DNA from: Muribaculaceae bacterium Zag1
GTDB taxonomy: Bacteria; Bacteroidota; Bacteroidia; Bacteroidales; Muribaculaceae
Direction of reading: 5' to 3'
Assembly (NCBI GenBank): GCA_002633115.1
Contig: NWBJ01000047.1
Coordinates: 1-58,978 of the forward strand
DNA: 58,978 nucleotides
The position numbers and the translations under genes are program-made. The notes beneath the pieces were generated by a model. That model did not search any database. It was not told the origin of the DNA and saw only the letters and a list, made by a program, of their open reading frames with translations. Of the stretch, positions 1 to 58,978 are shown one piece after another. Every line of letters starts with the position of its first letter. Position 1 is the first letter of the stretch.

Positions 1-286
1 CTATAAGCTATAAGCTATAAGCTATGAGCTATAAGCTATAAGCTATAAGCTATAAGCTATAAGCTATAAGCTATAAGCTATAAGCTATAAGCTATAAGCT
101 ATAAGCTATAAGATATAAGCTATAAGCTATAAGCTATAAGCTATAAGCTATAAGCTATAAGCTATAAGCTATAAGCTATAAGCTATAAGCTATAAGCTAT
201 AAGCTATAAGCTATAAGCTATAAGCTATAAGTTATAAGTTATAAGCTATAAGTTATAAGCTATAAGCTATAAGCTATAAGCTATAA
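1..286. repeat. 7-bp tandem array, CTATAAG unit, about 41 copies
   Basis: The heptamer CTATAAG repeats almost without interruption from the first base of the window, so the array probably continues to the left. A few units differ by one base (CTATGAG, ATATAAG, GTTATAA), mostly near the right end. No coding frame or binding-site family is recognisable. The array stops about 14 bp before the hairpin that follows the GH2 gene. Confidence 0.95.
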
Positions 287-299
287 CTTTGGGGATTCG

Positions 300-331
300 G
301 GCAAGCGGTGGCACTGGGGTCACCGCTTGCC
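300..331 (-). terminator. Hairpin after the GH2 gene
   Basis: Two perfect 11-base arms (GGCAAGCGGTG and CACCGCTTGCC) flank a 10-base loop, 12 bp beyond the GH2 stop codon on the minus strand. There is no clear U tract after it, so it may end transcription weakly or protect the 3' end of the mRNA. Confidence 0.5.
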
Positions 332-342
332 TTCCACACTTT

Positions 343-2790
343 TCACTTCTCCAGAGGGAGGGTGAGGGAGGTTTTCTTGAGGAGGGGAGAAGTGAAGGTG
401 ATCGTTACGGGGCCTTCGCCTTCGGTATTCTTTACATAAGCCAAGAGACGGCCTCGGTATGAGCGTTGGCGATTGTCGGTGTAATCGCCCATGTCAGAGT
501 TGTCGCTACCCTCCAGGCCAAGCAGCTGAGCCGGGCCTTGGATATGGCAAGAGATGTTGTTGTCAGCCAAGTTGACCCAGCGCCCCTGGTCGTCGACCAC
601 CTCGATCAGCACATGGTTGACACCTCCGGTCTTTGAGGTGAAATCGCCATCGATGCGAGCGGTGAGGGCGTAGGGGAGACCTGAGGTCTGGATTGAGTAT
701 TGAGAGAGGGTAGAGCCGTTTTGGTCGCAGCCTTCGGCTTTGAGTTCGCCAGCCGAGAATGGCACATCCCAGTAGATAATGCCGGTCTCGCTGTCATAAG
801 ACTTGACATCGCCAACCTGCTTGCCGTTGAGCAGCAAGCGAGCGTAGGGAGCGTTGGTGTAGCAAACTACGCGCACGGGTTGGCCGTCTTCGTAGTTCCA
901 AGTGTCGGGAGCATCGATTGAGAGCCATGGGCGCTCGGGTTTGTCAGGCGCACCGGGGCGGCGAGGATGGTCAAAGATGGGAGTGGTGCCGATGTAGGTG
1001 AACGGCTCTTCGCTCCATAGGGCCTTGCGGAATTGACCGCGGGGCTTGGGCAGGCTGGCAAAGTCGAGCAGTCCGGTGTTGAGGCCGCGCGATGGCCAAC
1101 GGCCGGATTCGCCCAGATAGTCGGTGCCAGTCCAGATGAATTGGCCGAAGATATGGTCGTTGTCGGTCACTGCTCGCCAGGCCTCATAGCCCACGCCGTT
1201 TTCGCTGCCGTAAATCACGCGGTCGGGATATGTCTCGTGGTCGATCTGATAGCGGTCTTCGGTGTAGTTGTATCCGCAGATGTCAACCGCCTCGGGATAT
1301 TCTGTCTCGTTGCTCATCACTACGCCAGCCAGGGCGCCGGTGGTGGGGCGAGAAGTGTCGACCTCCTTGACCTTGGCGACAAGGCGCTTTGCTATCTTGC
1401 CAATGCGCTCGGCAGCCGGGGCCTCGGGCTTGTAGCCGCCAAACATGGGCTGGTTGATTTTGGCTCCGTCGAGCACGGGATGGCTATAGGGGTCATTGGG
1501 ATAATCTACCTCGTTGCCGATGCTCCATAGGAAGATGCAGGGGTGGTTGCGGTCGCGCATCACCATGTCGGTAATGTCGCGTTCGATCCATTCCTCAAAG
1601 AAATCGTAGGTGCCGTCGTAGCTGGGCTCGCCTACATTCCAGCCCTGCACCCATTTGCGCTTGGGAAATTCCCATTCGTCGCTGATTTCGTCCATCACCA
1701 GCAGCCCTATCTCGTCGCAAATGTCATATACGATTGGGGCTTGGGGGTTATGGCTTGTGCGGATAGCGTTGGCGCCCATCTCTTTGAGGTTGGCGAGGCG
1801 GCGGCGCCATACATCCTCTGGCACCACTGCGCCGAGAGTGCCGGCATCATGGTGCAGGCACACGCCCTTGACCTTCATGTTCTTGCCGTTGAGGGCAAAG
1901 CCGGTGTTGGGGTCGAAACTGAGTGTGCGCAGGCCCACGGGTTCGGTATTCGAGTCAATCTCTTGGCCATTGGCGATGAGCGATGTGCGCAAGCGGTAGA
2001 GGTAGGGGCTGGTGGTGTCCCATAGCTTGGGGGCGCTTACGGTGAGCTCAAGGGTGTTGGCCTGTTGTGGATTTTTTACGGTCTTTGTTGCCACGGTCTT
2101 GCCATCGGCATCGAGCAGTTCGGCCTTGAGGGTCTGGCCTTTCTGAGGATTGTCGATAGCAGCGCTGACCTTGACGGTAGCCTTCTTTGCGCTGATGCTG
2201 GTAGCCTCCCAGCCGATGCCCCACAGTGAGAAATGGGTGTCGGGAGCTGAGAGCAGGTAGACGTCGCGGTAGATGCCCGAGCCGGTGTACCAGCGGCTGT
2301 CGGCATAGCGGCTATGGTCAACCCTTACGGCGATAGTGTTGGGACCGTCGACCAGATAGGGGGTCAGGTCGTAGAGCATCGACACGTATCCGTTGGGTCG
2401 ATGGCCGAGGTGATGGCCATTGATGTACACGTCGCTGCGGTTGTATATGCCCTCAAAGTAGACATAGTGCAGCGGCTGGTCGTCAGTGACCTCGAATGTC
2501 TTGCGGTACCAGCCAATGCCTCCGGGCAGATAGCCGGTGCAGCTGGCCAGCGTGGGCGAGGCCTGATGCTCGATGCTCCAGTCGTGGGGCAAGTCGAGCT
2601 TGCGCCAGCCAGAATCGTCAAAGTCGGGATTTGCGGCCTCGGGGGTGTCGGCGAGGTTGAAGAGCCAATCTGAGTTGAAGAGAGTGGGGGAGCCGAAAGA
2701 AGCTATTTCGCCACTCGCGGGCAGCGAAAATAAAAAGGATATGACCCAGGCTGCCAAAAAGGCACCGGGCTTAAAAAGATGTAATCTCAC
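343..2790 (-). CDS. Secreted GH2 glycoside hydrolase (beta-galactosidase type)
   Basis: This 815-residue protein has a hydrophobic signal peptide (about residues 1-27). A sugar-binding jelly-roll domain (about 35-185), an immunoglobulin-like domain (about 190-295) and a TIM barrel (about 296-600) follow. The acid/base is E427 in LWSIGNEVD and the nucleophile is E530 in YGSENG, both GH2 signatures. About 215 further residues form the extra C-terminal beta domains (DUF4982 type) common in Bacteroidetes GH2 enzymes. The likely activity is beta-galactosidase; beta-glucuronidase or beta-mannosidase cannot be excluded from sequence. It stands alone between a repeat array and a macrodomain gene, so no substrate is implied by neighbours. 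It probably acts in the periplasm. Confidence 0.9.
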   Translation of the reverse strand: MRLHLFKPGAFLAAWVISFLFSLPASGEIASFGSPTLFNSDWLFNLADTPEAANPDFDDSGWRKLDLPHDWSIEHQASPTLASCTGYLPGGIGWYRKTFEVTDDQPLHYVYFEGIYNRSDVYINGHHLGHRPNGYVSMLYDLTPYLVDGPNTIAVRVDHSRYADSRWYTGSGIYRDVYLLSAPDTHFSLWGIGWEATSISAKKATVKVSAAIDNPQKGQTLKAELLDADGKTVATKTVKNPQQANTLELTVSAPKLWDTTSPYLYRLRTSLIANGQEIDSNTEPVGLRTLSFDPNTGFALNGKNMKVKGVCLHHDAGTLGAVVPEDVWRRRLANLKEMGANAIRTSHNPQAPIVYDICDEIGLLVMDEISDEWEFPKRKWVQGWNVGEPSYDGTYDFFEEWIERDITDMVMRDRNHPCIFLWSIGNEVDYPNDPYSHPVLDGAKINQPMFGGYKPEAPAAERIGKIAKRLVAKVKEVDTSRPTTGALAGVVMSNETEYPEAVDICGYNYTEDRYQIDHETYPDRVIYGSENGVGYEAWRAVTDNDHIFGQFIWTGTDYLGESGRWPSRGLNTGLLDFASLPKPRGQFRKALWSEEPFTYIGTTPIFDHPRRPGAPDKPERPWLSIDAPDTWNYEDGQPVRVVCYTNAPYARLLLNGKQVGDVKSYDSETGIIYWDVPFSAGELKAEGCDQNGSTLSQYSIQTSGLPYALTARIDGDFTSKTGGVNHVLIEVVDDQGRWVNLADNNISCHIQGPAQLLGLEGSDNSDMGDYTDNRQRSYRGRLLAYVKNTEGEGPVTITFTSPLLKKTSLTLPLEK

Positions 2791-2820
2791 TGTTAAGGGA
2801 TGTCATTTGGGTTTGATGCA

Positions 2821-2828
2821 CAAAGGTA
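2821..2828 (-). promoter_or_regulatory. -7 promoter element for the GH2 gene
   Basis: The minus strand reads TACCTTTG, matching the Bacteroidetes TAnnTTTG consensus, 31 bp before the start codon. No good TTTG lies at the usual distance upstream. Confidence 0.45.
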
Positions 2829-2872
2829 GCGATTTTATTTGGATTTTAAAAATTTTTAAGTGGTTTTCTCAT

Positions 2873-2906
2873 AAAAAAATCTCCACGCCTCAGGGCATGG
2901 AGATTT
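2873..2906 (-). terminator. Intrinsic terminator of the macrodomain gene
   Basis: On the minus strand a stem with arms AAATCTCCA and TGGAGATTT (plus an inner GC pair) is followed by a run of T residues. It begins about 20 bp past the macrodomain stop codon and is a standard rho-independent terminator. Confidence 0.8.
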
Positions 2907-2924
2907 AAGAGGTGGTGTGAGGGG

Positions 2925-3428
2925 TTATTTCTTGGCCAACAGTTCCTCGTAGATGGCTTTGTCGGTGGGCGAGAAGCAGCAGATGGTCACCTCGCCATCC
3001 CAAGGATGGGCCTCGATGGCCGCGAGGGCAACCTCGGCGGCTTCGCGCTTGGGATAGCCGTACACGCCCGTGCTGATGCAGGGGAAGGCTATAGTCTTGA
3101 GGCCGTTCATCGATGCCAGGTCGAGGGCGGTGGTGTAGCAGCTGTATAGCAGCTTGGCCTCGTCTTGGTTGCCGCCGCGCCATACCGGGCCTACGGTGTG
3201 GATCACATGCTTGGCCGGCAGCAGGTATCCCCCGGTGATTTTGCTCTGTCCGGTGAGGCAGCCGCCCAGGGTGTAGCACTCTTGCAGCAGCTGGGGACCG
3301 GCGGCGCGGTGTATTGCTCCGTCTACTCCCCCGCCTCCGAGCAGGGTCATATTGGCGGCATTGACTATGGCATCTACGGCCAGCTTGGTGATGTCGCCCT
3401 CGATCACTTTTATGTTCTCTCTCTTCAT
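2925..3428 (-). CDS. Macrodomain ADP-ribose / O-acetyl-ADP-ribose hydrolase
   Basis: This 167-residue single macrodomain belongs to the MacroD/YmdB type. It carries the ADP-ribose-binding loop [18 protein letters not shown] (about residues 23-40) and a phosphate loop [10 protein letters not shown]. Family members hydrolyse O-acetyl-ADP-ribose, a sirtuin product, or remove mono-ADP-ribose from proteins. I chose the internal Met beginning [14 protein letters not shown]; an in-frame start 90 bp upstream would add a tail that does not look like this family. A terminator follows directly, so it is probably a single-gene unit. A sirtuin gene lies at 55 kb and a PARG-like gene at 21 kb. Confidence 0.9.
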
Positions 3429-3672
3429 ATTGGTCTTAGTTGTTAGGTATGATTGCCCTTTCTGCGGGGCCTTATGTTTTCCAAGGCGCAAAGTTACGCA
3501 TTTATCTCCAATTATCAATCATCAAAATCGAGTAGTCAAGCGAGTTTTTGAGCTTATCTGACCCCTATCCTCAAAGAAAGGGATATATCTCGGATGTGTG
3601 CGATAAAAACATAAATAATGCTAATAAGTATGTAAATTCACCCCAATCAGGGGAGGGAAGAATAGTGGGGTA

Positions 3673-3703
3673 TTGTGGAGGAGAGGAAAATTTTGTAACT
3701 TTG
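3673..3703 (+). promoter_or_regulatory. Promoter of the rimP-nusA-infB operon
   Basis: TTG at 3673-3675, a 20-bp spacer and TAACTTTG at 3696-3703 match the Bacteroidetes housekeeping promoter. The predicted leader before rimP is about 50 nt. Confidence 0.8.
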
Positions 3704-3760
3704 CACAACTTCACGAGATGGAGGGGGCCAGACGGCTTCCTCCTCTTTATTTGATTGGAT

Positions 3761-4231
3761 ATGATAGACAAAGAATTGCTCAAAGAGACGGTGCTCGATG
3801 CCATCAAGGGCACGGGCGTCTACTTGGTTGACATCACTGTCAGCCCCGACAATGACATAGTGGTCGAGATCGATTCCAACGACGGGGTCGACCTGGACGT
3901 GTGCGCCGACATCACGCGCAAAATCGAGGCCAAATTCGACCGCGACAAGGAGGACTACTCCCTCGAGGTGGGGTCCTCCGGCATCACCGCGCCTTTCAAA
4001 GTGGTAGAGCAGTACACCAAAAACCTGGGCAAGGAAGTGGAAATCTACACCAAGGATGGCCGCAAGATCATCGGTACCCTCGCCGCTGTCGATGGCGACA
4101 CCAACTCGTTCACTGTTGAGGTGCCCACCAAGGTCAAAGAGCCGGGAGCAAAACGCCCCACCGTGCAGATGGTGCCCGAGCATCTCAAGATGGACGAGTG
4201 CCGCTCTGTCAAGCACCACTTCAAATTCTGA
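3761..4231 (+). CDS. rimP: Ribosome maturation factor RimP
   Basis: This 156-residue protein has the RimP layout: an N-terminal alpha/beta domain (about 1-80, with VDITVSPDNDIVVEIDS and a conserved LEVGSSGI segment) and a C-terminal SH3-like domain with GRKIIGTLAAVDGD. RimP assists 30S subunit assembly. The ATG at 3761 is preferred over an in-frame TTG six bases earlier. It is the first gene of the conserved rimP-nusA-infB transcription/translation cluster, which supports the call. Confidence 0.93.
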   Translation: MIDKELLKETVLDAIKGTGVYLVDITVSPDNDIVVEIDSNDGVDLDVCADITRKIEAKFDRDKEDYSLEVGSSGITAPFKVVEQYTKNLGKEVEIYTKDGRKIIGTLAAVDGDTNSFTVEVPTKVKEPGAKRPTVQMVPEHLKMDECRSVKHHFKF

Positions 4232-4282
4232 GCCTGTCAGAATAGGAAAGAACCAAACAACATTAAGATACCTAACCCCATA

Positions 4283-4309
4283 ATGGGCGCCAGCTTGCTC
4301 GGCGCCCAT
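4283..4309 (+). other. Hairpin between rimP and nusA
   Basis: Perfect 9-base arms ATGGGCGCC and GGCGCCCAT enclose a 9-base loop, 21 bp before the nusA start. There is no U tract. It could be an RNA processing or attenuation element within the operon. Confidence 0.6.
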
Positions 4310-4329
4310 ACCTAAACCAAAGACCATTA

Positions 4330-5586
4330 ATGGCAAAGAAAGAAGCTACTCCCAATATGGTCGAGCAATTCGCCGATTTTAAGGAGCATAAGAATATCGA
4401 CAAGGCCACTATGATAGGTGTCCTTGAGGATTCTTTCCGCAAGGTGCTCGCCAACATGTTTGGCACCGACGAAAACCTCGACGTGATCCTCAACCCCGAC
4501 AAGGGCGACGTACAGATTTTCCAAAATCTCGAAGTCGTGCCCGATGGCGAGGTCGAGAATCCCTATTTGCAAATATCCCTCTCTGATGCCCGCGCCGACA
4601 ACGACCCCGATGCCGAGATTGGCGAGGAGCACTCCAAAGAAATCATCTTCGCCGACTTTGGGCGCCGCGCTATCCTCAACTTGCGCCAGACCCTGCAGTC
4701 AAAAATCCTCGAGCTGCAAAAAGAGGCTGTCTACGCCAAATTCAAGGACCTCGAGGGCGAACTCGTATCGGGCGAGGTGTACCAGACCTGGTCGAAGGAG
4801 ACACTGCTGCTCGATGATGAGAAGAATGAGCTGCTGCTGCCCAAGTCAGAGGCAATCCCGGGCGACTTCTTCCGCAAAGGCGAGACCGTAAGAGCCGTCA
4901 TCGCCAACGTCGACAACAAAAACAACAACCCCAAGATCACCGTATCGCGCACCAATGTCAACTTCTTGCGCCGCCTCTTCGAGCTCGAGGTGCCGGAGAT
5001 TCACGATGGCCTGATCAGCATCCGCGCCGTGGCCCGCATCCCGGGCGAACGTGCCAAGGTGGCTGTTGAGAGCTATGACGACCGCATCGACCCGGTGGGC
5101 GCTTGCGTAGGCGTCAAGGGCAGCCGCATCCACGGCATCGTGCGCGAGCTGCGCAACGAGAACATAGATGTGATCAACTATACCTCAAATCCCTCGCTCT
5201 TTATCCAGCGCGCTCTCAGTCCCGCCAAGGTGTCATCGATTCGCCTTGACGAGGAGGAGAAGAAGGCTGAGGTGTTCCTGCGCCCCGAGGAGGTTTCCCT
5301 CGCCATCGGTCGCAACGGCTCGAACATTAAGCTGGCCTCGATGCTCACCGGCTACACTATCGATGTGTACCGCGACGCTGAGACACCCTACGACGAAGAT
5401 ATCTACCTTGACGAGTTTAAGGACGAAATCGATGAGTGGGTTATCGATGCCCTCAAGAATATGGGCTGCGTGACCGCCAAGTCGGTGCTCAATACCCCGC
5501 GCCAAGACCTCATCGACAAGGCCGACCTCGAGGAAGGCACCGTCGACAACGTGCTGGCCATCCTGAAGGCTGAATTTGAGGAATAA
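4330..5586 (+). CDS. nusA: Transcription elongation/termination factor NusA
   Basis: This 418-residue NusA has the N-terminal RNA-polymerase-binding domain (about 1-130), an S1 domain (about 135-200) and two KH domains, the first with GVKGSRIHGIV and the second with AIGRNGSNIKLA. A short helical C-terminus (DEWVIDALKNMG to the end) follows; the long acidic repeats of Escherichia coli NusA are absent, which is normal outside gammaproteobacteria. NusA controls pausing, termination and antitermination. It lies 98 bp after rimP with a hairpin between them. Confidence 0.95.
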   Translation: MAKKEATPNMVEQFADFKEHKNIDKATMIGVLEDSFRKVLANMFGTDENLDVILNPDKGDVQIFQNLEVVPDGEVENPYLQISLSDARADNDPDAEIGEEHSKEIIFADFGRRAILNLRQTLQSKILELQKEAVYAKFKDLEGELVSGEVYQTWSKETLLLDDEKNELLLPKSEAIPGDFFRKGETVRAVIANVDNKNNNPKITVSRTNVNFLRRLFELEVPEIHDGLISIRAVARIPGERAKVAVESYDDRIDPVGACVGVKGSRIHGIVRELRNENIDVINYTSNPSLFIQRALSPAKVSSIRLDEEEKKAEVFLRPEEVSLAIGRNGSNIKLASMLTGYTIDVYRDAETPYDEDIYLDEFKDEIDEWVIDALKNMGCVTAKSVLNTPRQDLIDKADLEEGTVDNVLAILKAEFEE

Positions 5587-5601
5587 ACCAGAGACTATAA
5601 G

Positions 5602-5677
5602 AGTCTTAGGATTCCTAGGATTCCTAGGACTCCTAATTGCCTAAGACTCCTAATTAGCCTAAGATTCCTAAGGAATT
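5602..5677. repeat. CCTAGGAATCCT-type short repeat between nusA and infB
   Basis: The gap holds about five overlapping copies of words such as TTAGGATTCCTAGG, CCTAAGACTCCTAA and CCTAAGATTCC. Many are palindromic, so several alternative hairpins could form in the operon mRNA. Related CCTAGGAATCCT words recur near 23.5 kb. Confidence 0.8.
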
Positions 5678-5710
5678 ATTAAAAGTAACAGCAATCTCTA
5701 ACATCATTAT

Positions 5711-8700
5711 ATGGCGAAAACGAAGATAAGCAAAGTAGCAAAAGACCTCAACATCGCGCTTAACACCGTGTTCGAGTTCTTGCACAAGAAAGGCATCACC
5801 GTGGAGGAGTACCCCAACGCCCGCATCGAAGACGATGTGGTGGCTCTCCTCGTGGATGAATTTCAGCACGACAAGGACTTGAAAAAACAATCATCATCCC
5901 TTTTATCATCAGCTCGCAAAAAAGAATCCCCACAGCGCCAGCCCAAACCCGACAACAAGCCGGTTGAGGAAGTGAAGCTTGCTTCGGAGTCCGCCAATAA
6001 GCCTAAATTTCTCGGCAAGCTCGAGTTTGACGCCAAGGGCAACCCGATTGTAAAGGCTCCTCAGTCTCAACAACAAGCAGCACCGGCCCAAGGGCCCCAG
6101 AAACCTGAGGCTCCAGACAAGCCTGAGCCTAAGCCTGAGGCCGTTGCCCCCAAGGTTGAGGAGGAGCCCAAAAAGGAAGAACCCAAGAAAGAGGAACCAA
6201 AGCCGGAGGAGCCTAAGAAGGAAGAACCCAAGAAAGAGGAGACTCCCAAGCCGGAAACCCCTAAGCCTGAGGTGCCCAATCCTCAAGCTCCAAAGCCTGA
6301 AGAGAAGAAGCCTGTGGCCCCGGCACCTGTCCCGGAGCAAAAGCCGACCCCCAAGCCCCAGCCTGCCCCTGTGAAACAACCGGAAACCCCCAAGGCTCAA
6401 AACCAACCTAATCCTCAGTCGAATAAGGAACAAAAACCTGTGCATACATCACAACCAGCGAATCCATCTGAGCGCCAGCAGTCGCAAAATGCCGAGGCCG
6501 CTCCTAAACAAGAGACCGAGATCTTCACCACCCCGGCAGTCAAACCGGCCGTGAACCTCAATATCGTAGGAAAAATTGACTTGGCTGCCCTCAACCAGTC
6601 GACACGTCCCAAGAAGAAGTCAAAGGACGAGCGCCGCAATGAGCGCCGCAACTCAAACCAAGGCGGTGGCGGTCAAGGCAGCGGCCAAGCAAACGCTGGA
6701 GGCCAAGGCTCAGGACAAAGCGGCAATGGCGACCGCAAGAAGCGCCGCCGCATATCCGGCAAGGAAAAGGTTGATATCGAAAAGACAGCGCAGCAGCAAG
6801 CCAACCAAGGCGGCGGCCGTGACAAAGATCGCGACAAGAAGTCGCAGAAGAATAAAAACAAGGCCGAGGCTCGCAAGCCCATCCATACCGAGGTCAACGA
6901 GGAGGATGTATCAAAGCAGGTCAAAGAGACCCTGGCTCGCCTCACCGCTAAGGACAAGGGCCTGAAGAAAGGCGCCAAGTGGCGCAAGGAGAAGCGCGAT
7001 GCCGCCTCAGAGCGTCAGCGCGATGCCGAGCGTCAGGAGATGGCCGAGAGCAAGGTGCTCAAGCTCACCGAGTTTGTGACCGCCAACGACCTCGCCTCGA
7101 TGATGGATGTGCCTATCAATCAGGTTATCACTACCTGTATGAGCATTGGCGTGATGGTTTCAATAAACCAGCGCCTCGATGCCGAGACCATCAACATCGT
7201 AGCCGAAGAGTTTGGCTTCAAGACCGAATACGTATCGGCTGAGGTGGTTGATGCTATCCATCAGGAAGAAGACAAAGAGGAGGACCTCGAGGCTCGTCCG
7301 CCTATCGTCACCGTCATGGGCCACGTAGACCACGGCAAGACCTCGCTGCTCGACTATATCCGCAATGCCAATGTGATCGCTGGCGAGGCCGGCGGTATCA
7401 CCCAGCACATCGGCGCATACAATGTCAAGCTCGATGACGGTCGCCATATCACATTCCTCGACACCCCTGGCCACGAGGCCTTCACCGCCATGCGTGCCCG
7501 TGGTGCCCGCGTCACCGACATCGCCATCATCATTGTGGCTGCCGATGACAATGTGATGCCCCAGACAGTCGAGGCCATTAACCATGCTGCCGCTGCCGGC
7601 GTGCCTATCGTATTCGCCATCAACAAGATTGATAAGCCTCACGCAAATCCTGAGAAGATCAAAGAGGAGCTCGCTGGCATGAACTACCTGGTCGAGGACT
7701 GGGGCGGCAAATACCAGTCGCAGGACATCTCTGCCAAGAAAGGCATCGGCGTTGAGGAACTGATGGAGAAGGTGCTGCTTGAGGCCGAATTGCTTGACCT
7801 CAAGGCTAATCCCAACCGCAATGCAACGGGTTCGATCATTGAATCATCGCTCGACAAGGGTCGCGGATATGTGGCAACCGTGCTGGTGCAGAATGGCACC
7901 CTGCGCGTAGGCGACATCATCCTGGCTGGCAACAACTTTGGCAAGATCAAGGCTATGTTCAACGAGCGCAACCAGCGTATCACCGAGGCTGGTCCCGCCA
8001 CCCCGGCACTGATCCTGGGTCTCAATGGCGCTCCTCAGGCTGGCGACACATTCAATGTGCTCGACACCGAACAGGAGGCTCGCGAAATCGCCAATAAGCG
8101 CGAACAGCTGCAGCGCGAACAAAACCAGCGCACCAAGCATATCCTCACCCTCGAGGATATTGGTCGCCGCCGCGCTATCGGCAACTTCCAGGAGCTCAAC
8201 ATCATCGTCAAGGGCGACGTCGACGGTTCGATCGAGGCTCTGTCCGATTCTCTGATTAAGCTCTCGACCGAGGAGGTGCAAGTCAATGTGATCCACAAGG
8301 CCGTGGGCGAAATCTCGGAGAGCGATGTCACTCTGGCTGCCGCATCAAATGCCATTATCATTGGTTTCCAGGTGCGTCCGTCGCTTGCCGCTCGCAAGAA
8401 GGCCGAGGCCGATGGCGTACAGATTCGTCTCTACTCGGTGATTTATCAGGCCATCGAGGAGGTCAAGGACGCTATGTCGGGCATGCTTGCTCCGGAAATC
8501 AAGGAGGAGGTTATCGGTACTGCCGAGGTGCTTGAGACCTACCATATCTCCAAGGTCGGCACAATCGCTGGCGCCATCGTGCGCGAGGGCCGTATCCGCA
8601 AGGGATGCAAGGTGCGCCTGATCCGCGAGGGCATTGTGCGCTACACCGGTTCGCTGGGTTCGCTCAAGCGCTTCAAGGACGATGCCAAGGAGGTGACAGT

Positions 8701-8803
8701 CGGTCTCGACTGCGGTCTCTCAATCGCCGGCTACAACGATATCAAGGTGGGCGACCTCATCGAAGCCTTTGAGGAGAAAGAGGTAGAACGCACCCTGGAA
8801 TAA
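5711..8803 (+). CDS. infB: Translation initiation factor IF-2
   Basis: This 1030-residue GTPase brings initiator tRNA to the 30S subunit. It has a short IF2-N segment (about 1-55), a long low-complexity linker rich in Lys, Pro, Glu and Gln (about 65-400, with repeated PKKEEPK-type units and Gly/Gln-rich tracts), a second IF2-N region near 450, and the GTPase domain from about 530. G1 reads [11 protein letters not shown]3 DTPGHEAF and G4 NKID. Domains II to IV follow. It is long for IF-2 because of the linker, which is typical of Bacteroidetes and likely to vary between strains. Confidence 0.97.
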
Positions 8804-8831
8804 TCGAGCGTCTAAAAAGGCCGCCATCCCT

Positions 8832-8862
8832 GGTCCAAAAGCCAAAAACCATAGACCAAAGA
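8832..8862. repeat. CCAAAAACC-type word before folK
   Basis: The short infB-folK gap contains words of the form CCAAAAGCC, CAAAAACCA and GACCAAAGACC. The same word family fills gaps near 12.7 kb and 58.3 kb. I see no promoter motif here, so folK is probably read through from infB. Confidence 0.55.
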
Positions 8863-8867
8863 CCTAT

Positions 8868-9326
8868 ATGACCGTATATGCCAATATAGGCAGCAATCAA
8901 GGCGACCGCCATGCTCTGATTGAGCAGGCGGTCGCCTTGATTGCTAAATCCTTTCCCGATGGGAGGATTCGGAACTCAGACTATATAGAGAGCGAGCCTT
9001 GGGGATATGATTCGCCAAATGCATTCTTGAATCTGGGCATAGCCATCGATTTGGATGTGGCTGAGGGTATAGGACCAGAGTTGGTGCTCGATAGATTGCT
9101 CACGGTTGAGAGGTGTGTGAGTGATTCTCCTCATCGTAATGCCGACGGCTCATATCGTGACCGCCCCATTGATATCGACCTCATAGCCATCGATTTTCTT
9201 GAGGTCAATACCCCTAATCTAATCCTTCCTCATCCTCGTGCCCATCTGCGCGATTTCGTGATGATCCCCCTGCGCCAACTCGCCCCCGAATCTTTAATTG
9301 ACTGGCTTCTAAACGTAAGCACGTAA
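8868..9326 (+). CDS. folK: Hydroxymethyldihydropteridine pyrophosphokinase
   Basis: This 152-residue protein matches HPPK, which transfers pyrophosphate from ATP to 6-hydroxymethyl-dihydropterin in folate synthesis. Visible motifs are the N-terminal ANIGSNQGDR, the central ESEPWGYDSPNAFLN, the metal-binding DRPIDIDLIAID (aspartates near 105-109) and the C-terminal LPHPRAHLRDFVMIPL. It lies 64 bp after infB on the same strand. Its last codons and stop run into the CGTAAGCAC repeat that forms the downstream stem, so the repeat overlaps the coding end. Confidence 0.93.
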   Translation: MTVYANIGSNQGDRHALIEQAVALIAKSFPDGRIRNSDYIESEPWGYDSPNAFLNLGIAIDLDVAEGIGPELVLDRLLTVERCVSDSPHRNADGSYRDRPIDIDLIAIDFLEVNTPNLILPHPRAHLRDFVMIPLRQLAPESLIDWLLNVST

Positions 9327-9440
9327 GTTTTACGTAAGCACGCTCAGAGACCCATATTCGTATTTGGACATAAATAATCTATACCAAATACGAATTATTC
9401 TTATTCGGTGTGCTTACGTAAGCTTACGTGCTTACGTTTT
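9311..9440. repeat. Nested inverted repeat downstream of folK
   Basis: Outer arms built from CGTAAGCAC/GTGCTTACG words (9311-9341 and 9409-9440) enclose an inner perfect 12-bp pair (ATTCGTATTTGG at 9356-9367 and CCAAATACGAAT at 9384-9395). A T run follows on the plus strand, so the whole structure could terminate folK transcription. The left arm overlaps the folK stop codon. Confidence 0.8.
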
Positions 9441-9444
9441 TGAT

Positions 9445-9477
9445 AAAAAAAAGGGCGCTATCGGATGATAGCGCCCT
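9445..9477 (-). terminator. Intrinsic terminator of the tRNA-Glu/rpsT unit
   Basis: On the minus strand an 11-bp perfect stem (arms at 9452-9462 and 9467-9477, 4-base loop) is followed by eight T residues. It lies 10 bp beyond the tRNA and is a textbook rho-independent terminator. Confidence 0.88.
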
Positions 9478-9487
9478 GGCTGTTGAG

Positions 9488-9562
9488 TGGTAGCCCATAG
9501 CAGAATCGAACTGCTCTTTCAAGAATGAAAATCTTGCGTCCTAACCGATAGACGAATGGGCC
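9488..9562 (-). tRNA. tRNA-Glu (UUC), CCA encoded
   Basis: Read on the minus strand the sequence folds as a cloverleaf: acceptor GGCCCAT pairs with ATGGGCT, the anticodon stem CAAGA/TCTTG encloses loop TTTTCAT giving anticodon TTC, and the T loop is TTCGATT. The CCA end is encoded. It is the promoter-distal copy of two near-identical tRNAs flanking rpsT. Confidence 0.95.
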
Positions 9563-9582
9563 GGCCTTATATCATTAACAAA

Positions 9583-9840
9583 TCAAGCGGCCAGCTTGTT
9601 GACGTGGCGTGTAAGTTTGCTCTTCAGATTTGATGCTTTGTTCTTCGAGATAGCGCCCTTTGAGGCGAGACGGTCGAGCATAGCGGTGACTTTCTGGAGC
9701 AGAGCCTGAGCCTGAGCAATGTCGGTGCAAGCGCGGAGCTTACGCACAGCGGTGCGTGAAGTCTTGGCATAGTAGCGGTTGTGCAGGCGACGCTTGATCG
9801 TCTGGCGAATTCTTTTCTTTGATGACTTGTGGTTTGCCAT
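9583..9840 (-). CDS. rpsT: 30S ribosomal protein S20
   Basis: This 85-residue, highly basic helical protein begins [18 protein letters not shown] and ends [17 protein letters not shown]-like, the S20 pattern for binding 16S rRNA. It sits between two tRNA-Glu genes on the same strand, with one promoter upstream and one terminator downstream, so tRNA processing probably releases the mRNA from a common transcript. Confidence 0.97.
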
Positions 9841-9887
9841 TTTATTGTTTAATGTCTTTTTTGTTGCTTTGTAAATTGCTAAATTTG

Positions 9888-9959
9888 TAGCCCATAGCAG
9901 AATCGAACTGCTCTTTCAAGAATGAAAATCTTGCGTCCTAACCGATAGACGAATGGGCC
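9888..9959 (-). tRNA. tRNA-Glu (UUC), CCA not encoded
   Basis: The body is the same as the copy at 9488-9562, with anticodon TTC and the same acceptor and T arms. The three bases after the discriminator read CAA on the tRNA strand, so CCA must be added after transcription. It is the first gene of the minus-strand unit. Confidence 0.95.
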
Positions 9960-9978
9960 ATACCGCTTTTTGTGAGTG

Positions 9979-10010
9979 CAAATTTAGGGATTTTTTTTGA
10001 GGTGAACAAA
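9979..10010 (-). promoter_or_regulatory. Promoter of the tRNA-Glu/rpsT/tRNA-Glu unit
   Basis: On the minus strand TTTG (10007-10010), a 20-bp spacer and TAAATTTG (9979-9986) match the consensus exactly. Transcription would start about 10 bp before the tRNA. Confidence 0.85.
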
Positions 10011-10049
10011 TTTTTTTGTTGAAAATGTGTCGTTTAAGCTCTTTTTTTG

Positions 10050-10057
10050 TAATTTTG
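10050..10057 (+). promoter_or_regulatory. -7 promoter element for recO
   Basis: TAATTTTG lies 19 bp before the recO ATG, giving a leader of only about 12 nt. The upstream element is weak. Confidence 0.5.
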
Positions 10058-10076
10058 TGGTAAAAAGCGAGTAGAG

Positions 10077-10805
10077 ATGGAAGAAAAAGTGCGATGTTTG
10101 GCTCTCCGGACCATAAAATACAGTGATTCTACGTCGATTGCCACGGTATGGACTGACCGCCTCGGGCGCCTCTCAGTGGCTGTGCCGGCTGGTGCTGGAC
10201 GCGAGGCTCGGCGTCGGCGAGCCATCATGATGCCCCTTGGGGTATTTGACGCGATAGCCATCACACGCCATGGCCGAGAGCTGGCAACTCTGGCCGATGT
10301 GCGACCCTTGGTGCAGAGTCCGGCGGCAAGCGGCGACCCGGTGCGAGCCTCGATGGCCATGTTTCTGTCCGAGTTTCTCTACACTGTGCTCAAGGAGAGC
10401 GTGGCCGATCCGTATCTGTGCATGTTCCTGGCCGATAGCGTCAAGCTGATGGGCGAGTGCTCGCGCCCGGCTTTGGCCAATTTCCATCTTTATTTCCTGT
10501 ATCGGCTGGGTCATTTCTTGGGCATCGAGCCGGATGTTGGCACCTATCACACCGGTAGCTATTTCGACATCAAGGAGGCGCGATTCACACCTACCGCCCC
10601 ACTGCATCCGCTGCAATTGCCTCCCGACGAAGCAGCCGCAGTAAAGCTGCTGTCGCGCATCCAACCTCGCTCGCTGGCGCTGTGGCGCATGTCGCGCAGC
10701 CAGCGCCGGCGCGTGCTCGACGGCATCTTGCAGTTCTATTCTGTGCACTGCGCTCAGGTTTCTGATCTGCCGTCGCTGGCGCTGCTGCGCGAGATGTTTG
10801 ATTAG
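10077..10805 (+). CDS. recO: DNA repair protein RecO
   Basis: This 242-residue protein resembles RecO, which helps load RecA onto gaps with RecR. The N-terminal OB-fold region (about 1-80) contains RTIKYSDSTSIATVWTDRLGRLSV; the helical C-terminal domain contains FLYTVLKE and FHLYFLYRLGHFLGIEPD. The zinc-binding cysteines of some RecO proteins are absent, as is usual in Bacteroidetes. It converges with the barrel gene downstream, the two ends overlapping by a few bases. Confidence 0.87.
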   Translation: MEEKVRCLALRTIKYSDSTSIATVWTDRLGRLSVAVPAGAGREARRRRAIMMPLGVFDAIAITRHGRELATLADVRPLVQSPAASGDPVRASMAMFLSEFLYTVLKESVADPYLCMFLADSVKLMGECSRPALANFHLYFLYRLGHFLGIEPDVGTYHTGSYFDIKEARFTPTAPLHPLQLPPDEAAAVKLLSRIQPRSLALWRMSRSQRRRVLDGILQFYSVHCAQVSDLPSLALLREMFD

Positions 10806-11728
10806 AATCCTATGGTCAGGCCCGTGGTAAGGGATGAAAATTGCGGAGCGTTGCCCTTGAATTGCTTCATCGGCGCATAGCGCACATACAGGCCCAGCCA
10901 TGAATTGAGAAATACTATACCGAGGGCATCGACTGTGACGCGGCGCTGGTGCACGCTGTTGGAAGTCTGAGTCACTTCGTTGCCTTGCGCGTCGGTCCAG
11001 GCCGTCTTCATGCTGGCATGGGTGTTGAAGTTGAGCTGTGGACCAAAAGCTATCGACATCCATCGATTGTGGGGGAATCTAAAGGGGATATGTTGGCGAT
11101 ACAGCACTGGGATGGTGAGGCTGAAAATCTTGAGGCGCGAAAATTTGGGTATCACTCCCTCGGGGTAGGTGCCAAATCCTACCGCGCCGTCAGCTTCGAT
11201 CTGAAAGCATGTAAGGTTCTGCATCTTGTAGTTTCTCCAGTCAAGGCCCAAGCCGAAGGTCAGTTTGTTGCGGGTGCCGGGCAAGGTGTATTCGGCACCG
11301 AGCATGTAGAGCCAAGAGATATCCCATGAGCGACCCATCTGAGTGTCCATCTGGTCGGGTGCATCAAGGGCGAGGTTGAATCCTAAGCCTATGCCTCCGA
11401 TTATGGCGTCCCAATTGCTTTGGCTTTTCTTGGCTAATATGTATTTGTCGCCTTCTTTATTTTCCTCTATTCCGAGATGGCGGTCAATCCAAGACGAACC
11501 GCTCGAGCGGCGCTGCTTTTTCACTACTCGGTCGGCTGAATAGGGTTGGGTATAGGTGGTGCAAGTCGAGTCAGCGCCCCACACAGTGATGGTTACGCCT
11601 TTGTCATCCTCGACTACGGTCACTTTTTCGGCCGATGTGAAGACGTGGGTGGTAGAGTCGGGTTTCTCTTGGCCCAAGGCTGTGATGGCTGCTACGGCCA
11701 AGGCTATTGATATGATTAGGGTTTTCAT
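10802..11728 (-). CDS. Predicted outer-membrane beta-barrel protein (distal copy)
   Basis: This 308-residue protein has a signal peptide ending near ALGQ. A short strand-forming segment (KVTVVEDDKGVTITVW) and a polar region precede alternating strands such as NKLTFGLGLDWRNY and LGLYVRYAP, ending in GLTIGF. A terminal aromatic residue is usual for barrels folded by the BAM complex. It is a relative of the next gene upstream: both share the N-terminal VTV..DDG segment and the same closing pattern. It is the last gene of the sigma-factor operon, so it may be a target of that regulator. Substrate or partner is unknown. Confidence 0.65.
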   Translation of the reverse strand: MKTLIISIALAVAAITALGQEKPDSTTHVFTSAEKVTVVEDDKGVTITVWGADSTCTTYTQPYSADRVVKKQRRSSGSSWIDRHLGIEENKEGDKYILAKKSQSNWDAIIGGIGLGFNLALDAPDQMDTQMGRSWDISWLYMLGAEYTLPGTRNKLTFGLGLDWRNYKMQNLTCFQIEADGAVGFGTYPEGVIPKFSRLKIFSLTIPVLYRQHIPFRFPHNRWMSIAFGPQLNFNTHASMKTAWTDAQGNEVTQTSNSVHQRRVTVDALGIVFLNSWLGLYVRYAPMKQFKGNAPQFSSLTTGLTIGF

Positions 11729-11749
11729 TGCGGTAGAATTTTAGGGATG

Positions 11750-12589
11750 TCAGAATGCTAAGGATACTCCAAACGACCATCTTTTAAAGCGCGGTCCGTA
11801 GCCGCTGCGGAACGGCTGGCAGGGCGAGAATTTTGCGAAAACTCCAAAGGCGTTGGACCAACCCACAGTGGCCATGAAATCGGCAGTAAGGATTCGCTGC
11901 TCCAGGCCTTCGTATTTCTCAGTGTATTTCAGGTTGCTAATCTGGTATTCTGTTTTAGCGGTAGTATAATAATTGAGGTTGGCTATTGCCGAAAGCGAGA
12001 AGCCAAAGCCGTGGGACAATCGCTGGGTGAAGGTCACGGGTATCAACACGCTATACATATTGATTTGGCCCTTGCAGTCGGTCCAGTCAGCTTGGGCAGG
12101 GGTGAGTCTCAGGGTGCGGTCAAGATCGCGCGTTAGGGCCATGCCTTTACCTACGCGCATCTGAGTCCAATGCAGACCCATGCCGACTGAGAAAGATGTC
12201 TTCATGCTGGTCCACCACTGATAGCCTACAAAATCCATCAGCCCACACTCCCAGCCGTGGGTCAACCCGTAGTCGCTCTGCGTATCAGTGACATAGCCCC
12301 AGTATAGGCCGCGCAGCCAGATGGTTTCGCCTTGGCGATGCTTGCGCTTGTTGACAAATGGCAGGTTGATATCCCAAGAGCCTTCTTGCTGGTCGGGTGT
12401 AGCTTGCGATGAGTAAGTATAGACTGTGCCAGTAGCAGAGTCTTGGGTTTTGATTGATAAGAATCCGTCATCGGCGGTGACGGTCACAGTGGTGGGATTT
12501 TTGATAATGGCCACAGTATCAGTTGGCTCAGCCCCATGGCCAAGCACTGCTACCATCAAAGCAATAGCAATAAAGCATAATCGTTTCAT
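11750..12589 (-). CDS. Predicted outer-membrane beta-barrel protein (proximal copy)
   Basis: This 279-residue protein has a signal peptide (about 1-19, ending GHGA), an N-terminal segment TVTVTADDGFLSIKTQD, then amphipathic strands (TSFSVGMGLHWTQMRVG, FGFSLSAIANLNYY) and a terminal SFGVSLAF. It resembles its downstream neighbour in layout and probably arose by duplication. It starts 114 bp after the small secreted protein gene. I do not recognise a named family beyond the general barrel pattern. Confidence 0.65.
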   Translation of the reverse strand: MKRLCFIAIALMVAVLGHGAEPTDTVAIIKNPTTVTVTADDGFLSIKTQDSATGTVYTYSSQATPDQQEGSWDINLPFVNKRKHRQGETIWLRGLYWGYVTDTQSDYGLTHGWECGLMDFVGYQWWTSMKTSFSVGMGLHWTQMRVGKGMALTRDLDRTLRLTPAQADWTDCKGQINMYSVLIPVTFTQRLSHGFGFSLSAIANLNYYTTAKTEYQISNLKYTEKYEGLEQRILTADFMATVGWSNAFGVFAKFSPCQPFRSGYGPRFKRWSFGVSLAF

Positions 12590-12667
12590 GGAGGAATTCT
12601 ACTTATAGAAGATTAAAGAATGTTTTGGAGTCAATTCACAACTATCGAAATCAAAGATGGTAATATT

Positions 12668-12701
12668 TCCAAAAACTAAAAGCCAAAGGCCAAAAACCAC
12701 C
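12668..12701. repeat. CCAAAGGCCAAAAACC word in the sigma-factor operon
   Basis: Directly after the stop codon of the small secreted protein the sequence reads as CCAAAAACTAAAAGCC and CCAAAGGCCAAAAACC words. These are of the same family as the repeats near 8.8 kb and 58.3 kb. Confidence 0.6.
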
Positions 12702-12702
12702 T

Positions 12703-13149
12703 TTATTTCTTGAGCATGGCTTTTACCTGTTTGGTATTGGCTTCGCCTTCGAGATATATTAGCAGCACTTTGTCGCCTTTGTCGAGGTGCTGGTTGAGGT
12801 AGAGGATATAGCAGTTGCGGTCGTTGCGACGCGGCAGCCGATAGAAGGCGTAGTAGAGCGCTCCGCCTCGGTAACTGGTTTCGCTATCGACCGCTTGGGA
12901 GCCATCCGTGGTGACAAGCTCTACCATCTGGGGGATGTCGGTCTCTCGGTCTTGGATTGAGATGGAGCGGTAGAGGCTGAGGTCGTATTTGTTGAGCGCA
13001 TCACCTCTCACATTGGTCACCACGGCCTGGGGGTCTTTCTTGTAGCGGCCATCAAACAGCTCTTCGATGGCCAAGCCTTTTTGGGCCCAGGCTCCGATTG
13101 CGCTTATCAAGGCGGCGCAAAGCATTAAGGTAAGACGGCGTATCGACAT
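12703..13149 (-). CDS. Small secreted protein of a sigma-factor operon
   Basis: This 148-residue protein has a signal peptide ending near GAWAQ and a compact alpha/beta body (FDGRYKKDPQAVVTNVRGDALNKYDLSLYRS, then YYAFYRLP and CYILYLN strands). From memory it resembles a Bacteroidales family labelled DUF6108, but I cannot confirm this. It begins 2 bp after the putative anti-sigma gene, so the two are probably translated together. It may sense or buffer an envelope signal; no catalytic motif is visible. Confidence 0.6.
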   Translation of the reverse strand: MSIRRLTLMLCAALISAIGAWAQKGLAIEELFDGRYKKDPQAVVTNVRGDALNKYDLSLYRSISIQDRETDIPQMVELVTTDGSQAVDSETSYRGGALYYAFYRLPRRNDRNCYILYLNQHLDKGDKVLLIYLEGEANTKQVKAMLKK

Positions 13150-13151
13150 GG

Positions 13152-13592
13152 CTATTCGGGTGTTTGGTTAAACGATTGTAGGTCGGCGAGTATATCCTGG
13201 TTGACTTGGGCCGAGGCGGCTCCCATGGCCTGCAAGTCGGTGTCGATTAGGGCGATCACCATCTCGTCATCGCTGATGCGGCTGCCGTAGGCAAAGGCTT
13301 CGCATGGGTCGGGTCGGGTGAGGGTGAGAGCCCAGGCTCCAAATCCTATCAGTACGGCTATGGCGGCAGCGCGAGCCAGCACCGAACCGTAGCGCTGCGG
13401 CTTGATGGCGCCTTTCTTGTTTCGAGCCACGGCGAAATACCCCATCACGGCGCGGGCCTCATCGATGGCGGGCGAAGAGGCGTCAGTGCTGGCCAGCAGT
13501 TGGCGCAGCTCTCGCTCCTCGGCCACCGAGGTCTCGCCGGCGAAGTAACGCTCGATAAGGGATTCTATTTTTTCTTTTGTTGGCATTGTCAA
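13152..13592 (-). CDS. Putative membrane-bound anti-sigma factor
   Basis: This 146-residue protein has a cytoplasmic N-terminus (about 1-65) with the pattern IESLIERYFAGETSVAEERELRQLL, common to Bacteroidetes anti-sigma and sigma-linked proteins. One membrane helix follows (about 70-90, RAAAIAVLIGFGAWALTL), then a short periplasmic tail. It lies between the ECF sigma gene and a secreted protein gene. Size, topology and position suggest that it holds the sigma factor at the membrane; this is inference, since the zinc anti-sigma motif is absent. Confidence 0.6.
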   Translation of the reverse strand: MTMPTKEKIESLIERYFAGETSVAEERELRQLLASTDASSPAIDEARAVMGYFAVARNKKGAIKPQRYGSVLARAAAIAVLIGFGAWALTLTRPDPCEAFAYGSRISDDEMVIALIDTDLQAMGAASAQVNQDILADLQSFNQTPE

Positions 13593-13595
13593 AGT

Positions 13596-13620
13596 AATAA
13601 GTAAGGAGTAATAAGTAAGG
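13596..13620. repeat. GTAATAAGTAAGG heptamer repeat
   Basis: Four 7-bp units of GTAATAA/GTAAGGA type fill the gap between the sigma and anti-sigma genes. The same unit builds the longer array at 25.1 kb. Confidence 0.7.
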
Positions 13621-13622
13621 GG

Positions 13623-14186
13623 TCAAGTGGTGGGTTTGTGTCGGTCGCGGAAGGCTTGTCTCACCTGCTGGCGCGCTCGGCTCACGATCATGCGGGCGTT
13701 GGCGGCTGTGGTGCCGTATAGCTCGGCAAGCTCTTCGTATTCATAGCCGTGCATCTCTCGCTTGAGAAGCATCTCTCTGTCGCGCTCGGGCAGGTGGGCT
13801 CGGATCCAATCGCTTACTTGCTCATACAGCTCATCGGCATCGGCAGGAGGGTCATCGGCGACGAAGTCGGATGTTATGGGGTCTTGCGCTCTCGCCCTCT
13901 GGCGGCGAGCGAGGTCTATGCTGGCATGGCGCACAGCCGTGAAAGTCAGCGCCTGGGCGTGGCCATCGTCCTGCTGGTCTGGCGGCGGTCCATCGGGTTG
14001 AGATGACTGGCCATCAGCCAGGGAGGCTGGAGCATTTCCTTGTGAATCTTTTATTTGGCTGCTCCAGAGGCGGCAGAATGCGTCTTGCAGGGCATCGTCG
14101 GCCTCGGCTCCGGCTATGGCTTGGGCTCGGCTGCGCAACGCGTTGCGCAGTCTGATGAATACCGATGTCAGCTTGTTTGCTTGCAT
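13623..14186 (-). CDS. ECF-type RNA polymerase sigma factor
   Basis: This sigma-70-family protein of about 187 residues has region 2 (RLRNALRSRAQ, then DDALQDAFCRLW) and region 4 (LPERDREMLLKREMHGYEYEELAELYGTTAANARMIVSRARQQVRQAF). A Gln/Pro-rich linker of about 35 residues lies between them. I chose the Met of MQANKLTSV; the next in-frame start, 72 bp upstream, would lie close to or before the predicted transcription start. It heads a five-gene minus-strand group (anti-sigma candidate, secreted protein, two barrels), a typical arrangement for a self-contained envelope response. Confidence 0.85.
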   Translation of the reverse strand: MQANKLTSVFIRLRNALRSRAQAIAGAEADDALQDAFCRLWSSQIKDSQGNAPASLADGQSSQPDGPPPDQQDDGHAQALTFTAVRHASIDLARRQRARAQDPITSDFVADDPPADADELYEQVSDWIRAHLPERDREMLLKREMHGYEYEELAELYGTTAANARMIVSRARQQVRQAFRDRHKPTT

Positions 14187-14236
14187 TCTTTTCTCTTTCT
14201 TCTGTCTTATACACGCAGCTCCCCGCCGCTTTGCAA

Positions 14237-14244
14237 CAAAGTTA
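14237..14244 (-). promoter_or_regulatory. -7 promoter element for the sigma-factor operon
   Basis: TAACTTTG on the minus strand lies about 50 bp before the chosen sigma start codon. The upstream element at the standard spacing is not clear. A promoter recognised by the sigma factor itself may also exist but I cannot identify it. Confidence 0.5.
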
Positions 14245-14384
14245 CTGAATTTTTTCAAAAAATTATTGACCCTCCCCTAAAATGGTGATTAAGCCCTCTT
14301 CGTTAAAACTGCAAACAAACCATAATTTCACCTAATTTGGTTCTCTAAGGGAACTGTTTTAACCGTCCAACCCAATCCTGCCAT

Positions 14385-14440
14385 GTGTTAAATTTCCAAA
14401 TTTGGTGGTGATCCTCCACCAAAATTTGGAAATTTAACAC
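14385..14440. other. Long imperfect palindrome upstream of fic
   Basis: Arms of 24 and 25 bases (14385-14408 and 14416-14440) are complementary apart from one extra T, around a 7-base loop. It lies in the gap between the divergent sigma and fic genes, so it could be a regulator-binding site or a transcript end. Confidence 0.7.
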
Positions 14441-14462
14441 TCCGACGGGTAGATCCAAAAGA

Positions 14463-14513
14463 TTGTACCACTAAATTTGGTGGTACAATAATTTGGCGGT
14501 GGTACAATAATTT
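14463..14513. promoter_or_regulatory. Candidate operator of fic: palindrome plus direct repeat
   Basis: A palindrome with 9-bp perfect arms (TTGTACCAC at 14463-14471, GTGGTACAA at 14480-14488) lies just before the fic promoter. Its right half is repeated: 16 identical bases at 14479-14494 and 14498-14513, 19 bp apart, the second copy falling inside the promoter spacer. This suits binding by a repressor, possibly the HTH domain of the Fic protein itself. Confidence 0.55.
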
Positions 14514-14523
14514 ATTAACTTTG
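14492..14523 (+). promoter_or_regulatory. Promoter of fic
   Basis: TTTG (14492-14495), a 20-bp spacer and TAACTTTG (14516-14523) are an exact match to the consensus. The leader would be about 20 nt. Confidence 0.85.
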
Positions 14524-14549
14524 CACCTGAATTAGACAAGATACGCAAT

Positions 14550-15626
14550 ATGAGTAATCAATTTAAAACCATATATGAGGAATGGCAAAAGATAGAGACC
14601 GTTCGCAATGAGCTCAAAGAACGCATTGCCCAGAAGTTTATGTTGGAGTTCAACTATAATTCCAACCATATTGAGGGCAATACGCTGACCTATGGACAAA
14701 CGGAGCTCCTTCTCCTTTTTGGCACAGTCATGGGGAATGCCCGAATGCGTGACCTTGAAGAAATGAAAGCCCATAATGTTGGACTTAAAATGGTAATTGA
14801 GGAAGCCAAATCTTATGAAAAACCGCTGACAGAGACTTTTATCCGCCAGGTGCATAAGATATTGCTAAGAGAGGACTACGAGGTGCATCGCCAGTTGCCA
14901 AGCGGAGTCGTTTCATCCTACACAGTGCATGCGGGATGCTATAAGACACGCCCTAATTCTGTAATCACCCGTACCGGTGAACGATTTGAATACGCTTCGC
15001 CAGAAGAAACGTCTGCGCTAATGGCCGACCTGCTGACATGGTACAATGAGGAGGTAGAGAGAGGCGTACTCTCTCCTATAGAATTAGCTGCGTTGTTCCA
15101 CTATCGCTATATACGCATTCACCCCTTTGAAGATGGCAATGGACGCATTGCCCGCTTGATGGTCAATTTCATCCTTGCCCGCTACGGATATCCCATGGTA
15201 GTGGTACCCAGCAAGGCTAAGAATACGTATCTTAATGCTCTTAACCAATGCGACATAATGGTTGGCAAAGTGCCAGCCGATGGAGCACACGCCACACTTG
15301 AGCAAGTGCGTCCTTTTGTGGAATACTTTGAGAATCTGACAGAAAGCGAGATGCTTAAGGATATAGCGATAGTGAAGGGTGGAGATACCACTCAATGGTG
15401 GTATGACGGGGAGATTGTGAAGTTTAAGAATGACATGGTAAACCGTATACTGGAAATTCTTGCCAATTCTCCCAAGACCTCTATTCGTGATTTGGCCGAA
15501 AAGGTGGGCATCAACAAGTCGGCCGTCCAGAAACACCTAAAAGCCCTACAAGAGCAGGAGTACATCATCCGTGTAGGCAGTAGCACTCGCGGTGGCGAAT
15601 GGCACATCTCTCTGACACGCCTATAA
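14550..15626 (+). CDS. Fic domain protein with C-terminal winged helix
   Basis: This 358-residue protein has the Fic catalytic motif HPFEDGNGR (residues 191-199), with H191 as expected base. An N-terminal inhibitory helix motif SNHIEG (38-43) makes it a class II Fic, where the Glu blocks ATP binding until released. The last 60 residues form a winged helix (SIRDLAEKVGINKSAVQKHLKALQEQEYIIRVG). Fic enzymes usually transfer AMP to a protein target; the target here is unknown. The HTH and the palindromes over its promoter suggest autoregulation. No partner antitoxin gene is adjacent, consistent with the inhibitory motif being in the same chain. Confidence 0.9.
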   Translation: MSNQFKTIYEEWQKIETVRNELKERIAQKFMLEFNYNSNHIEGNTLTYGQTELLLLFGTVMGNARMRDLEEMKAHNVGLKMVIEEAKSYEKPLTETFIRQVHKILLREDYEVHRQLPSGVVSSYTVHAGCYKTRPNSVITRTGERFEYASPEETSALMADLLTWYNEEVERGVLSPIELAALFHYRYIRIHPFEDGNGRIARLMVNFILARYGYPMVVVPSKAKNTYLNALNQCDIMVGKVPADGAHATLEQVRPFVEYFENLTESEMLKDIAIVKGGDTTQWWYDGEIVKFKNDMVNRILEILANSPKTSIRDLAEKVGINKSAVQKHLKALQEQEYIIRVGSSTRGGEWHISLTRL

Positions 15627-15644
15627 AGAAACCTGTAATCCCCC

Positions 15645-15709
15645 AACTTGCACGTAAATCAGCGGGAATCACGATTTTCCCCGATTTCCGCTGGTTTACG
15701 TGTAAGGTT
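15645..15709. terminator. Hairpin after fic
   Basis: Arms at 15645-15670 and 15683-15709 pair over about 25 bases with a few mismatches. They contain the AATCAGCGG word that also builds the palindrome at 19.6 kb. It lies 18 bp after the fic stop. Confidence 0.65.
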
Positions 15710-15721
15710 GCTGTAATTTTT

Positions 15722-15757
15722 AGGTTGGTAAGGATTCGATGAGGGGGAGGAATAGAT
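15722..15757 (+). repeat. 36-bp inverted repeat, left copy
   Basis: These 36 bases are the exact reverse complement of 17205-17240. The match continues outward, with two mismatches, for about nine more bases. The pair encloses the broken AAA-ATPase/nuclease gene and its promoter, giving a unit of about 1.5 kb. Confidence 0.9.
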
Positions 15758-15805
15758 GGTCGAGGGTGATGGAGTTGTGGATTATGTCAAAAATTCGTCC
15801 ATGAA

Positions 15806-15836
15806 TTGGTTTTGTGGGGATTATTTATTACATTTG
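15806..15836 (+). promoter_or_regulatory. Promoter of the AAA-ATPase/nuclease pseudogene
   Basis: TTG (15806-15808), a 20-bp spacer and TACATTTG (15829-15836) form a good Bacteroidetes promoter inside the inverted-repeat unit, 17 bp before the start codon. Confidence 0.75.
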
Positions 15837-15852
15837 CACAAACTTTAGGCGT

Positions 15853-17173
15853 ATGATACGGAAAAAGGTAAAATATCCCATTGGTGTACAATCATTCGAG
15901 AAGATTAGGACTGATGGATTGCTGTATGTGGATAAGACTGGATTGATAGCCCAATTGATTGACGAATCCAATTATGTTTTCTTGTCCCGTCCGCGCAGAT
16001 TCGGCAAAAGCCTGTTGTTATCTACCATCGAGGCATATTTCCAAGGCAAAAAGGAATTGTTTGAAGGATTGGAAATTAGCCAGTATGAAGACAAATGGGA
16101 TGCTTATCCAGTGTTTCATTTTGACCTAAGCCGGGCAGAAGCCAGTAACCCTGATGACTTGGAAACATATCTCAACAATCAGATTGCTCAATACGAAGAA
16201 TATTATGGAATAGGCACCGATAAGCTCTATGGCTCGTGGGCGAACGCTTCGGATGGCTAATAGAGAAAGTCAGCAAAGCCACTGACAAGAGATGCGTAAT
16301 CTTAGTAGATGAATACGACAAAGGCATCCAAGAGACTATTAATGACCAAGAGGCTTTGGAAAAGAACCAAGCTTTGTTGCGCCCATTCTTTTCTCAACTC
16401 AAGGCTCTTGATAAGTACATTGAGTTCGCGATGGTCACTGGCGTGGCCCGCTTCAGACATTACACCTTATTCTCTGGTGCTAACAATCTGGAGGATATCT
16501 CATTCTTGGATGATTACGCCTCCATCTGTGGCATCACGCGCGACGAATTGCAGAGATATTTCCCTCAAGGGGTTGATGAACTTGCTACCGCCTACTCCAT
16601 GACGCATGAGGAAATTATTGGTGAGTTGTTGCAGAAATACGACGGCTATCGATTTACCGGGGCAGAGGTGCACGTATTCAATCCATTCAGCCTGCTCAAT
16701 GCTTTTAAGTCAAAGGAGCTGGCCGGCTATTGGCTGATGTCGGGTACTTCTAAGGTGTTTGTTGATTTTTTAAAAAGAGCCAGTTACGATTTATCAAAAA
16801 TCAATATGATATGGGCTTCGCGTGAGCAGTTGAGCAGTCTCTATGATACCAACGACCCCATCCCTCTGCTATATCAAACTGGATATCTCACCATAGCCGA
16901 GTACAAGCGATTAGAACGGGTTTATTTACTAAAAATACCCAATGGCGAGGTGCGTGGAGCCCTCCTCGAATTGAATTCAAGCTCGATCATTCGGCCGAAT
17001 CAGCCTTGAGGCAGATTGAGGATAATGGCTACGCGCGCCCATACTTAAACGATGGCCGCGCCATCTACCGTATCGGAGCCTCCTTCTCTTCTGAAAAGCG
17101 CAACATCCAGCGTTGGCTAGTCCAGACCCCCACAGGCCAAACCCAGGAAATCCTCCCACCTTCAAAGAGATAA
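15853..17173 (+). pseudogene. Broken AAA-ATPase / PD-(D/E)XK nuclease-like gene
   Basis: The reading frame begins MIRKKVKYPIGVQSFEKIR and contains the Walker A region RPRRFGKSLLLST, typical of the AAA-ATPase-like proteins with a C-terminal PD-(D/E)XK domain that are abundant in Bacteroidetes. It is broken twice. Near 16238-16240 one G appears lost, shifting from LYGSW to the frame GERFGWLIEKV, which carries the Walker B-like CVILVDEYDK. Near 16970 the frame shifts again at a GAATT-GAATT junction: the text jumps from NGEVRGALLE to EFKLDHSAESALRQIEDNGYARPYL, the end of the nuclease domain. From memory of the family about 110-130 residues between these are missing. The gene is therefore probably non-functional. 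Confidence 0.85.
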
Positions 17174-17204
17174 CCAATCCCCCGTAATTCCCATAATCAG
17201 TGGA

Positions 17205-17240
17205 ATCTATTCCTCCCCCTCATCGAATCCTTACCAACCT
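17205..17240 (-). repeat. 36-bp inverted repeat, right copy
   Basis: Exact reverse complement of 15722-15757. It starts 32 bp after the pseudogene stop. The bases just inside it (ATAATCAGTGGA) resemble the AATCAGCGGAATC word of nearby terminators. Confidence 0.9.
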
Positions 17241-17276
17241 GAAAATTTCGAGCAGATGAAATTTTTCTGAGAAAAA

Positions 17277-17309
17277 TTGTCGGCGTATGTTGAATTTTTT
17301 GTAATTTTG
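17277..17309 (+). promoter_or_regulatory. Promoter of the secreted-protein/SusD-like pair
   Basis: TTG (17277-17279), a 22-bp spacer and TAATTTTG (17302-17309) approximate the consensus, with spacing slightly long. The leader would be about 80 nt. Confidence 0.6.
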
Positions 17310-17394
17310 TGAATCTGGAGAGCTGAGGCTATAAACCCCTGGATATAGACATATCATACAATCAACATATTTATTTACGCCTTAACCATTTAGC

Positions 17395-17880
17395 ATGAAA
17401 ATCCTAAGAAAGTCAGTGACCTTGGCCATAGCGTGCGTTGCCATGATGGGTGCCTGGGCTCAGGATTCGACTCCTACGCATTTCATCGTGTGGAAAGCCG
17501 ACGGCGAGCAGATAGCATACAGCCTCGGCAACCGACCCCGCGTGGTGCCGGCCCAAGACAAGGTGACCATCGTCGACGGTGGGGTGGAGGTGGAGTTTGA
17601 CTGCGCCGACATCCACAAGTACACCCTCGGCACAGCTTCGTCAGAAGGCATCGCCGCAGTTGTGGCCCAGGACGGCACCATCAGCCGGGCCGATGGAGTG
17701 CTCACCATGAGCGGATTCCGCCGAGAGGCAGCCTACGCCGTCTACACCATCTCGGGCATAGAGCGCGCTGCCGGACGCCTCGACGCCAACGGATGCGGAC
17801 AGATCAATCTGCGCCATTTCCCCACCGGCATTTACATTATCACAGTTGACAACCAAACCATTAAATTCACAATCCGATGA
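17395..17880 (+). CDS. Small secreted protein with type IX-like C-terminus
   Basis: This 161-residue protein has a signal peptide ending at MMGAWAQ, a beta-rich segment (FIVWKADGEQIAYSLGNRPRVV, then VEVEFDCADIHKYTLG), and a final 50 residues (YAVYTISGIERAAGRL, then LPTGIYIITV-like strands ending IKFTIR). These resemble type A sorting domains of type IX secretion. It is probably exported to the surface or medium. Its last four bases overlap the start of the SusD-like gene (ATGA), so both products are probably made together. Function unknown. Confidence 0.65.
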   Translation: MKILRKSVTLAIACVAMMGAWAQDSTPTHFIVWKADGEQIAYSLGNRPRVVPAQDKVTIVDGGVEVEFDCADIHKYTLGTASSEGIAAVVAQDGTISRADGVLTMSGFRREAAYAVYTISGIERAAGRLDANGCGQINLRHFPTGIYIITVDNQTIKFTIR

Positions 17881-19568
17881 GAAAGACAATACCCATGCTT
17901 CTTGCCGCTGGGATGCTGGCCACCGCCATGGGAGCCGCTGCCCAAGGCGTGCTGATATATAAGTCTGACAATACAGTGCTGCGCTACAACCATGCTGACA
18001 TCGACAGCATCGTGGCCTTCGCCGCTGGCGAGGAGGTGCAGACCGTTGACGCTACCGAATTTGAAAACGCCTACTACGCCACCCGCAGCGAGGCCTGGTT
18101 TGGCCGCAACTTCTGGGAGGGCATGTGGCTCTGCACCGACGAGGCCGTTGGCGTAAGCTTCAATGGCGATTGGTGGGACAATGGCCGATTCTACTATGCC
18201 TCGGTCCATGATTTCCAGGAGTACGCTCCCGGTTCTGGCCTGATTTGGGACCTCATCTCGGGCATCAACACTACCAATGAGATTATCGCCAAATATTCCA
18301 ACCCCGAGGATCCGGCTCTCGCTCCCCTGCGTGCCATCCGCGCCTACTATCATTTCTGGATGATGGATGTCTACGGCAACGTGCCTATCTTGGATAGTGT
18401 TGATGCCTCGACCTACCAGCAGCAGCGCGCCGATGTGGCCGCTTTCATCGAGAAAGAACTCCTTGCCGCCATTCCTGACCTCACCATCTCAAACAACGAG
18501 GCCACCTACGGTCGCCCCAACAAGTGGATGGCCGAGGCCCTGCTCGCTAAGCTGTACCTCAACTGGGGTGTGTACACCAACGACATCACCACCGTCGATG
18601 GCGACACCGCCAATCCAAAGCTGGCCGACTGCATCCAATGGTGCGACGAAATCATCAACTCGGGAGTGTTCAGCCTCGGTGATAACTATCGCAGCAAATT
18701 CTTCCCTGACAATGGCGTGCAAGTCACCGACTTTATCTACGCTGTGCCTTTCGACGCTGTAGAGCTCGACTTCGGCACTAACAAATACTCGGCAGCTCAC
18801 TCGATGATGCGCTTCTGCGACTACCGCAAAGGTGGTTACTGCAAGCCCTACCTGTGGGGATGGGCTCCCGGCACTACTCGCGCTGGCCTCTACCTGCTTA
18901 CCCCTGAGTGCGTTGACCTGTTCTGCCTTGAGGGCGACCAGCGCAACGAGGTGATTGCTGTGGGCGAACAGTATGCTTGGGACGAAAACTTCAATAAGAC
19001 TGACGAGCCCGTGATCGTCTACAATGACACTCGCTTCCGCAAGGAGCTGGGCCCGCTGGACTTCAAGAAGGAATTTGAGTGGAATGATATCACTAAGCTT
19101 GATGTCGGTTCGGGTGATGACCTGACTGCCTGCATGAATGGAGCTCGCTGCTTCAAATACCCGGCCAATCCCGAGGACGACACTGTGGCTCCGAGCTACT
19201 ATATCGGCCAAAGCAATGATATTCCAATCTTCCGTCTCGCTGATGTGATGTTGATGAAGGCTGAATGCTGCCTGCGTCAGGGTAAGGAGGCTGATGCCAT
19301 TGAGCTCGTCAACCAGGTACGCGCTGCTTCATCGGCTCCCATGGCTACCTCGCTCACTATGCAGGACTTGCTCGATGAGCGCGGACGCGAAATGATTATG
19401 GAGCCTTGGCGCCGCAACGACCTGATCCGTTTTGGCAAGTTTGAGAATTGCGCAGCCTGGAAGGTTGAGGCCTCTCCCTCAACAATGTCTGACGTCAACA
19501 AGCGCGTCTTCCCATTCCCAGCCGACGCCCTCATCCAATACGACTGGGCCCAGAACCCCGGCTACTAA
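17877..19568 (+). CDS. Orphan SusD/RagB-like protein without a lipobox
   Basis: This 563-residue protein has SusD helical repeat features (LRAIRAYYHFWMMDVYGNVPIL near 160-185; RLADVMLMKAECCLRQGKEADAIELVNQVRA; DERGREMIMEPWRRNDLIRFGKF). SusD proteins are normally lipoproteins that cap a SusC channel. Here the signal peptide ends AMGAAAQG with no Cys, so membrane anchoring by lipid is not predicted. After it comes VLIYKSDNTVLRYNHADIDSIVAF, a short module seen at the N-terminus of other secreted Bacteroidetes proteins rather than of SusD. No SusC gene is near. It is translationally coupled to the secreted protein upstream. Confidence 0.85.
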   Translation: MRKTIPMLLAAGMLATAMGAAAQGVLIYKSDNTVLRYNHADIDSIVAFAAGEEVQTVDATEFENAYYATRSEAWFGRNFWEGMWLCTDEAVGVSFNGDWWDNGRFYYASVHDFQEYAPGSGLIWDLISGINTTNEIIAKYSNPEDPALAPLRAIRAYYHFWMMDVYGNVPILDSVDASTYQQQRADVAAFIEKELLAAIPDLTISNNEATYGRPNKWMAEALLAKLYLNWGVYTNDITTVDGDTANPKLADCIQWCDEIINSGVFSLGDNYRSKFFPDNGVQVTDFIYAVPFDAVELDFGTNKYSAAHSMMRFCDYRKGGYCKPYLWGWAPGTTRAGLYLLTPECVDLFCLEGDQRNEVIAVGEQYAWDENFNKTDEPVIVYNDTRFRKELGPLDFKKEFEWNDITKLDVGSGDDLTACMNGARCFKYPANPEDDTVAPSYYIGQSNDIPIFRLADVMLMKAECCLRQGKEADAIELVNQVRAASSAPMATSLTMQDLLDERGREMIMEPWRRNDLIRFGKFENCAAWKVEASPSTMSDVNKRVFPFPADALIQYDWAQNPGY

Positions 19569-19583
19569 TTCCCAGGATACGCA

Positions 19584-19649
19584 AAAATCCCCTATAATCA
19601 GCGGAATCTACCCAAATTTGGGTAGATTCCGCTGATTATAGGGGATTTT
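19584..19649. terminator. Perfect 66-bp palindrome between convergent genes
   Basis: Each arm is 33 bases with no mismatch and no spacer (centre between 19616 and 19617). It lies between the SusD-like gene and metY, which converge, with A/T tracts at both ends, so it probably terminates both. It contains the AATCAGCGGAATC word. Confidence 0.85.
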
Positions 19650-19662
19650 CGTTTCTGACAGA

Positions 19663-20943
19663 CTATTTTTCTAAGGCTTGCTCGATGTCGGCGATAAGGT
19701 CGTCGGCATCTTCGATGCCGCAGCTGAGGCGGATGAGGTCGGGAGCGATGCCGGCTTGAGCGAGCTGCTCATCGCTGAGCTGGCGATGGGTGTGGCTTGC
19801 GGGATGGAGCACGCAGCTGCGAGCATCAGCCACATGGGTGGCGATGCGTATCAGGCGCAGCGAATCCATAAAGCGGATAGCTCGGTCGCGGTCGCCCTTG
19901 AGGCCGAAGGCCAACACGCCGCACGAGCCGTTGGGCAGATATTTCTGCGCCAATTCGTAGCTTGGCGATGATGGGAGGCCAGGATAGTTGACCCAAGCTA
20001 CGCGCGGATCCTTCTCCAAAAATTCAGCTATTTTCTGAGCGTTGCGGCAGTGCTGAGCCATGCGCAGATGCAGAGTCTCAAGGCCAAGGTTGAGGATGTA
20101 AGAGTTCATCGGGCCAGGCATACTGCCGAGGTCGCGCATCAGCTGAGCCACGCATTTTGTGATATAGGCGTTTTTGCCAAAAGCCTTGGTATAGGTAAGG
20201 CCATGGTAAGAATCATCAGGAGTGGTAAGGCCAGGGTATTTGTCGGAATGGGCCTCCCAGTCAAAGTTGCCGCTATCGACAATGCAGCCACCGACTTGTG
20301 CGCCATGGCCGTCCATGTATTTTGTAGTTGAGTGGGTGACGATGTCGCAACCCCAGTCGAATGGGTTGCAGTTGACTGGGGTGGCGAAGGTATTGTCAAC
20401 GATCAACGGCACTCCATGCTTGTGAGCCAGCTTGGCGAATCTCTCGATGTCGAAGACTTTGCACCCGGGGTTAGAGATGGTCTCGCCGAATACCAGCTTG
20501 GTGTTGGGGCGAAATTCTGCCTCGATTTCCTCATCGGTAGCGTCGGGTGACACGAAGGTGCACTCGATTCCGAGCTTCTTCATCGTCACGCCGAAGAGGT
20601 TGAAGGTGCCGCCATAGATGTCATTGCATGAGATGAAGTGGTCGCCAGCGCCGCAGATGTTGAACACTGCGTAGAAGTTTGCGGCCTGGCCGCTCGAGGT
20701 GACCATAGCCCCTACTCCGCCCTCGAGGGCGCAAATCTTTGCGGCCACTTTGTCGTTGGTGGGATTCTGCAGGCGAGTATAGAAATAGCCCTCTTTCTTG
20801 AGGTCGAAGAGCATGGCCATCTCTTCAGAATTGTCGTAGTTGAAGGTGGTGCTCTGTATTATCGGGAGCTGGCGCGGTCCTCCATTCTCGGGCTGCCAAC
20901 CAGCTTGTACGCACAGCGTAGCTTTGCTTAGTTTGCGATCCAT
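19663..20943 (-). CDS. metY: O-acetylhomoserine sulfhydrylase family enzyme
   Basis: This 426-residue PLP enzyme belongs to the Cys/Met metabolism family. The PLP lysine is K208 in THSTTKYMDGHG; other family motifs are YFYTRLQNPTND, VTSSGQAANF and the C-terminal SHTHRQLSDEQ. The length, the insertion near DSYHGLTYTKAFG and the intact C-terminus fit O-acetylhomoserine aminocarboxypropyltransferase (homocysteine from O-acetylhomoserine and sulfide) better than cystathionine lyase or synthase. It is monocistronic, divergent from the PARG-like gene. No S-box or other riboswitch is visible upstream. Confidence 0.9.
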   Translation of the reverse strand: MDRKLSKATLCVQAGWQPENGGPRQLPIIQSTTFNYDNSEEMAMLFDLKKEGYFYTRLQNPTNDKVAAKICALEGGVGAMVTSSGQAANFYAVFNICGAGDHFISCNDIYGGTFNLFGVTMKKLGIECTFVSPDATDEEIEAEFRPNTKLVFGETISNPGCKVFDIERFAKLAHKHGVPLIVDNTFATPVNCNPFDWGCDIVTHSTTKYMDGHGAQVGGCIVDSGNFDWEAHSDKYPGLTTPDDSYHGLTYTKAFGKNAYITKCVAQLMRDLGSMPGPMNSYILNLGLETLHLRMAQHCRNAQKIAEFLEKDPRVAWVNYPGLPSSPSYELAQKYLPNGSCGVLAFGLKGDRDRAIRFMDSLRLIRIATHVADARSCVLHPASHTHRQLSDEQLAQAGIAPDLIRLSCGIEDADDLIADIEQALEK

Positions 20944-20966
20944 ATTGGTTTATCAGTTTATGGGTG

Positions 20967-20974
20967 CAAATTTA
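20967..20974 (-). promoter_or_regulatory. -7 promoter element for metY
   Basis: TAAATTTG on the minus strand lies 23 bp before the metY start. It is back to back with the TACCTTTG of the divergent gene. Confidence 0.5.
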
Positions 20975-20997
20975 AGAAAAATTTCAAAGAAAATCGC

Positions 20998-21005
20998 TAC
21001 CTTTG
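20998..21005 (+). promoter_or_regulatory. -7 promoter element for the PARG-like gene
   Basis: TACCTTTG lies 61 bp before the ATG at 21067. The divergent metY element is only 23 bp away, so the two promoters overlap and may compete. Confidence 0.5.
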
Positions 21006-21066
21006 CAACATAACTTTACGGATTTAACGTAAGGGCCCTCTATGACATTTATTTAAACAAAAGATT

Positions 21067-21789
21067 ATGGTAAGAAGAAACGAACAGAAAGTGGCCATCT
21101 TTGAGGATACCATGCGCAGATGCGATACAGTGCCAGAGACTGAGTTTATCTTTGGCGATATCAAGATTGAGCCCAAGCCCGGCAAATGCAAGGTCAAGGT
21201 GATTGATAGCGACACATTTACCGCTTGTCGCCCTGGCGATGTGGCTCTTAATTTCGCCAGCGGCTGGGTGCCGGGCGGAGGCGTGACCAAGGGCTCGACC
21301 GCTCAGGAGGAGGACCTGTGTCGCCGCTCGTCATTATATCGGGGATTGACCTCGCCTGAAGGCAAGCCGTTCTACAATGCCAATCATCGCCGACCAAATA
21401 TCAGCACCAATGCCATGCTGCTGTCGCATGATGTCGAGGTGATAAAGGACAAGAATTATGACCTGCTGCGCCAGCCCTTCGAGGTGGATGTGCTCACCGT
21501 GGCCGCTCCGCGCCTATGCGACGGCATGCCATGCACCCAGGAAGAACTGGATGAGATACTGCGCGGCCGCATCGAGGCTACTGTGAAGACGCTTGCTGCC
21601 AAAGGCTATCGCCGCGCCATCCTCGGCGCTTGGGGCTGCGGGGCCTACGGCAACGACCCCGTGGCCGTGGCTCGCTATTTCCACGAATCCCTCGACCGCT
21701 ACGCCGGCTATTTCGATGAGATCATCTTCGCCATTCCCCTCGGTCGCCGCGACCAAAACCTCTACCTCTTCTCCCAAGAATTCAAATAA
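21067..21789 (+). CDS. PARG-like poly(ADP-ribose) glycohydrolase family protein
   Basis: This 240-residue protein has the bacterial PARG signature of GGG, seven residues and QEE (GGG at 70-72, QEE at 80-82), followed by LCRRSSLY, and the later LGAWGCGAYGNDP. It fits the family described as TIGR02452 / DUF2263, macrodomain-fold enzymes that can cleave ADP-ribose polymers by exo-cleavage. The Glu pair after Gln is the expected catalytic site. It is a single-gene unit divergent from metY. The physiological substrate in Bacteroidales is not known to me. Confidence 0.88.
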   Translation: MVRRNEQKVAIFEDTMRRCDTVPETEFIFGDIKIEPKPGKCKVKVIDSDTFTACRPGDVALNFASGWVPGGGVTKGSTAQEEDLCRRSSLYRGLTSPEGKPFYNANHRRPNISTNAMLLSHDVEVIKDKNYDLLRQPFEVDVLTVAAPRLCDGMPCTQEELDEILRGRIEATVKTLAAKGYRRAILGAWGCGAYGNDPVAVARYFHESLDRYAGYFDEIIFAIPLGRRDQNLYLFSQEFK

Positions 21790-21894
21790 AGCCTCACAAG
21801 GGAAAAATTCTCCTTTTCTCTAATCAGACGAGGTTTTAATCAACCCACATGTTGAAAGGAACGTAGTGAAAAATATACAAAAATTGTTAAAAAT

Positions 21895-21973
21895 TTTACC
21901 TATGATAGGGTAAAGAATCAATAAAACAGTTATCTTTGCAGGGTAAAAATCCGTTTTTCCATAAAAATTACCC
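21895..21973. promoter_or_regulatory. Paired TTTACC/GGGTAAA motifs around the AAA_14 promoter
   Basis: TTTACC (21895-21900) faces AGGGTAAA (21907-21914), and GGGTAA (21941-21946) faces TTACCC (21968-21973). The promoter element TATCTTTG (21931-21938) lies between the pairs, and the second pair falls in the leader before the ATG. The spacing suggests two sites for one regulator, but no family is identified. Confidence 0.4.
21931..21938 (+). promoter_or_regulatory. -7 promoter element of the AAA_14 ATPase gene
   Basis: TATCTTTG matches TAnnTTTG and lies 41 bp before the ATG. No TTTG is present at the usual upstream distance, which may point to activator dependence. Confidence 0.5.
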
Positions 21974-21978
21974 CTAAG

Positions 21979-23274
21979 ATGAAAATCATAGACAGAGATA
22001 GGTACCTTAATAGGTTGATAAGCCTGAGACACAATGGCCAAGTGAAGATTATCACTGGCATACGCCGCTGTGGAAAATCTTTCCTCTTGAACAAGATCTT
22101 CCATGATTACCTAATTGGCCAAGGCGTTTCAAATGGCCAAATTATCCAGCTTGACTTAGACGACAGCCTTAACGCTCGCTATCGTAATCCCTTGGAGTTA
22201 GATACTTATCTGCGAGAGCAATTAAAAGAAAAGGCTACTCAGTATTATATTTTACTTGATGAAATACAAAAAGTCAAGCCAGTGCCCAATCCTTATCTCA
22301 AAGAGGATAGGATTGGATTTGTGGACATTCTCAATGGCCTGAAGAATCTCACCAATGTCGATGTGTATGTTACGGGCAGCAATTCTAAAATGCTTTCAAC
22401 CGATATTGCGACTGAGTTTAGAGGAAGAGGAGATTTGATAGCAATGTCTCCGTTGACTTATGATGAGTTTTATGCCGCTTATTCAGATGACAAAAAAAGA
22501 GCATGGCGCGAGTTCTTCACTTATGGGGGCATGCCTAAAATTTTATCTTTAAAATCCCATGAGGAGAAGGCTAAATATCTCTTCGATCTTTTCAACCATA
22601 TCTACATAAAGGATATCTTAGAGCGGTACAACCTAAAAGCAGATGAGGCTGTCCTTAATGATTTGTTGAATGTGATTTCATCAGCGGTGGGATCATTGAC
22701 TAATCCATCTCGGATTGCTGATACATTTCAGTCAGTTAAGAAATTGAAAATTAAGAACGAAACTATTTCTCGCTACCTCGACTGCTTTGTGGAGGCCTTC
22801 TTGCTCCATAAAGCCTTACGCTTCAACATAAAGGGGCGCTCCTATATTGAAACCCCCTTAAAGTATTACTTCACGGATATTGGGTTACGTAATGCCAAAA
22901 TCAATTTTCGCCAACAAGAGGAGAACCATATAATGGAGAACATTCTATTCAATGAGTTAAAAGCAAGAGGCTTCTCGGTTGATATCGGAGTGGTAGAGTA
23001 TAATCATAAGAATGCAGAGGGCAAGAACGTTTGCTCTCAGCTCGAGGTGGATTTCGTAGTTAACAAGGGCGATTTGCGTTATTACATCCAATCGGCTCTG
23101 ACTGTTGATGAAGAGTCAAAACGCCTGCAAGAGGTTAACTCACTGAATCGCATCGATGACTCCTTCACAAAAATCGTGGTAGTAAAAGACGATATCATCC
23201 CTTGGACCGATGATCGAGGTATCCAATACATCAATATCGAGGATTTTCTCTTGAACAAAATCGACCACTTGTAA
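21979..23274 (+). CDS. AAA_14 / DUF4143 family ATPase
   Basis: This 431-residue protein has a Walker A motif GIRRCGKS (27-34), a Walker B region YYILLDEIQKV (near 94), a sensor-like VYVTGSNSKML, and a C-terminal DUF4143 region with SRYLDCFVEAFLLHKALRFNIKGR and a PD-(D/E)XK-like LEVDFVVNKGDLRYYIQSA. The family is widespread and often multi-copy in Bacteroidetes; its role is not settled (defence and toxin roles have been suggested). It is a single gene with its own promoter. It is intact, unlike the distantly comparable broken ATPase/nuclease gene at 15.8 kb. Confidence 0.85.
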   Translation: MKIIDRDRYLNRLISLRHNGQVKIITGIRRCGKSFLLNKIFHDYLIGQGVSNGQIIQLDLDDSLNARYRNPLELDTYLREQLKEKATQYYILLDEIQKVKPVPNPYLKEDRIGFVDILNGLKNLTNVDVYVTGSNSKMLSTDIATEFRGRGDLIAMSPLTYDEFYAAYSDDKKRAWREFFTYGGMPKILSLKSHEEKAKYLFDLFNHIYIKDILERYNLKADEAVLNDLLNVISSAVGSLTNPSRIADTFQSVKKLKIKNETISRYLDCFVEAFLLHKALRFNIKGRSYIETPLKYYFTDIGLRNAKINFRQQEENHIMENILFNELKARGFSVDIGVVEYNHKNAEGKNVCSQLEVDFVVNKGDLRYYIQSALTVDEESKRLQEVNSLNRIDDSFTKIVVVKDDIIPWTDDRGIQYINIEDFLLNKIDHL

Positions 23275-23454
23275 TCCTAACGGCTATCTCTCCTATTGAC
23301 CCCTCCTTTAAGAGAGGTGTATAGTCGGTTTAATATTTTTTTCAAAATTTCAAATAGCCAGAAGATAGTGCAGCGGAGACGTTCATGGCAGATTATATAC
23401 GCCCGATGGCGAGTTGCAGCAATGCGGCTCGTCATCTGGCTAATGGAGAGTACT

Positions 23455-23543
23455 AATCCCAGAGGGGGCGGTAGGAATCTTAGGCAGCCTAGGAATCCTA
23501 ATCCCGGAGGGGACGGTAGGAATCTTAGGCAGCCTAGGAATCC
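23455..23543. repeat. Two 45-bp direct repeats
   Basis: Two near-identical units begin at 23455 and 23500 and contain GGTAGGAATCTTAGGCAGCC followed by TAGGAATCCT. They occupy the end of a gap of about 275 bp between the AAA_14 gene and the ComM gene, which converge. The remainder of the gap shows no convincing gene. The CCTAGGAATCCT word also occurs between nusA and infB. Confidence 0.8.
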
Positions 23544-23550
23544 TGCCCGG

Positions 23551-25122
23551 CTAGTAGGGGATGGGAGATTTGGGGAGGGTGGTGGAGCCCCAGGTGCCGC
23601 GGTCGAGGTTGCGGTAGCCGGCGGCTTCGCGCACGTGGTGGGCCTCGACCTCGGGCGAGGCTTCGAGGTCGGCGATGGTGCGAGCCACCTTTAGGATGCG
23701 GTCATAGGCGCGTGCGCTCATGTCATATTTTACCATTAGTTTTTCGAGGATGCCGCGACTCTCGTCGTTGAGCTTGACCCACTTTTGCAGCAGCTTGCTG
23801 CCCATCTGCGCATTGCAATGCACATGCGGCACATCGCGGAAGCGATTCTCCTGAATCGCGCGAGCCGCAATCACGCGCTGGCGTATCGCCGCGCTCTTCT
23901 CCCCCTGGTCGCGCTGGGCCAATTTTTCAAAAGGTACTGGCAGAATCTCGACTTGGATATCAATGCGGTCGAGCAGCGGCCCCGAGATGCGATTGAGGTA
24001 TTTCTGCACCGCCCCCGGCTGACAGGTGCATGGCTTAGTGGGATGATTGTAATACCCACATGGGCATGGGTTCATGCTCGCCACGAGCATAAAACCTGCC
24101 GGATAGTCCACACTGTAGCGGACACGCGATATGCTGATAGTGCGATCCTCGAGCGGCTGACGCAGCACCTCGAGCACCCCACGCGAAAATTCTGGAAATT
24201 CGTCAAGAAACAGTATGCCATTGTGAGCCAACGAAATCTCGCCCGGCTTAGGATTGTTGCCACCGCCCACCAGAGCCACTGGCGAAATAGTGTGATGCGG
24301 CGAACGGAATGGCCTGACAGCCATCAGCGACGTGCCGCCGCGCAGAGTGCCAGCCACCGAGTGTATCTTTGTGGTCTCCAAAGCTTCGCGCAGTGACAGT
24401 GGTGGCATGATGGTTGGCAATCGCTTGGCCATCATTGACTTGCCAGATCCGGGAGGGCCAACCAGCAATATATTATGGCCGCCGGCGCAAGCCACCTCAA
24501 ATGCGCGCTTCACATTCTCCTGGCCGCAGACATCGCAGAAATCGTCCTCAAACTCCACGCTTGCCTTGGCAAATTCCTCGCGCGTATTCACAATAGTCGG
24601 CTCAATGCCTCCCTTGCCGCACAGAAATTCTACCACCTGGCGCAGATTCTCAGCCCCGTACACCTCAAGATTGTTGACTGTAGCTCCCTCAACAGCATTA
24701 GCCTTGGGCAGAATCATTCCCTTGAATCCGAGTTCGCGAGCCTTGATAGCCATAGGCAGCACGCCACGGATGGGCGACAAGGAGCCATCAAGCGACAGCT
24801 CACCCATAATCATATATGTCCCCGGTTCGGGTACAGGGTCGATTTGCTGAGTGCCAGCCAAGATACCCACAGCGATAGGTAGGTCGTAGGCAGCGCCCTC
24901 CTTGCGCACATCCGCTGGAGCCATATTCACCACCGTCGAGCGGTGAGGAAATTGGTATCCGCTCTCCTTTATTGCCGAGCGCACACGCTCAAGACTCTCC
25001 TTGACAGCAGTGTCGGGTAGGCCTACGATTGAAAAAGTGGCACCGATTCCGATCGATACCTCAACTGTGACTACTATAGCATCTATGCCGGTGACGGCGG
25101 CTCCCTGTATCTTGACAAGCAT
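23551..25122 (-). CDS. ComM/YifB-family AAA+ ATPase
   Basis: This 523-residue protein has the ComM layout: an N-terminal Lon-like S5 fold (IVVTVEVSIGIGATFSIVGLPDTAVKES), a Mg-chelatase-type AAA+ core with Walker A VGPPGSGKS (about 220) and Walker B ILFLDEFPEF, a cysteine-rich insertion NPCPCGYYNHPTKPCTC, and a C-terminal lid (SARAYDRILKVARTIADLE). ComM is a branch-migration helicase used in natural transformation; family members also occur in species not known to be competent. The final GTWGSTTLPKSPIPY tail extends into the repeat-rich gap. Confidence 0.9.
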   Translation of the reverse strand: MLVKIQGAAVTGIDAIVVTVEVSIGIGATFSIVGLPDTAVKESLERVRSAIKESGYQFPHRSTVVNMAPADVRKEGAAYDLPIAVGILAGTQQIDPVPEPGTYMIMGELSLDGSLSPIRGVLPMAIKARELGFKGMILPKANAVEGATVNNLEVYGAENLRQVVEFLCGKGGIEPTIVNTREEFAKASVEFEDDFCDVCGQENVKRAFEVACAGGHNILLVGPPGSGKSMMAKRLPTIMPPLSLREALETTKIHSVAGTLRGGTSLMAVRPFRSPHHTISPVALVGGGNNPKPGEISLAHNGILFLDEFPEFSRGVLEVLRQPLEDRTISISRVRYSVDYPAGFMLVASMNPCPCGYYNHPTKPCTCQPGAVQKYLNRISGPLLDRIDIQVEILPVPFEKLAQRDQGEKSAAIRQRVIAARAIQENRFRDVPHVHCNAQMGSKLLQKWVKLNDESRGILEKLMVKYDMSARAYDRILKVARTIADLEASPEVEAHHVREAAGYRNLDRGTWGSTTLPKSPIPY

Positions 25123-25128
25123 GGTGTG

Positions 25129-25205
25129 AAGTAATAAGTAATGAGTAATGAGTAATGAGTAATAAGTAATAAGTAATAAGTAATGAGTAATGAGTAATGA
25201 GTAAG
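25129..25205. repeat. 7-bp array, GTAATGA/GTAATAA units
   Basis: About eleven 7-bp units begin a few bases upstream of the comM start codon. The unit is also present at 13.6 kb. The period equals that of the array at the left end of the window. Confidence 0.9.
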
Positions 25206-25210
25206 CCCTC

Positions 25211-25450
25211 CGGATGGCAATCCGTGAAATCCGTGTAATCCGTGGTTTTCAAAGATCCTCCGGATGGCAATCCGTGAAATCCGTGTAATCCGTGGTTTTC
25301 AAAGATCCTCCGGATGGCAATCCGTGTAATCCGTGTAATCCGTGGTTTTCAAAGATCCTCCGGATGGCAATCCGTGAAATCCGTGTAATCCGTGGTTTTC
25401 AAATATCCTACTGATGGCAATCCGTGTAATCCGTGGTTTTTAAAAATCAT
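25211..25450. repeat. 50-bp tandem repeat, five copies
   Basis: Units begin at 25211, 25261, 25311, 25361 and 25411; the last lacks one internal 9-bp subunit. Each contains AATCCGTG three times followed by GTTTTCAAA. Copies are nearly identical and have no variable spacers, so this is not a CRISPR array. Together with the adjacent 7-bp array it fills the whole 344-bp gap between the comM and epimerase genes. Confidence 0.92.
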
Positions 25451-25466
25451 CCGGGTGGCAAGTGGC

Positions 25467-26504
25467 TCAGTGGTGGGATTTGCTCTCCTTGTAGGCGGCG
25501 ACAGTGGCGGCGATGCCCCGGTCGAGGTCAAATTGGGGATTGAATCCGAAGTCGCGTTGGGCGTCGCTGACATCGCAGCTCCAATTCCTCTGCTTCATGA
25601 TTTTGAATTTGTCGCGATTGAGAGTCGAGGGCTGCAGCCGCGCCTTGCCCCACATCTCAGCCCCGAACGAGGCCAGATACACCGCCCACATCGGCAGCTT
25701 GAGCGGCAATGCCCATTTGCCGCCGAGATGCTTGAGAACAATCTGGCGAAATTCCTTCTGGGAATAGCTGCGCGGTTCGCTGATGATGTATTTCTTCTTT
25801 TCTACGCCAGCCTTGAAGGCGTCAAACATCGCATTTACCAAGTCCTCGACGTAAATAAATGTCAGCAGTTGCTTACGGTATCCCATGCCCACATCGATAT
25901 GGCGGTCGATGCTCTTGATCATCATCAGATAGTCCTTTTCGTGAGGACCGTACACGCCCGTGGCGCGGAAGATAATCCATGGGAAATCCGGGAGGGTCTC
26001 AAGATAGGTCTCAGCCTTGATCTTAGACAGTCCGTAGCGGGTGTTGGGGTTTGGAATGGTGCGGCTTGTGATAGGGGTATAGTCCTTCTCATCGGCTGGA
26101 CCCAGAGCCGATAGCGAACTCATAAACAAGAATCTCTTTGGTACCATGCCGCAACTAATCAGAGCTTGGCAAAAATCCCTAAGATACAGATAGTTAATGC
26201 GGTTGAAATCCTGAAAATTGCCGCATTTCGTGGCCCCGAGATTCCAGATGATATAGTCCCAACCACGGTCAGACGGCGCATTCTCCATCAGAGCCTCGCG
26301 CAGCTGGTCGGGGTTGTCATAGTCAAAAGTCACAAGCTCAACCGGCAGCTCATCGAGATAGCGGGTCGATGTGGTTTCCCTCACCCCGGCCCAGACGTTG
26401 TAGCCGCGTTCCACGCCGATTTTGGCAATGAAGCCCCCAATGAAACCGCCAGCTCCGATTATGAGCAGCGTTGGCCTTGGAGTTATTGATGGTTGTTGTG
26501 ACAT
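25467..26504 (-). CDS. NAD-dependent epimerase/dehydratase (extended SDR)
   Basis: This 345-residue protein has the Rossmann motif LLIIGAGGFIGGFIA (about 13-27), a catalytic SSLSALG segment and Tyr/Lys in RYGLSKIKAE, and FRATGVYGPHEKD, all features of sugar-nucleotide epimerases/dehydratases and related reductases. The substrate cannot be told; sugar nucleotide or 3-hydroxysteroid-like substrates are both possible for this subgroup. It starts 4 bp after the kinase-like gene, so the two are co-transcribed, which points to envelope polysaccharide work. Confidence 0.85.
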   Translation of the reverse strand: MSQQPSITPRPTLLIIGAGGFIGGFIAKIGVERGYNVWAGVRETTSTRYLDELPVELVTFDYDNPDQLREALMENAPSDRGWDYIIWNLGATKCGNFQDFNRINYLYLRDFCQALISCGMVPKRFLFMSSLSALGPADEKDYTPITSRTIPNPNTRYGLSKIKAETYLETLPDFPWIIFRATGVYGPHEKDYLMMIKSIDRHIDVGMGYRKQLLTFIYVEDLVNAMFDAFKAGVEKKKYIISEPRSYSQKEFRQIVLKHLGGKWALPLKLPMWAVYLASFGAEMWGKARLQPSTLNRDKFKIMKQRNWSCDVSDAQRDFGFNPQFDLDRGIAATVAAYKESKSHH

Positions 26505-26508
26505 TTTG

Positions 26509-27288
26509 TTATTTTTCTAATTTCAGGTATTGGTCATAAGTTATATGTTTGCCCTTGAGCAGCCCCAGGGTCACCTTTTTGCGCTTAAAGGCGTTGAGCT
26601 CGTCGATGCACATCTGCGCGAATTCAGGCCCATCCCAGTTTTGCTTTTTGGCGTAGGTCTCGGCAATGGCCCAAAGCAGCGGCTCGTCATACGATAGGCG
26701 CATCATATTCTTGGCGCACTGTCGCTTGCTGAGCGGGTGAGGATATTTGCGCGAGCGATTGATGTCGATAAAGTAGATTTTGGAATGATGAGGCGAGACC
26801 TTCTCGCTGAATATGTTGCTCAGGTTCAGGTCGCCAAACATCAGCCCGTGGATATGGCCCATGGCCAACTCGCCCGCCAAGTCATCAATCAGATTAGGCG
26901 AGGGGGCAGCAGGATTGAGCACCTCGTTGAGTGGGCGACCGGGACAGACAGTCGACACAAAGTAGCTGTCTACCACCTTTTTGCCATCTTTGATGAGGAT
27001 ATAGGCTACGCCATCGGGGGTATTGAGGCCGAGGTCATGGAATATCTGAGCAAACTCGTAGGCTTTTTTGGCCTTTCCGGTTTTGGCGAATCGATATTGC
27101 AGTTGCTTTAGGATGTTGGGCTTCTGGTAGCGCTTGACAATCAGGGTGGTATTGCCAAGCTTAATCTCCTTCACCTCATTGCGGCCTCGATAGAGAGTCC
27201 GGCCCACAGAGTCAAACTCGTCAGGCAGCTGTTCGATCTGCTTGGCGAGGGCCTCATATTTGGGGTTGACTATCACTATCTTGTCCAT
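26509..27288 (-). CDS. Lipopolysaccharide-kinase-like protein (Kdo/InaA type)
   Basis: This 259-residue protein has a small protein-kinase fold: the ATP-binding lysine region TTLIVKRYQKPN, catalytic loop HGLMFGDLNLSNIF (Asp near 158) and a metal-binding FIDINRSR. This is the pattern of lipopolysaccharide core kinases (Kdo kinase, WaaP, InaA). It probably phosphorylates a lipid-linked sugar at the inner membrane. It is the first gene of a two-gene unit with the epimerase and faces a glycosyltransferase on the other strand. Confidence 0.8.
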   Translation of the reverse strand: MDKIVIVNPKYEALAKQIEQLPDEFDSVGRTLYRGRNEVKEIKLGNTTLIVKRYQKPNILKQLQYRFAKTGKAKKAYEFAQIFHDLGLNTPDGVAYILIKDGKKVVDSYFVSTVCPGRPLNEVLNPAAPSPNLIDDLAGELAMGHIHGLMFGDLNLSNIFSEKVSPHHSKIYFIDINRSRKYPHPLSKRQCAKNMMRLSYDEPLLWAIAETYAKKQNWDGPEFAQMCIDELNAFKRKKVTLGLLKGKHITYDQYLKLEK

Positions 27289-27310
27289 TTTTCCTCAGGG
27301 TTTATATCAG

Positions 27311-27342
27311 CAAAATTACTAATTTCTAACAATATTACCAAA
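27311..27342 (-). promoter_or_regulatory. Promoter of the kinase-epimerase operon
   Basis: On the minus strand TTTG (27339-27342), a 20-bp spacer and TAATTTTG (27311-27318) match the consensus. The leader would be about 15-20 nt. Confidence 0.85.
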
Positions 27343-27384
27343 AAATTGATTGTCAACGTTACACAGAGAATCAAAAATAATAGT

Positions 27385-27392
27385 TAATTTTG
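27385..27392 (+). promoter_or_regulatory. -7 promoter element for the glycosyltransferase
   Basis: TAATTTTG lies 91 bp before the chosen ATG. No standard upstream element is present. Transcription would begin immediately before the hairpin at 27401. Confidence 0.5.
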
Positions 27393-27400
27393 CATTTGAG

Positions 27401-27446
27401 AAACGTAAGCACAAAAGAGTGCGTAATTTTATTTGTGCTTACGTTT
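27401..27446 (+). other. 15-bp perfect stem at the 5' end of the glycosyltransferase mRNA
   Basis: AAACGTAAGCACAAA (27401-27415) pairs exactly with 27432-27446 around a 16-base loop. A degenerate third copy (GGCTTATGTGCTTATG) and five T residues follow. It uses the same CGTAAGCAC word as the folK and GH43/GH30 stems and could act as an early terminator or a stabiliser. Confidence 0.7.
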
Positions 27447-27482
27447 GGCTTATGTGCTTATGTTTTTAACAACTTAATAGGT

Positions 27483-28394
27483 ATGAATATGCGAGTGGTA
27501 GCGGTGGTGGTGACGTATAATAGGCGGGAACTGCTGAAGAGGACGGTTGAATGCCTGAGGCAGACGCCGGGATTAGCTGGGATTATCATTGTGAATAATT
27601 CCAGCACCGACGGCACGGGCGATTGGCTGGCCGAGCAAAAAGATCTGCTGGTGATAACTCAGCCTAATGTGGGTGGAGCTGGCGGCTTTTGCGCTGGCAT
27701 GAAGCGCGCCTACCAGGAGGGTGCCGACTGGATTTGGTGCATGGACGATGACGTGTTTCCTCGCCCCGACTGCCTCAAGCACATGCTGGCCTATGCCAAG
27801 GATGGCGTGGGCATCGTGTCGCCGCGCCGCATGATGGATGGCGAAATATTCACCACCGAGTTTCAAGCCTACAACTTCACCAATCCCTTTGGCTCGACCT
27901 ACGAGGGCAAACTGCGCAAACAGTCAGTCACTGAGGCTCTTGAGATTCAAGGCGCAGCTTTTGAGGGACTGCTAATCTCGCGCCATCTGGTCGAGAAGAT
28001 TGGCTATCCCAACAAAGACCTATTCATCTTTTACGACGACACCGACTATTGCCTGCGTGCTGTGCGCGCCGGATTTAAGATTATCTACGCGCCCGATGCG
28101 TTGCTGGACAAGCAGAAATTTTTTGACCAAGCCACTTGGGCTGAGCGCAATCGCAAAAAGCGCTGGAAGCGCTTCTACCAAGTGCGCAATGGGGCCTACC
28201 TCAATCATCACTATGGCGAGAATTTCGGCGTGCGCTATCTGCGCAGCTTTATCAATGTGGCTGGATATATGGCAATAGCGGCCACCTCGGCGCTATGCAG
28301 CAATAGCTACAAATTGGCCGACGTGGCTCGCTTTTGGCGCGCTTATCGCGATGGGATTAAGGAGCAATTGGGCATCCTGCCTCCCTTAGAGTGA
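27483..28394 (+). CDS. Family 2 glycosyltransferase
   Basis: This 303-residue GT-A fold enzyme begins MNMRVVAVVVTYNRRELLKRTVECL. It has a nucleotide-binding NNSSTDGT, a metal-binding triad WIWCMDDDV (about 95) and an acceptor-site region FIFYDDTDYCLRAVRAGFKI, resembling rhamnosyl- and galactofuranosyltransferases of cell-surface polysaccharides. An in-frame start 93 bp upstream would place the leader repeat inside the protein, so I rejected it. It is divergent from the kinase-epimerase pair and overlaps the end of mfd by 9 bp. Confidence 0.88.
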   Translation: MNMRVVAVVVTYNRRELLKRTVECLRQTPGLAGIIIVNNSSTDGTGDWLAEQKDLLVITQPNVGGAGGFCAGMKRAYQEGADWIWCMDDDVFPRPDCLKHMLAYAKDGVGIVSPRRMMDGEIFTTEFQAYNFTNPFGSTYEGKLRKQSVTEALEIQGAAFEGLLISRHLVEKIGYPNKDLFIFYDDTDYCLRAVRAGFKIIYAPDALLDKQKFFDQATWAERNRKKRWKRFYQVRNGAYLNHHYGENFGVRYLRSFINVAGYMAIAATSALCSNSYKLADVARFWRAYRDGIKEQLGILPPLE

Positions 28395-31300
28395 GGGCAT
28401 CTCTATGATTTCAGAGAGGATGGATACAGCCTCCTCGACAGTTGGCACGTTGGATATCAAGAATGAGCGGCGCCCGGCGCGGTCGCGAATCTGCACTCGC
28501 TTAGGGTTGCGCTGCAGATAGTTGAGCAAGCGGCCAAACATCGGGCTCTGATAGTAAGCCTTGTTGGCCTCGCTCACAAAGAACAGGTAGAGCGAGCCCT
28601 GTTTCATCACAATCTTCTCAATGCCAAGGCGATGGCCCAGGCGGCGCAGACGCGGTATGCGCAACAGCTCGGCAGCCTGCTTAGGTATGCGTCCGAATCG
28701 GTCTTCGAGGCGGCTCTTGAATGCTTGCAAGTCGGTCTCGCGCTCGATGCCGTCGAGCTCGCGATACAGGTTGATGCGTTCGCTCTCGGTAGGCACATAG
28801 TCGTAGGGGAATAGCAGCTCCAAGTCGGTCTCGATATTGGTATCAACCACATAATCCTGTTCGCCCTCAGCGTCTTTGCCAGCATCGCTCTGCAGCACAT
28901 CGGCAAATTCCTCGGTGCGCAATTCGGTCATTGCTTCATGCAAAATGCGCTGATATGCCTCGTAGCCCAGGTCGGCAATGAAGCCGCTCTGCTCAGCGCC
29001 GAGCAGGTTGCCAGCCCCTCGGATATCGAGGTCTTGCATGGCGATATGGATACCCGAGCCCAAATCAGAGAAACTCTCGATAGCTTGCAATCGGCGCCGT
29101 GCCACTGGCGTGAGGGGATTGCCCGGCGGCACAAGCAGATAGCAGAACGCCTTGCGCGATGAGCGGCCCACGCGGCCGCGCAGCTGGTGCAGTTCGCTCA
29201 AGCCGAAATTCTGCGCATTATTGACCAAGATAGTGTTGACATTTGGCATATCCACGCCGCTCTCGATTATGGTGGTCGAGAGCAACACATCGTATTCGTG
29301 AGCGGCAAAGTCGGTGATAAGTTTCTCCAGTTTGTCAGGGGGCATCTGGCCATGGGCCACGGCCACTCGCGCATCCGGCACGAGCCTCTTGATCATGGCT
29401 TGCAGGTCATAGAGCCCCTCGATGCGGTGGTTGATGAAGAATACTTGGCCGTTGCGGGCAAGCTCAAAATTGATGGCCTCACTCACAATGTCATCGCTCA
29501 GAGCATTGACCGATGTGAGAATCGGGTAGCGGTTGAGCGGCGGAGTGTTGATTGCCGACAGGTCGCGCGCTCCCATCAATGAGAATTGCAAGGTGCGCGG
29601 TATAGGCGTGGCCGACATCGTGAGGGTGTCGACGCTCACCTTGAGCTGCTTGAGCTTTTCCTTGACGGCTACGCCGAATTTCTGCTCCTCATCCACCACG
29701 AGCAGACCCAAATCCTTGAATTTCACTTGCTTGCCAATCAGCTTGTGGGTGCCGATGATGATGTCGATCTTGCCAGCCTCGAGGTCGGCCAGTATCTCCT
29801 TGACCTCCTTAGGCGAGCGAGCGCGCGACAGATAGTCGATCCTGACTGGGAAATCCTTAAGTCGGTCCTTGAATGTGTGGTAATGCTGATAGGCCAGCAC
29901 CGTGGTGGGTACCAGCACTGCGGTCTGCTTGCCATCGACAGCGGCCTTGAAGGCGGCGCGTATTGCCACCTCGGTTTTGCCGAAGCCTACATCGCCGCAC
30001 ACCAGGCGATCCATCGGTCGCGGACTCTCCATGTCGGCCTTTACGGCCAGGGTGGCTGCGAGTTGATCGGGAGTGTCTTCGTAGATAAACGATGCCTCAA
30101 GCTCTTGCTGCAGATAGCTGTCGGGCGAGAAGGCAAAACCTTTCTCCTCTTTGCGGGCAGCATATAGCTTGATCAGGTCGCGAGCGATATCCTTGAGCTT
30201 GGTCTTGGTGCGCTCCTTCATCTTGTTCCAAGCCGCGCCGCCGAGCTTGTTGATCTTTGGCGGTACGCCTTCCTTGCCGCGATATTTCGACAGTTTGTGC
30301 AGCGCGTGGATTGGCACAAACACCAGGTCGTCGTTTTGATAAATCAGCTTGACCATTTCTTGCATGCGGCCGCCTACATTGGTGCGCAGCAGTCCGCCGA
30401 ATTTGCCCACGCCATGGTCGATATGCACGATGTAATCGCCAACCTCGATCGAGGTCAGTTCTTTGAGGCTCATTGCCAACTTGCCGCTGCGGGCACGGTC
30501 GCTCTTGAGCGTGTATTTGTGGAAACGGTCAAATATCTGATGGTCAGTGAAAATGCAAGTGCGCGTGGGGTGGTCAACAAATCCCTCGTGCAGTGTGCCG
30601 AGGATTGGCGTGAAGGTGATATCATCGCCGCGATCCTCGAATATGGCTTTTAGGCGGTCAAATTGCTTAGGGCTGTCGCTCAGGATATATAGCGTGTAGC
30701 CGTCTTTGAGCAGCAATTTGAATGAGTCGCTGATTAGGTCAAAATTCTTATGGTAGATGCCTTGGGGCGAACAGTCAAAGTCGATGGCCGCTCCACCGTC
30801 GGCTGGCACTTCGCGCGTGCCGGCTGTGAAGTTGAGGGTCCTGAAAGCTTGCCACTTGATGGCGAACTCCTCGGCATCGACCACCTTCTCCATAGCGTGC
30901 TCGTCGCCCTCTTTGGCAATCATGGCGCTGTCTGAAAATTTCTCGGCTCCGATTGCGCGTATGCGCTCGATTACATATTTGCTGTCGCGCACTGCGATCA
31001 GCGTATCAGATGGCATGAAGTCGAGTACCGACTCGCCATGCTCGCTCACCGACACCTTGGCGGTGATGGCTACGGATAGCAGTTTTTGCTCAGACAACTG
31101 AGTCTCGACATTGAATGTGCGTATCGAATCAATCTCATCGCCAAATAAGTCGATGCGCAATGGCAGCTCTGAGGAATAGCCGTAGATATCCAGAATCGAA
31201 CCGCGCACAGCGAAATGCCCCGGCTCGTACACATAGTCTTGTTCGGTAAATCCGTTGTCTCTGAGCCATTTCTCGGTCTTGTCGAGGTCGATGGTTTGGC

Positions 31301-31751
31301 CTACGGCGAGTTTCAGGGTGTGGTCGTCGAGGTTTTGGCGCGAGGCCACTCTCTCGGCCAGAGCCTCGGGGTAGGTGACCACAATGCGCAGGGCCTTGTC
31401 ATCGAGCCAGTGGTTGAGGGTCTCGGTGCGCAAGATCTGGTTTGGGGCGTCTTCTTGGCCGTATTTGATGTCGCGCTTGTATCCGGATGGTAAAATCATC
31501 ACGGCCTCATCGCCGAGCAGGCGCGTCAGGTCGTGATACAGATATCCGGCATCATCGAGCGAATCGCCGACCACCAAGATTGGCGACTTGCGTTTAGGGA
31601 GGGCGGCGAGCATTACAGGAGCCGACGAACCAGCCAAGCCGGAGGCTTGGCTGGCTTTGTGGCGCAGGAGCGCCTGCATAGCTTGTGAGCGAGCCGCTGT
31701 CAGAAACATTTGCGGCAGCTCTTTCAATTCGATTTGTTTAGTATTTCCCAT
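28386..31751 (-). CDS. mfd: Transcription-repair coupling factor Mfd
   Basis: This protein of about 1121 residues removes RNA polymerase stalled at DNA damage and recruits UvrA. The N-terminal third is UvrB-like (LVVGDSLDDAGYLYHDL, then RGSILDIYGYSSELPLRIDLFGDEIDSI). The polymerase-interaction domain contains EVGDYIVHIDHGVGKFGG. The RecG-like motor has Walker A VCGDVGFGKTE, the DEEQ box VVDEEQKFGV and a HQLRGRVGRS motif VI; the TRCF C-terminal domain closes it. I chose MGNTKQIELKEL as start, skipping 11 residues with no family support. Its 3' end overlaps the convergent glycosyltransferase gene. Confidence 0.95.
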   Translation of the reverse strand: MGNTKQIELKELPQMFLTAARSQAMQALLRHKASQASGLAGSSAPVMLAALPKRKSPILVVGDSLDDAGYLYHDLTRLLGDEAVMILPSGYKRDIKYGQEDAPNQILRTETLNHWLDDKALRIVVTYPEALAERVASRQNLDDHTLKLAVGQTIDLDKTEKWLRDNGFTEQDYVYEPGHFAVRGSILDIYGYSSELPLRIDLFGDEIDSIRTFNVETQLSEQKLLSVAITAKVSVSEHGESVLDFMPSDTLIAVRDSKYVIERIRAIGAEKFSDSAMIAKEGDEHAMEKVVDAEEFAIKWQAFRTLNFTAGTREVPADGGAAIDFDCSPQGIYHKNFDLISDSFKLLLKDGYTLYILSDSPKQFDRLKAIFEDRGDDITFTPILGTLHEGFVDHPTRTCIFTDHQIFDRFHKYTLKSDRARSGKLAMSLKELTSIEVGDYIVHIDHGVGKFGGLLRTNVGGRMQEMVKLIYQNDDLVFVPIHALHKLSKYRGKEGVPPKINKLGGAAWNKMKERTKTKLKDIARDLIKLYAARKEEKGFAFSPDSYLQQELEASFIYEDTPDQLAATLAVKADMESPRPMDRLVCGDVGFGKTEVAIRAAFKAAVDGKQTAVLVPTTVLAYQHYHTFKDRLKDFPVRIDYLSRARSPKEVKEILADLEAGKIDIIIGTHKLIGKQVKFKDLGLLVVDEEQKFGVAVKEKLKQLKVSVDTLTMSATPIPRTLQFSLMGARDLSAINTPPLNRYPILTSVNALSDDIVSEAINFELARNGQVFFINHRIEGLYDLQAMIKRLVPDARVAVAHGQMPPDKLEKLITDFAAHEYDVLLSTTIIESGVDMPNVNTILVNNAQNFGLSELHQLRGRVGRSSRKAFCYLLVPPGNPLTPVARRRLQAIESFSDLGSGIHIAMQDLDIRGAGNLLGAEQSGFIADLGYEAYQRILHEAMTELRTEEFADVLQSDAGKDAEGEQDYVVDTNIETDLELLFPYDYVPTESERINLYRELDGIERETDLQAFKSRLEDRFGRIPKQAAELLRIPRLRRLGHRLGIEKIVMKQGSLYLFFVSEANKAYYQSPMFGRLLNYLQRNPKRVQIRDRAGRRSFLISNVPTVEEAVSILSEIIEMPSL

Positions 31752-31770
31752 AAGGACAATATTTTCAAAA

Positions 31771-31840
31771 GACCATAAGGACATAAGGAACGTAAGGACA
31801 TAAGGGTTTATGTGCTTATGCTCCTTATGTCCTTACGGTC
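31771..31840. other. Stem of AAGGACATAAG words between the S41 protease gene and mfd
   Basis: Arms 31771-31796 and 31815-31840 are complementary over 26 bases with three or four mismatches. The right arm lies 8 bp after the protease stop codon on the minus strand, so the stem probably ends or slows transcription before mfd. The same word forms the stem at 54.9 kb. Confidence 0.65.
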
Positions 31841-31848
31841 TCACAGTC

Positions 31849-33525
31849 TTACGGTTTCTTCCCAGCGCCAGCTGGTGATAGCAGTTTTTGATATTCTCCG
31901 GGAGTGGTGAACATCTCTATGGCCGCATCGACATCGAGGTCGTCGCGTATGTCACGCATCACCCGATCGCCCTCGCTGTAATAACGGGCCGATATCTCTG
32001 AGTCGAGTATGCGCACGAGCTCTTTGCGATTGTGGTCGAGGTCGTGGTTGAGATTATGCTTGAGCAAGCCCTCGAGGATGTCAAACTGCGAACTCACTGA
32101 GTCGGTCATATATCCTTCGCTCTCGGCTGCCTCGCGCAGCATCTTGATGCCGCTCTCGCACAGCTTGTCATATTGGAATTTGTCGGGGTCGATAAATGCC
32201 TTGAAATCCTCGAATATCGAATCGGTGATCTCAAACTCAGCGGCAGGAGGCATATTGTCGCCTTGGCGAGCAGCAAAGCGATTGGCATAGTCATAGCTCC
32301 AAAGGTCGGCCACTACATTGTAGATTAGGCGATTGGCTTCGGGTTGCTCCACCTTGATGTCGGGGGTAATGCCACCGCCATCACGCACTTCGCGTCCGGC
32401 GCGGGTCTGGTATACATTGGTCAGGCTATCGGGAATGCGGGCCACTGAGCCGTCGGGGTTGCGGTGGCTATAGTCGATGGCCTGTATGAGTCGACCAGAG
32501 GGGATGTAATAGCGGGCCACAGTGAGTTTGAGTAGGCCGTCGTAGGGCAGGGGGCGAGAAGATTGCACCAGGCCCTTGCCGTAGGAGCGTTCGCCGATGA
32601 TTACGGCGCGGTCCAGGTCTTGGAGCGAACCGGATACGATCTCAGATGCTGATGCTGTGCCGCCGTTGACGAGTACTGCCAATGGTATCTCGGTGTCGAT
32701 GGGCTGTTGGGTGGTCTTATAGGTCTTTTCGTTTGAGCTGTCGCGATAGCGGGTGCTCACAACCTCGGTGCCTTTTGGCACGAAGAAGCCCACGATTTGC
32801 ACGGCACTCTCGAGCAGACCGCCGCCATTGTCGCGCAGGTCAAGCACTACGCCTTTCAGGTCGGGATTTTTCTTGAGGGCGAGGAGGCCTTCCTTGACAC
32901 CGGCAGCGCTCTTCTCATTAAAAGTGGTGAGGCGTATGTAACCCACGCCATCGCGGAGCATGCCGTAGTAGGGGACAGGGTCGGTGCGTATGGTGCCGCG
33001 CACGATGTCAAAATCGAGGATTGAATCTTGCACGAATGGCCTCTTGACAGTCAGATGCACATGGGTGCCAGCTTGGCCGCGCAGCCTCTTGCTGGCCTCG
33101 CTCGACGAGAAGCCGCGAGGCAGCGTGTCGCCATCGATGGCTATCAGCACATCGCCATGCTTCACGCCGGCGGTGCGTGCGGGCGAGCCCCATTGCGGCT
33201 CAGACAGCACCACTTGGCCGTTGCGCTGCATGATGTATGAGCCGATGCCGCTAAATTCGCCGGAGCTGATTTGCGTCAGGGCTTCTTGTTCCTCGATGGG
33301 ATAATATTCTGTATATGGGTCGATCTGGCCCAGCATCGCGTCGATGGCATTGCGGATGTCCTTGTTGCTATCAAGCGAATCGACATAGCTGGTCTGCAGC
33401 TCCTTGTAGATGGCGCTGAAAATATTCAAATTTTGCGCTACTTGCGTCTTGTTTCCCTTTTTGGCAAGGGCGATGGGCGCGGCCACTATGGCCAGGGCCA
33501 GGGCGAATGTCATGTATCTTTTCAT
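31849..33525 (-). CDS. S41-family C-terminal processing protease
   Basis: This 558-residue periplasmic protease has a signal peptide (about 1-21), a helical N-terminal part, a PDZ domain (SGIGSYIMQRNGQVV to VLIAIDGDTLPRG) and the S41 core. The nucleophile serine is in NGGTASASEIVSGSL and the general-base lysine in ERSYGKGLVQ, as in CtpA/Prc. These enzymes degrade or process exported proteins. It precedes mfd on the same strand, with a hairpin between, but there is no functional link that I know of. Confidence 0.92.
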   Translation of the reverse strand: MKRYMTFALALAIVAAPIALAKKGNKTQVAQNLNIFSAIYKELQTSYVDSLDSNKDIRNAIDAMLGQIDPYTEYYPIEEQEALTQISSGEFSGIGSYIMQRNGQVVLSEPQWGSPARTAGVKHGDVLIAIDGDTLPRGFSSSEASKRLRGQAGTHVHLTVKRPFVQDSILDFDIVRGTIRTDPVPYYGMLRDGVGYIRLTTFNEKSAAGVKEGLLALKKNPDLKGVVLDLRDNGGGLLESAVQIVGFFVPKGTEVVSTRYRDSSNEKTYKTTQQPIDTEIPLAVLVNGGTASASEIVSGSLQDLDRAVIIGERSYGKGLVQSSRPLPYDGLLKLTVARYYIPSGRLIQAIDYSHRNPDGSVARIPDSLTNVYQTRAGREVRDGGGITPDIKVEQPEANRLIYNVVADLWSYDYANRFAARQGDNMPPAAEFEITDSIFEDFKAFIDPDKFQYDKLCESGIKMLREAAESEGYMTDSVSSQFDILEGLLKHNLNHDLDHNRKELVRILDSEISARYYSEGDRVMRDIRDDLDVDAAIEMFTTPGEYQKLLSPAGAGKKP

Positions 33526-33673
33526 TGGGGCGTCATAATTTAGCTTGTAAAATTACAAAAAATCCGCGTGCCGACAATGCGGCTCGCTTTTTTATAAACA
33601 AATTTTGCACCGTAAATGCTGAATCCATCGTAATTTTCACAATAAGTATACCATTGAGACAGAAAAAATTTCG

Positions 33674-33681
33674 TATTTTTG
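33674..33681 (+). promoter_or_regulatory. -7 promoter element for GH43
   Basis: TATTTTTG matches TAnnTTTG. A TTG lies 17 bp upstream (33654-33656), shorter than usual. The predicted leader is about 170 nt and contains the 28-bp stem at 33719-33821. Confidence 0.45.
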
Positions 33682-33718
33682 CAACCATAGAATCCAAAAA
33701 CCACTGATTACATCTGAT

Positions 33719-33821
33719 GTTCTTTAAAACCACGGATTACACGGATACCATCCGGCTCCAATTATCCTTAATATGGTTTTCGATGCATCAACAATCCGTG
33801 TAATCCGTGGTTTTAAAGAAC
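33719..33821 (+). other. 28-bp perfect stem in the GH43 leader
   Basis: Arms 33719-33746 and 33794-33821 are exactly complementary, around a 47-base loop. They carry the AATCCGTGTAATCCGTGG word of the 25.2 kb repeats. A degenerate extra copy sits just before the left arm. The 334-bp gap between the S41 protease and GH43 genes holds only this stem and the promoter motif. Confidence 0.8.
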
Positions 33822-33859
33822 AAAAGATCATAGTACCAATCATCAATACCTGAATTAAA

Positions 33860-34825
33860 ATGAAAAAAGCAATTATTGTAGCGAGCGTCGCTATGCTGGC
33901 CACTGGTGCGGCCCAGGCGGCAAGCCAAGAGCCCTACGTGGGGTATCTCTTCAGCTATTTCACCGGCAACCATATCGATGAGGAGGCCATCTGCTTTGCC
34001 ACAAGCCCCGACGGTTACAACTTCAAGGCCCTCAACGGGGGCAAGCCCGTGCTCGATTCCAAGCAAATCAGCAGCACCGGTGGCATGCGCGACCCGCATA
34101 TCTTGCGCGCCGAGCAGGACTCAGTGTTCTACATGGTGGCCACCGACATGGTGTCAGACAATGGCTGGGACTCAAACCGCGCCATGGTGCTGATGCGCAG
34201 CGACAACCTGGTCGACTGGACCTCGGCCGTGGTGAATATGCAGAAGAAATACAAAGGCCAGGAGAAGCTAAAACGCGTATGGGCACCCCAGACCATCTTC
34301 GACCCTGAGGCACAGAAATACATGATCTACTGGTCGATGCAATATGCCGACGGCCCCGACATCATCTATTACGCTTACGCTAATCCGGGGTTTACGGATA
34401 TCGAGGGCGAACCCAAACCATTGTTCCTGCCGCAGGACGGCAAGTCGTGCATCGACGGAGATATCGTGTATAGGGATGGGACGTATTATATGTTCTACAA
34501 GACCGAGGGCCATGGCAATGGCATACGCGTAGCCAAGACACACTCGCTCACCTCAGGGCAGTGGGAGGAGAATCCCGAATACAAGCAGCAGACAGCCGAG
34601 GCTGTCGAGGGCGCCGGCACATTCAAACTGATCGGGCAAGACAAGTACATCCTGATGTACGATGTGTATATGAAGGGCGGATATGAATTTACCGAGACCA
34701 CCGATTTTGAGAATTTCTCGGTCGTCAATGATGCCATCAGCATGGATTTCCATCCCCGTCACGGCACAGTCATCCCCGTAACCCAATCCGAATTGGATCG
34801 CCTCAATGCCCGCTTCGGCAAGTAG
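33860..34825 (+). CDS. Secreted GH43-like glycoside hydrolase
   Basis: This 321-residue protein has a signal peptide (ending AAQA) and a five-bladed propeller pattern typical of GH43/GH43-like enzymes: MRDPHILRAEQDSVFYMVAT (blade with Asp), RVWAPQTIFDP, YYMFYKTEGHGNG, and VEGAGTFKLIGQDKYIL where the Glu would be the acid. Family members remove arabinose, xylose or galactose from plant polysaccharides. It has no lipobox, so it is probably periplasmic. It converges on GH30 and the SusCD operon and probably belongs to the same locus functionally. The exact linkage cleaved cannot be called. Confidence 0.8.
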   Translation: MKKAIIVASVAMLATGAAQAASQEPYVGYLFSYFTGNHIDEEAICFATSPDGYNFKALNGGKPVLDSKQISSTGGMRDPHILRAEQDSVFYMVATDMVSDNGWDSNRAMVLMRSDNLVDWTSAVVNMQKKYKGQEKLKRVWAPQTIFDPEAQKYMIYWSMQYADGPDIIYYAYANPGFTDIEGEPKPLFLPQDGKSCIDGDIVYRDGTYYMFYKTEGHGNGIRVAKTHSLTSGQWEENPEYKQQTAEAVEGAGTFKLIGQDKYILMYDVYMKGGYEFTETTDFENFSVVNDAISMDFHPRHGTVIPVTQSELDRLNARFGK

Positions 34826-34827
34826 AG

Positions 34828-34944
34828 CGTAAGCACGGATAACGTAAGCACGGATAACGTAAGCACGGATAACGTAAGCACGTAAGATTTACGTAAGCAC
34901 ACTGGTGGGGCTTGAAATTGTCTATAAAGATAATTTCAAGTCCC
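34828..34944. repeat. CGTAAGCACGGATAA repeats and central stem after GH43
   Basis: Three 15-bp CGTAAGCACGGATAA units are followed by two partial ones (to 34900). Then comes a 13-bp stem (34907-34919 with 34932-34944, one G-U pair). The units are complementary to the GTGCTTACG units at 35096-35172, so the gap can also form one very long fold. Confidence 0.8.
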
Positions 34945-34989
34945 ATTAATTTTTTATCGTCAAATTAAATCTTTATCTTCAGGCTTAAA

Positions 34990-35079
34990 TTTATCCTCTA
35001 ATCAAAATTTATCCTCTAATCAAAATTTATCATCTAATCAAAATTTATCATCTAATCAAAACTTATCATCAAATTAAAT
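34990..35079. repeat. 18-bp tandem repeat, about five copies
   Basis: The unit TTTATCCTCTAATCAAAA (later copies TTTATCATC...) begins at 34990, 35008, 35026 and 35044, with a fifth degenerate copy. It is very A/T-rich and sits in the loop between the two complementary CGTAAGCAC arrays. Confidence 0.85.
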
Positions 35080-35095
35080 TTTGTTTACAATCTCT

Positions 35096-35172
35096 GTGTG
35101 CTTACGTAAAGCTTACGTGCTTACGTTTTACGTGCTTACGTTTTACTGCTTACGTTTTTCGTGCTTACGTTT
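35096..35172. repeat. GTGCTTACG repeats before the GH30 terminator
   Basis: Five copies of GTGCTTACGT-type words, complementary to the array at 34828-34900. Together these repeats and the terminator fill the 405-bp gap between the convergent GH43 and GH30 genes; no gene is visible in it. Confidence 0.85.
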
Positions 35173-35180
35173 AGGCAATA

Positions 35181-35211
35181 AAAAAGCCCCGCGTCATCAC
35201 GACGAAGGGCT
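35181..35211 (-). terminator. Intrinsic terminator of the SusC/SusD/GH30 operon
   Basis: On the minus strand AGCCC and GACG/CGTC segments pair to give a GC-rich stem followed by TTTTTA. It starts 20 bp after the GH30 stop. Confidence 0.75.
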
Positions 35212-35230
35212 CCAGTCTGAAATCACTAAC

Positions 35231-36925
35231 TTAATTGAGAGTATAAACAACTGTTGTAACCGAGGATGGTTCAAGCACCACTCTGTAGTCTACGTTCCAC
35301 TCTTCACCTTCGAGATTCTTGGTGGCAGTGGTCGTGTAGCGCATAATCTTGGTTGGCGTTGATGGCCAGTTCCCGTACTCGATATTGAGCTTTACGCCCT
35401 TTTCGGCATTGCGGTTGGTGTAGACGCAGACGAGCTCATTGCCGTCAGGCGAAATCCAAGCATCGCCAAAGAAATATGACGAGTCGATTACGTTCAGGTC
35501 GACGCGGGTGTATCCTGGGCGGACAAAGCGGCTGTAATTGCCCAGTACCCAAAGTGTGCGGAAGGCTTCGACGGTTCCTTCTGCCGTAAAGTCATTGCTG
35601 TAGTTGCCACCGGCGGGCACGCAGTTGATGAGCATGAAGCGGTCCATTTGGCTCCAGCGCTCTACCGACATTGCTGTCCAGTAGTGCCAAGCTGTCACGC
35701 CAGCCTTGACAAAGTCGTTGTGGATCACCATGGCCATCCATTGAGCGATATCCCAATAGTTGCTCTCCTCGGTGCCTTCCTCATACTGGCTGGTGCCATT
35801 TACGAGGAGCGACCACTCGGTTTGCCACAGCTTAACGCCGTATTGAGCAGCTATGTTGGCGGCTTTTTCGCGCACGGTGCGCATGCCGTCCCATGAGCCA
35901 TCGGTGTAGTAGCTGTGCACGCTCATGTTGTCAAGACGGCTGAGGTCGCCAACGTAAGCCTCATCTTCAGGATTGAAGAAGTGAGCGAAGGTGTTCTCGT
36001 AGTCATCAGCGCCTTGATAGAGCACATCGTAAGCGCCAGCTTCGCCAAGCGATATCTTAGTGCTGATGCCCTTGTTGTCGAGAGCGCTGTTGAGCTCGCG
36101 AGCAATCATAGCCACTTGGCTATTCTTCCAGCCTGAACCCTCTTGCGATGATCCATTCCAGGTGTACTGTGGTTCATTAACGGGTGAGATATGGCTAATA
36201 TTGTAACCTTCGTTAACAAAATGTTGTGCTACGCTTGCCATATACTCAGCAAACACCGGATAATCCTTGTCGCGGATGTTAGCATTGTGGTTGCGCTTGC
36301 TGACGCCCTTGCCGTTGTAGGTCACTTGCACGATGGGCGAGTTGCTGAACAGCACATAGTTCTCCACACCGTACTGCTTGGCTTGCTCCATAAAGTAGCG
36401 CTGACCTGGGCATTTCGTCCAGTCGTAAGTGATGTTGCCATCGTCATCGACGGTGTCGACAAAGCTTGGCATGCGGTTGTTGGCGTTGTCCTCATCGATG
36501 CCGCTGTCATTGCCGAGCTCCTCGGTGCCAGCACCCAGGTTGAAGCGCCAGGTACTGAGGCCGATGCCCTTAGGCTGGTTGTTGACAATCTCGGTCGAGA
36601 AGAGCCACTCGGCCATTTGGCCGCGGGTCGAGGTCCAGTACTGTCCCAGCTTGTTGGGGAGCCAGCAGTCGCTGGCGCCAATGCCTTCGCAAGTCTGGTA
36701 GCGGGTGTTGAAATCGATTTTGGTAGTCTTGCCCATAGTCTCGAAGCTATAGGTAGGCTCAACGATATCGGGGTCGGTCGGGGTGTCGATTATCTCTTCC
36801 TCCTCGCCGTCGAGCCAGTAGGTATAGTCCTCGTCATCGTCGTCGCATGCAGTGAGCATACCCATCGAGAGAGCCAAGGCCACGGCTGCGGCGCAATTGG
36901 TGAATATTCTATATTGCGTTTTCAT
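35231..36925 (-). CDS. Surface GH30 glycoside hydrolase lipoprotein
   Basis: This 564-residue protein has a lipoprotein signal peptide with Cys27 followed by DDDDED, an acidic stretch of the kind that directs Bacteroidetes lipoproteins to the cell surface. The TIM barrel carries E251 (acid/base) in ISPVNEPQYTW and E370 (nucleophile) in LWQTEWS, the GH30 pattern, with a C-terminal beta domain. Endo-beta-1,6-galactanase or (glucurono)xylanase activity are the main options. As the last gene of the SusC/SusD operon it probably makes the first cuts in the polysaccharide outside the cell. Confidence 0.88.
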   Translation of the reverse strand: MKTQYRIFTNCAAAVALALSMGMLTACDDDDEDYTYWLDGEEEEIIDTPTDPDIVEPTYSFETMGKTTKIDFNTRYQTCEGIGASDCWLPNKLGQYWTSTRGQMAEWLFSTEIVNNQPKGIGLSTWRFNLGAGTEELGNDSGIDEDNANNRMPSFVDTVDDDGNITYDWTKCPGQRYFMEQAKQYGVENYVLFSNSPIVQVTYNGKGVSKRNHNANIRDKDYPVFAEYMASVAQHFVNEGYNISHISPVNEPQYTWNGSSQEGSGWKNSQVAMIARELNSALDNKGISTKISLGEAGAYDVLYQGADDYENTFAHFFNPEDEAYVGDLSRLDNMSVHSYYTDGSWDGMRTVREKAANIAAQYGVKLWQTEWSLLVNGTSQYEEGTEESNYWDIAQWMAMVIHNDFVKAGVTAWHYWTAMSVERWSQMDRFMLINCVPAGGNYSNDFTAEGTVEAFRTLWVLGNYSRFVRPGYTRVDLNVIDSSYFFGDAWISPDGNELVCVYTNRNAEKGVKLNIEYGNWPSTPTKIMRYTTTATKNLEGEEWNVDYRVVLEPSSVTTVVYTLN

Positions 36926-36937
36926 TGTCAGCGAGTG

Positions 36938-38608
36938 TTAGAAGTTGGGGTTCTGGGTGATCGAACCATTGGATTGCTGCACCTCGTAAGTCGGGATTGG
37001 GAACAGCAGGTCGCGGTCGGCACGGAAGCCTGAGCCCTTGGCGGTGCTGCTTTCCACCTGGTTGTAAGCCTCATAGGGGTCGCTCATGGTAGCATTGTAC
37101 TTCACGAATGTACCATTCGAGCCCATGATTTGAGAAATCACGCGGTCGGAGGAGCCGTTGACCTTCCAGCGACGGATGTCGTAGATGCGGTTGCTCTCGA
37201 AGCAGAGCTCAAGGCGGCGCTCGAGGCGGATAGCTTCGCGCAGTTCGTTGCCCGATGTGATCACATTGTCAAGACCCACGCGGTTGCGCACCATGTTGAG
37301 GTAGGTGCGGGCCGAGCCATCGTTGCCGCTCTCATTGTAAGCCTCAGCAGCCATCAACAGCACGTCGCTGTAGCGCAAGATGCGGTAGTTTTGTGGCACC
37401 TTGTCGGTATTGTACACTTCAGGACGGTCAGTCAGAGGAATAAAGAACTTGCGCATTATGCGGCCGCTCTTATGTTGATCGGGACGGATGATGTAGCTCT
37501 GAGATGCATCGAAACCAAATTCGGCCTCCCAAGCAGCCACTGTGGTGGCATCGAGGTTATCATTGTTGGCGATGAACTCGTCAAATTGGTCTTCACCAGC
37601 GATTTCGGTGCAGCCGCATTTGATGATGCTCCAGCGCAGGCGCTCGGTGTCGCCAGCGGCGATGAAAGCATTCTCGAGGTCAGATGTGGGTTGGAACCAG
37701 CTCCAGCCGTCGCCAGGGCCGTTACGAGCGCCGGTGAAGGTTGGAATTGAAGAGCCGAGGCTGTAGGTAGCATCGTAGATAAACTGCACTTCGAAGATGC
37801 CTTCGCGCGAATTGTTGCCAGCGATCGACCAGCAGTCGCCATAGTTAGCATTGAGCGAATATTCGCCTGAATCGATAATCTTTTGGCAAGTGGCAGCGCA
37901 GGCAGCCCACTTCTCTTGATAGAGTTGAGCCTTGGCGAGGATGCCCAGAACGGCACCGCGGGTAGCGCGGCCCATGTCGCTCGAGCTGTATTCGCTGCGC
38001 TCAGGCAGGTGAGCAGCGGCCCATTCGAGCTCTTCTTCTATGAAAGCATAGATTTCGCTTTGGTCAGTGCGGGTGATGCCTTCGAGCTCACTCGGCATAG
38101 CAAACGAGGTGATGAAGGGCAGAGCGCCAAAGTTCTTGGTCAGGTCGAAGTAGTAGTAAGCGCGGAGGAATCGCATTTCAGCCTCGTACTGGTTGGTGAT
38201 GCTCTCGTCAAGATTGCTCTCCTGTACGCGAGAGATGCCAATGTTGCAGTTGAGGATGCCCTTGTAGCGATATTGCCAGAAGTTGCTGATTTCGCCCACT
38301 TGGGCCTGAGTGTCGCGGAACTCGGAGATAGCGTAGAAGTCGCAGTCCTGAGAGGTGTTGCCAGCCCAGAGGTCGTCGCTGGCCACGTCGAAGAGCATCC
38401 AGGGATACTCGATCTGCCACCAGCCGTAGAATGTGAGGTTGTTGTAGCAGCCCACGGTGTAATTGGCGATTTCCTCCTCAGTCTGGAAGTATGTGTCGAG
38501 GTTCTCTACACCGCGAGAATCCTCAGTGAGGAAGTCCTCGCAGGAGGTGAGCATTCCTCCGCACAGAGCCACGCCAATGGCTGCCAACGTATATTTGATG
38601 TGTTTCAT
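36938..38608 (-). CDS. SusD-like surface glycan-binding lipoprotein
   Basis: This 556-residue SusD homologue has lipobox LTSC (Cys23) followed by EDFL, and SusD features FWQYRYKGILNCNIGISRV, MRFLRAYYYFDLTKNFGALPFI and RYSDVLLMAAEAYNESG. SusD proteins close over the SusC channel and hand over oligosaccharides. It starts 14 bp after the SusC stop and ends 12 bp before GH30, so the three form a tight unit. Confidence 0.95.
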   Translation of the reverse strand: MKHIKYTLAAIGVALCGGMLTSCEDFLTEDSRGVENLDTYFQTEEEIANYTVGCYNNLTFYGWWQIEYPWMLFDVASDDLWAGNTSQDCDFYAISEFRDTQAQVGEISNFWQYRYKGILNCNIGISRVQESNLDESITNQYEAEMRFLRAYYYFDLTKNFGALPFITSFAMPSELEGITRTDQSEIYAFIEEELEWAAAHLPERSEYSSSDMGRATRGAVLGILAKAQLYQEKWAACAATCQKIIDSGEYSLNANYGDCWSIAGNNSREGIFEVQFIYDATYSLGSSIPTFTGARNGPGDGWSWFQPTSDLENAFIAAGDTERLRWSIIKCGCTEIAGEDQFDEFIANNDNLDATTVAAWEAEFGFDASQSYIIRPDQHKSGRIMRKFFIPLTDRPEVYNTDKVPQNYRILRYSDVLLMAAEAYNESGNDGSARTYLNMVRNRVGLDNVITSGNELREAIRLERRLELCFESNRIYDIRRWKVNGSSDRVISQIMGSNGTFVKYNATMSDPYEAYNQVESSTAKGSGFRADRDLLFPIPTYEVQQSNGSITQNPNF

Positions 38609-38622
38609 CGTGAGTCAGTGTT

Positions 38623-41600
38623 TTAGAATTTGAAGTCGAGGCCGAAGAGATAAGTGCGCGGAGCCGGTGTGCCGTAGTCGTCAATACCGGTTTCAAGCAC
38701 GCTGCCGTCGTATTGCGGACGCTCTGGGTCGAGGCCAGAGTAACCAGTGATGGTGAAGAGGTTCTGAGCCGAAGCGTAGAGGCGTACTGTGCAGTTGCGG
38801 GTGAGCCACTTAGGCAGAGTGTAACCGATGGTGAGCAACTTGCAGCGGAAGTAGCTGCCATCCTCTACGTAGAAGCTTGATACCTTGCCCCAGTTGTTGT
38901 TGAGGTCAGAGGCCGACAGGCGAGGATACTCGGCATTGCGATTGTCTTCGCGCCAGCTGCTGTCGTAAGTGCCAGCATAAACGTTGCTGCCATCGGCGCC
39001 AGAGTAGCGCTGCTTGGTCAGATTGAATACATCGTTGCCAAATGTGCCATAGAAGTTGGCAGTGAAGTCGAAGTTCTTGTAACCGAGGCTCAGGTTGACA
39101 CCCATTGTCAGGTCGGGATACGGGTTGCCGATAAATGTCTTATCGTTCTCATCGAGCACGCCGTCATGGTTGAGGTCGGCGAAGATGAGGTCACCAGGCT
39201 GAGCGCTGGGCTGCAGCAGGGTGCCGTTCTCATCGCTATGAGCGTAAATCTGGCTCCAGCTCTGGAAGATGCCGAGGCACTGGTATCCATAGAATCGGCC
39301 GATCAGTTGTCCATCATAGCTGCGGGTGAGCGAACCATCGTTGAGTTTATTGCCAGCAGCGTCAACCGGGCCTTCGCCTGAGAATTTGATAGCCTTGTTT
39401 CTTACGCCTGAGAGCTGTACGCCTAAGTCATAGCGGAAGTCGCCGCTTTGGTCGCGCCAGTTGACTGCCAATTCCCAACCAGTAGCCTTCATCGAGCCGA
39501 TGTTGGAGGTAAGGGTAGCGTTCCAAGCGGGGAAGCCAGATGCCAAGATGTTCTGCTTGTCATAGAGCATGTCGTGCGACTTCTTAACATAGAAGTCAGC
39601 TGTAACGCTCAGTCGGCTGTTGAATGCCAACAGGTCCATACCGATATCGTAGTCCTCGACAGTCTCCCATTTGAGGGTGTTGTTGCCCACCGTACCGATT
39701 GCAACACCCGGTACGCGCTCGCCGCCATATACATAGTCGCTCGAGGTGAGCTGTGACATGTATGCGCCGTTGCTGATAGCTTGGTTACCTACCTTACCCC
39801 AGCCGAGACGGAGTTTCCAGTCGTTCATCCAAGTCCAGTTGTGAGCGAAGTTCTCTTGAGCGATACGCCAAGCCAATGATACTGAGGGGAATGTAGCCCA
39901 CTTAGAACCGGAGGGGAAGCGCGAGCTACCGTCAGAACGGATTGAAGCAGTCAAGTAGTAGCGGCCATCGTAGTTGTACATGATACGACCCAGGACAGAT
40001 GCGAGGGTGTTGAACTCAGTTTCGCTCGAAGCCTCTTGATCGCCAGTACCGGCGCTAACCTCGTGGAGCAATTCGCTCTCGCCGGGGATGTCTTTGCGCT
40101 GTCCCCAGAGTTTGTAGTAGGCGTAGCGCTCAGCGGTGAAGCCGCCCATCACTGTGAGGTTGTGCACCTTGTTGAAGGTCTCCATAAAGGTGATGGTATT
40201 TGTCCAGCTCCAGTCGCACCATTCCTTATAGTGGCGCTCCTGCTTGTTTTCGTCACTCTTTTCGAGAGCGTCGATCCAGAAGAGCGGGGTGTATGCGTCG
40301 TAGCGTTCAAACTGTACGTTAGCGCCAAATTGGGTGCGGAGCACGAGTTGGTCAATAGGCTTGATTTGCAGATAGGGGCTCATCAAGAACTCCATCTTGC
40401 GGCTCTTGTCATTGCCGGCACGGCTGATGGTAGCCACTGGGTTCCAAGTCTGGTTGTTGTAGCTGCGCTGGTAGCCCTGCTCGGGGTCATTGTTGATGTA
40501 GATGGGGGTAGTGGGGTCCATCGACATGCACGATGAGATTTGGTTGGGGCTGTTCTCCCATTGCTCCATGGTCGGGGCCATTTCTACGCCAAATTGCACG
40601 TATTTGATGGGGTTCCAGTCAACGTTGAGGCGCATATTGAGCTTGTCCCAATAACCAACATCGTATTGCGATTCGTTGCGATAGTATCCAACCGAGAAGT
40701 TGTAGGTCATAGTCTCAGAGCCACCGCTCACGCCGAGAGTATAATTCTGTACCAGGGCGGTCTTGTGGATTGTCTCATCCCACCAGTCGGTGCCGTCAGC
40801 ATCGCTTACGTTGTCAGCGCCTACCCAAGCAGCCACGCGGCCGTCGTTGGCGTAGCGAGCCTTGAACACCTTTTCGTATTCGCTGGCCTTGGCGATGTCG
40901 GGCTTGTTGATGGTCTTGAAGCCAACCGAAGCTGAGAAGCTTACGCTGGTCTTGCCGGCCACGCCCTTCTTGGTGGTGATAAGGATTACACCGTTAGAAC
41001 CACGGGTACCGTAGATAGCGGTAGCGGATGCGTCCTTGAGGACCTCCATCGATTCGATATCGTTGGTGTTGAGGAAGTTGATGTTGTCGCCTACGGGCAT
41101 GCCATCAACCACGTAGAGAGGGTCAGAACCGTTGACGGTGGTAATACCGCGGATTTGCACCTTAGGTTTGTCGCCCGGGCTACCGCCAGTCGATATTTGC
41201 ACACCGCTCACCTTGCCTTGCAGAGCGTCCATGGCGTTGCCGGTCTGCATCTCGGTGATTTGTTTGCCTTTTACGGTCGAGATTGAGCTAGTAAGGTCGC
41301 TCTTCTTAACTGTACCGTAACCGATCACCACGAGCTCTTCGAGTTGAGCTGAGCTGTCGCTGAGCACGATGTCTATTTCGGTGCGGCCTTTCACGGGCAC
41401 TTCCTGCTCGTTGAATCCCACGTAGCTCACTACGAGCACAGCGTCAGCGGGGATGTTGGCTATGCGGTAGTTGCCGTCGATGTCGGTGTTGACACCCATA
41501 GTGGTGTCTTTCACCCTTACAGAGGCGCCAATCAGTGGCTCACCATCCGAGGCTCCGGTCACTACGCCAGTCACTGTGACAGTTTCCTGCGAGTATCCGA

Positions 41601-41646
41601 GCAAGGCGAGCAGCGCCAAGCATATTGTTAAGATATGTCGTTTCAT
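38623..41646 (-). CDS. SusC-like TonB-dependent oligosaccharide transporter
   Basis: This 1007-residue protein has a signal peptide (ending GYSQ), a carboxypeptidase-regulatory-like domain (about 22-105, VTGVVTGASDGEPLIGASV), a plug domain (VVIGYGTVKKSDLTSSIS to YGTRGSNGVILITTKKG) and a long outer-membrane barrel ending in a terminal Phe (YLFGLDFKF). It imports the oligosaccharide bound by the adjacent SusD, using TonB energy. It is preceded at 16 bp by the SusE-like lipoprotein gene. Confidence 0.96.
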   Translation of the reverse strand: MKRHILTICLALLALLGYSQETVTVTGVVTGASDGEPLIGASVRVKDTTMGVNTDIDGNYRIANIPADAVLVVSYVGFNEQEVPVKGRTEIDIVLSDSSAQLEELVVIGYGTVKKSDLTSSISTVKGKQITEMQTGNAMDALQGKVSGVQISTGGSPGDKPKVQIRGITTVNGSDPLYVVDGMPVGDNINFLNTNDIESMEVLKDASATAIYGTRGSNGVILITTKKGVAGKTSVSFSASVGFKTINKPDIAKASEYEKVFKARYANDGRVAAWVGADNVSDADGTDWWDETIHKTALVQNYTLGVSGGSETMTYNFSVGYYRNESQYDVGYWDKLNMRLNVDWNPIKYVQFGVEMAPTMEQWENSPNQISSCMSMDPTTPIYINNDPEQGYQRSYNNQTWNPVATISRAGNDKSRKMEFLMSPYLQIKPIDQLVLRTQFGANVQFERYDAYTPLFWIDALEKSDENKQERHYKEWCDWSWTNTITFMETFNKVHNLTVMGGFTAERYAYYKLWGQRKDIPGESELLHEVSAGTGDQEASSETEFNTLASVLGRIMYNYDGRYYLTASIRSDGSSRFPSGSKWATFPSVSLAWRIAQENFAHNWTWMNDWKLRLGWGKVGNQAISNGAYMSQLTSSDYVYGGERVPGVAIGTVGNNTLKWETVEDYDIGMDLLAFNSRLSVTADFYVKKSHDMLYDKQNILASGFPAWNATLTSNIGSMKATGWELAVNWRDQSGDFRYDLGVQLSGVRNKAIKFSGEGPVDAAGNKLNDGSLTRSYDGQLIGRFYGYQCLGIFQSWSQIYAHSDENGTLLQPSAQPGDLIFADLNHDGVLDENDKTFIGNPYPDLTMGVNLSLGYKNFDFTANFYGTFGNDVFNLTKQRYSGADGSNVYAGTYDSSWREDNRNAEYPRLSASDLNNNWGKVSSFYVEDGSYFRCKLLTIGYTLPKWLTRNCTVRLYASAQNLFTITGYSGLDPERPQYDGSVLETGIDDYGTPAPRTYLFGLDFKF

Positions 41647-41661
41647 TGCTATTGCAGTTTA

Positions 41662-43302
41662 TCAGGGTTGATTAGGTACCAACTTGGCGCGGCCCAGGTG
41701 GGTATCAAAGTACAGGTAGTAGTCGCCAGCGTTATTCACGGTAGGTTTGGCCCACTTGTCGCCACTTCCGCCGTATATGAGTTGCTTGCGATAGTCTTCG
41801 CTGTCACGCCACATCTTCCAATCGGCTACGTCCTCGCCCCAGTACCAATCGAGGTATGCTTGCTTGATTGCATTGCCGTAGTAGTAGAATATGTCGCACT
41901 CACTGCTATCGTCAACGCGCCAAGATACGAAATTCCACCAACCTTGTGAGTGGTAATTTTGAATCATGAAATTCAATTCTTCTCCAGCTGAGTAAGATTG
42001 GGGCGTATCCCAATAATAGAGGTGAGGATTAGTAGAGTCTTGGGTAAAGCGAATGACATCTGTCGGACCTGTTGCGTATCCAAAATAGAATTCTTGCATC
42101 CAAGCGTCGTCAGTCGAGACCCAATCGTCTGTACCTGTGTCGACATATGAGAACCACATATTCAGGTTGTCTGAGCCGTAATCCCAGAATACAGGATCCA
42201 TGTAGTCGGCAACCTCGTAAGTAGCAACTGAATATTCGCCGCTGTCGGTGTTGAAGTTGATCTCGTAGTAAGTGTTGGCCTGCGGGAGCACGAGGGGCAG
42301 CACGTTGCCAGGTGAGTTGATGAACTTGGTGTCATCAGTCGGGTCAATGCCGTAGCAGATTGGCGAGAGAGCGCCCTTCTGCGGGATGAAGTAGATCTCG
42401 GTGTTGGCCTTCTGGTTGTAGTAGCGAGCGCGATACTGACATTCGCCAACTCTATCGACACGCATCGGCACACCGAATACGTCGGCATTCAGCTCTTCGG
42501 CTGTAGCCACGTCGGCAAGGTACATCTTAGAGAAGTCCACGCCGCCAAGCACTGTGATTGTGCCGCTGGCCGATGAGGAACGCACCTCGTTGTTTTGTGC
42601 CGGGAGGTCGTAAGCCTCGACTTGCACGATGTAGGCACCCTCTTCGTTGTCAAACTCTACCTCTTCGCAGTACGAGTACTTTGTCTTGCCGTACAACTCC
42701 ACGGTCATGGGATAGAACGAGCTGATTGATTCGCCGATTTCCTTGGTCGAGAGGTCATACTTGTTGACGCTCACAATCAGGTAATCGAGGCCTATATTGT
42801 CGGTAACAGTAAATTCGAGTGAGAATGAAGTAGTGGTTTCGCCCATAAGCACGGTGGTCTCAGCGCTGGGAGCCACGGTGAAAGTCGGGGCAGTGTAGTC
42901 GCCATCGAGGGTCACGACCACGGTCTGGGTGGTCTCGTTGCCGCAAATGTCGGTGACTGTCACCTCGATGTCGTATTGGTCAGCAGTTTTGTACTTCTGC
43001 AACTTGAAATCGTAATTGAGATCATACGAGGTGAGAGGCTCGCCGTAGATCTCGATGATGTCGATTGTCTTTTTGAGATAGATGTCTGGGCACCAGAGTA
43101 AGATGGTAGAGATGCCATCAGCATCGGTGAGCGTACCCGAGATGTTGATGGTCTGTCCCCCCTCGGTGCGGATTGATGTCTGCAGCAGGTTGAGAGTGGG
43201 GTCAGCACCGTCGACCTTCTTCCAGTCATCATCGTCGTTGCAGCCGACGGCTCCCGCCAGGAGCGCGCCTACCGCAAGGAAAGATAGCAGTTTTTGGTTC
43301 AT
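41662..43302 (-). CDS. SusE/F-position surface lipoprotein
   Basis: This 546-residue protein has a lipobox ending at Cys21 followed by NDDDDW, a surface-export signal. The first half contains immunoglobulin-like beta domains (ISGTLTDADGISTILLW; DGDYTAPTFTVAPSAETTVLMGE; VTDNIGLDYLIVSVNK). The last 290 residues (from SKMYLADVATAEELN) are clearly related to the body of the next gene upstream. By position before SusC and by composition it is probably a glycan-binding protein that keeps substrate at the cell surface. I do not recognise the C-terminal module as a named family. Confidence 0.8.
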   Translation of the reverse strand: MNQKLLSFLAVGALLAGAVGCNDDDDWKKVDGADPTLNLLQTSIRTEGGQTINISGTLTDADGISTILLWCPDIYLKKTIDIIEIYGEPLTSYDLNYDFKLQKYKTADQYDIEVTVTDICGNETTQTVVVTLDGDYTAPTFTVAPSAETTVLMGETTTSFSLEFTVTDNIGLDYLIVSVNKYDLSTKEIGESISSFYPMTVELYGKTKYSYCEEVEFDNEEGAYIVQVEAYDLPAQNNEVRSSSASGTITVLGGVDFSKMYLADVATAEELNADVFGVPMRVDRVGECQYRARYYNQKANTEIYFIPQKGALSPICYGIDPTDDTKFINSPGNVLPLVLPQANTYYEINFNTDSGEYSVATYEVADYMDPVFWDYGSDNLNMWFSYVDTGTDDWVSTDDAWMQEFYFGYATGPTDVIRFTQDSTNPHLYYWDTPQSYSAGEELNFMIQNYHSQGWWNFVSWRVDDSSECDIFYYYGNAIKQAYLDWYWGEDVADWKMWRDSEDYRKQLIYGGSGDKWAKPTVNNAGDYYLYFDTHLGRAKLVPNQP

Positions 43303-43402
43303 AGAATGGGTATATAGGTAGTTAGATTAGGATTCCAGAGCAGGTAAGATTGGCACGGAATTTCTATTTCTGGAGAGATGCACTGTGTTTGGTAGAGAGT
43401 TA

Positions 43403-43436
43403 GGAATGCGCCCCAAGGATGACTGGGGCGCATTCC
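43403..43436 (-). other. 13-bp perfect stem between the first two PUL genes
   Basis: GGAATGCGCCCCA (43403-43415) pairs with 43424-43436 around an 8-base loop, 12 bp after the stop of the first gene. There is no U tract on the minus strand. It may terminate part of the transcripts or stabilise the first message. Confidence 0.65.
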
Positions 43437-43448
43437 CAACGTATGAGA

Positions 43449-44636
43449 TTAGCGGATCACAACCTTGCGCGAGGTGATCTTGCCATTAGCGTCAGCATAG
43501 CGCAGCACGTAGATGCCGTTGGCAGCGCTGGTGGTGTAGGTGCGGCTGCCTGTAGCGGTCAGGCCCACTTGCATGCCGTTGAGGTTGTAGAGCTGAACTG
43601 ACTTGACGTCTGAGCCAAAGATGAATTGGTTGCCAATCACATTGAGCTTGACGGTCTCAACAACAGCGCTGTTGATTCCGAGCACGGGCTCCCAGCTGTC
43701 GAACGGGATCATCTTGGCGCGGCCAAGGTGAGAGTCGAACACGAGGCGATATTCGCCGGTGTATTCAACGGTAGGCTTTGCCCAAGCATCGCCACCGCCG
43801 CCGTAGATGATTTGCTTGCGATAATCTTCGCCGTTGTGCCAAGCAGCGAGGTCAACGTCCTGGTCATACCACCATTCGAGATATTCCTTGGTAGCAACCC
43901 AGCCATAGTAGTGCCAGATGTCGCACTCCTGTGAGTCGTCAACGCGCCAGGTTACATAGTTCCACCAGCCATCACCATGATAATTGTGGATGATGAAACT
44001 GAGCTCCTCGCCACCCTCGAAGTAAAGCTCCTCGGTGGTGTAATAGAGGTGGGGATTGGTTGCGTCTTGGGTAAATGCTACCACGTCATTGGGACCTGTG
44101 GCATAACCAATGTAGAACTCGATAAGCGTAGCGTCATCAGTGTGCACATATACGCCATCGTCATAACCCTCAACAAAGTTGTTCCACTTGTTCATATTTT
44201 CAGAACCAGTCTCCCAAATCACGGGATCCATGTAGTCGGCTACCTCGTAGGGAGTCACTGTATATTCGAAATTGTCGGTGTCAACGACTATCTCATAGTA
44301 AGTGTTAGCCTCGGGGAGGATGATTGGGTCGAGGTTGTCAACATCGTCCATAGCAAATTCGCCGTCCTGAAGACCCCAAGCGTTGTCGAAGCTGGTCTTT
44401 GAGGTGAGGAAGTAGATGGGAGTGTTGGCGTTCTCGTTGTAGTAGCGAGCGCGGAACTTGTAGTTGCCAAGGTCGTCGCATGCTTGGGGCACGCCGCAAA
44501 CGTCTTGGGTGAGTTCGGCCTCTGTGGCTACATCGCACAGATAGAGCTTTTCGTCAGCTTGCGCGTTGGCGGCGCAAAGCATTACAGATGAAAGCGCAGC
44601 AGCTTTCAAGAGGGTAGAAGTAAATGATTTAACCAT
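43449..44636 (-). CDS. Secreted PUL protein with type IX-like sorting domain
   Basis: This 395-residue protein has a signal peptide (ending NAQA), a body of about 300 residues that matches the C-terminal half of the SusE-like lipoprotein (LYLCDVATEAELTQDVCGVP; FRARYYNENANTPIYF; EVADYMDPVIWETGS; GYATGPNDVVAFTQDATNPHLYY; DSHLGRAKMIP) and a final 70 residues resembling a type A type IX sorting domain (VQLYNLNGMQVG to SRKVVIR). It is the first gene of the minus-strand PUL operon. I chose the second Met (MVKSF). It may be a released or surface-attached form of the same binding module; no catalytic motif is visible. Confidence 0.72.
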   Translation of the reverse strand: MVKSFTSTLLKAAALSSVMLCAANAQADEKLYLCDVATEAELTQDVCGVPQACDDLGNYKFRARYYNENANTPIYFLTSKTSFDNAWGLQDGEFAMDDVDNLDPIILPEANTYYEIVVDTDNFEYTVTPYEVADYMDPVIWETGSENMNKWNNFVEGYDDGVYVHTDDATLIEFYIGYATGPNDVVAFTQDATNPHLYYTTEELYFEGGEELSFIIHNYHGDGWWNYVTWRVDDSQECDIWHYYGWVATKEYLEWWYDQDVDLAAWHNGEDYRKQIIYGGGGDAWAKPTVEYTGEYRLVFDSHLGRAKMIPFDSWEPVLGINSAVVETVKLNVIGNQFIFGSDVKSVQLYNLNGMQVGLTATGSRTYTTSAANGIYVLRYADANGKITSRKVVIR

Positions 44637-44667
44637 AAACATTAGATATTATGTTAGTTAAGGCAAA

Positions 44668-44707
44668 TATGTCGTATTCAGTGGCAGTGGTATGTCGTAT
44701 TCAGTGG
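44668..44707. promoter_or_regulatory. 17-bp direct repeats upstream of the PUL operon
   Basis: TATGTCGTATTCAGTGG occurs at 44668-44684 and again at 44691-44707, 23 bp apart start to start (about two helical turns), with CAGTGG also between them. The position, just before the first PUL gene and opposite the hybrid regulator gene, suits a binding site for the AraC-type domain of that regulator. The remainder of the 340-bp gap holds only promoter-like motifs. Confidence 0.5.
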
Positions 44708-44818
44708 TAATGCTCTCAGGCAACGTAATGTCGATGACTCAGCTCTCATGGCATGGCCAATAGGCCAGAGGAGGAGTGCCGCCATAGCTATATTTTTGGG
44801 CACTTAGTTAAAACAGTG

Positions 44819-44826
44819 CAAATTTA
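44819..44826 (-). promoter_or_regulatory. Alternative -7 element for the PUL operon
   Basis: TAAATTTG on the minus strand lies about 180 bp before the first PUL gene. No upstream element matches at standard spacing. A weaker CATATTTG lies nearer the gene (44664-44671). Confidence 0.35.
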
Positions 44827-44933
44827 ATGTCATAATTTCTGAAAAAGGGTAAATATTCATTCAAAATCGTAAAAAAATCCGTCAGCGACCTACTTTGATT
44901 GAAAATTTGCCCTCAACAATTAGGATTTAGGCT

Positions 44934-44941
44934 TAAATTTG
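44934..44941 (+). promoter_or_regulatory. -7 promoter element for the hybrid regulator
   Basis: TAAATTTG lies 36 bp before the ATG. TTTG at 44906-44909 gives a long 24-bp spacer. Confidence 0.5.
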
Positions 44942-44977
44942 TAAGGTAAATAAATTCTACCTGACAATCACGACGCC

Positions 44978-46279
44978 ATGTGCCTCCGACATTCACACAT
45001 ACTCACAGCGTTTTCCCTACTCTTTACTTATATAATAGGGTGGGGGCAAACTACGCCTATATCCAAAATCAGCGTGCCCCAGGGGTTGAGCAACAGTTAT
45101 GCAGTGAGCCTCGCCCTCGACAGCTACGGCAACGTGTGGGCCGCTACCGAAGAGGGCCTCAACCGCATCGACGGCTGCGGCGTGGCCTCGTACTACAGCA
45201 ATCCCACGGCTAAGGAATATGCCCTGTCGGGCGATGCCCTCAATGCAGTGCTGGCCGATGGCGACCGCCTGTGGGTGGGCACTCAGCGCGACGGCCTCTG
45301 CGCTTACGATATACTGACTGGCCAATTCCAGACCTATTCGCATGTGCGGGGCGATACCCTGACCATAGCTACCAACGATGTCACAGCCTTGGCTCCCGGC
45401 CCTGAGCCGGGCCAACTGTGGGTGGGCACATACCACCGAGGCGTTGAGCTGATGGACAAGGCCACTGGACAATTTGAGCATTTCAATATATTCAATTACC
45501 CCGACCTGCCGAGCAACCAGATACGCCAACTGCTCTCCGACCCGACCGGCCTATTATATATAGGTCATTACAACGACGGCCTGTCGGTGCTTAACCCCGC
45601 CAACGGGCAAATCGTCACCTACAATGCCGCTGGTCCAGAGTGGCAGCGGCTGCCGGGCGACAAGGTGACGGCCCTCGAGCGCGACCCTATGGGCAATATC
45701 TGGATTGGCACTGACCAAGGCCTGGCAGTGCTAAATCCGCTTACCCACCGGGTGACGCCCATGGAAATCCCTGGGCTGTCGACTGTGCCGAGTTCAGTTT
45801 CGGCCATCAGATGCGCCGGCACCCGCATGTATGTGGCATTTGAGCTGTGGGGCGTCTACGCAATCGACACTCATCGCGCCGACGAGGCTCCGCATCTGCT
45901 GCGCCATGGCATGCTGCCGGGTGAACTCGGCGGCTCTACCGTCCGCGACATCCTGGTTGATGATTTCGGCAATGTGTGGTTTGCCACCTGGGGCGGAGGA
46001 GTCAACTTCTTGAGTCATATCGCTCCCTGGTTTGGGCAATTGGGAGGCACCGGCGAATTGGCTACTCAGATCAATGCGCGCCAGACGGCTCTGAGCTTGG
46101 CTTGCCATAATGGCCAAGTACTGGTGGGCAGCGATGGCAATGGCCTGCTTGTCTACGAGGGCGACAAATGCATAGACACCCATAAGCGCGGCCCCGAAGA
46201 CCTCGGTGCCAACTATATCATGGCTATCAACCGCGACAACCAAGGGCGCTGGTGGCATGGCACCTACGGTGGGGCCTGA
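44978..46279 (+). CDS. Hybrid two-component regulator, 5' part (frameshifted)
   Basis: This 433-residue reading frame holds the signal peptide (to about GWGQ) and most of the periplasmic two-component propeller repeats (YGNVWAATEEGLNRID; RLWVGTQRDGLCAYD; GNIWIGTDQGLAVLNP; FGNVWFATWGGGVNFLS). It ends abruptly after WWHGTYGGA. The overlapping +1 frame continues the protein as GLRVIDADGHQQ, so one G appears missing from the G4 run at 46271-46274. As read, the product would be a secreted sensor fragment without membrane or kinase parts. Full length would be about 1333 residues. Confidence 0.85.
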   Translation: MCLRHSHILTAFSLLFTYIIGWGQTTPISKISVPQGLSNSYAVSLALDSYGNVWAATEEGLNRIDGCGVASYYSNPTAKEYALSGDALNAVLADGDRLWVGTQRDGLCAYDILTGQFQTYSHVRGDTLTIATNDVTALAPGPEPGQLWVGTYHRGVELMDKATGQFEHFNIFNYPDLPSNQIRQLLSDPTGLLYIGHYNDGLSVLNPANGQIVTYNAAGPEWQRLPGDKVTALERDPMGNIWIGTDQGLAVLNPLTHRVTPMEIPGLSTVPSSVSAIRCAGTRMYVAFELWGVYAIDTHRADEAPHLLRHGMLPGELGGSTVRDILVDDFGNVWFATWGGGVNFLSHIAPWFGQLGGTGELATQINARQTALSLACHNGQVLVGSDGNGLLVYEGDKCIDTHKRGPEDLGANYIMAINRDNQGRWWHGTYGGA

Positions 46280-48978
46280 GGGTGATTGACGCCGACGGCC
46301 ACCAGCAAAAACTGAGTGATGTGCCTACCGATGTTCGCTCGATCGTAGAGCGAGGCTCAGAGATGTGGGTGGCTACCACCGGCGGCATCTATGTGCTTGA
46401 TGCGGCAACCGGGGCGGTCAAGCGCCATCTCACTCCCGACAACTCGCCGATCACAGACCACTCGGTGCGCACCTTGGCTTTTGACTTCGTTGGCAACCTG
46501 TGGGTTGGCACTTTCAGCTACGGCTTGTTTGAGCTTTCACCCGATGGTCAGCTCTTGGGCCGTTGGACCAAGGACAATGGCGTAAACAATGATATCCGCC
46601 ATCTGCTCACCGACCGCCACGGCCATGTGTGGGCTGCCACCTCGAGCGGCTTGGCTCGATTCAGCCGCGACGGCTTGGACAAGATTTACGGTATAGAGCA
46701 GGGCATGGCCAGCGCCAGCATCCATGCCTTGGCCGAGGATTCTCAGGGCAATGTGTGGTTTTCGACCAACCGAGGCATCGGTTCGGTATCGTGCGAGACC
46801 GATTCGGTGACATTCCACACCTTCGCTGAGGGCATCTCTCCATCAGAATTCCTTGACCGTTCTGTAGCAACCGACACCGATGGCACGATATATTTCGGGT
46901 CATCGACTGGTGTGTTCTATTTCCATCCGCGCTATCTGTCGTCAAATCTCTCGGCTCCCGGGCCGCGATTCACTAATATGAAGGTGGTGGGCGACCTCAC
47001 AAACGCCGATTCGGAAATTCCCCTGTATGGCCGCAAGAGCGTCACGCTCCAGCCCGACCAAAATACATTCTCTGTGTCGTTCGACAATACCGACTATGCC
47101 TTGGCGGGCAAGGTGCATTATGCCTACCGTCTGCTCGGCCTCGATGACAATTGGCGCTTGGCCGAGGGCGACAACGAGCTGACATTCCGCAACCTGCCTC
47201 ATGGCAAATACACGCTTGAGTTGCGGTCGCGCCTCAACAATGCCTCGTGGGGGCCGGTGCTTGCCGACTTGGCCATCAAGGTGACTCCGCCCTTCTATCT
47301 CTCGATATGGGCCAAGCTGATCTACGTGCTGCTCATAGCGGCTGGCATCTGTTTCATAGCACAAAGCTTCAAGAAGAGGCTGCAATTGCAAAACAGCTAC
47401 GAGCTTGAGCGTCAGAAACTTGTCTTCTTTACCAATATAACCCACGAGTTGCGTACGCCCCTCACTCTGATTGTCGGCCCATTGGAGGATATGAAGCATG
47501 ACACCGAGATGCCCGAGAAATATCGCGACAAGCTCGACCTGATACACCAGAGCGCCCTAAAACTGCTCGACTTGATCAACGAAATATTGGAGTTCCGCAA
47601 AATCGAAACCCAGAATCGCCAACTGTGCGTGCGCTATGGCGACTTGAGCAAGGTGATACGCAACACCGGCCTCAAATACCAGGAGCTAAACAAGAACCCA
47701 CAGACCAAGCTCGAGGTTAAGATCGGCGAGGGCGACTGGCACCTGTATTTCGACCGCGAGGCAGTGACGAGCATCATCGACAATCTGCTGTCAAATGCCA
47801 TCAAGTACACCCCTTCGGGACGCATCACCTTGTCTCTGCAGCGTGTGCTTGATTCCAAGCCGGCCGAGATTGCCATCTCGGTGTCTGACACCGGTTATGG
47901 CATCGACCCCAAGCAACTGCCCCATGTGTTTGAGCGTTACTACCAAGGCCGAGGCGAACACCAGGCACCCGGCACGGGCATCGGCTTGGCATTGGCCAAG
48001 AGTTTGGCCGAGCTGCACCAGGGACGCATCACTGTCGAGAGCGAGGTGGGCAAGGGCAGCGTTTTCACCCTCTACCTTCTCGCCGACAATTCATACCCCG
48101 ATGCCCTGCATGTCGATGACAATCAGACCGACCAGCCGCTCAGCCAGGCCGAAGAGCCGGAGCGCGATGCCGATGGCCGCAAGCCGGTGCTGCTGATTGT
48201 CGAGGACAATCCCGACATCATCCACTACATCACCCTGTCGTTTGCCTCGCATTTCGACATCCTCACCGCCGCCAATGGGCGGCAGGGATTGGAGAAGGCC
48301 TACGCCTCAATCCCCGACATAATAGTCAGCGATGTGATGATGCCCGAGATGGACGGCATCGAGATGTGCCGCGCACTAAAGTCGGATGTGCGCACCAGCC
48401 ATATACCTATTATATTACTTACGGCAAAAAACACCCTCAGCGACAAAGAGGAGGGCTACCGAGCCGGCGCAGACTCATATCTCACCAAGCCCTTCAGTTC
48501 GAGCCTGCTCCACAGCCGCATCAACAACCTGCTCGAGGTGCGCCGCAACATGGCCGCCCAGATGGTAGAATCAGTGAGCTTAACAACAGCGCAAGAAAGC
48601 GCTCAAGACATAGACAACAAGAAGAAAATGGCCTCAGAATCAATCAATCAAATCGATGCCGATTTCCTAAATCATCTGACTCAGATTATTAAAAAGAACA
48701 TCGGTTCGGAAAAACTCAACATTGACCTCATCGCCTCGGAGATGTGCATGAGCCCGTCGTCGCTCTATCGCAAGATGCGAGCGCTCACCGGCATCTCCAC
48801 CACCGAATACATACGCCGTGTGCGTATGCGCCATGCCGAGGAGCTGCTGCTGCAGCGCCAATATTCGGTGTCGGAGATAGCCTTCATGCTCGGATTTTCC
48901 GCCCCAAGCTATTTCCGCCAGTGCTTCAAGGAGGAGTTTGGCTGCACCCCTACCGAGTTTATCAAGCGCACCGAGTGA
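46252..48978 (+). CDS. Hybrid two-component regulator, 3' part (kinase, receiver, AraC HTH)
   Basis: This frame holds the remaining propeller repeats, the Y_Y_Y domain, one membrane helix (SIWAKLIYVLLIAAGICFIA), the histidine kinase (phospho-acceptor His in NITHELRTPLTLIVGPLED; ATP-binding NLLSNAIKYTPSG and DTGYGIDPKQLPHVFERYYQ), a receiver (VEDNPD; phospho-acceptor Asp in VSDVMMPEMDG) and an AraC-type DNA-binding domain (YSVSEIAFMLGFSAPSYFRQCFKEEFG). It normally forms a single protein with the 5' part. The apparent GTG start at 46252 is an artefact of the frameshift. Such regulators activate the neighbouring PUL after binding an oligosaccharide. Confidence 0.9.
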   Translation: MAWHLRWGLRVIDADGHQQKLSDVPTDVRSIVERGSEMWVATTGGIYVLDAATGAVKRHLTPDNSPITDHSVRTLAFDFVGNLWVGTFSYGLFELSPDGQLLGRWTKDNGVNNDIRHLLTDRHGHVWAATSSGLARFSRDGLDKIYGIEQGMASASIHALAEDSQGNVWFSTNRGIGSVSCETDSVTFHTFAEGISPSEFLDRSVATDTDGTIYFGSSTGVFYFHPRYLSSNLSAPGPRFTNMKVVGDLTNADSEIPLYGRKSVTLQPDQNTFSVSFDNTDYALAGKVHYAYRLLGLDDNWRLAEGDNELTFRNLPHGKYTLELRSRLNNASWGPVLADLAIKVTPPFYLSIWAKLIYVLLIAAGICFIAQSFKKRLQLQNSYELERQKLVFFTNITHELRTPLTLIVGPLEDMKHDTEMPEKYRDKLDLIHQSALKLLDLINEILEFRKIETQNRQLCVRYGDLSKVIRNTGLKYQELNKNPQTKLEVKIGEGDWHLYFDREAVTSIIDNLLSNAIKYTPSGRITLSLQRVLDSKPAEIAISVSDTGYGIDPKQLPHVFERYYQGRGEHQAPGTGIGLALAKSLAELHQGRITVESEVGKGSVFTLYLLADNSYPDALHVDDNQTDQPLSQAEEPERDADGRKPVLLIVEDNPDIIHYITLSFASHFDILTAANGRQGLEKAYASIPDIIVSDVMMPEMDGIEMCRALKSDVRTSHIPIILLTAKNTLSDKEEGYRAGADSYLTKPFSSSLLHSRINNLLEVRRNMAAQMVESVSLTTAQESAQDIDNKKKMASESINQIDADFLNHLTQIIKKNIGSEKLNIDLIASEMCMSPSSLYRKMRALTGISTTEYIRRVRMRHAEELLLQRQYSVSEIAFMLGFSAPSYFRQCFKEEFGCTPTEFIKRTE

Positions 48979-49034
48979 GCCGCCCTCTCTCTGGCCCTCG
49001 GCAGGGTAGGGAATGTTAATTCTATGGAAAGTTG

Positions 49035-49064
49035 TTGTAGGTTGGGAAAAATTTCGTAACTTTG
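49035..49064 (+). promoter_or_regulatory. Promoter of dnaE
   Basis: TTG (49035-49037), a 19-bp spacer and TAACTTTG (49057-49064) match the consensus, 35 bp before the dnaE ATG. Confidence 0.85.
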
Positions 49065-49098
49065 TAGTTAGAATAGAAACCAACCATACTCTGCTGCC

Positions 49099-52000
49099 AT
49101 GGCCTTTGTGCACCTACATGTCCATACCCAATATTCCTTGCTCGACGGGCAAGCCTCGATTAGCGCCTTGGTCGACAAGGCTATAGCCGACGGGATGCCC
49201 GGTATCGCCGTTACCGACCATGGCAACATGTTCGGTATCAAAGAGTTCTTCAATTACGTCAACAAGGTTAATTCCAAGCGCCCCGACAACCCTTTCAAGC
49301 CGATTTTCGGCTGTGAGATGTATGTGGCCAACAAGGATCTGCACGAGCATACCGACAAGCATGACACCGGTCGCCACCTGATTGTGCTGGCTAAAAACAA
49401 GACCGGATACAAAAATCTGATCAAGCTCGTGTCAAAAGCCTGGACAGAAGGTTTCTATTCGCGTCCGCGCACCGACAAGAATGAGATAGCCGCCCACAGC
49501 GAGGGCCTGATTATATGCAGCGCCTGTATCGGCGGCGAAATCCCAAGACTATTGTTGCAAGGCGACTACGAAGAAGCCGACCGCCGCGTAAAGTGGTGGA
49601 AACAGCATTTTGGAGAAGACTACTATCTCGAAATTCAGCGCCACAAGGCCACTGTGCCAAAGGCAAACCATGAGACCTACGAGCTGCAGATGCGCATCGA
49701 AGGCGATATGCTGCGCCTTGCCCGCGAGAACGGCGTGAAGGTCATTGCCACCAACGACGTGCATTTTGTCAACGAGGAGGATGCCGAGGCTCACGACCGC
49801 CTGATCTGTCTCTCGACCGGCAAACTGCTCAACGACCCCACTCGCATGCTCTACACCAAGCAAGAGTGGATGAAGACACAGGCCGAGATGGAGGCAATCT
49901 TCAGAGACATGCCCGAGGTGCTGGCCAATACCCAAGAAATCCTCGACAAGGTTGAGCCCTACAATATCGACCACGGCCCCATCATGCCCAACTATGAGAT
50001 ACCGGAATCGTTTGGCACCGAGGCCGAGTACCGCTCGCGCCTTACGGAACAGGACCTCTTTGACGAGTTCACTCGCGATGAAAAGGGCAATGTGGTCCTG
50101 ACAGAAGAGGAAGCCAAGAAAAAGATTGACAAGCTGGGCGGATACGAGAAACTCTATCGCATAAAGTTTGAAGCCGACTATTTGCGCGAACTCGCTCTTG
50201 AGGGCGCTAAGAAGCGCTATGGGGACCCAGTGCCGGAGGATGTGATGGAGCGATTGGTGTTTGAGCTGCACATCATGAAGACCATGGGCTTCCCGGGTTA
50301 TTTCTTGATTGTGCAAGACTTTATCAACACTGCCCGCACCAAACTCGGGGTGAGCGTAGGTCCAGGCCGTGGCTCGGCCGCCGGCAGCGCCGTGGCATAC
50401 TGCTTGGGAATCACACAGATTGACCCTATCAAATATGACTTGCTGTTCGAGCGATTCTTGAATCCCGACCGTATCTCGCTGCCTGATATCGATGTCGATT
50501 TCGACGATGACGGGCGTGCCGACGTATTGCGCTATGTCACTGACAAATACGGCGAGGAGAAGGTGGCCCATATCATCACCTACGGCACCATGGCGGCCAA
50601 GTCGGCCCTCAAGGATGTGGCCCGCGTGATCGACCTGCCGCTGCCCGAGAGTAACCGTCTGACAAAACTGATACCGCGCCGCATGCCCGAGGTGAATGGC
50701 AAGGAACTGAAGTGCACGCTTAAGAATTGCTATGAATACCTCGATGATTTCAAGCGCGAGCTCAAGAATCCCAATCCGCTGATTACCGATACCCTCAAAT
50801 ACGCCAAGGCCCTCGAGGGCAATGTGCGCAACATCGGCGTGCACGCCTGTGGCGTGATCATCTGCCGCGACGACATCACCGACTGGGTGCCAGTGAGCAC
50901 AGCCAACGATAAGGAGGAGGGCAAACTGCTCGTAACCCAATATGAGGGCCGAGTGATTGAGGAGACAGGCCTGATCAAGATGGACTTCCTGGGCCTTAAG
51001 ACTCTGTCAATCATCAAGGAGGCTCTGGCCAACATTAAGCTCACCCGCGGCATCGACCTCGACATCGAGGCCATACCAATCGATGACCCGAAGACATACA
51101 AGCTATATTGCGACGGCCGCACAATCGGCACATTCCAGTTTGAGTCGCCCGGTATGCAGAAATACCTGCGCGAGCTGCAGCCCTCGACTTTTGAAGACCT
51201 TATAGCCATGAACGCCCTGTATCGCCCAGGGCCAATGGACTACATACCCGACTTCATCGCCCGCAAGCATGGCGACACGCCTATCGTCTACGACATACCG
51301 GTGATGGAGACCTACCTAAAGGATACCTATGGCGTGACTGTGTATCAGGAGCAAGTGATGCTCTTGTCGCGATTGCTCGCCAACTTCACTCGCGGCGAGA
51401 GCGACACCCTGCGCAAGGCCATGGGTAAGAAGCTTATCGACAAGATGAACCACCTGAAGGGCAAATTCCTCGAAGGCGGTCAGGCCAATGGCCACGACCC
51501 GAAGACACTGGAGAAAATCTGGGCCGACTGGGAGAAATTCGCCTCCTACGCCTTCAACAAGAGCCACGCTACGTGCTATAGCTGGGTGGCTTTCCAAACC
51601 GCTTATCTCAAAGCCAATTACCCGTCGGAATATATGGCTGCAGTGCTGAGCCGAAATCTCACCGATATTACCAAGCTCACCGGTTTTATGGACGAGTGCA
51701 AGGCCATGAGGATAGCCGTAAAGGGCCCGGATGTCAACGAATCGTTCTCAAAATTCGGTGTCAACGCCAAGGGCGATATCCGCTTTGGCCTCTCTGCCAT
51801 CAAGGGCATCGGCCCAAATGTGGTCGAGGATATCATCAAAGCCAGAAACGCAGGCGGCAAATTCAAAGACATATTTGATTTTGTCGAGCGCGTGCCGGCC
51901 GGCGTGGTCAACCGCCGCGTGATGGAGAGTTTGGCTATCTCGGGAGCTTTTGACTGTTTCCCAGAGCTGCAGCGCGAGGATTATCTTGACCTCAACTCAA

Positions 52001-52800
52001 AGGGCGAGGCTCTATCAGAGCAACTGCTGCGCTATGGTGCTCAATTCCAGCAAGCCCAGGCTCGGCAAGAGGCTTCGCTGTTCAGCTTTGACGACCTTAC
52101 GAGCAACAATGCCTCGCGCCCCGAGTTGCGCCATGCAGTGCCTTGGGTGCCAGAGCTGAAATACTCAAAGGAGCGCGACCTGGTGGGCATGTATCTGTCG
52201 GGCCACCCGCTCGACCCATTCTATATGGAGGTCAAATACGGCAGCACTTGCTCGATCCAGGAGGTCAAGGAGATGCACCTGGTCGATGGAGTGGCCGTGG
52301 CATTTGGCTGCATGGTATCGGCATTCGAGACGCGCCAGAGCAAGAACGGCTCGCAATACGGCATCATCAAATTTGAGGATTACAGCGACAGCATGGAGAT
52401 GCGCCTATTTGGGCGCCAGCTCATGGACTTTGGCAAATTCGGCGTGGTCGGCACCCCGGTGATGGTCAAGGCCAAGTGCCAAAAGCGATACAACAGCGAT
52501 GAGGTGGTGCTCAATATCGAGTCAATCACCCTGCTTGAAGATTTCAAGGGGCGCTTGGTCAACGGCATCACCATCAATGCCGCTGTGGCGCAGATAGATG
52601 AGGATTTCCAGAAGATGCTGCTCGACCATAAGAAGAGTTCGACGCAGCATCTGGGCTCGCTCAACCTGCGCATCTACGATCCGGCGATTAATCGCTCGGT
52701 GCTGATGCAATCGGGCATGCGCATCCCCATCAACCGCAAGCTGGTAGAGCAGCTCGACGGCCTCGACATCGATTACACAGTCGAGGCCAGCCGCCCCTGA
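49099..52800 (+). CDS. dnaE: DNA polymerase III alpha subunit
   Basis: This 1233-residue replicative polymerase begins with a PHP domain (HLHVHTQYSLLDG, VTDHGNMFG, residues about 1-280). The polymerase core contains VGPGRGSAAGSAVAYCLGIT and the catalytic aspartates in PDIDVDFDDDG. The fingers carry the RPGPMDYIPDFIARKHG region, then a helix-hairpin-helix segment (SAIKGIGPNVVEDII) and an OB fold near 1060-1140. The PHP metal-binding residues appear intact. It has its own promoter and is probably co-transcribed with the thioredoxin gene 114 bp downstream. Confidence 0.97.
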   Translation: MAFVHLHVHTQYSLLDGQASISALVDKAIADGMPGIAVTDHGNMFGIKEFFNYVNKVNSKRPDNPFKPIFGCEMYVANKDLHEHTDKHDTGRHLIVLAKNKTGYKNLIKLVSKAWTEGFYSRPRTDKNEIAAHSEGLIICSACIGGEIPRLLLQGDYEEADRRVKWWKQHFGEDYYLEIQRHKATVPKANHETYELQMRIEGDMLRLARENGVKVIATNDVHFVNEEDAEAHDRLICLSTGKLLNDPTRMLYTKQEWMKTQAEMEAIFRDMPEVLANTQEILDKVEPYNIDHGPIMPNYEIPESFGTEAEYRSRLTEQDLFDEFTRDEKGNVVLTEEEAKKKIDKLGGYEKLYRIKFEADYLRELALEGAKKRYGDPVPEDVMERLVFELHIMKTMGFPGYFLIVQDFINTARTKLGVSVGPGRGSAAGSAVAYCLGITQIDPIKYDLLFERFLNPDRISLPDIDVDFDDDGRADVLRYVTDKYGEEKVAHIITYGTMAAKSALKDVARVIDLPLPESNRLTKLIPRRMPEVNGKELKCTLKNCYEYLDDFKRELKNPNPLITDTLKYAKALEGNVRNIGVHACGVIICRDDITDWVPVSTANDKEEGKLLVTQYEGRVIEETGLIKMDFLGLKTLSIIKEALANIKLTRGIDLDIEAIPIDDPKTYKLYCDGRTIGTFQFESPGMQKYLRELQPSTFEDLIAMNALYRPGPMDYIPDFIARKHGDTPIVYDIPVMETYLKDTYGVTVYQEQVMLLSRLLANFTRGESDTLRKAMGKKLIDKMNHLKGKFLEGGQANGHDPKTLEKIWADWEKFASYAFNKSHATCYSWVAFQTAYLKANYPSEYMAAVLSRNLTDITKLTGFMDECKAMRIAVKGPDVNESFSKFGVNAKGDIRFGLSAIKGIGPNVVEDIIKARNAGGKFKDIFDFVERVPAGVVNRRVMESLAISGAFDCFPELQREDYLDLNSKGEALSEQLLRYGAQFQQAQARQEASLFSFDDLTSNNASRPELRHAVPWVPELKYSKERDLVGMYLSGHPLDPFYMEVKYGSTCSIQEVKEMHLVDGVAVAFGCMVSAFETRQSKNGSQYGIIKFEDYSDSMEMRLFGRQLMDFGKFGVVGTPVMVKAKCQKRYNSDEVVLNIESITLLEDFKGRLVNGITINAAVAQIDEDFQKMLLDHKKSSTQHLGSLNLRIYDPAINRSVLMQSGMRIPINRKLVEQLDGLDIDYTVEASRP

Positions 52801-52808
52801 GCAAAATG

Positions 52809-52880
52809 TCGAGAATTCTCGAGAATTTTCGAGAACTCTCGAGAATTCTCGAAAATTCTCGAAACTATCGAGATTATCGA
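52809..52880. repeat. 10-bp palindromic repeat, TCGAGAATTC units
   Basis: Six 10-bp units (TCGAGAATTC, with variants) are followed by two decayed ones. Each unit is itself palindromic, so many alternative hairpins are possible between dnaE and trxA. Confidence 0.9.
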
Positions 52881-52914
52881 ATCCATAAATCAACCCATAA
52901 ATAACAATTAAATC

Positions 52915-53232
52915 ATGATCTTTACAGACGCAAATGTTAATGAAATCATCGCCAGCGGCAAGCCCGTGGTGATCGATTTCTGGGCCACCTGGTGCGGCCC
53001 CTGCATGGCTATGGCCCCTATCATTGAGGAACTCGCCAAGGAATACGAGGGCAAGGCAGTAATCGGAAAATACAACATCGACGAGGAGACCGAGCTCGCC
53101 AGCAAATACCGCATCATGTCAATCCCCACCATCCTCACATTCAAGGATGGCAAGAAAACCAACATCCGCTTGGTGGGCGCTCAGAGCCGCGAGACTCTCG
53201 TAGAGAAGATCAACGAGCTCATCGCTATGTGA
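52915..53232 (+). CDS. trxA: Thioredoxin
   Basis: This 105-residue protein has the thioredoxin fold with active site WCGPC (Cys27 and Cys30), preceded by VVIDFWAT, and the cis-proline loop SIPTILTF. It has no signal peptide, so it acts in the cytoplasm as a disulfide reductase. Its stop codon overlaps the yraN start (TGATG). Confidence 0.96.
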   Translation: MIFTDANVNEIIASGKPVVIDFWATWCGPCMAMAPIIEELAKEYEGKAVIGKYNIDEETELASKYRIMSIPTILTFKDGKKTNIRLVGAQSRETLVEKINELIAM

Positions 53233-53621
53233 TGCCATCACAAGCTAAATCTCTTGGAAACTGGGGCGAAACCTTGGCCGTTGAGTATCTCATCGGCCAA
53301 GGTTACGCCATTCTCGAGCGCAACTGGAAGATGGGCCACCTCGAGGTGGACATCATCGCCATGAAAGACAACATAATAGCATTTGTGGAGGTCAAGACCC
53401 GAGGCGCTATTGAATATGACCCGGTGAGCGCTGTCGACCGCAAAAAGCGCAAGCGCACCATCACCTCGGCCGACGCCTATCTCAAGATGAATCGCCTGCC
53501 CTATGATTTCCGCTTTGACATCATATCCGTGAGCGGCGGACCCGACGGATTCAAGCTTGAGCATCTCCCAGATGCGTACTTTCCATCACTAAAAAGCCAC
53601 AATTATACTTTCAGACTATAA
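53232..53621 (+). CDS. yraN: UPF0102 (YraN) family endonuclease-like protein
   Basis: This protein of about 129 residues has the YraN pattern: LGNWGETLAVEYLIGQGYAILERNW, then LEVDIIAMKDNIIAFVEVKTR, where E/D and EVK form a PD-(D/E)XK nuclease-like core. The cellular role of YraN is not established. The ATG at 53232 overlaps the trxA stop; a GTG one codon earlier is the alternative. It is tightly followed by the cysteine-desulfidase-family gene. Confidence 0.9.
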   Translation: MPSQAKSLGNWGETLAVEYLIGQGYAILERNWKMGHLEVDIIAMKDNIIAFVEVKTRGAIEYDPVSAVDRKKRKRTITSADAYLKMNRLPYDFRFDIISVSGGPDGFKLEHLPDAYFPSLKSHNYTFRL

Positions 53622-53623
53622 TA

Positions 53624-54910
53624 ATGATTACAGCTGCTGACCGACTTAAGATAATACAACTCATCAAGCGTGAGGTGGTGCCAGCCATCGGTTGCACCGA
53701 ACCCATCGCTGTGGCTCTATGCGTGGCCAAGGCAACCGAACTGCTCGGCCGCGAACCCGCAAAAATCGAGGTGCTGCTGAGCGCCAATATCCTGAAAAAC
53801 GCAATGGGAGTGGGTATCCCCGGCACGGGAATGATCGGTTTGCCCATAGCCATCGCCCTCGGGGCGCTGATTGGCAAGGCCGACCTCGAGCTCGAGGTGC
53901 TGCGCGATGTCACCCCCGAGGCTGTCGAGAAGGGCAAACAGATGATTGCTGACCGCCGCATCTCAATCGACCTAAAGCAGGGAATCTCTGAGAAACTATA
54001 CGTCGAGGTAACTGTCAGCGATGGCGACGACCAGGCTACTGCCATCATCGCTCGCGGACACACCAATTTTGTCTACCTGGCTCACAATGGCGAGGTATTG
54101 CTCAACTCTCTCACCGAGGGAGGCGAGGGCGCTGATGATGACGATGAGCCCAAGCTGACTCTGGCCAAGGTGTGGGAGTTCTCGATGACTACGCCGCTCG
54201 AGGAGCTGCGCTTTATGCTTGACACCCGGCGTGTCAACAAGGCTGCCGCCGAGCAGTCGTTTACTGGCCGATACGGCCATTCGGTGGGGCGCACGCTGCA
54301 CTGCGAGCGCCAACGCTATGTGATGGGCGACAGCATATTCTCGCGCATTCTATCCTATACATCAGCCGCCTGCGATGCCCGCATGGCTGGCGCTTGCATA
54401 CCGGTGATGTCTAATTCCGGCTCGGGCAACCAAGGCATAGCCGCTACCCTGCCGGTGGTGATTTATGCTGAGGAATCGTTTGCCTCTGAGGAGCAGACGG
54501 TGCGCTCTCTGGTACTGAGCCACCTAACCGCTATCTATATGAAGCAGAATCTGGGACGCCTGTCAGCCCTGTGCGGCTGCGTGGTGGCTGCCACTGGCAG
54601 CAGCTGCGGCATCACATATCTGATGGGCGGCGGATATGAGCAGGTGTCTGCCGCTGTCAAAAATATGGTGGCCAATCTGACTGGCATGATTTGCGACGGA
54701 GCCAAGCCGAGTTGCGCCATGAAGCTTACCAGCGGCGTGAGCACAGCGGTGATTTGCGCCATTATGGCTATGGAGGGCCATGTGACCACCTCGGTCGAGG
54801 GTATCATCGATGACGATGTTGACCAGACCATCCGCAATTTCGCGGCCATCGGCCGCGATGGCATGAACGAGACCGACCAAATAGTCCTCCAAATCATGAC
54901 CAGCAAATAG
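53624..54910 (+). CDS. L-cysteine desulfidase / UPF0597 family protein
   Basis: This 428-residue protein fits the serine dehydratase alpha / L-cysteine desulfidase family (CyuA, YhaM). Conserved features are VVPAIGCTEPIAVAL with the first cluster cysteine (C23), PVMSNSGSGNQGIAATLPV, and ALCGCVVAATGSSCGITYLMGG. Family enzymes use an iron-sulfur cluster to release sulfide, ammonia and pyruvate from cysteine. It starts 2 bp after yraN, making a trxA-yraN-cyuA-like unit. A long stem follows before the convergent sirtuin gene. Confidence 0.88.
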   Translation: MITAADRLKIIQLIKREVVPAIGCTEPIAVALCVAKATELLGREPAKIEVLLSANILKNAMGVGIPGTGMIGLPIAIALGALIGKADLELEVLRDVTPEAVEKGKQMIADRRISIDLKQGISEKLYVEVTVSDGDDQATAIIARGHTNFVYLAHNGEVLLNSLTEGGEGADDDDEPKLTLAKVWEFSMTTPLEELRFMLDTRRVNKAAAEQSFTGRYGHSVGRTLHCERQRYVMGDSIFSRILSYTSAACDARMAGACIPVMSNSGSGNQGIAATLPVVIYAEESFASEEQTVRSLVLSHLTAIYMKQNLGRLSALCGCVVAATGSSCGITYLMGGGYEQVSAAVKNMVANLTGMICDGAKPSCAMKLTSGVSTAVICAIMAMEGHVTTSVEGIIDDDVDQTIRNFAAIGRDGMNETDQIVLQIMTSK

Positions 54911-54927
54911 ACCATAAGGACACAAGG

Positions 54928-55012
54928 GACCACAAGGACACATGAAACATAAGGACATAAGTATGGAAATCACCTGTACTTATGTCCTTATGTTTCTTGT
55001 GTCCTTGCGGTC
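54928..55012. terminator. 36-bp stem of AAGGACATAAG words between convergent genes
   Basis: Arms 54928-54963 and 54977-55012 match at 34 of 36 positions. The stem lies between the desulfidase-family gene and the sirtuin gene, ending 2 bp from the sirtuin stop codon, so it probably stops transcription from both sides. It shares its word with the stem at 31.8 kb. Confidence 0.75.
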
Positions 55013-55014
55013 TC

Positions 55015-55713
55015 TTATTTCTTTGCGGTTTGCTTTGCCAGCAATTCCTTCAATTTTTCGATGCCGGCGCTGGCACCGAGGGGGATGACGGTCACGCCGG
55101 GCGGTACGGCTGCCGGCTTGGGATCTATGTAGTAGATCGGGGTGCCGGGTTTTACATACTGTAGCAGAGCTGCGGCGGGATATACCACAAGCGAGGTGCC
55201 GATGATCACGAAGATGTCGGCCTCATGGGCAATCTGGGTGGCAGGCTCGAAATTGGGCACTGCCTCCTGGAAGAACACGATGTGTGGCCTCACATGGTGG
55301 CCATCAATCACTGTGTCGGGGGTGGTGTCGAGCTGGCCCGGCTCCAGTTGGTAGACCTTGCTATCATCGTCGATAGCGCGAACCTTCATCAGTTCGCCGT
55401 GGAGGTGCAGTACATTCTTTGAGCCAGCGCGCTCGTGCAGGTCATCGACATTCTGGGTGATGACGTACACGTCATAATCCTTCTCGAGGTCGACCAGGGC
55501 GCGGTGTCCGGCGTTGGGCTCTACGCTTACGAGCTGATGACGCCTTTCGTTGTAGAATTTATGCACAAGCGATGGATTGCGCGCAAAGCCGTCGGCCGAG
55601 CACACATCCATCACCGGATAGTTTTCCCACAAGCCTCCGGCATCGCGGAAAGTGCTGATTCCGCTCTCTACGCTCATGCCGGCGCCCGTGGAAATCACGA
55701 GTTTCTTTTTCAT
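55015..55713 (-). CDS. Sirtuin-type NAD-dependent protein deacylase, zinc-less
   Basis: This 232-residue SIR2 protein has the NAD motifs GAGMSVESGISTFRD (10-24) and TQNVDDLHERAG (87-98), and the catalytic His105 in HLHGEL. The FYNERRHQL segment places Tyr54 and Arg57 where desuccinylating sirtuins (SIRT5, CobB) have theirs. The four zinc-binding cysteines of most sirtuins are absent; the only Cys is C38. I infer lysine deacetylase or desuccinylase activity. It is followed by a lipoprotein gene read in the same direction from just upstream, one base apart. Confidence 0.92.
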   Translation of the reverse strand: MKKKLVISTGAGMSVESGISTFRDAGGLWENYPVMDVCSADGFARNPSLVHKFYNERRHQLVSVEPNAGHRALVDLEKDYDVYVITQNVDDLHERAGSKNVLHLHGELMKVRAIDDDSKVYQLEPGQLDTTPDTVIDGHHVRPHIVFFQEAVPNFEPATQIAHEADIFVIIGTSLVVYPAAALLQYVKPGTPIYYIDPKPAAVPPGVTVIPLGASAGIEKLKELLAKQTAKK

Positions 55714-55714
55714 A

Positions 55715-56194
55715 TTAGTTCAATGCGTTCTTGATGGCGTCTTTTGCCTTGTTGGCGGCATCGGTAGCGGCATCGGTGGCAGCGTCAACGGCTTGTCCGG
55801 TCTTTGAGGCGATGCTGTCGGCGGCTTCTGATGCGGCATCCTTAGCCTTGTCGGTTACGCTCTCGGTCTTGTCGCCAGTGAGAGCAGCAGCGGCGGTGAT
55901 AGCGGCCTGAGCCTTCTCAAGCAGGGGAGCTGTGCTGGGAAATTTCTGTTCGATGGTGGGTTTGATTTTGTCAAGATAGTCCTTGGCTTCCTGTATTTTG
56001 CCTTCCTTGACAAGTTTCTCTACATAGGCTTGGGCCTTGCTAACGATGTCTTGAGCTTCGGCCTCAGACGATGCCTTGTTGATTTGGTCCACAACTTCGG
56101 TGGCTTGTTGGTCGGCAGCCTTCTCGGCTGAGCCTCCACATGATGCCATGCAAAGAGAGGCGATTACGGCCAGTGATAAAAACAACTTTTTCAT
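55715..56194 (-). CDS. Small helical lipoprotein
   Basis: This 159-residue protein has a lipoprotein signal peptide (lipobox MASC, Cys19, followed by GGSAEK). The remainder is Ala/Lys/Asp-rich, with repeated heptad-like stretches (AAQAAI, KAKDAASEAADSI, DAATDAATDAANKAKDA) resembling LEA-like amphipathic helices. It ends one base before the sirtuin start, so they are probably co-transcribed. Function unknown; a periplasmic or outer-membrane-associated structural role is possible. Confidence 0.75.
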   Translation of the reverse strand: MKKLFLSLAVIASLCMASCGGSAEKAADQQATEVVDQINKASSEAEAQDIVSKAQAYVEKLVKEGKIQEAKDYLDKIKPTIEQKFPSTAPLLEKAQAAITAAAALTGDKTESVTDKAKDAASEAADSIASKTGQAVDAATDAATDAANKAKDAIKNALN

Positions 56195-56305
56195 ACTGCT
56201 ATTTTGATTTAGTACGTATTTTTGTCTATTTTTATTTGCAGTTTAGGTATTTTGTTTGTCTCAATGGAGTTAAAATTCATCTCTTTATAACAAATGTTGT
56301 AAAGA

Positions 56306-56338
56306 TTGGTTTAAATCGGAGAAAAATTTCTAACTTTG
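56306..56338 (+). promoter_or_regulatory. Promoter of the acyl-CoA synthetase gene
   Basis: TTG (56306-56308), a 22-bp spacer and TAACTTTG (56331-56338). The leader would be about 105 nt. I see no riboswitch in it. Confidence 0.65.
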
Positions 56339-56449
56339 CGCCGTGAAATTCTCTTCTCTCTGATTAAATCAGTTGCATAGATTATTGTGCCGCCGATAGG
56401 CCGAAATGGGCCAATAATTGTTTATATTATGATGTAGAAGACAATAATT

Positions 56450-58276
56450 ATGAGCATTTTACCTAATATAATTCCCGAGCAAGCCAAGAGATATGGCGAC
56501 AAAGAGGCAATGAACTATGTCAATGAGCATGGCGAGGTGCTTCAGGCGTTGTCGTATCGCCAGCTCAATGACCAGGTCGATGCCGCTGCTTGCGGATTTG
56601 AGACTCTTGGCCTTGAGCCGGGCGATGTGGTGATGGTGCTGTCTCCCAACCGCCCCGAGATGCTGATTACCGATTTCGCTTGTTACACCAATCGCGCTGT
56701 GCCAGTGTCGATTTACTCAACCGCCAGTGCCGAGCAGCTCGATTATGTGCTGCATGACTGTAAGCCCAGGTTTGTAATTGCCGGTACGGTTGAGCATCTC
56801 GATTTGCTGCGCCCATTGACTGAGAAATGTCCTTGGGTCGAGCATTTGCTGCTGTATGATGGCCACTCTGAGCATGCTATGCCCTGGGCCGACTTGATTG
56901 CCCTAGGCCTGAGCGCATCTGACGCTTGCCGCGCCGAGGTTGAGAAACGTCGCCGCTCGGTGCGTCCCGAGGATACTGCTACGCTGGTTTATACCTCCGG
57001 CACCACGGGCGAACCCAAAGGAGCGGACTTGCCTCATAGCTGCTTCAACGCAGTAATCAAGATACACCGCGAGAGGCTGACAATGCTGTCTGACAATGAC
57101 CGCTCGCTATGTTTCCTGCCCCTATGCCATATTTTTGAAAAAGGCTGGAGCTATGTGTGCATAGCCCTGGGCATGCACATCGCTATCAACCAGAATCCGC
57201 GCGAGATTGCCGGGGCTGTGCGCAATGTCAGGCCCACCTGCATGTGCTCGGTGCCGAGATTCTGGGAGAAGGTCTACTCAGCCGTGATCGAGAAGATTGC
57301 TGAGATGCCTATGGTCAAGCGCAAGATGGTGATGTATGCCATACGCATAGGCCGCAAGCGCAACCTCGACTATGTGAGGCTGGGCAAGGAGGCCCCGGGA
57401 TGGCTCGAGGCTATGTACCGCAAATTTGACAAGACGGTATTTGAGCCGATGAAGCGCGCCATAGGCATCGAGAATGGCAACCTGTTCCCGACTGCCGGAG
57501 CGCCTATTTCGCCCCATATCGTCAGATTTTTCCGCAGCATAGGCGTGCCGATGATGGTGGGCTACGGCCTGTCTGAGACTACGGCTACTGTCACTTGCTT
57601 CCCAACCATAGATTATGTGATCGGCAGCGTGGGCACTGTGATGCCCGAGGTGATGGTGCGCATTGCGCCCCAGGCTGGCGAACCCGAAACAGCCGAAGAC
57701 CGCAAGGGCTCGGGCGAAATTCAGGTCAAGGGCCCGACTGTGATGCGTGGATATTTCAACAAGCCCAAGGATACGGCTGAGGCGTTTACCGAGGATGGCT
57801 GGTTCCGCACTGGCGATGCCGGATATTTCGACCGCGAGGGAGCTTTGGTGCTAACAGAGCGCATCAAGGACCTGTTCAAGACCAGCAATGGCAAGTATAT
57901 CGCTCCTCAGGCTATCGAGAGCCGCTTGGGCGAGGACAAGTATATCGAGCAGGTGGCTGTGGTGGGCGAGAGCCGCAAGTATGTCACGGCCCTTATAATC
58001 CCGGCTTTTGGTGTCCTGAAGGAGTATGCTCGCCGCCACAAGATTGCATTCAAGAATCTTGAGGATCTGATTCAAAACTCGCAGATTATCAAACTGATCG
58101 CTGACCATATCGAGAGACTGCAAAAGGGATTGCCATCGTTTGAGCAGATCAAGAAATTCACCCTGCTGCCCAAGGCTTTCACTATCGAGAGCGGCGAACT
58201 CACCAACACCCTCAAGATACGACGCCCCGTGATCAACGAGCATTACGCCAAGGAAATCGAGGCGATGTACGCCTAA
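56450..58276 (+). CDS. Long-chain acyl-CoA synthetase (AMP-forming)
   Basis: This 608-residue ANL-family enzyme activates fatty acids with ATP and CoA. It has the phosphate loop VYTSGTTGEPKGADL (about 180), the adenine-binding YGLSETTATVT, the FRTGDAGYFDREGALVLTERIKDLFK hinge region and a C-terminal lysine region ESGELTNTLKIRR. It resembles the long-chain (FadD15-like) group seen in Bacteroidetes. It lacks a signal peptide and is probably peripheral to the inner membrane. A repeat-filled gap of 122 bp separates it from the adenosyltransferase gene. Confidence 0.92.
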   Translation: MSILPNIIPEQAKRYGDKEAMNYVNEHGEVLQALSYRQLNDQVDAAACGFETLGLEPGDVVMVLSPNRPEMLITDFACYTNRAVPVSIYSTASAEQLDYVLHDCKPRFVIAGTVEHLDLLRPLTEKCPWVEHLLLYDGHSEHAMPWADLIALGLSASDACRAEVEKRRRSVRPEDTATLVYTSGTTGEPKGADLPHSCFNAVIKIHRERLTMLSDNDRSLCFLPLCHIFEKGWSYVCIALGMHIAINQNPREIAGAVRNVRPTCMCSVPRFWEKVYSAVIEKIAEMPMVKRKMVMYAIRIGRKRNLDYVRLGKEAPGWLEAMYRKFDKTVFEPMKRAIGIENGNLFPTAGAPISPHIVRFFRSIGVPMMVGYGLSETTATVTCFPTIDYVIGSVGTVMPEVMVRIAPQAGEPETAEDRKGSGEIQVKGPTVMRGYFNKPKDTAEAFTEDGWFRTGDAGYFDREGALVLTERIKDLFKTSNGKYIAPQAIESRLGEDKYIEQVAVVGESRKYVTALIIPAFGVLKEYARRHKIAFKNLEDLIQNSQIIKLIADHIERLQKGLPSFEQIKKFTLLPKAFTIESGELTNTLKIRRPVINEHYAKEIEAMYA

Positions 58277-58291
58277 GCAAGGCCTTTGGCC

Positions 58292-58395
58292 TTTAGCTTT
58301 TGGTCTTTGGAAACATTAGCAATTTTTCCAAAGACCAAAGACCAAAAACCAATTGTAATGTTTCCAAAAACTAAAAACTAAAAACCAAAAACCAT
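58292..58395. repeat. CCAAAGACCAAAAACC inverted and tandem words
   Basis: Plus-strand CTTTTGGTCTTTGGAAA is followed by its complement CCAAAGACCAAAGACC and by CCAAAAACTAAAAACT words. The region can form a stem of about 17 bp or an alternative one using TTTGGAAACATTA and TAATGTTTCC. It fills the gap before the adenosyltransferase gene. No cobalamin riboswitch is recognisable. Confidence 0.8.
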
Positions 58396-58398
58396 ACT

Positions 58399-58953
58399 AT
58401 GGCAAAGGTATATACGCGCACCGGCGATGCCGGTACAACATCATTGGTGGGAGGCACCCGGGTGTCGAAATCATGTCTGCGGCTCGATGCCTATGGCACA
58501 GCCGATGAGCTCAACTCAGCAATCGGCCTGATGCTGGCTATGGACGGTGTGCCCGAGTGGGTGCGCCGCATCCTCGATGTGGTGCAAAATCGTCTCTTCA
58601 ACCTTGGCTCCGAACTCGCCACTGAGCCCGATTCGAAATGGAAGCCTCAAGGCATACGCCAGGAGGATGTGGATATGCTTGAGCGGGCCATTGATGAAAT
58701 TCAAGCCGACCTGCCCAAGCAATTCCAATTCGTGCTCCCTGGCGGCACGATGGCTGCCGCGCAAGCCAATGTGGCGCGCACGGTGGCGCGCCGTTGCGAG
58801 CGCCGCATGGTCGAGATGGTCGAAAATGGCATACCCATCGCCCCCGAGGCCATGAAATTTATCAATCGACTGAGTGATTATCTCTTCGTAGCCGGCCGTG
58901 ATTGCAATATTTATGCAGGCCGAAGCGAAATTTTTTGGAATAAAGATTGTTAG
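58399..58953 (+). CDS. PduO-type cob(I)alamin adenosyltransferase
   Basis: This 184-residue protein has the N-terminal ATP-binding motif YTRTGDAGTTSLVGGTRVSK and the helical-bundle signature VARTVARRCERRMVEM and FINRLSDYLFVAGR. The family attaches the adenosyl group to corrinoids to make coenzyme B12. The gene is complete; the last 25 bp of the window follow its stop codon. Coenzyme B12 serves, for example, methylmalonyl-CoA mutase in Bacteroidetes. Confidence 0.93.
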   Translation: MAKVYTRTGDAGTTSLVGGTRVSKSCLRLDAYGTADELNSAIGLMLAMDGVPEWVRRILDVVQNRLFNLGSELATEPDSKWKPQGIRQEDVDMLERAIDEIQADLPKQFQFVLPGGTMAAAQANVARTVARRCERRMVEMVENGIPIAPEAMKFINRLSDYLFVAGRDCNIYAGRSEIFWNKDC

Positions 58954-58978
58954 TTAGGGTGTCCAAAATTTTGTGAAT

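Follow-up and report, generated by a model that had tools for sequence, protein, structure and literature searches.

The window, that is, the whole 58,978-nucleotide stretch that was analysed, contains a single gene enclosed by a pair of inverted arms and set between two neighbours that are fixed across two species. The left neighbour is a forward-strand gene (14550–15626) for a Fic/DOC family protein with a C-terminal winged helix (Pfam PF02661; PADLOC models PDC-S04/SoFic), with a hairpin at its 3′ end (15647–15708, extent set by eye; core AATCAGCGG(A/G)A). Next comes the left arm (15713–15757, reverse strand), which DNA and protein comparison assign to the last codons and stop (TAA, 15720–15722) of an ATPase_2 (PDC-S27-like) remnant, and then a conserved upstream stretch on the forward strand (15804–15855), a putative promoter that includes the start codon of the enclosed gene. 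Pfam and paralog comparison identify the latter as a broken DUF1703-type gene with PF09820 spread over two frames (15853–17172, forward strand, end placed by eye). Behind it lies, by eye, the left half of a hairpin (17190–17208) with a local core (AATCAGTGGAATCTA), which runs straight into the right arm (17205–17249, forward strand), assigned by DNA and protein comparison to the same ATPase_2 3′ end in the opposite orientation, with a TGA stop at 17240–17242. The right neighbour (17395–19568, forward strand) consists of an ORF without a Pfam match (17395–17880) and a SusD-like gene identified by Pfam (17877–19568), whose 3′ end carries a perfect palindrome with the core AATCAGCGGAATC (19584–19649), as an inverted-pair search showed.

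Neither a transposase nor a recombinase was found among the 18 window ORFs scanned with Pfam (43 were listed), and an NCBIfam search of five proteins returned no match. An AAA_14/DUF4143 ATPase (21979–23274), which lies some 6 kb away from the gene for the Fic protein, matches the PADLOC candidate PDC-S01 at 351 bits.

Geometry and distribution of the inverted repeat

The arms are complementary at 42 of 43 positions (15715–15757 and 17205–17247), with a perfect core of 36 bp (15722–15757 versus 17205–17240); including the outer nine bases (15713–15721 and 17241–17249), each arm measures 45 bp with two mismatches. When re-read from the sequence, the repeat proved real and just as the earlier note had given it, outer mismatches included, and by simple arithmetic only ~4 × 10−13 perfect 36-bp inverted pairs are expected by chance in 59 kb of random sequence. 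The window holds 175 inverted pairs, and among the 25 listed, four have longer arms (47–53 nt), each of them less complementary (71–94%). Clustered short repeats of the ACGTAAGCACG type, with long imperfect inverted pairs, were also observed at 34856–35142 and 9311–9452.

A 37-base form of the repeat, with up to three mismatches allowed, occurs at two places in the 4.46-Mb genome from which the window derives (G000), both of them at this locus. Its 36-base form is present in 2 of 49 genomes of the genus, namely G000 itself and a sister species (G014), with no match in the other 47; a 26-base core matches one record in a species-level genome collection, which is G014 contig C143 (identical matches, shifted by 8,000 bases), and a viral collection yielded no match to a 20-base core. 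The earlier note had proposed the 36-bp sequence as a border common to the gene family and suggested searching the genome and its relatives for pairs at other family members; none were found outside this locus and G014. Because the sequence is confined to this locus in G000, plus G014, the shared-border reading fails for it. Inspection by eye showed no target-site duplication around the arms.

The enclosed gene and the stubs on either side

Between the arms, Pfam recognizes AAA-ATPase_like (PF09820) in two frames, the first (15814–16257) covering profile positions 1–117 of 201 (E = 3.8e-42) and the second (16236–17006) positions 124–201 of 201 (E = 5.6e-17). Compared with its paralogs, the gene has lost ~290 bp from its C-terminal half, before the nuclease end, and the PDDEXK_9 nuclease domain (PF08011), which accompanies PF09820 in the two intact paralogs scanned, has no match in either of its ORFs. 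With PF09820 split over two frames and ~290 bp missing, the earlier reading of a broken gene of the AAA-ATPase/nuclease family stands. Its longest matches are 72% identical in G000 and 71% in G014 (C-terminal pieces reach 82%), and because orthologous DNA of the two species is ~93% identical, the gene has no ortholog in G014. The upstream stretch (15804–15855) recurs twice in G014, at 96% over 52 bp and 91% over 67–68 bp; the copy on contig C143 precedes a TPR-like gene, and that on contig C234 precedes the first codons of that same gene, followed by a different PF09820 gene.

Comparison with G014 clarifies the arms. One G014 arm adjoins the Fic gene on contig C234 (93% identical to window 9907–15788; the Fic gene alone 95% at the nucleotide level), and the other adjoins the SusD-type gene on contig C143 (93% identical to window 17205–19650). 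The two G014 arms match each other along 153 bp (95%), versus 43 bp in the window, and homology of the window left arm with G014 extends inwards to 15788 (DNA) or 15797 (protein). Read outwards, each G014 arm presents a promoter-like box, the codons MDNFIGREEA and then, in another frame, the tail RNKYSDIVHNSI(N/T)(L/I)DHLFLPLIESLPT and a stop, i.e., ~10 N-terminal codons joined to the last ~28 codons of a gene whose middle is deleted. In the window, the protein tail of the left arm ends in DIIHNSITLDHLFLPLIESLPT and a stop. By eye, MDNFIGREEA resembles family starts such as MDKLIGRKRE, and only termini can be read in the translated arms and in their G014 extensions, the ATPase core with its Walker motifs being absent.

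When the 29-aa tail was used in a protein search of G000 and G014, it matched C234, the source of the query (E = 4.5e-15), C143 (E = 7.2e-14), the left arm of the window (E = 7.5e-9), and the right arm (E = 0.011, in a match crossing a stop). It then reached, weakly, the tails of full-length ATPases (42–44% identity, E = 0.23 and 1.4), both of which contain ATPase_2 (PF01637), and one of these two, the homolog on contig C115, matches the PADLOC phage-defence candidate PDC-S27 at 625 bits. The same search did not reveal the source gene of the stubs in G000 or G014. In addition, a profile of 16 C-termini, hand-picked from 24, was scored in the expected frame against 2000 dinucleotide shuffles per sequence, yielding 22.8 bits for the right and 18.1 for the left G014 arm and 14.7 for the left arm of the window, versus best shuffles of 11.1, 8.4, and 7.5 bits, respectively. 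Taken alone, the right arm of the window, which keeps ~12 codons, did not score above its shuffles and, having too few codons for a score of its own, was assigned via DNA identity to the other arms.

As judged from these DNA and protein comparisons, the arms are shown to be the C-terminal codons and stop of one ATPase_2-type protein, both reading outwards, and because both encode the same tail outwards, the inverted repeat consists of two 3′ stubs that a single lost gene left behind, pointing in opposite directions. The same comparisons show the arms at the same positions in both species, on the Fic side and the SusD side, with different genes inside. The join of C234 and C143 in G014 is one that we infer, because each of them terminates in an IS-like repeat present in many copies. 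The ~50-bp repeat lies at L014 7786–7839 and L015 15469–15522, and a 200-base query holding it gave 36 match rows in G014 (mostly to that part) and 9 in G000; found at or near contig ends wherever the length of the contig is known, it is probably an insertion sequence or the end of one. In a search with the Fic gene, only G014, besides G000, matched at 95%, and 12 other genomes had a match, at best 64–77%; none of them offered an empty site for comparison.

Hairpins recur around these genes. The core of the Fic-gene hairpin also closes the SusD-type gene and the genes AAA1 and AAA2 in G014. The right arm of the window begins in the middle of another hairpin (core AATCAGTGGAATC from ~17195), whose full form closes a gene in G014, where it stands whole after AAA1 (L014 5967–6012).

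Flank repeats and gene order in the two sister genomes

PF09820 gives 55 match rows in G000 (4.5 Mb) and 66 in G014 (4.1 Mb), versus 0–7 rows in the other 47 genomes of the genus (1.8–2.9 Mb, completeness 65–99%), of which 9 have any and 38 none. The expansion of PF09820 AAA-nuclease genes is specific to the G000/G014 lineage.

The suggestion that matching repeats bound other members of the family was borne out for a minority of them, with other, mostly locus-specific sequences, and not for the 36-bp sequence. Counting as a flank repeat any repeat of at least 40 bits common to both 450-bp flanks, with ORFs of 900–2400 bp as controls, we found one at 9 of 47 PF09820 genes in G000 versus 12 of 291 others (Fisher p = 0.0007), with the controls drawn from eight sequences (the window plus seven further contigs, whole or in part; 833 kb) and 28 of the 47 AAA genes lying in other stretches. 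The window, picked for its repeat, is one of these nine; leaving it out gives 8 of 46 (p = 0.002). Of the 19 AAA genes that lie in the eight sequences, 4 have a flank repeat, or 3 of 18 without the window. When only inverted flank repeats are counted, G000 has 4 of 47 versus 4 of 291 (p = 0.015; 3 of 46 without the window), with p of 0.05–0.06 when the threshold is shifted to 36 or 45 bits. In G014, flank repeats were found at 8 of 43 AAA genes versus 1 of 86 others (p = 0.0006), where the controls are neighbours of AAA genes and ORFs whose flanks were short (3 AAA, 24 other) were left out. A region-wise scan for inverted repeats of at least 36 bits gave no clear difference (9 of 44 further PF09820 matches, at 43 loci, versus 2 of 17 control regions).

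Frequently these flank repeats are hairpins whose sequence varies between loci; simple or dispersed repeats occur among them too. Of 63 stronger hairpins in the AAA regions (the window included), 12 had a similar partner within their own region, as did none of 11 in the controls. Across the eight sequences, 15 of 275 possible pairs are similar hairpins no more than 6 kb apart, whereas in 2000 permutations such pairs averaged 0.9 and never exceeded 5, and several of the 15 stem from one family on contig C136. Many similar pairs in this 833-kb scan flank other genes, and the hairpin pattern is therefore not exclusive to AAA genes. Near-identical hairpin families, each spanning a few kilobases, were observed in G000 at C136:110305–129354 (19 kb), C117:49275–53743, C38:67131–69705, and C110:83011–86078; such local families lie close to the borders of single genes or of small gene groups, and their sequences differ by locus.

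Synteny was evaluated by comparing 42 stretches of G014 with the available G000 sequence. In the compared stretches, which hold part of the PF09820 copies of G014, 28 of 46 PF09820 matches of G000 find a G014 counterpart at 84% identity or more (two of them short only) and 18 do not. We counted 34 synteny breaks, with 10 of their 68 edges inside ORFs. At one locus (G000 C4:396–2214), perfect 35-bp inverted repeats enclose a PF09820 gene whose orientation with respect to both flanks is reversed in G014 C40, where the right flank measures just 155 bp and the ATPase_2 gene adjacent in G000 is absent from the stretch. Between C117 and C65, a PF09820 gene and its neighbour swap order across ~120-bp repeats, and single genes are inverted and permuted between C136 and C238 and between C91 and C142. 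Spacers with a break hold hairpins in 20 of 36 cases, versus 8 of 38 collinear ones; after matching for spacer length, this excess is only suggestive and not significant (Mantel–Haenszel odds ratio 3.3, chi-square 3.4). A second gene without its middle was also found: G000 C4 (L121 1–230) retains the tail and start region of a gene that is intact, and AAA_14-like by eye, in G014 C40 (L241 658–2307).

Competing explanations and known systems

We think it quite probable that the repeat is a pair of inverted stubs of a lost ATPase_2 gene, a scar in a gene-turnover hotspot edged by short local repeats, with the enclosed interval most likely a passive scar of that turnover. An ancestor would have duplicated the stub together with a neighbour gene in inverted orientation, and the interval between the stub copies would later have swapped and lost genes. 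In the lineage of the window, a DUF1703 gene may have settled behind the old upstream region and then decayed, and the hairpin that would have ended it is now cut, with the right arm starting in its middle. The process would most likely be recombination between nearby short repeats, inverted or direct (gene stubs and hairpins), with illegitimate deletion, acting within islands of single-gene, defence-like ATPases and nucleases that turn over fast. The flanks of G000 and G014 diverge by ~7%, yet 36 bp are identical between the arms of the window; though the duplication predates the species split, this identity is compatible with chance over a short stretch, gene conversion, or occasional inversion. 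Inversion of the enclosed 1.5 kb could occur by recombination across the arms.

That possibility borders on another reading, in which a recombinase encoded elsewhere actively flips the 1.5-kb segment and thereby switches the enclosed gene. The arms do enclose an upstream region and one gene, the AAA gene at C4, enclosed by perfect 35-bp inverted repeats, lies the other way round in the sister species, and the parts of one survey considered here describe many invertible loci in several Bacteroidetes, with a distant master recombinase of Bacteroides fragilis serving at least 13 of them (PMC5903667). But the gene to be switched is a broken one, the arms themselves are stubs of coding sequence, and because they are unique to this locus no common recombinase recognition site is seen, and we regard such switching as quite unlikely. 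Less probable still is that the arms are the terminal inverted repeats of a 1.5-kb non-autonomous DUF1703 transposon mobilized by a transposase in trans. Such an element, which the earlier note had offered as a candidate, would account for near-perfect terminal repeats around a single gene and for the expanded family (55 and 66 match rows), but its ends have no second copy elsewhere in G000 and are absent from 47 of the 49 genus genomes, the G014 arms flank other genes and continue inwards as a different gene, and by eye no target-site duplication is seen. Arms as transposon ends were rejected on their uniqueness to the locus in genome, genus, species-level, and viral searches, and they are better explained as coding 3′ ends of another gene.

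A broader reading would make repeat-edged shuffling of single genes an enzyme-driven system of this lineage, of which the window is one decayed instance. It draws on the flank-repeat counts (9/47 versus 12/291 in G000 and 8/43 versus 1/86 in G014), on the 15 similar hairpin pairs within 6 kb against a permutation mean of 0.9 and maximum of 5, and on individual genes inverted or permuted between the species. Ordinary repeat recombination with relaxed selection would, however, give the same pattern; the region-wise scan barely separates AAA loci (9/44) from controls (2/17), the hairpin excess at breaks is not significant after length matching, some flank repeats are simple or dispersed, and flank repeats occur at non-AAA genes too. 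We consider this reading unlikely, and a dedicated enzyme behind the turnover is possible but unsupported. In its most specific form, which we likewise hold to be unlikely, defence-like ATPase/nuclease genes would be cassettes edged by locus-private hairpins or inverted repeats at which they are flipped, swapped, or lost, possibly by DUF1703 AAA-nucleases acting on the flanking hairpins, with the window as a decayed case.

The paired stubs of a lost gene, as the favoured explanation, would give a perfect inverted repeat an ordinary origin, which urges caution against calling every such repeat a transposon end. More widely, about one-fifth of the PF09820 genes of G000 and G014 are edged by matching local repeats and several islands are rearranged gene by gene. 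If an enzyme were to drive this shuffling, it would be a new way of shuffling single-gene defence systems. Among the papers listed in our literature search, none dealt with DUF1703 genes edged by repeats or hairpins, which is weak evidence of novelty.

In the parts of the published accounts considered here, DUF1703 proteins are said to combine an AAA+ module with a restriction-like nuclease (PMC1913061), and Cardinium cCpun is described as carrying 25 complete DUF1703 paralogs, an expansion with recombination (PMC6387759). The window gene shares PF09820 with this family (PF09820 plus PF08011) and differs in being broken. The paralog expansion in G000 and G014 is like that of Cardinium, as far as the latter is described there, and larger (55 and 66 match rows if fragments are counted), and those parts of both accounts do not mention flanking repeats (PMC6387759, PMC1913061), unlike what we report here. 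Inverted-repeat invertible loci, as the parts of the survey considered here describe them for several Bacteroidetes (PMC5903667), are likewise segments with an upstream region between inverted repeats; they differ from this locus, where a whole gene rather than a promoter is enclosed, the repeat is locus-specific, and a recombinase is not tied to it. At another locus (G000 C4), an AAA gene between inverted repeats does lie inverted in G014, a difference between species and not a switch observed within one population.

With ATPase_2 (PF01637)/PDC-S27, the arms share the C-terminus and the G014 extensions also the N-terminal start, but there the gene is full, while here start and end stubs stand without the middle. 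Integron-style gene cassettes, finally, also comprise single genes with hairpin-forming repeats between them, the repeats of a given array resembling one another. G000 and G014 differ from them in having genes in both orientations and repeats that change from locus to locus.
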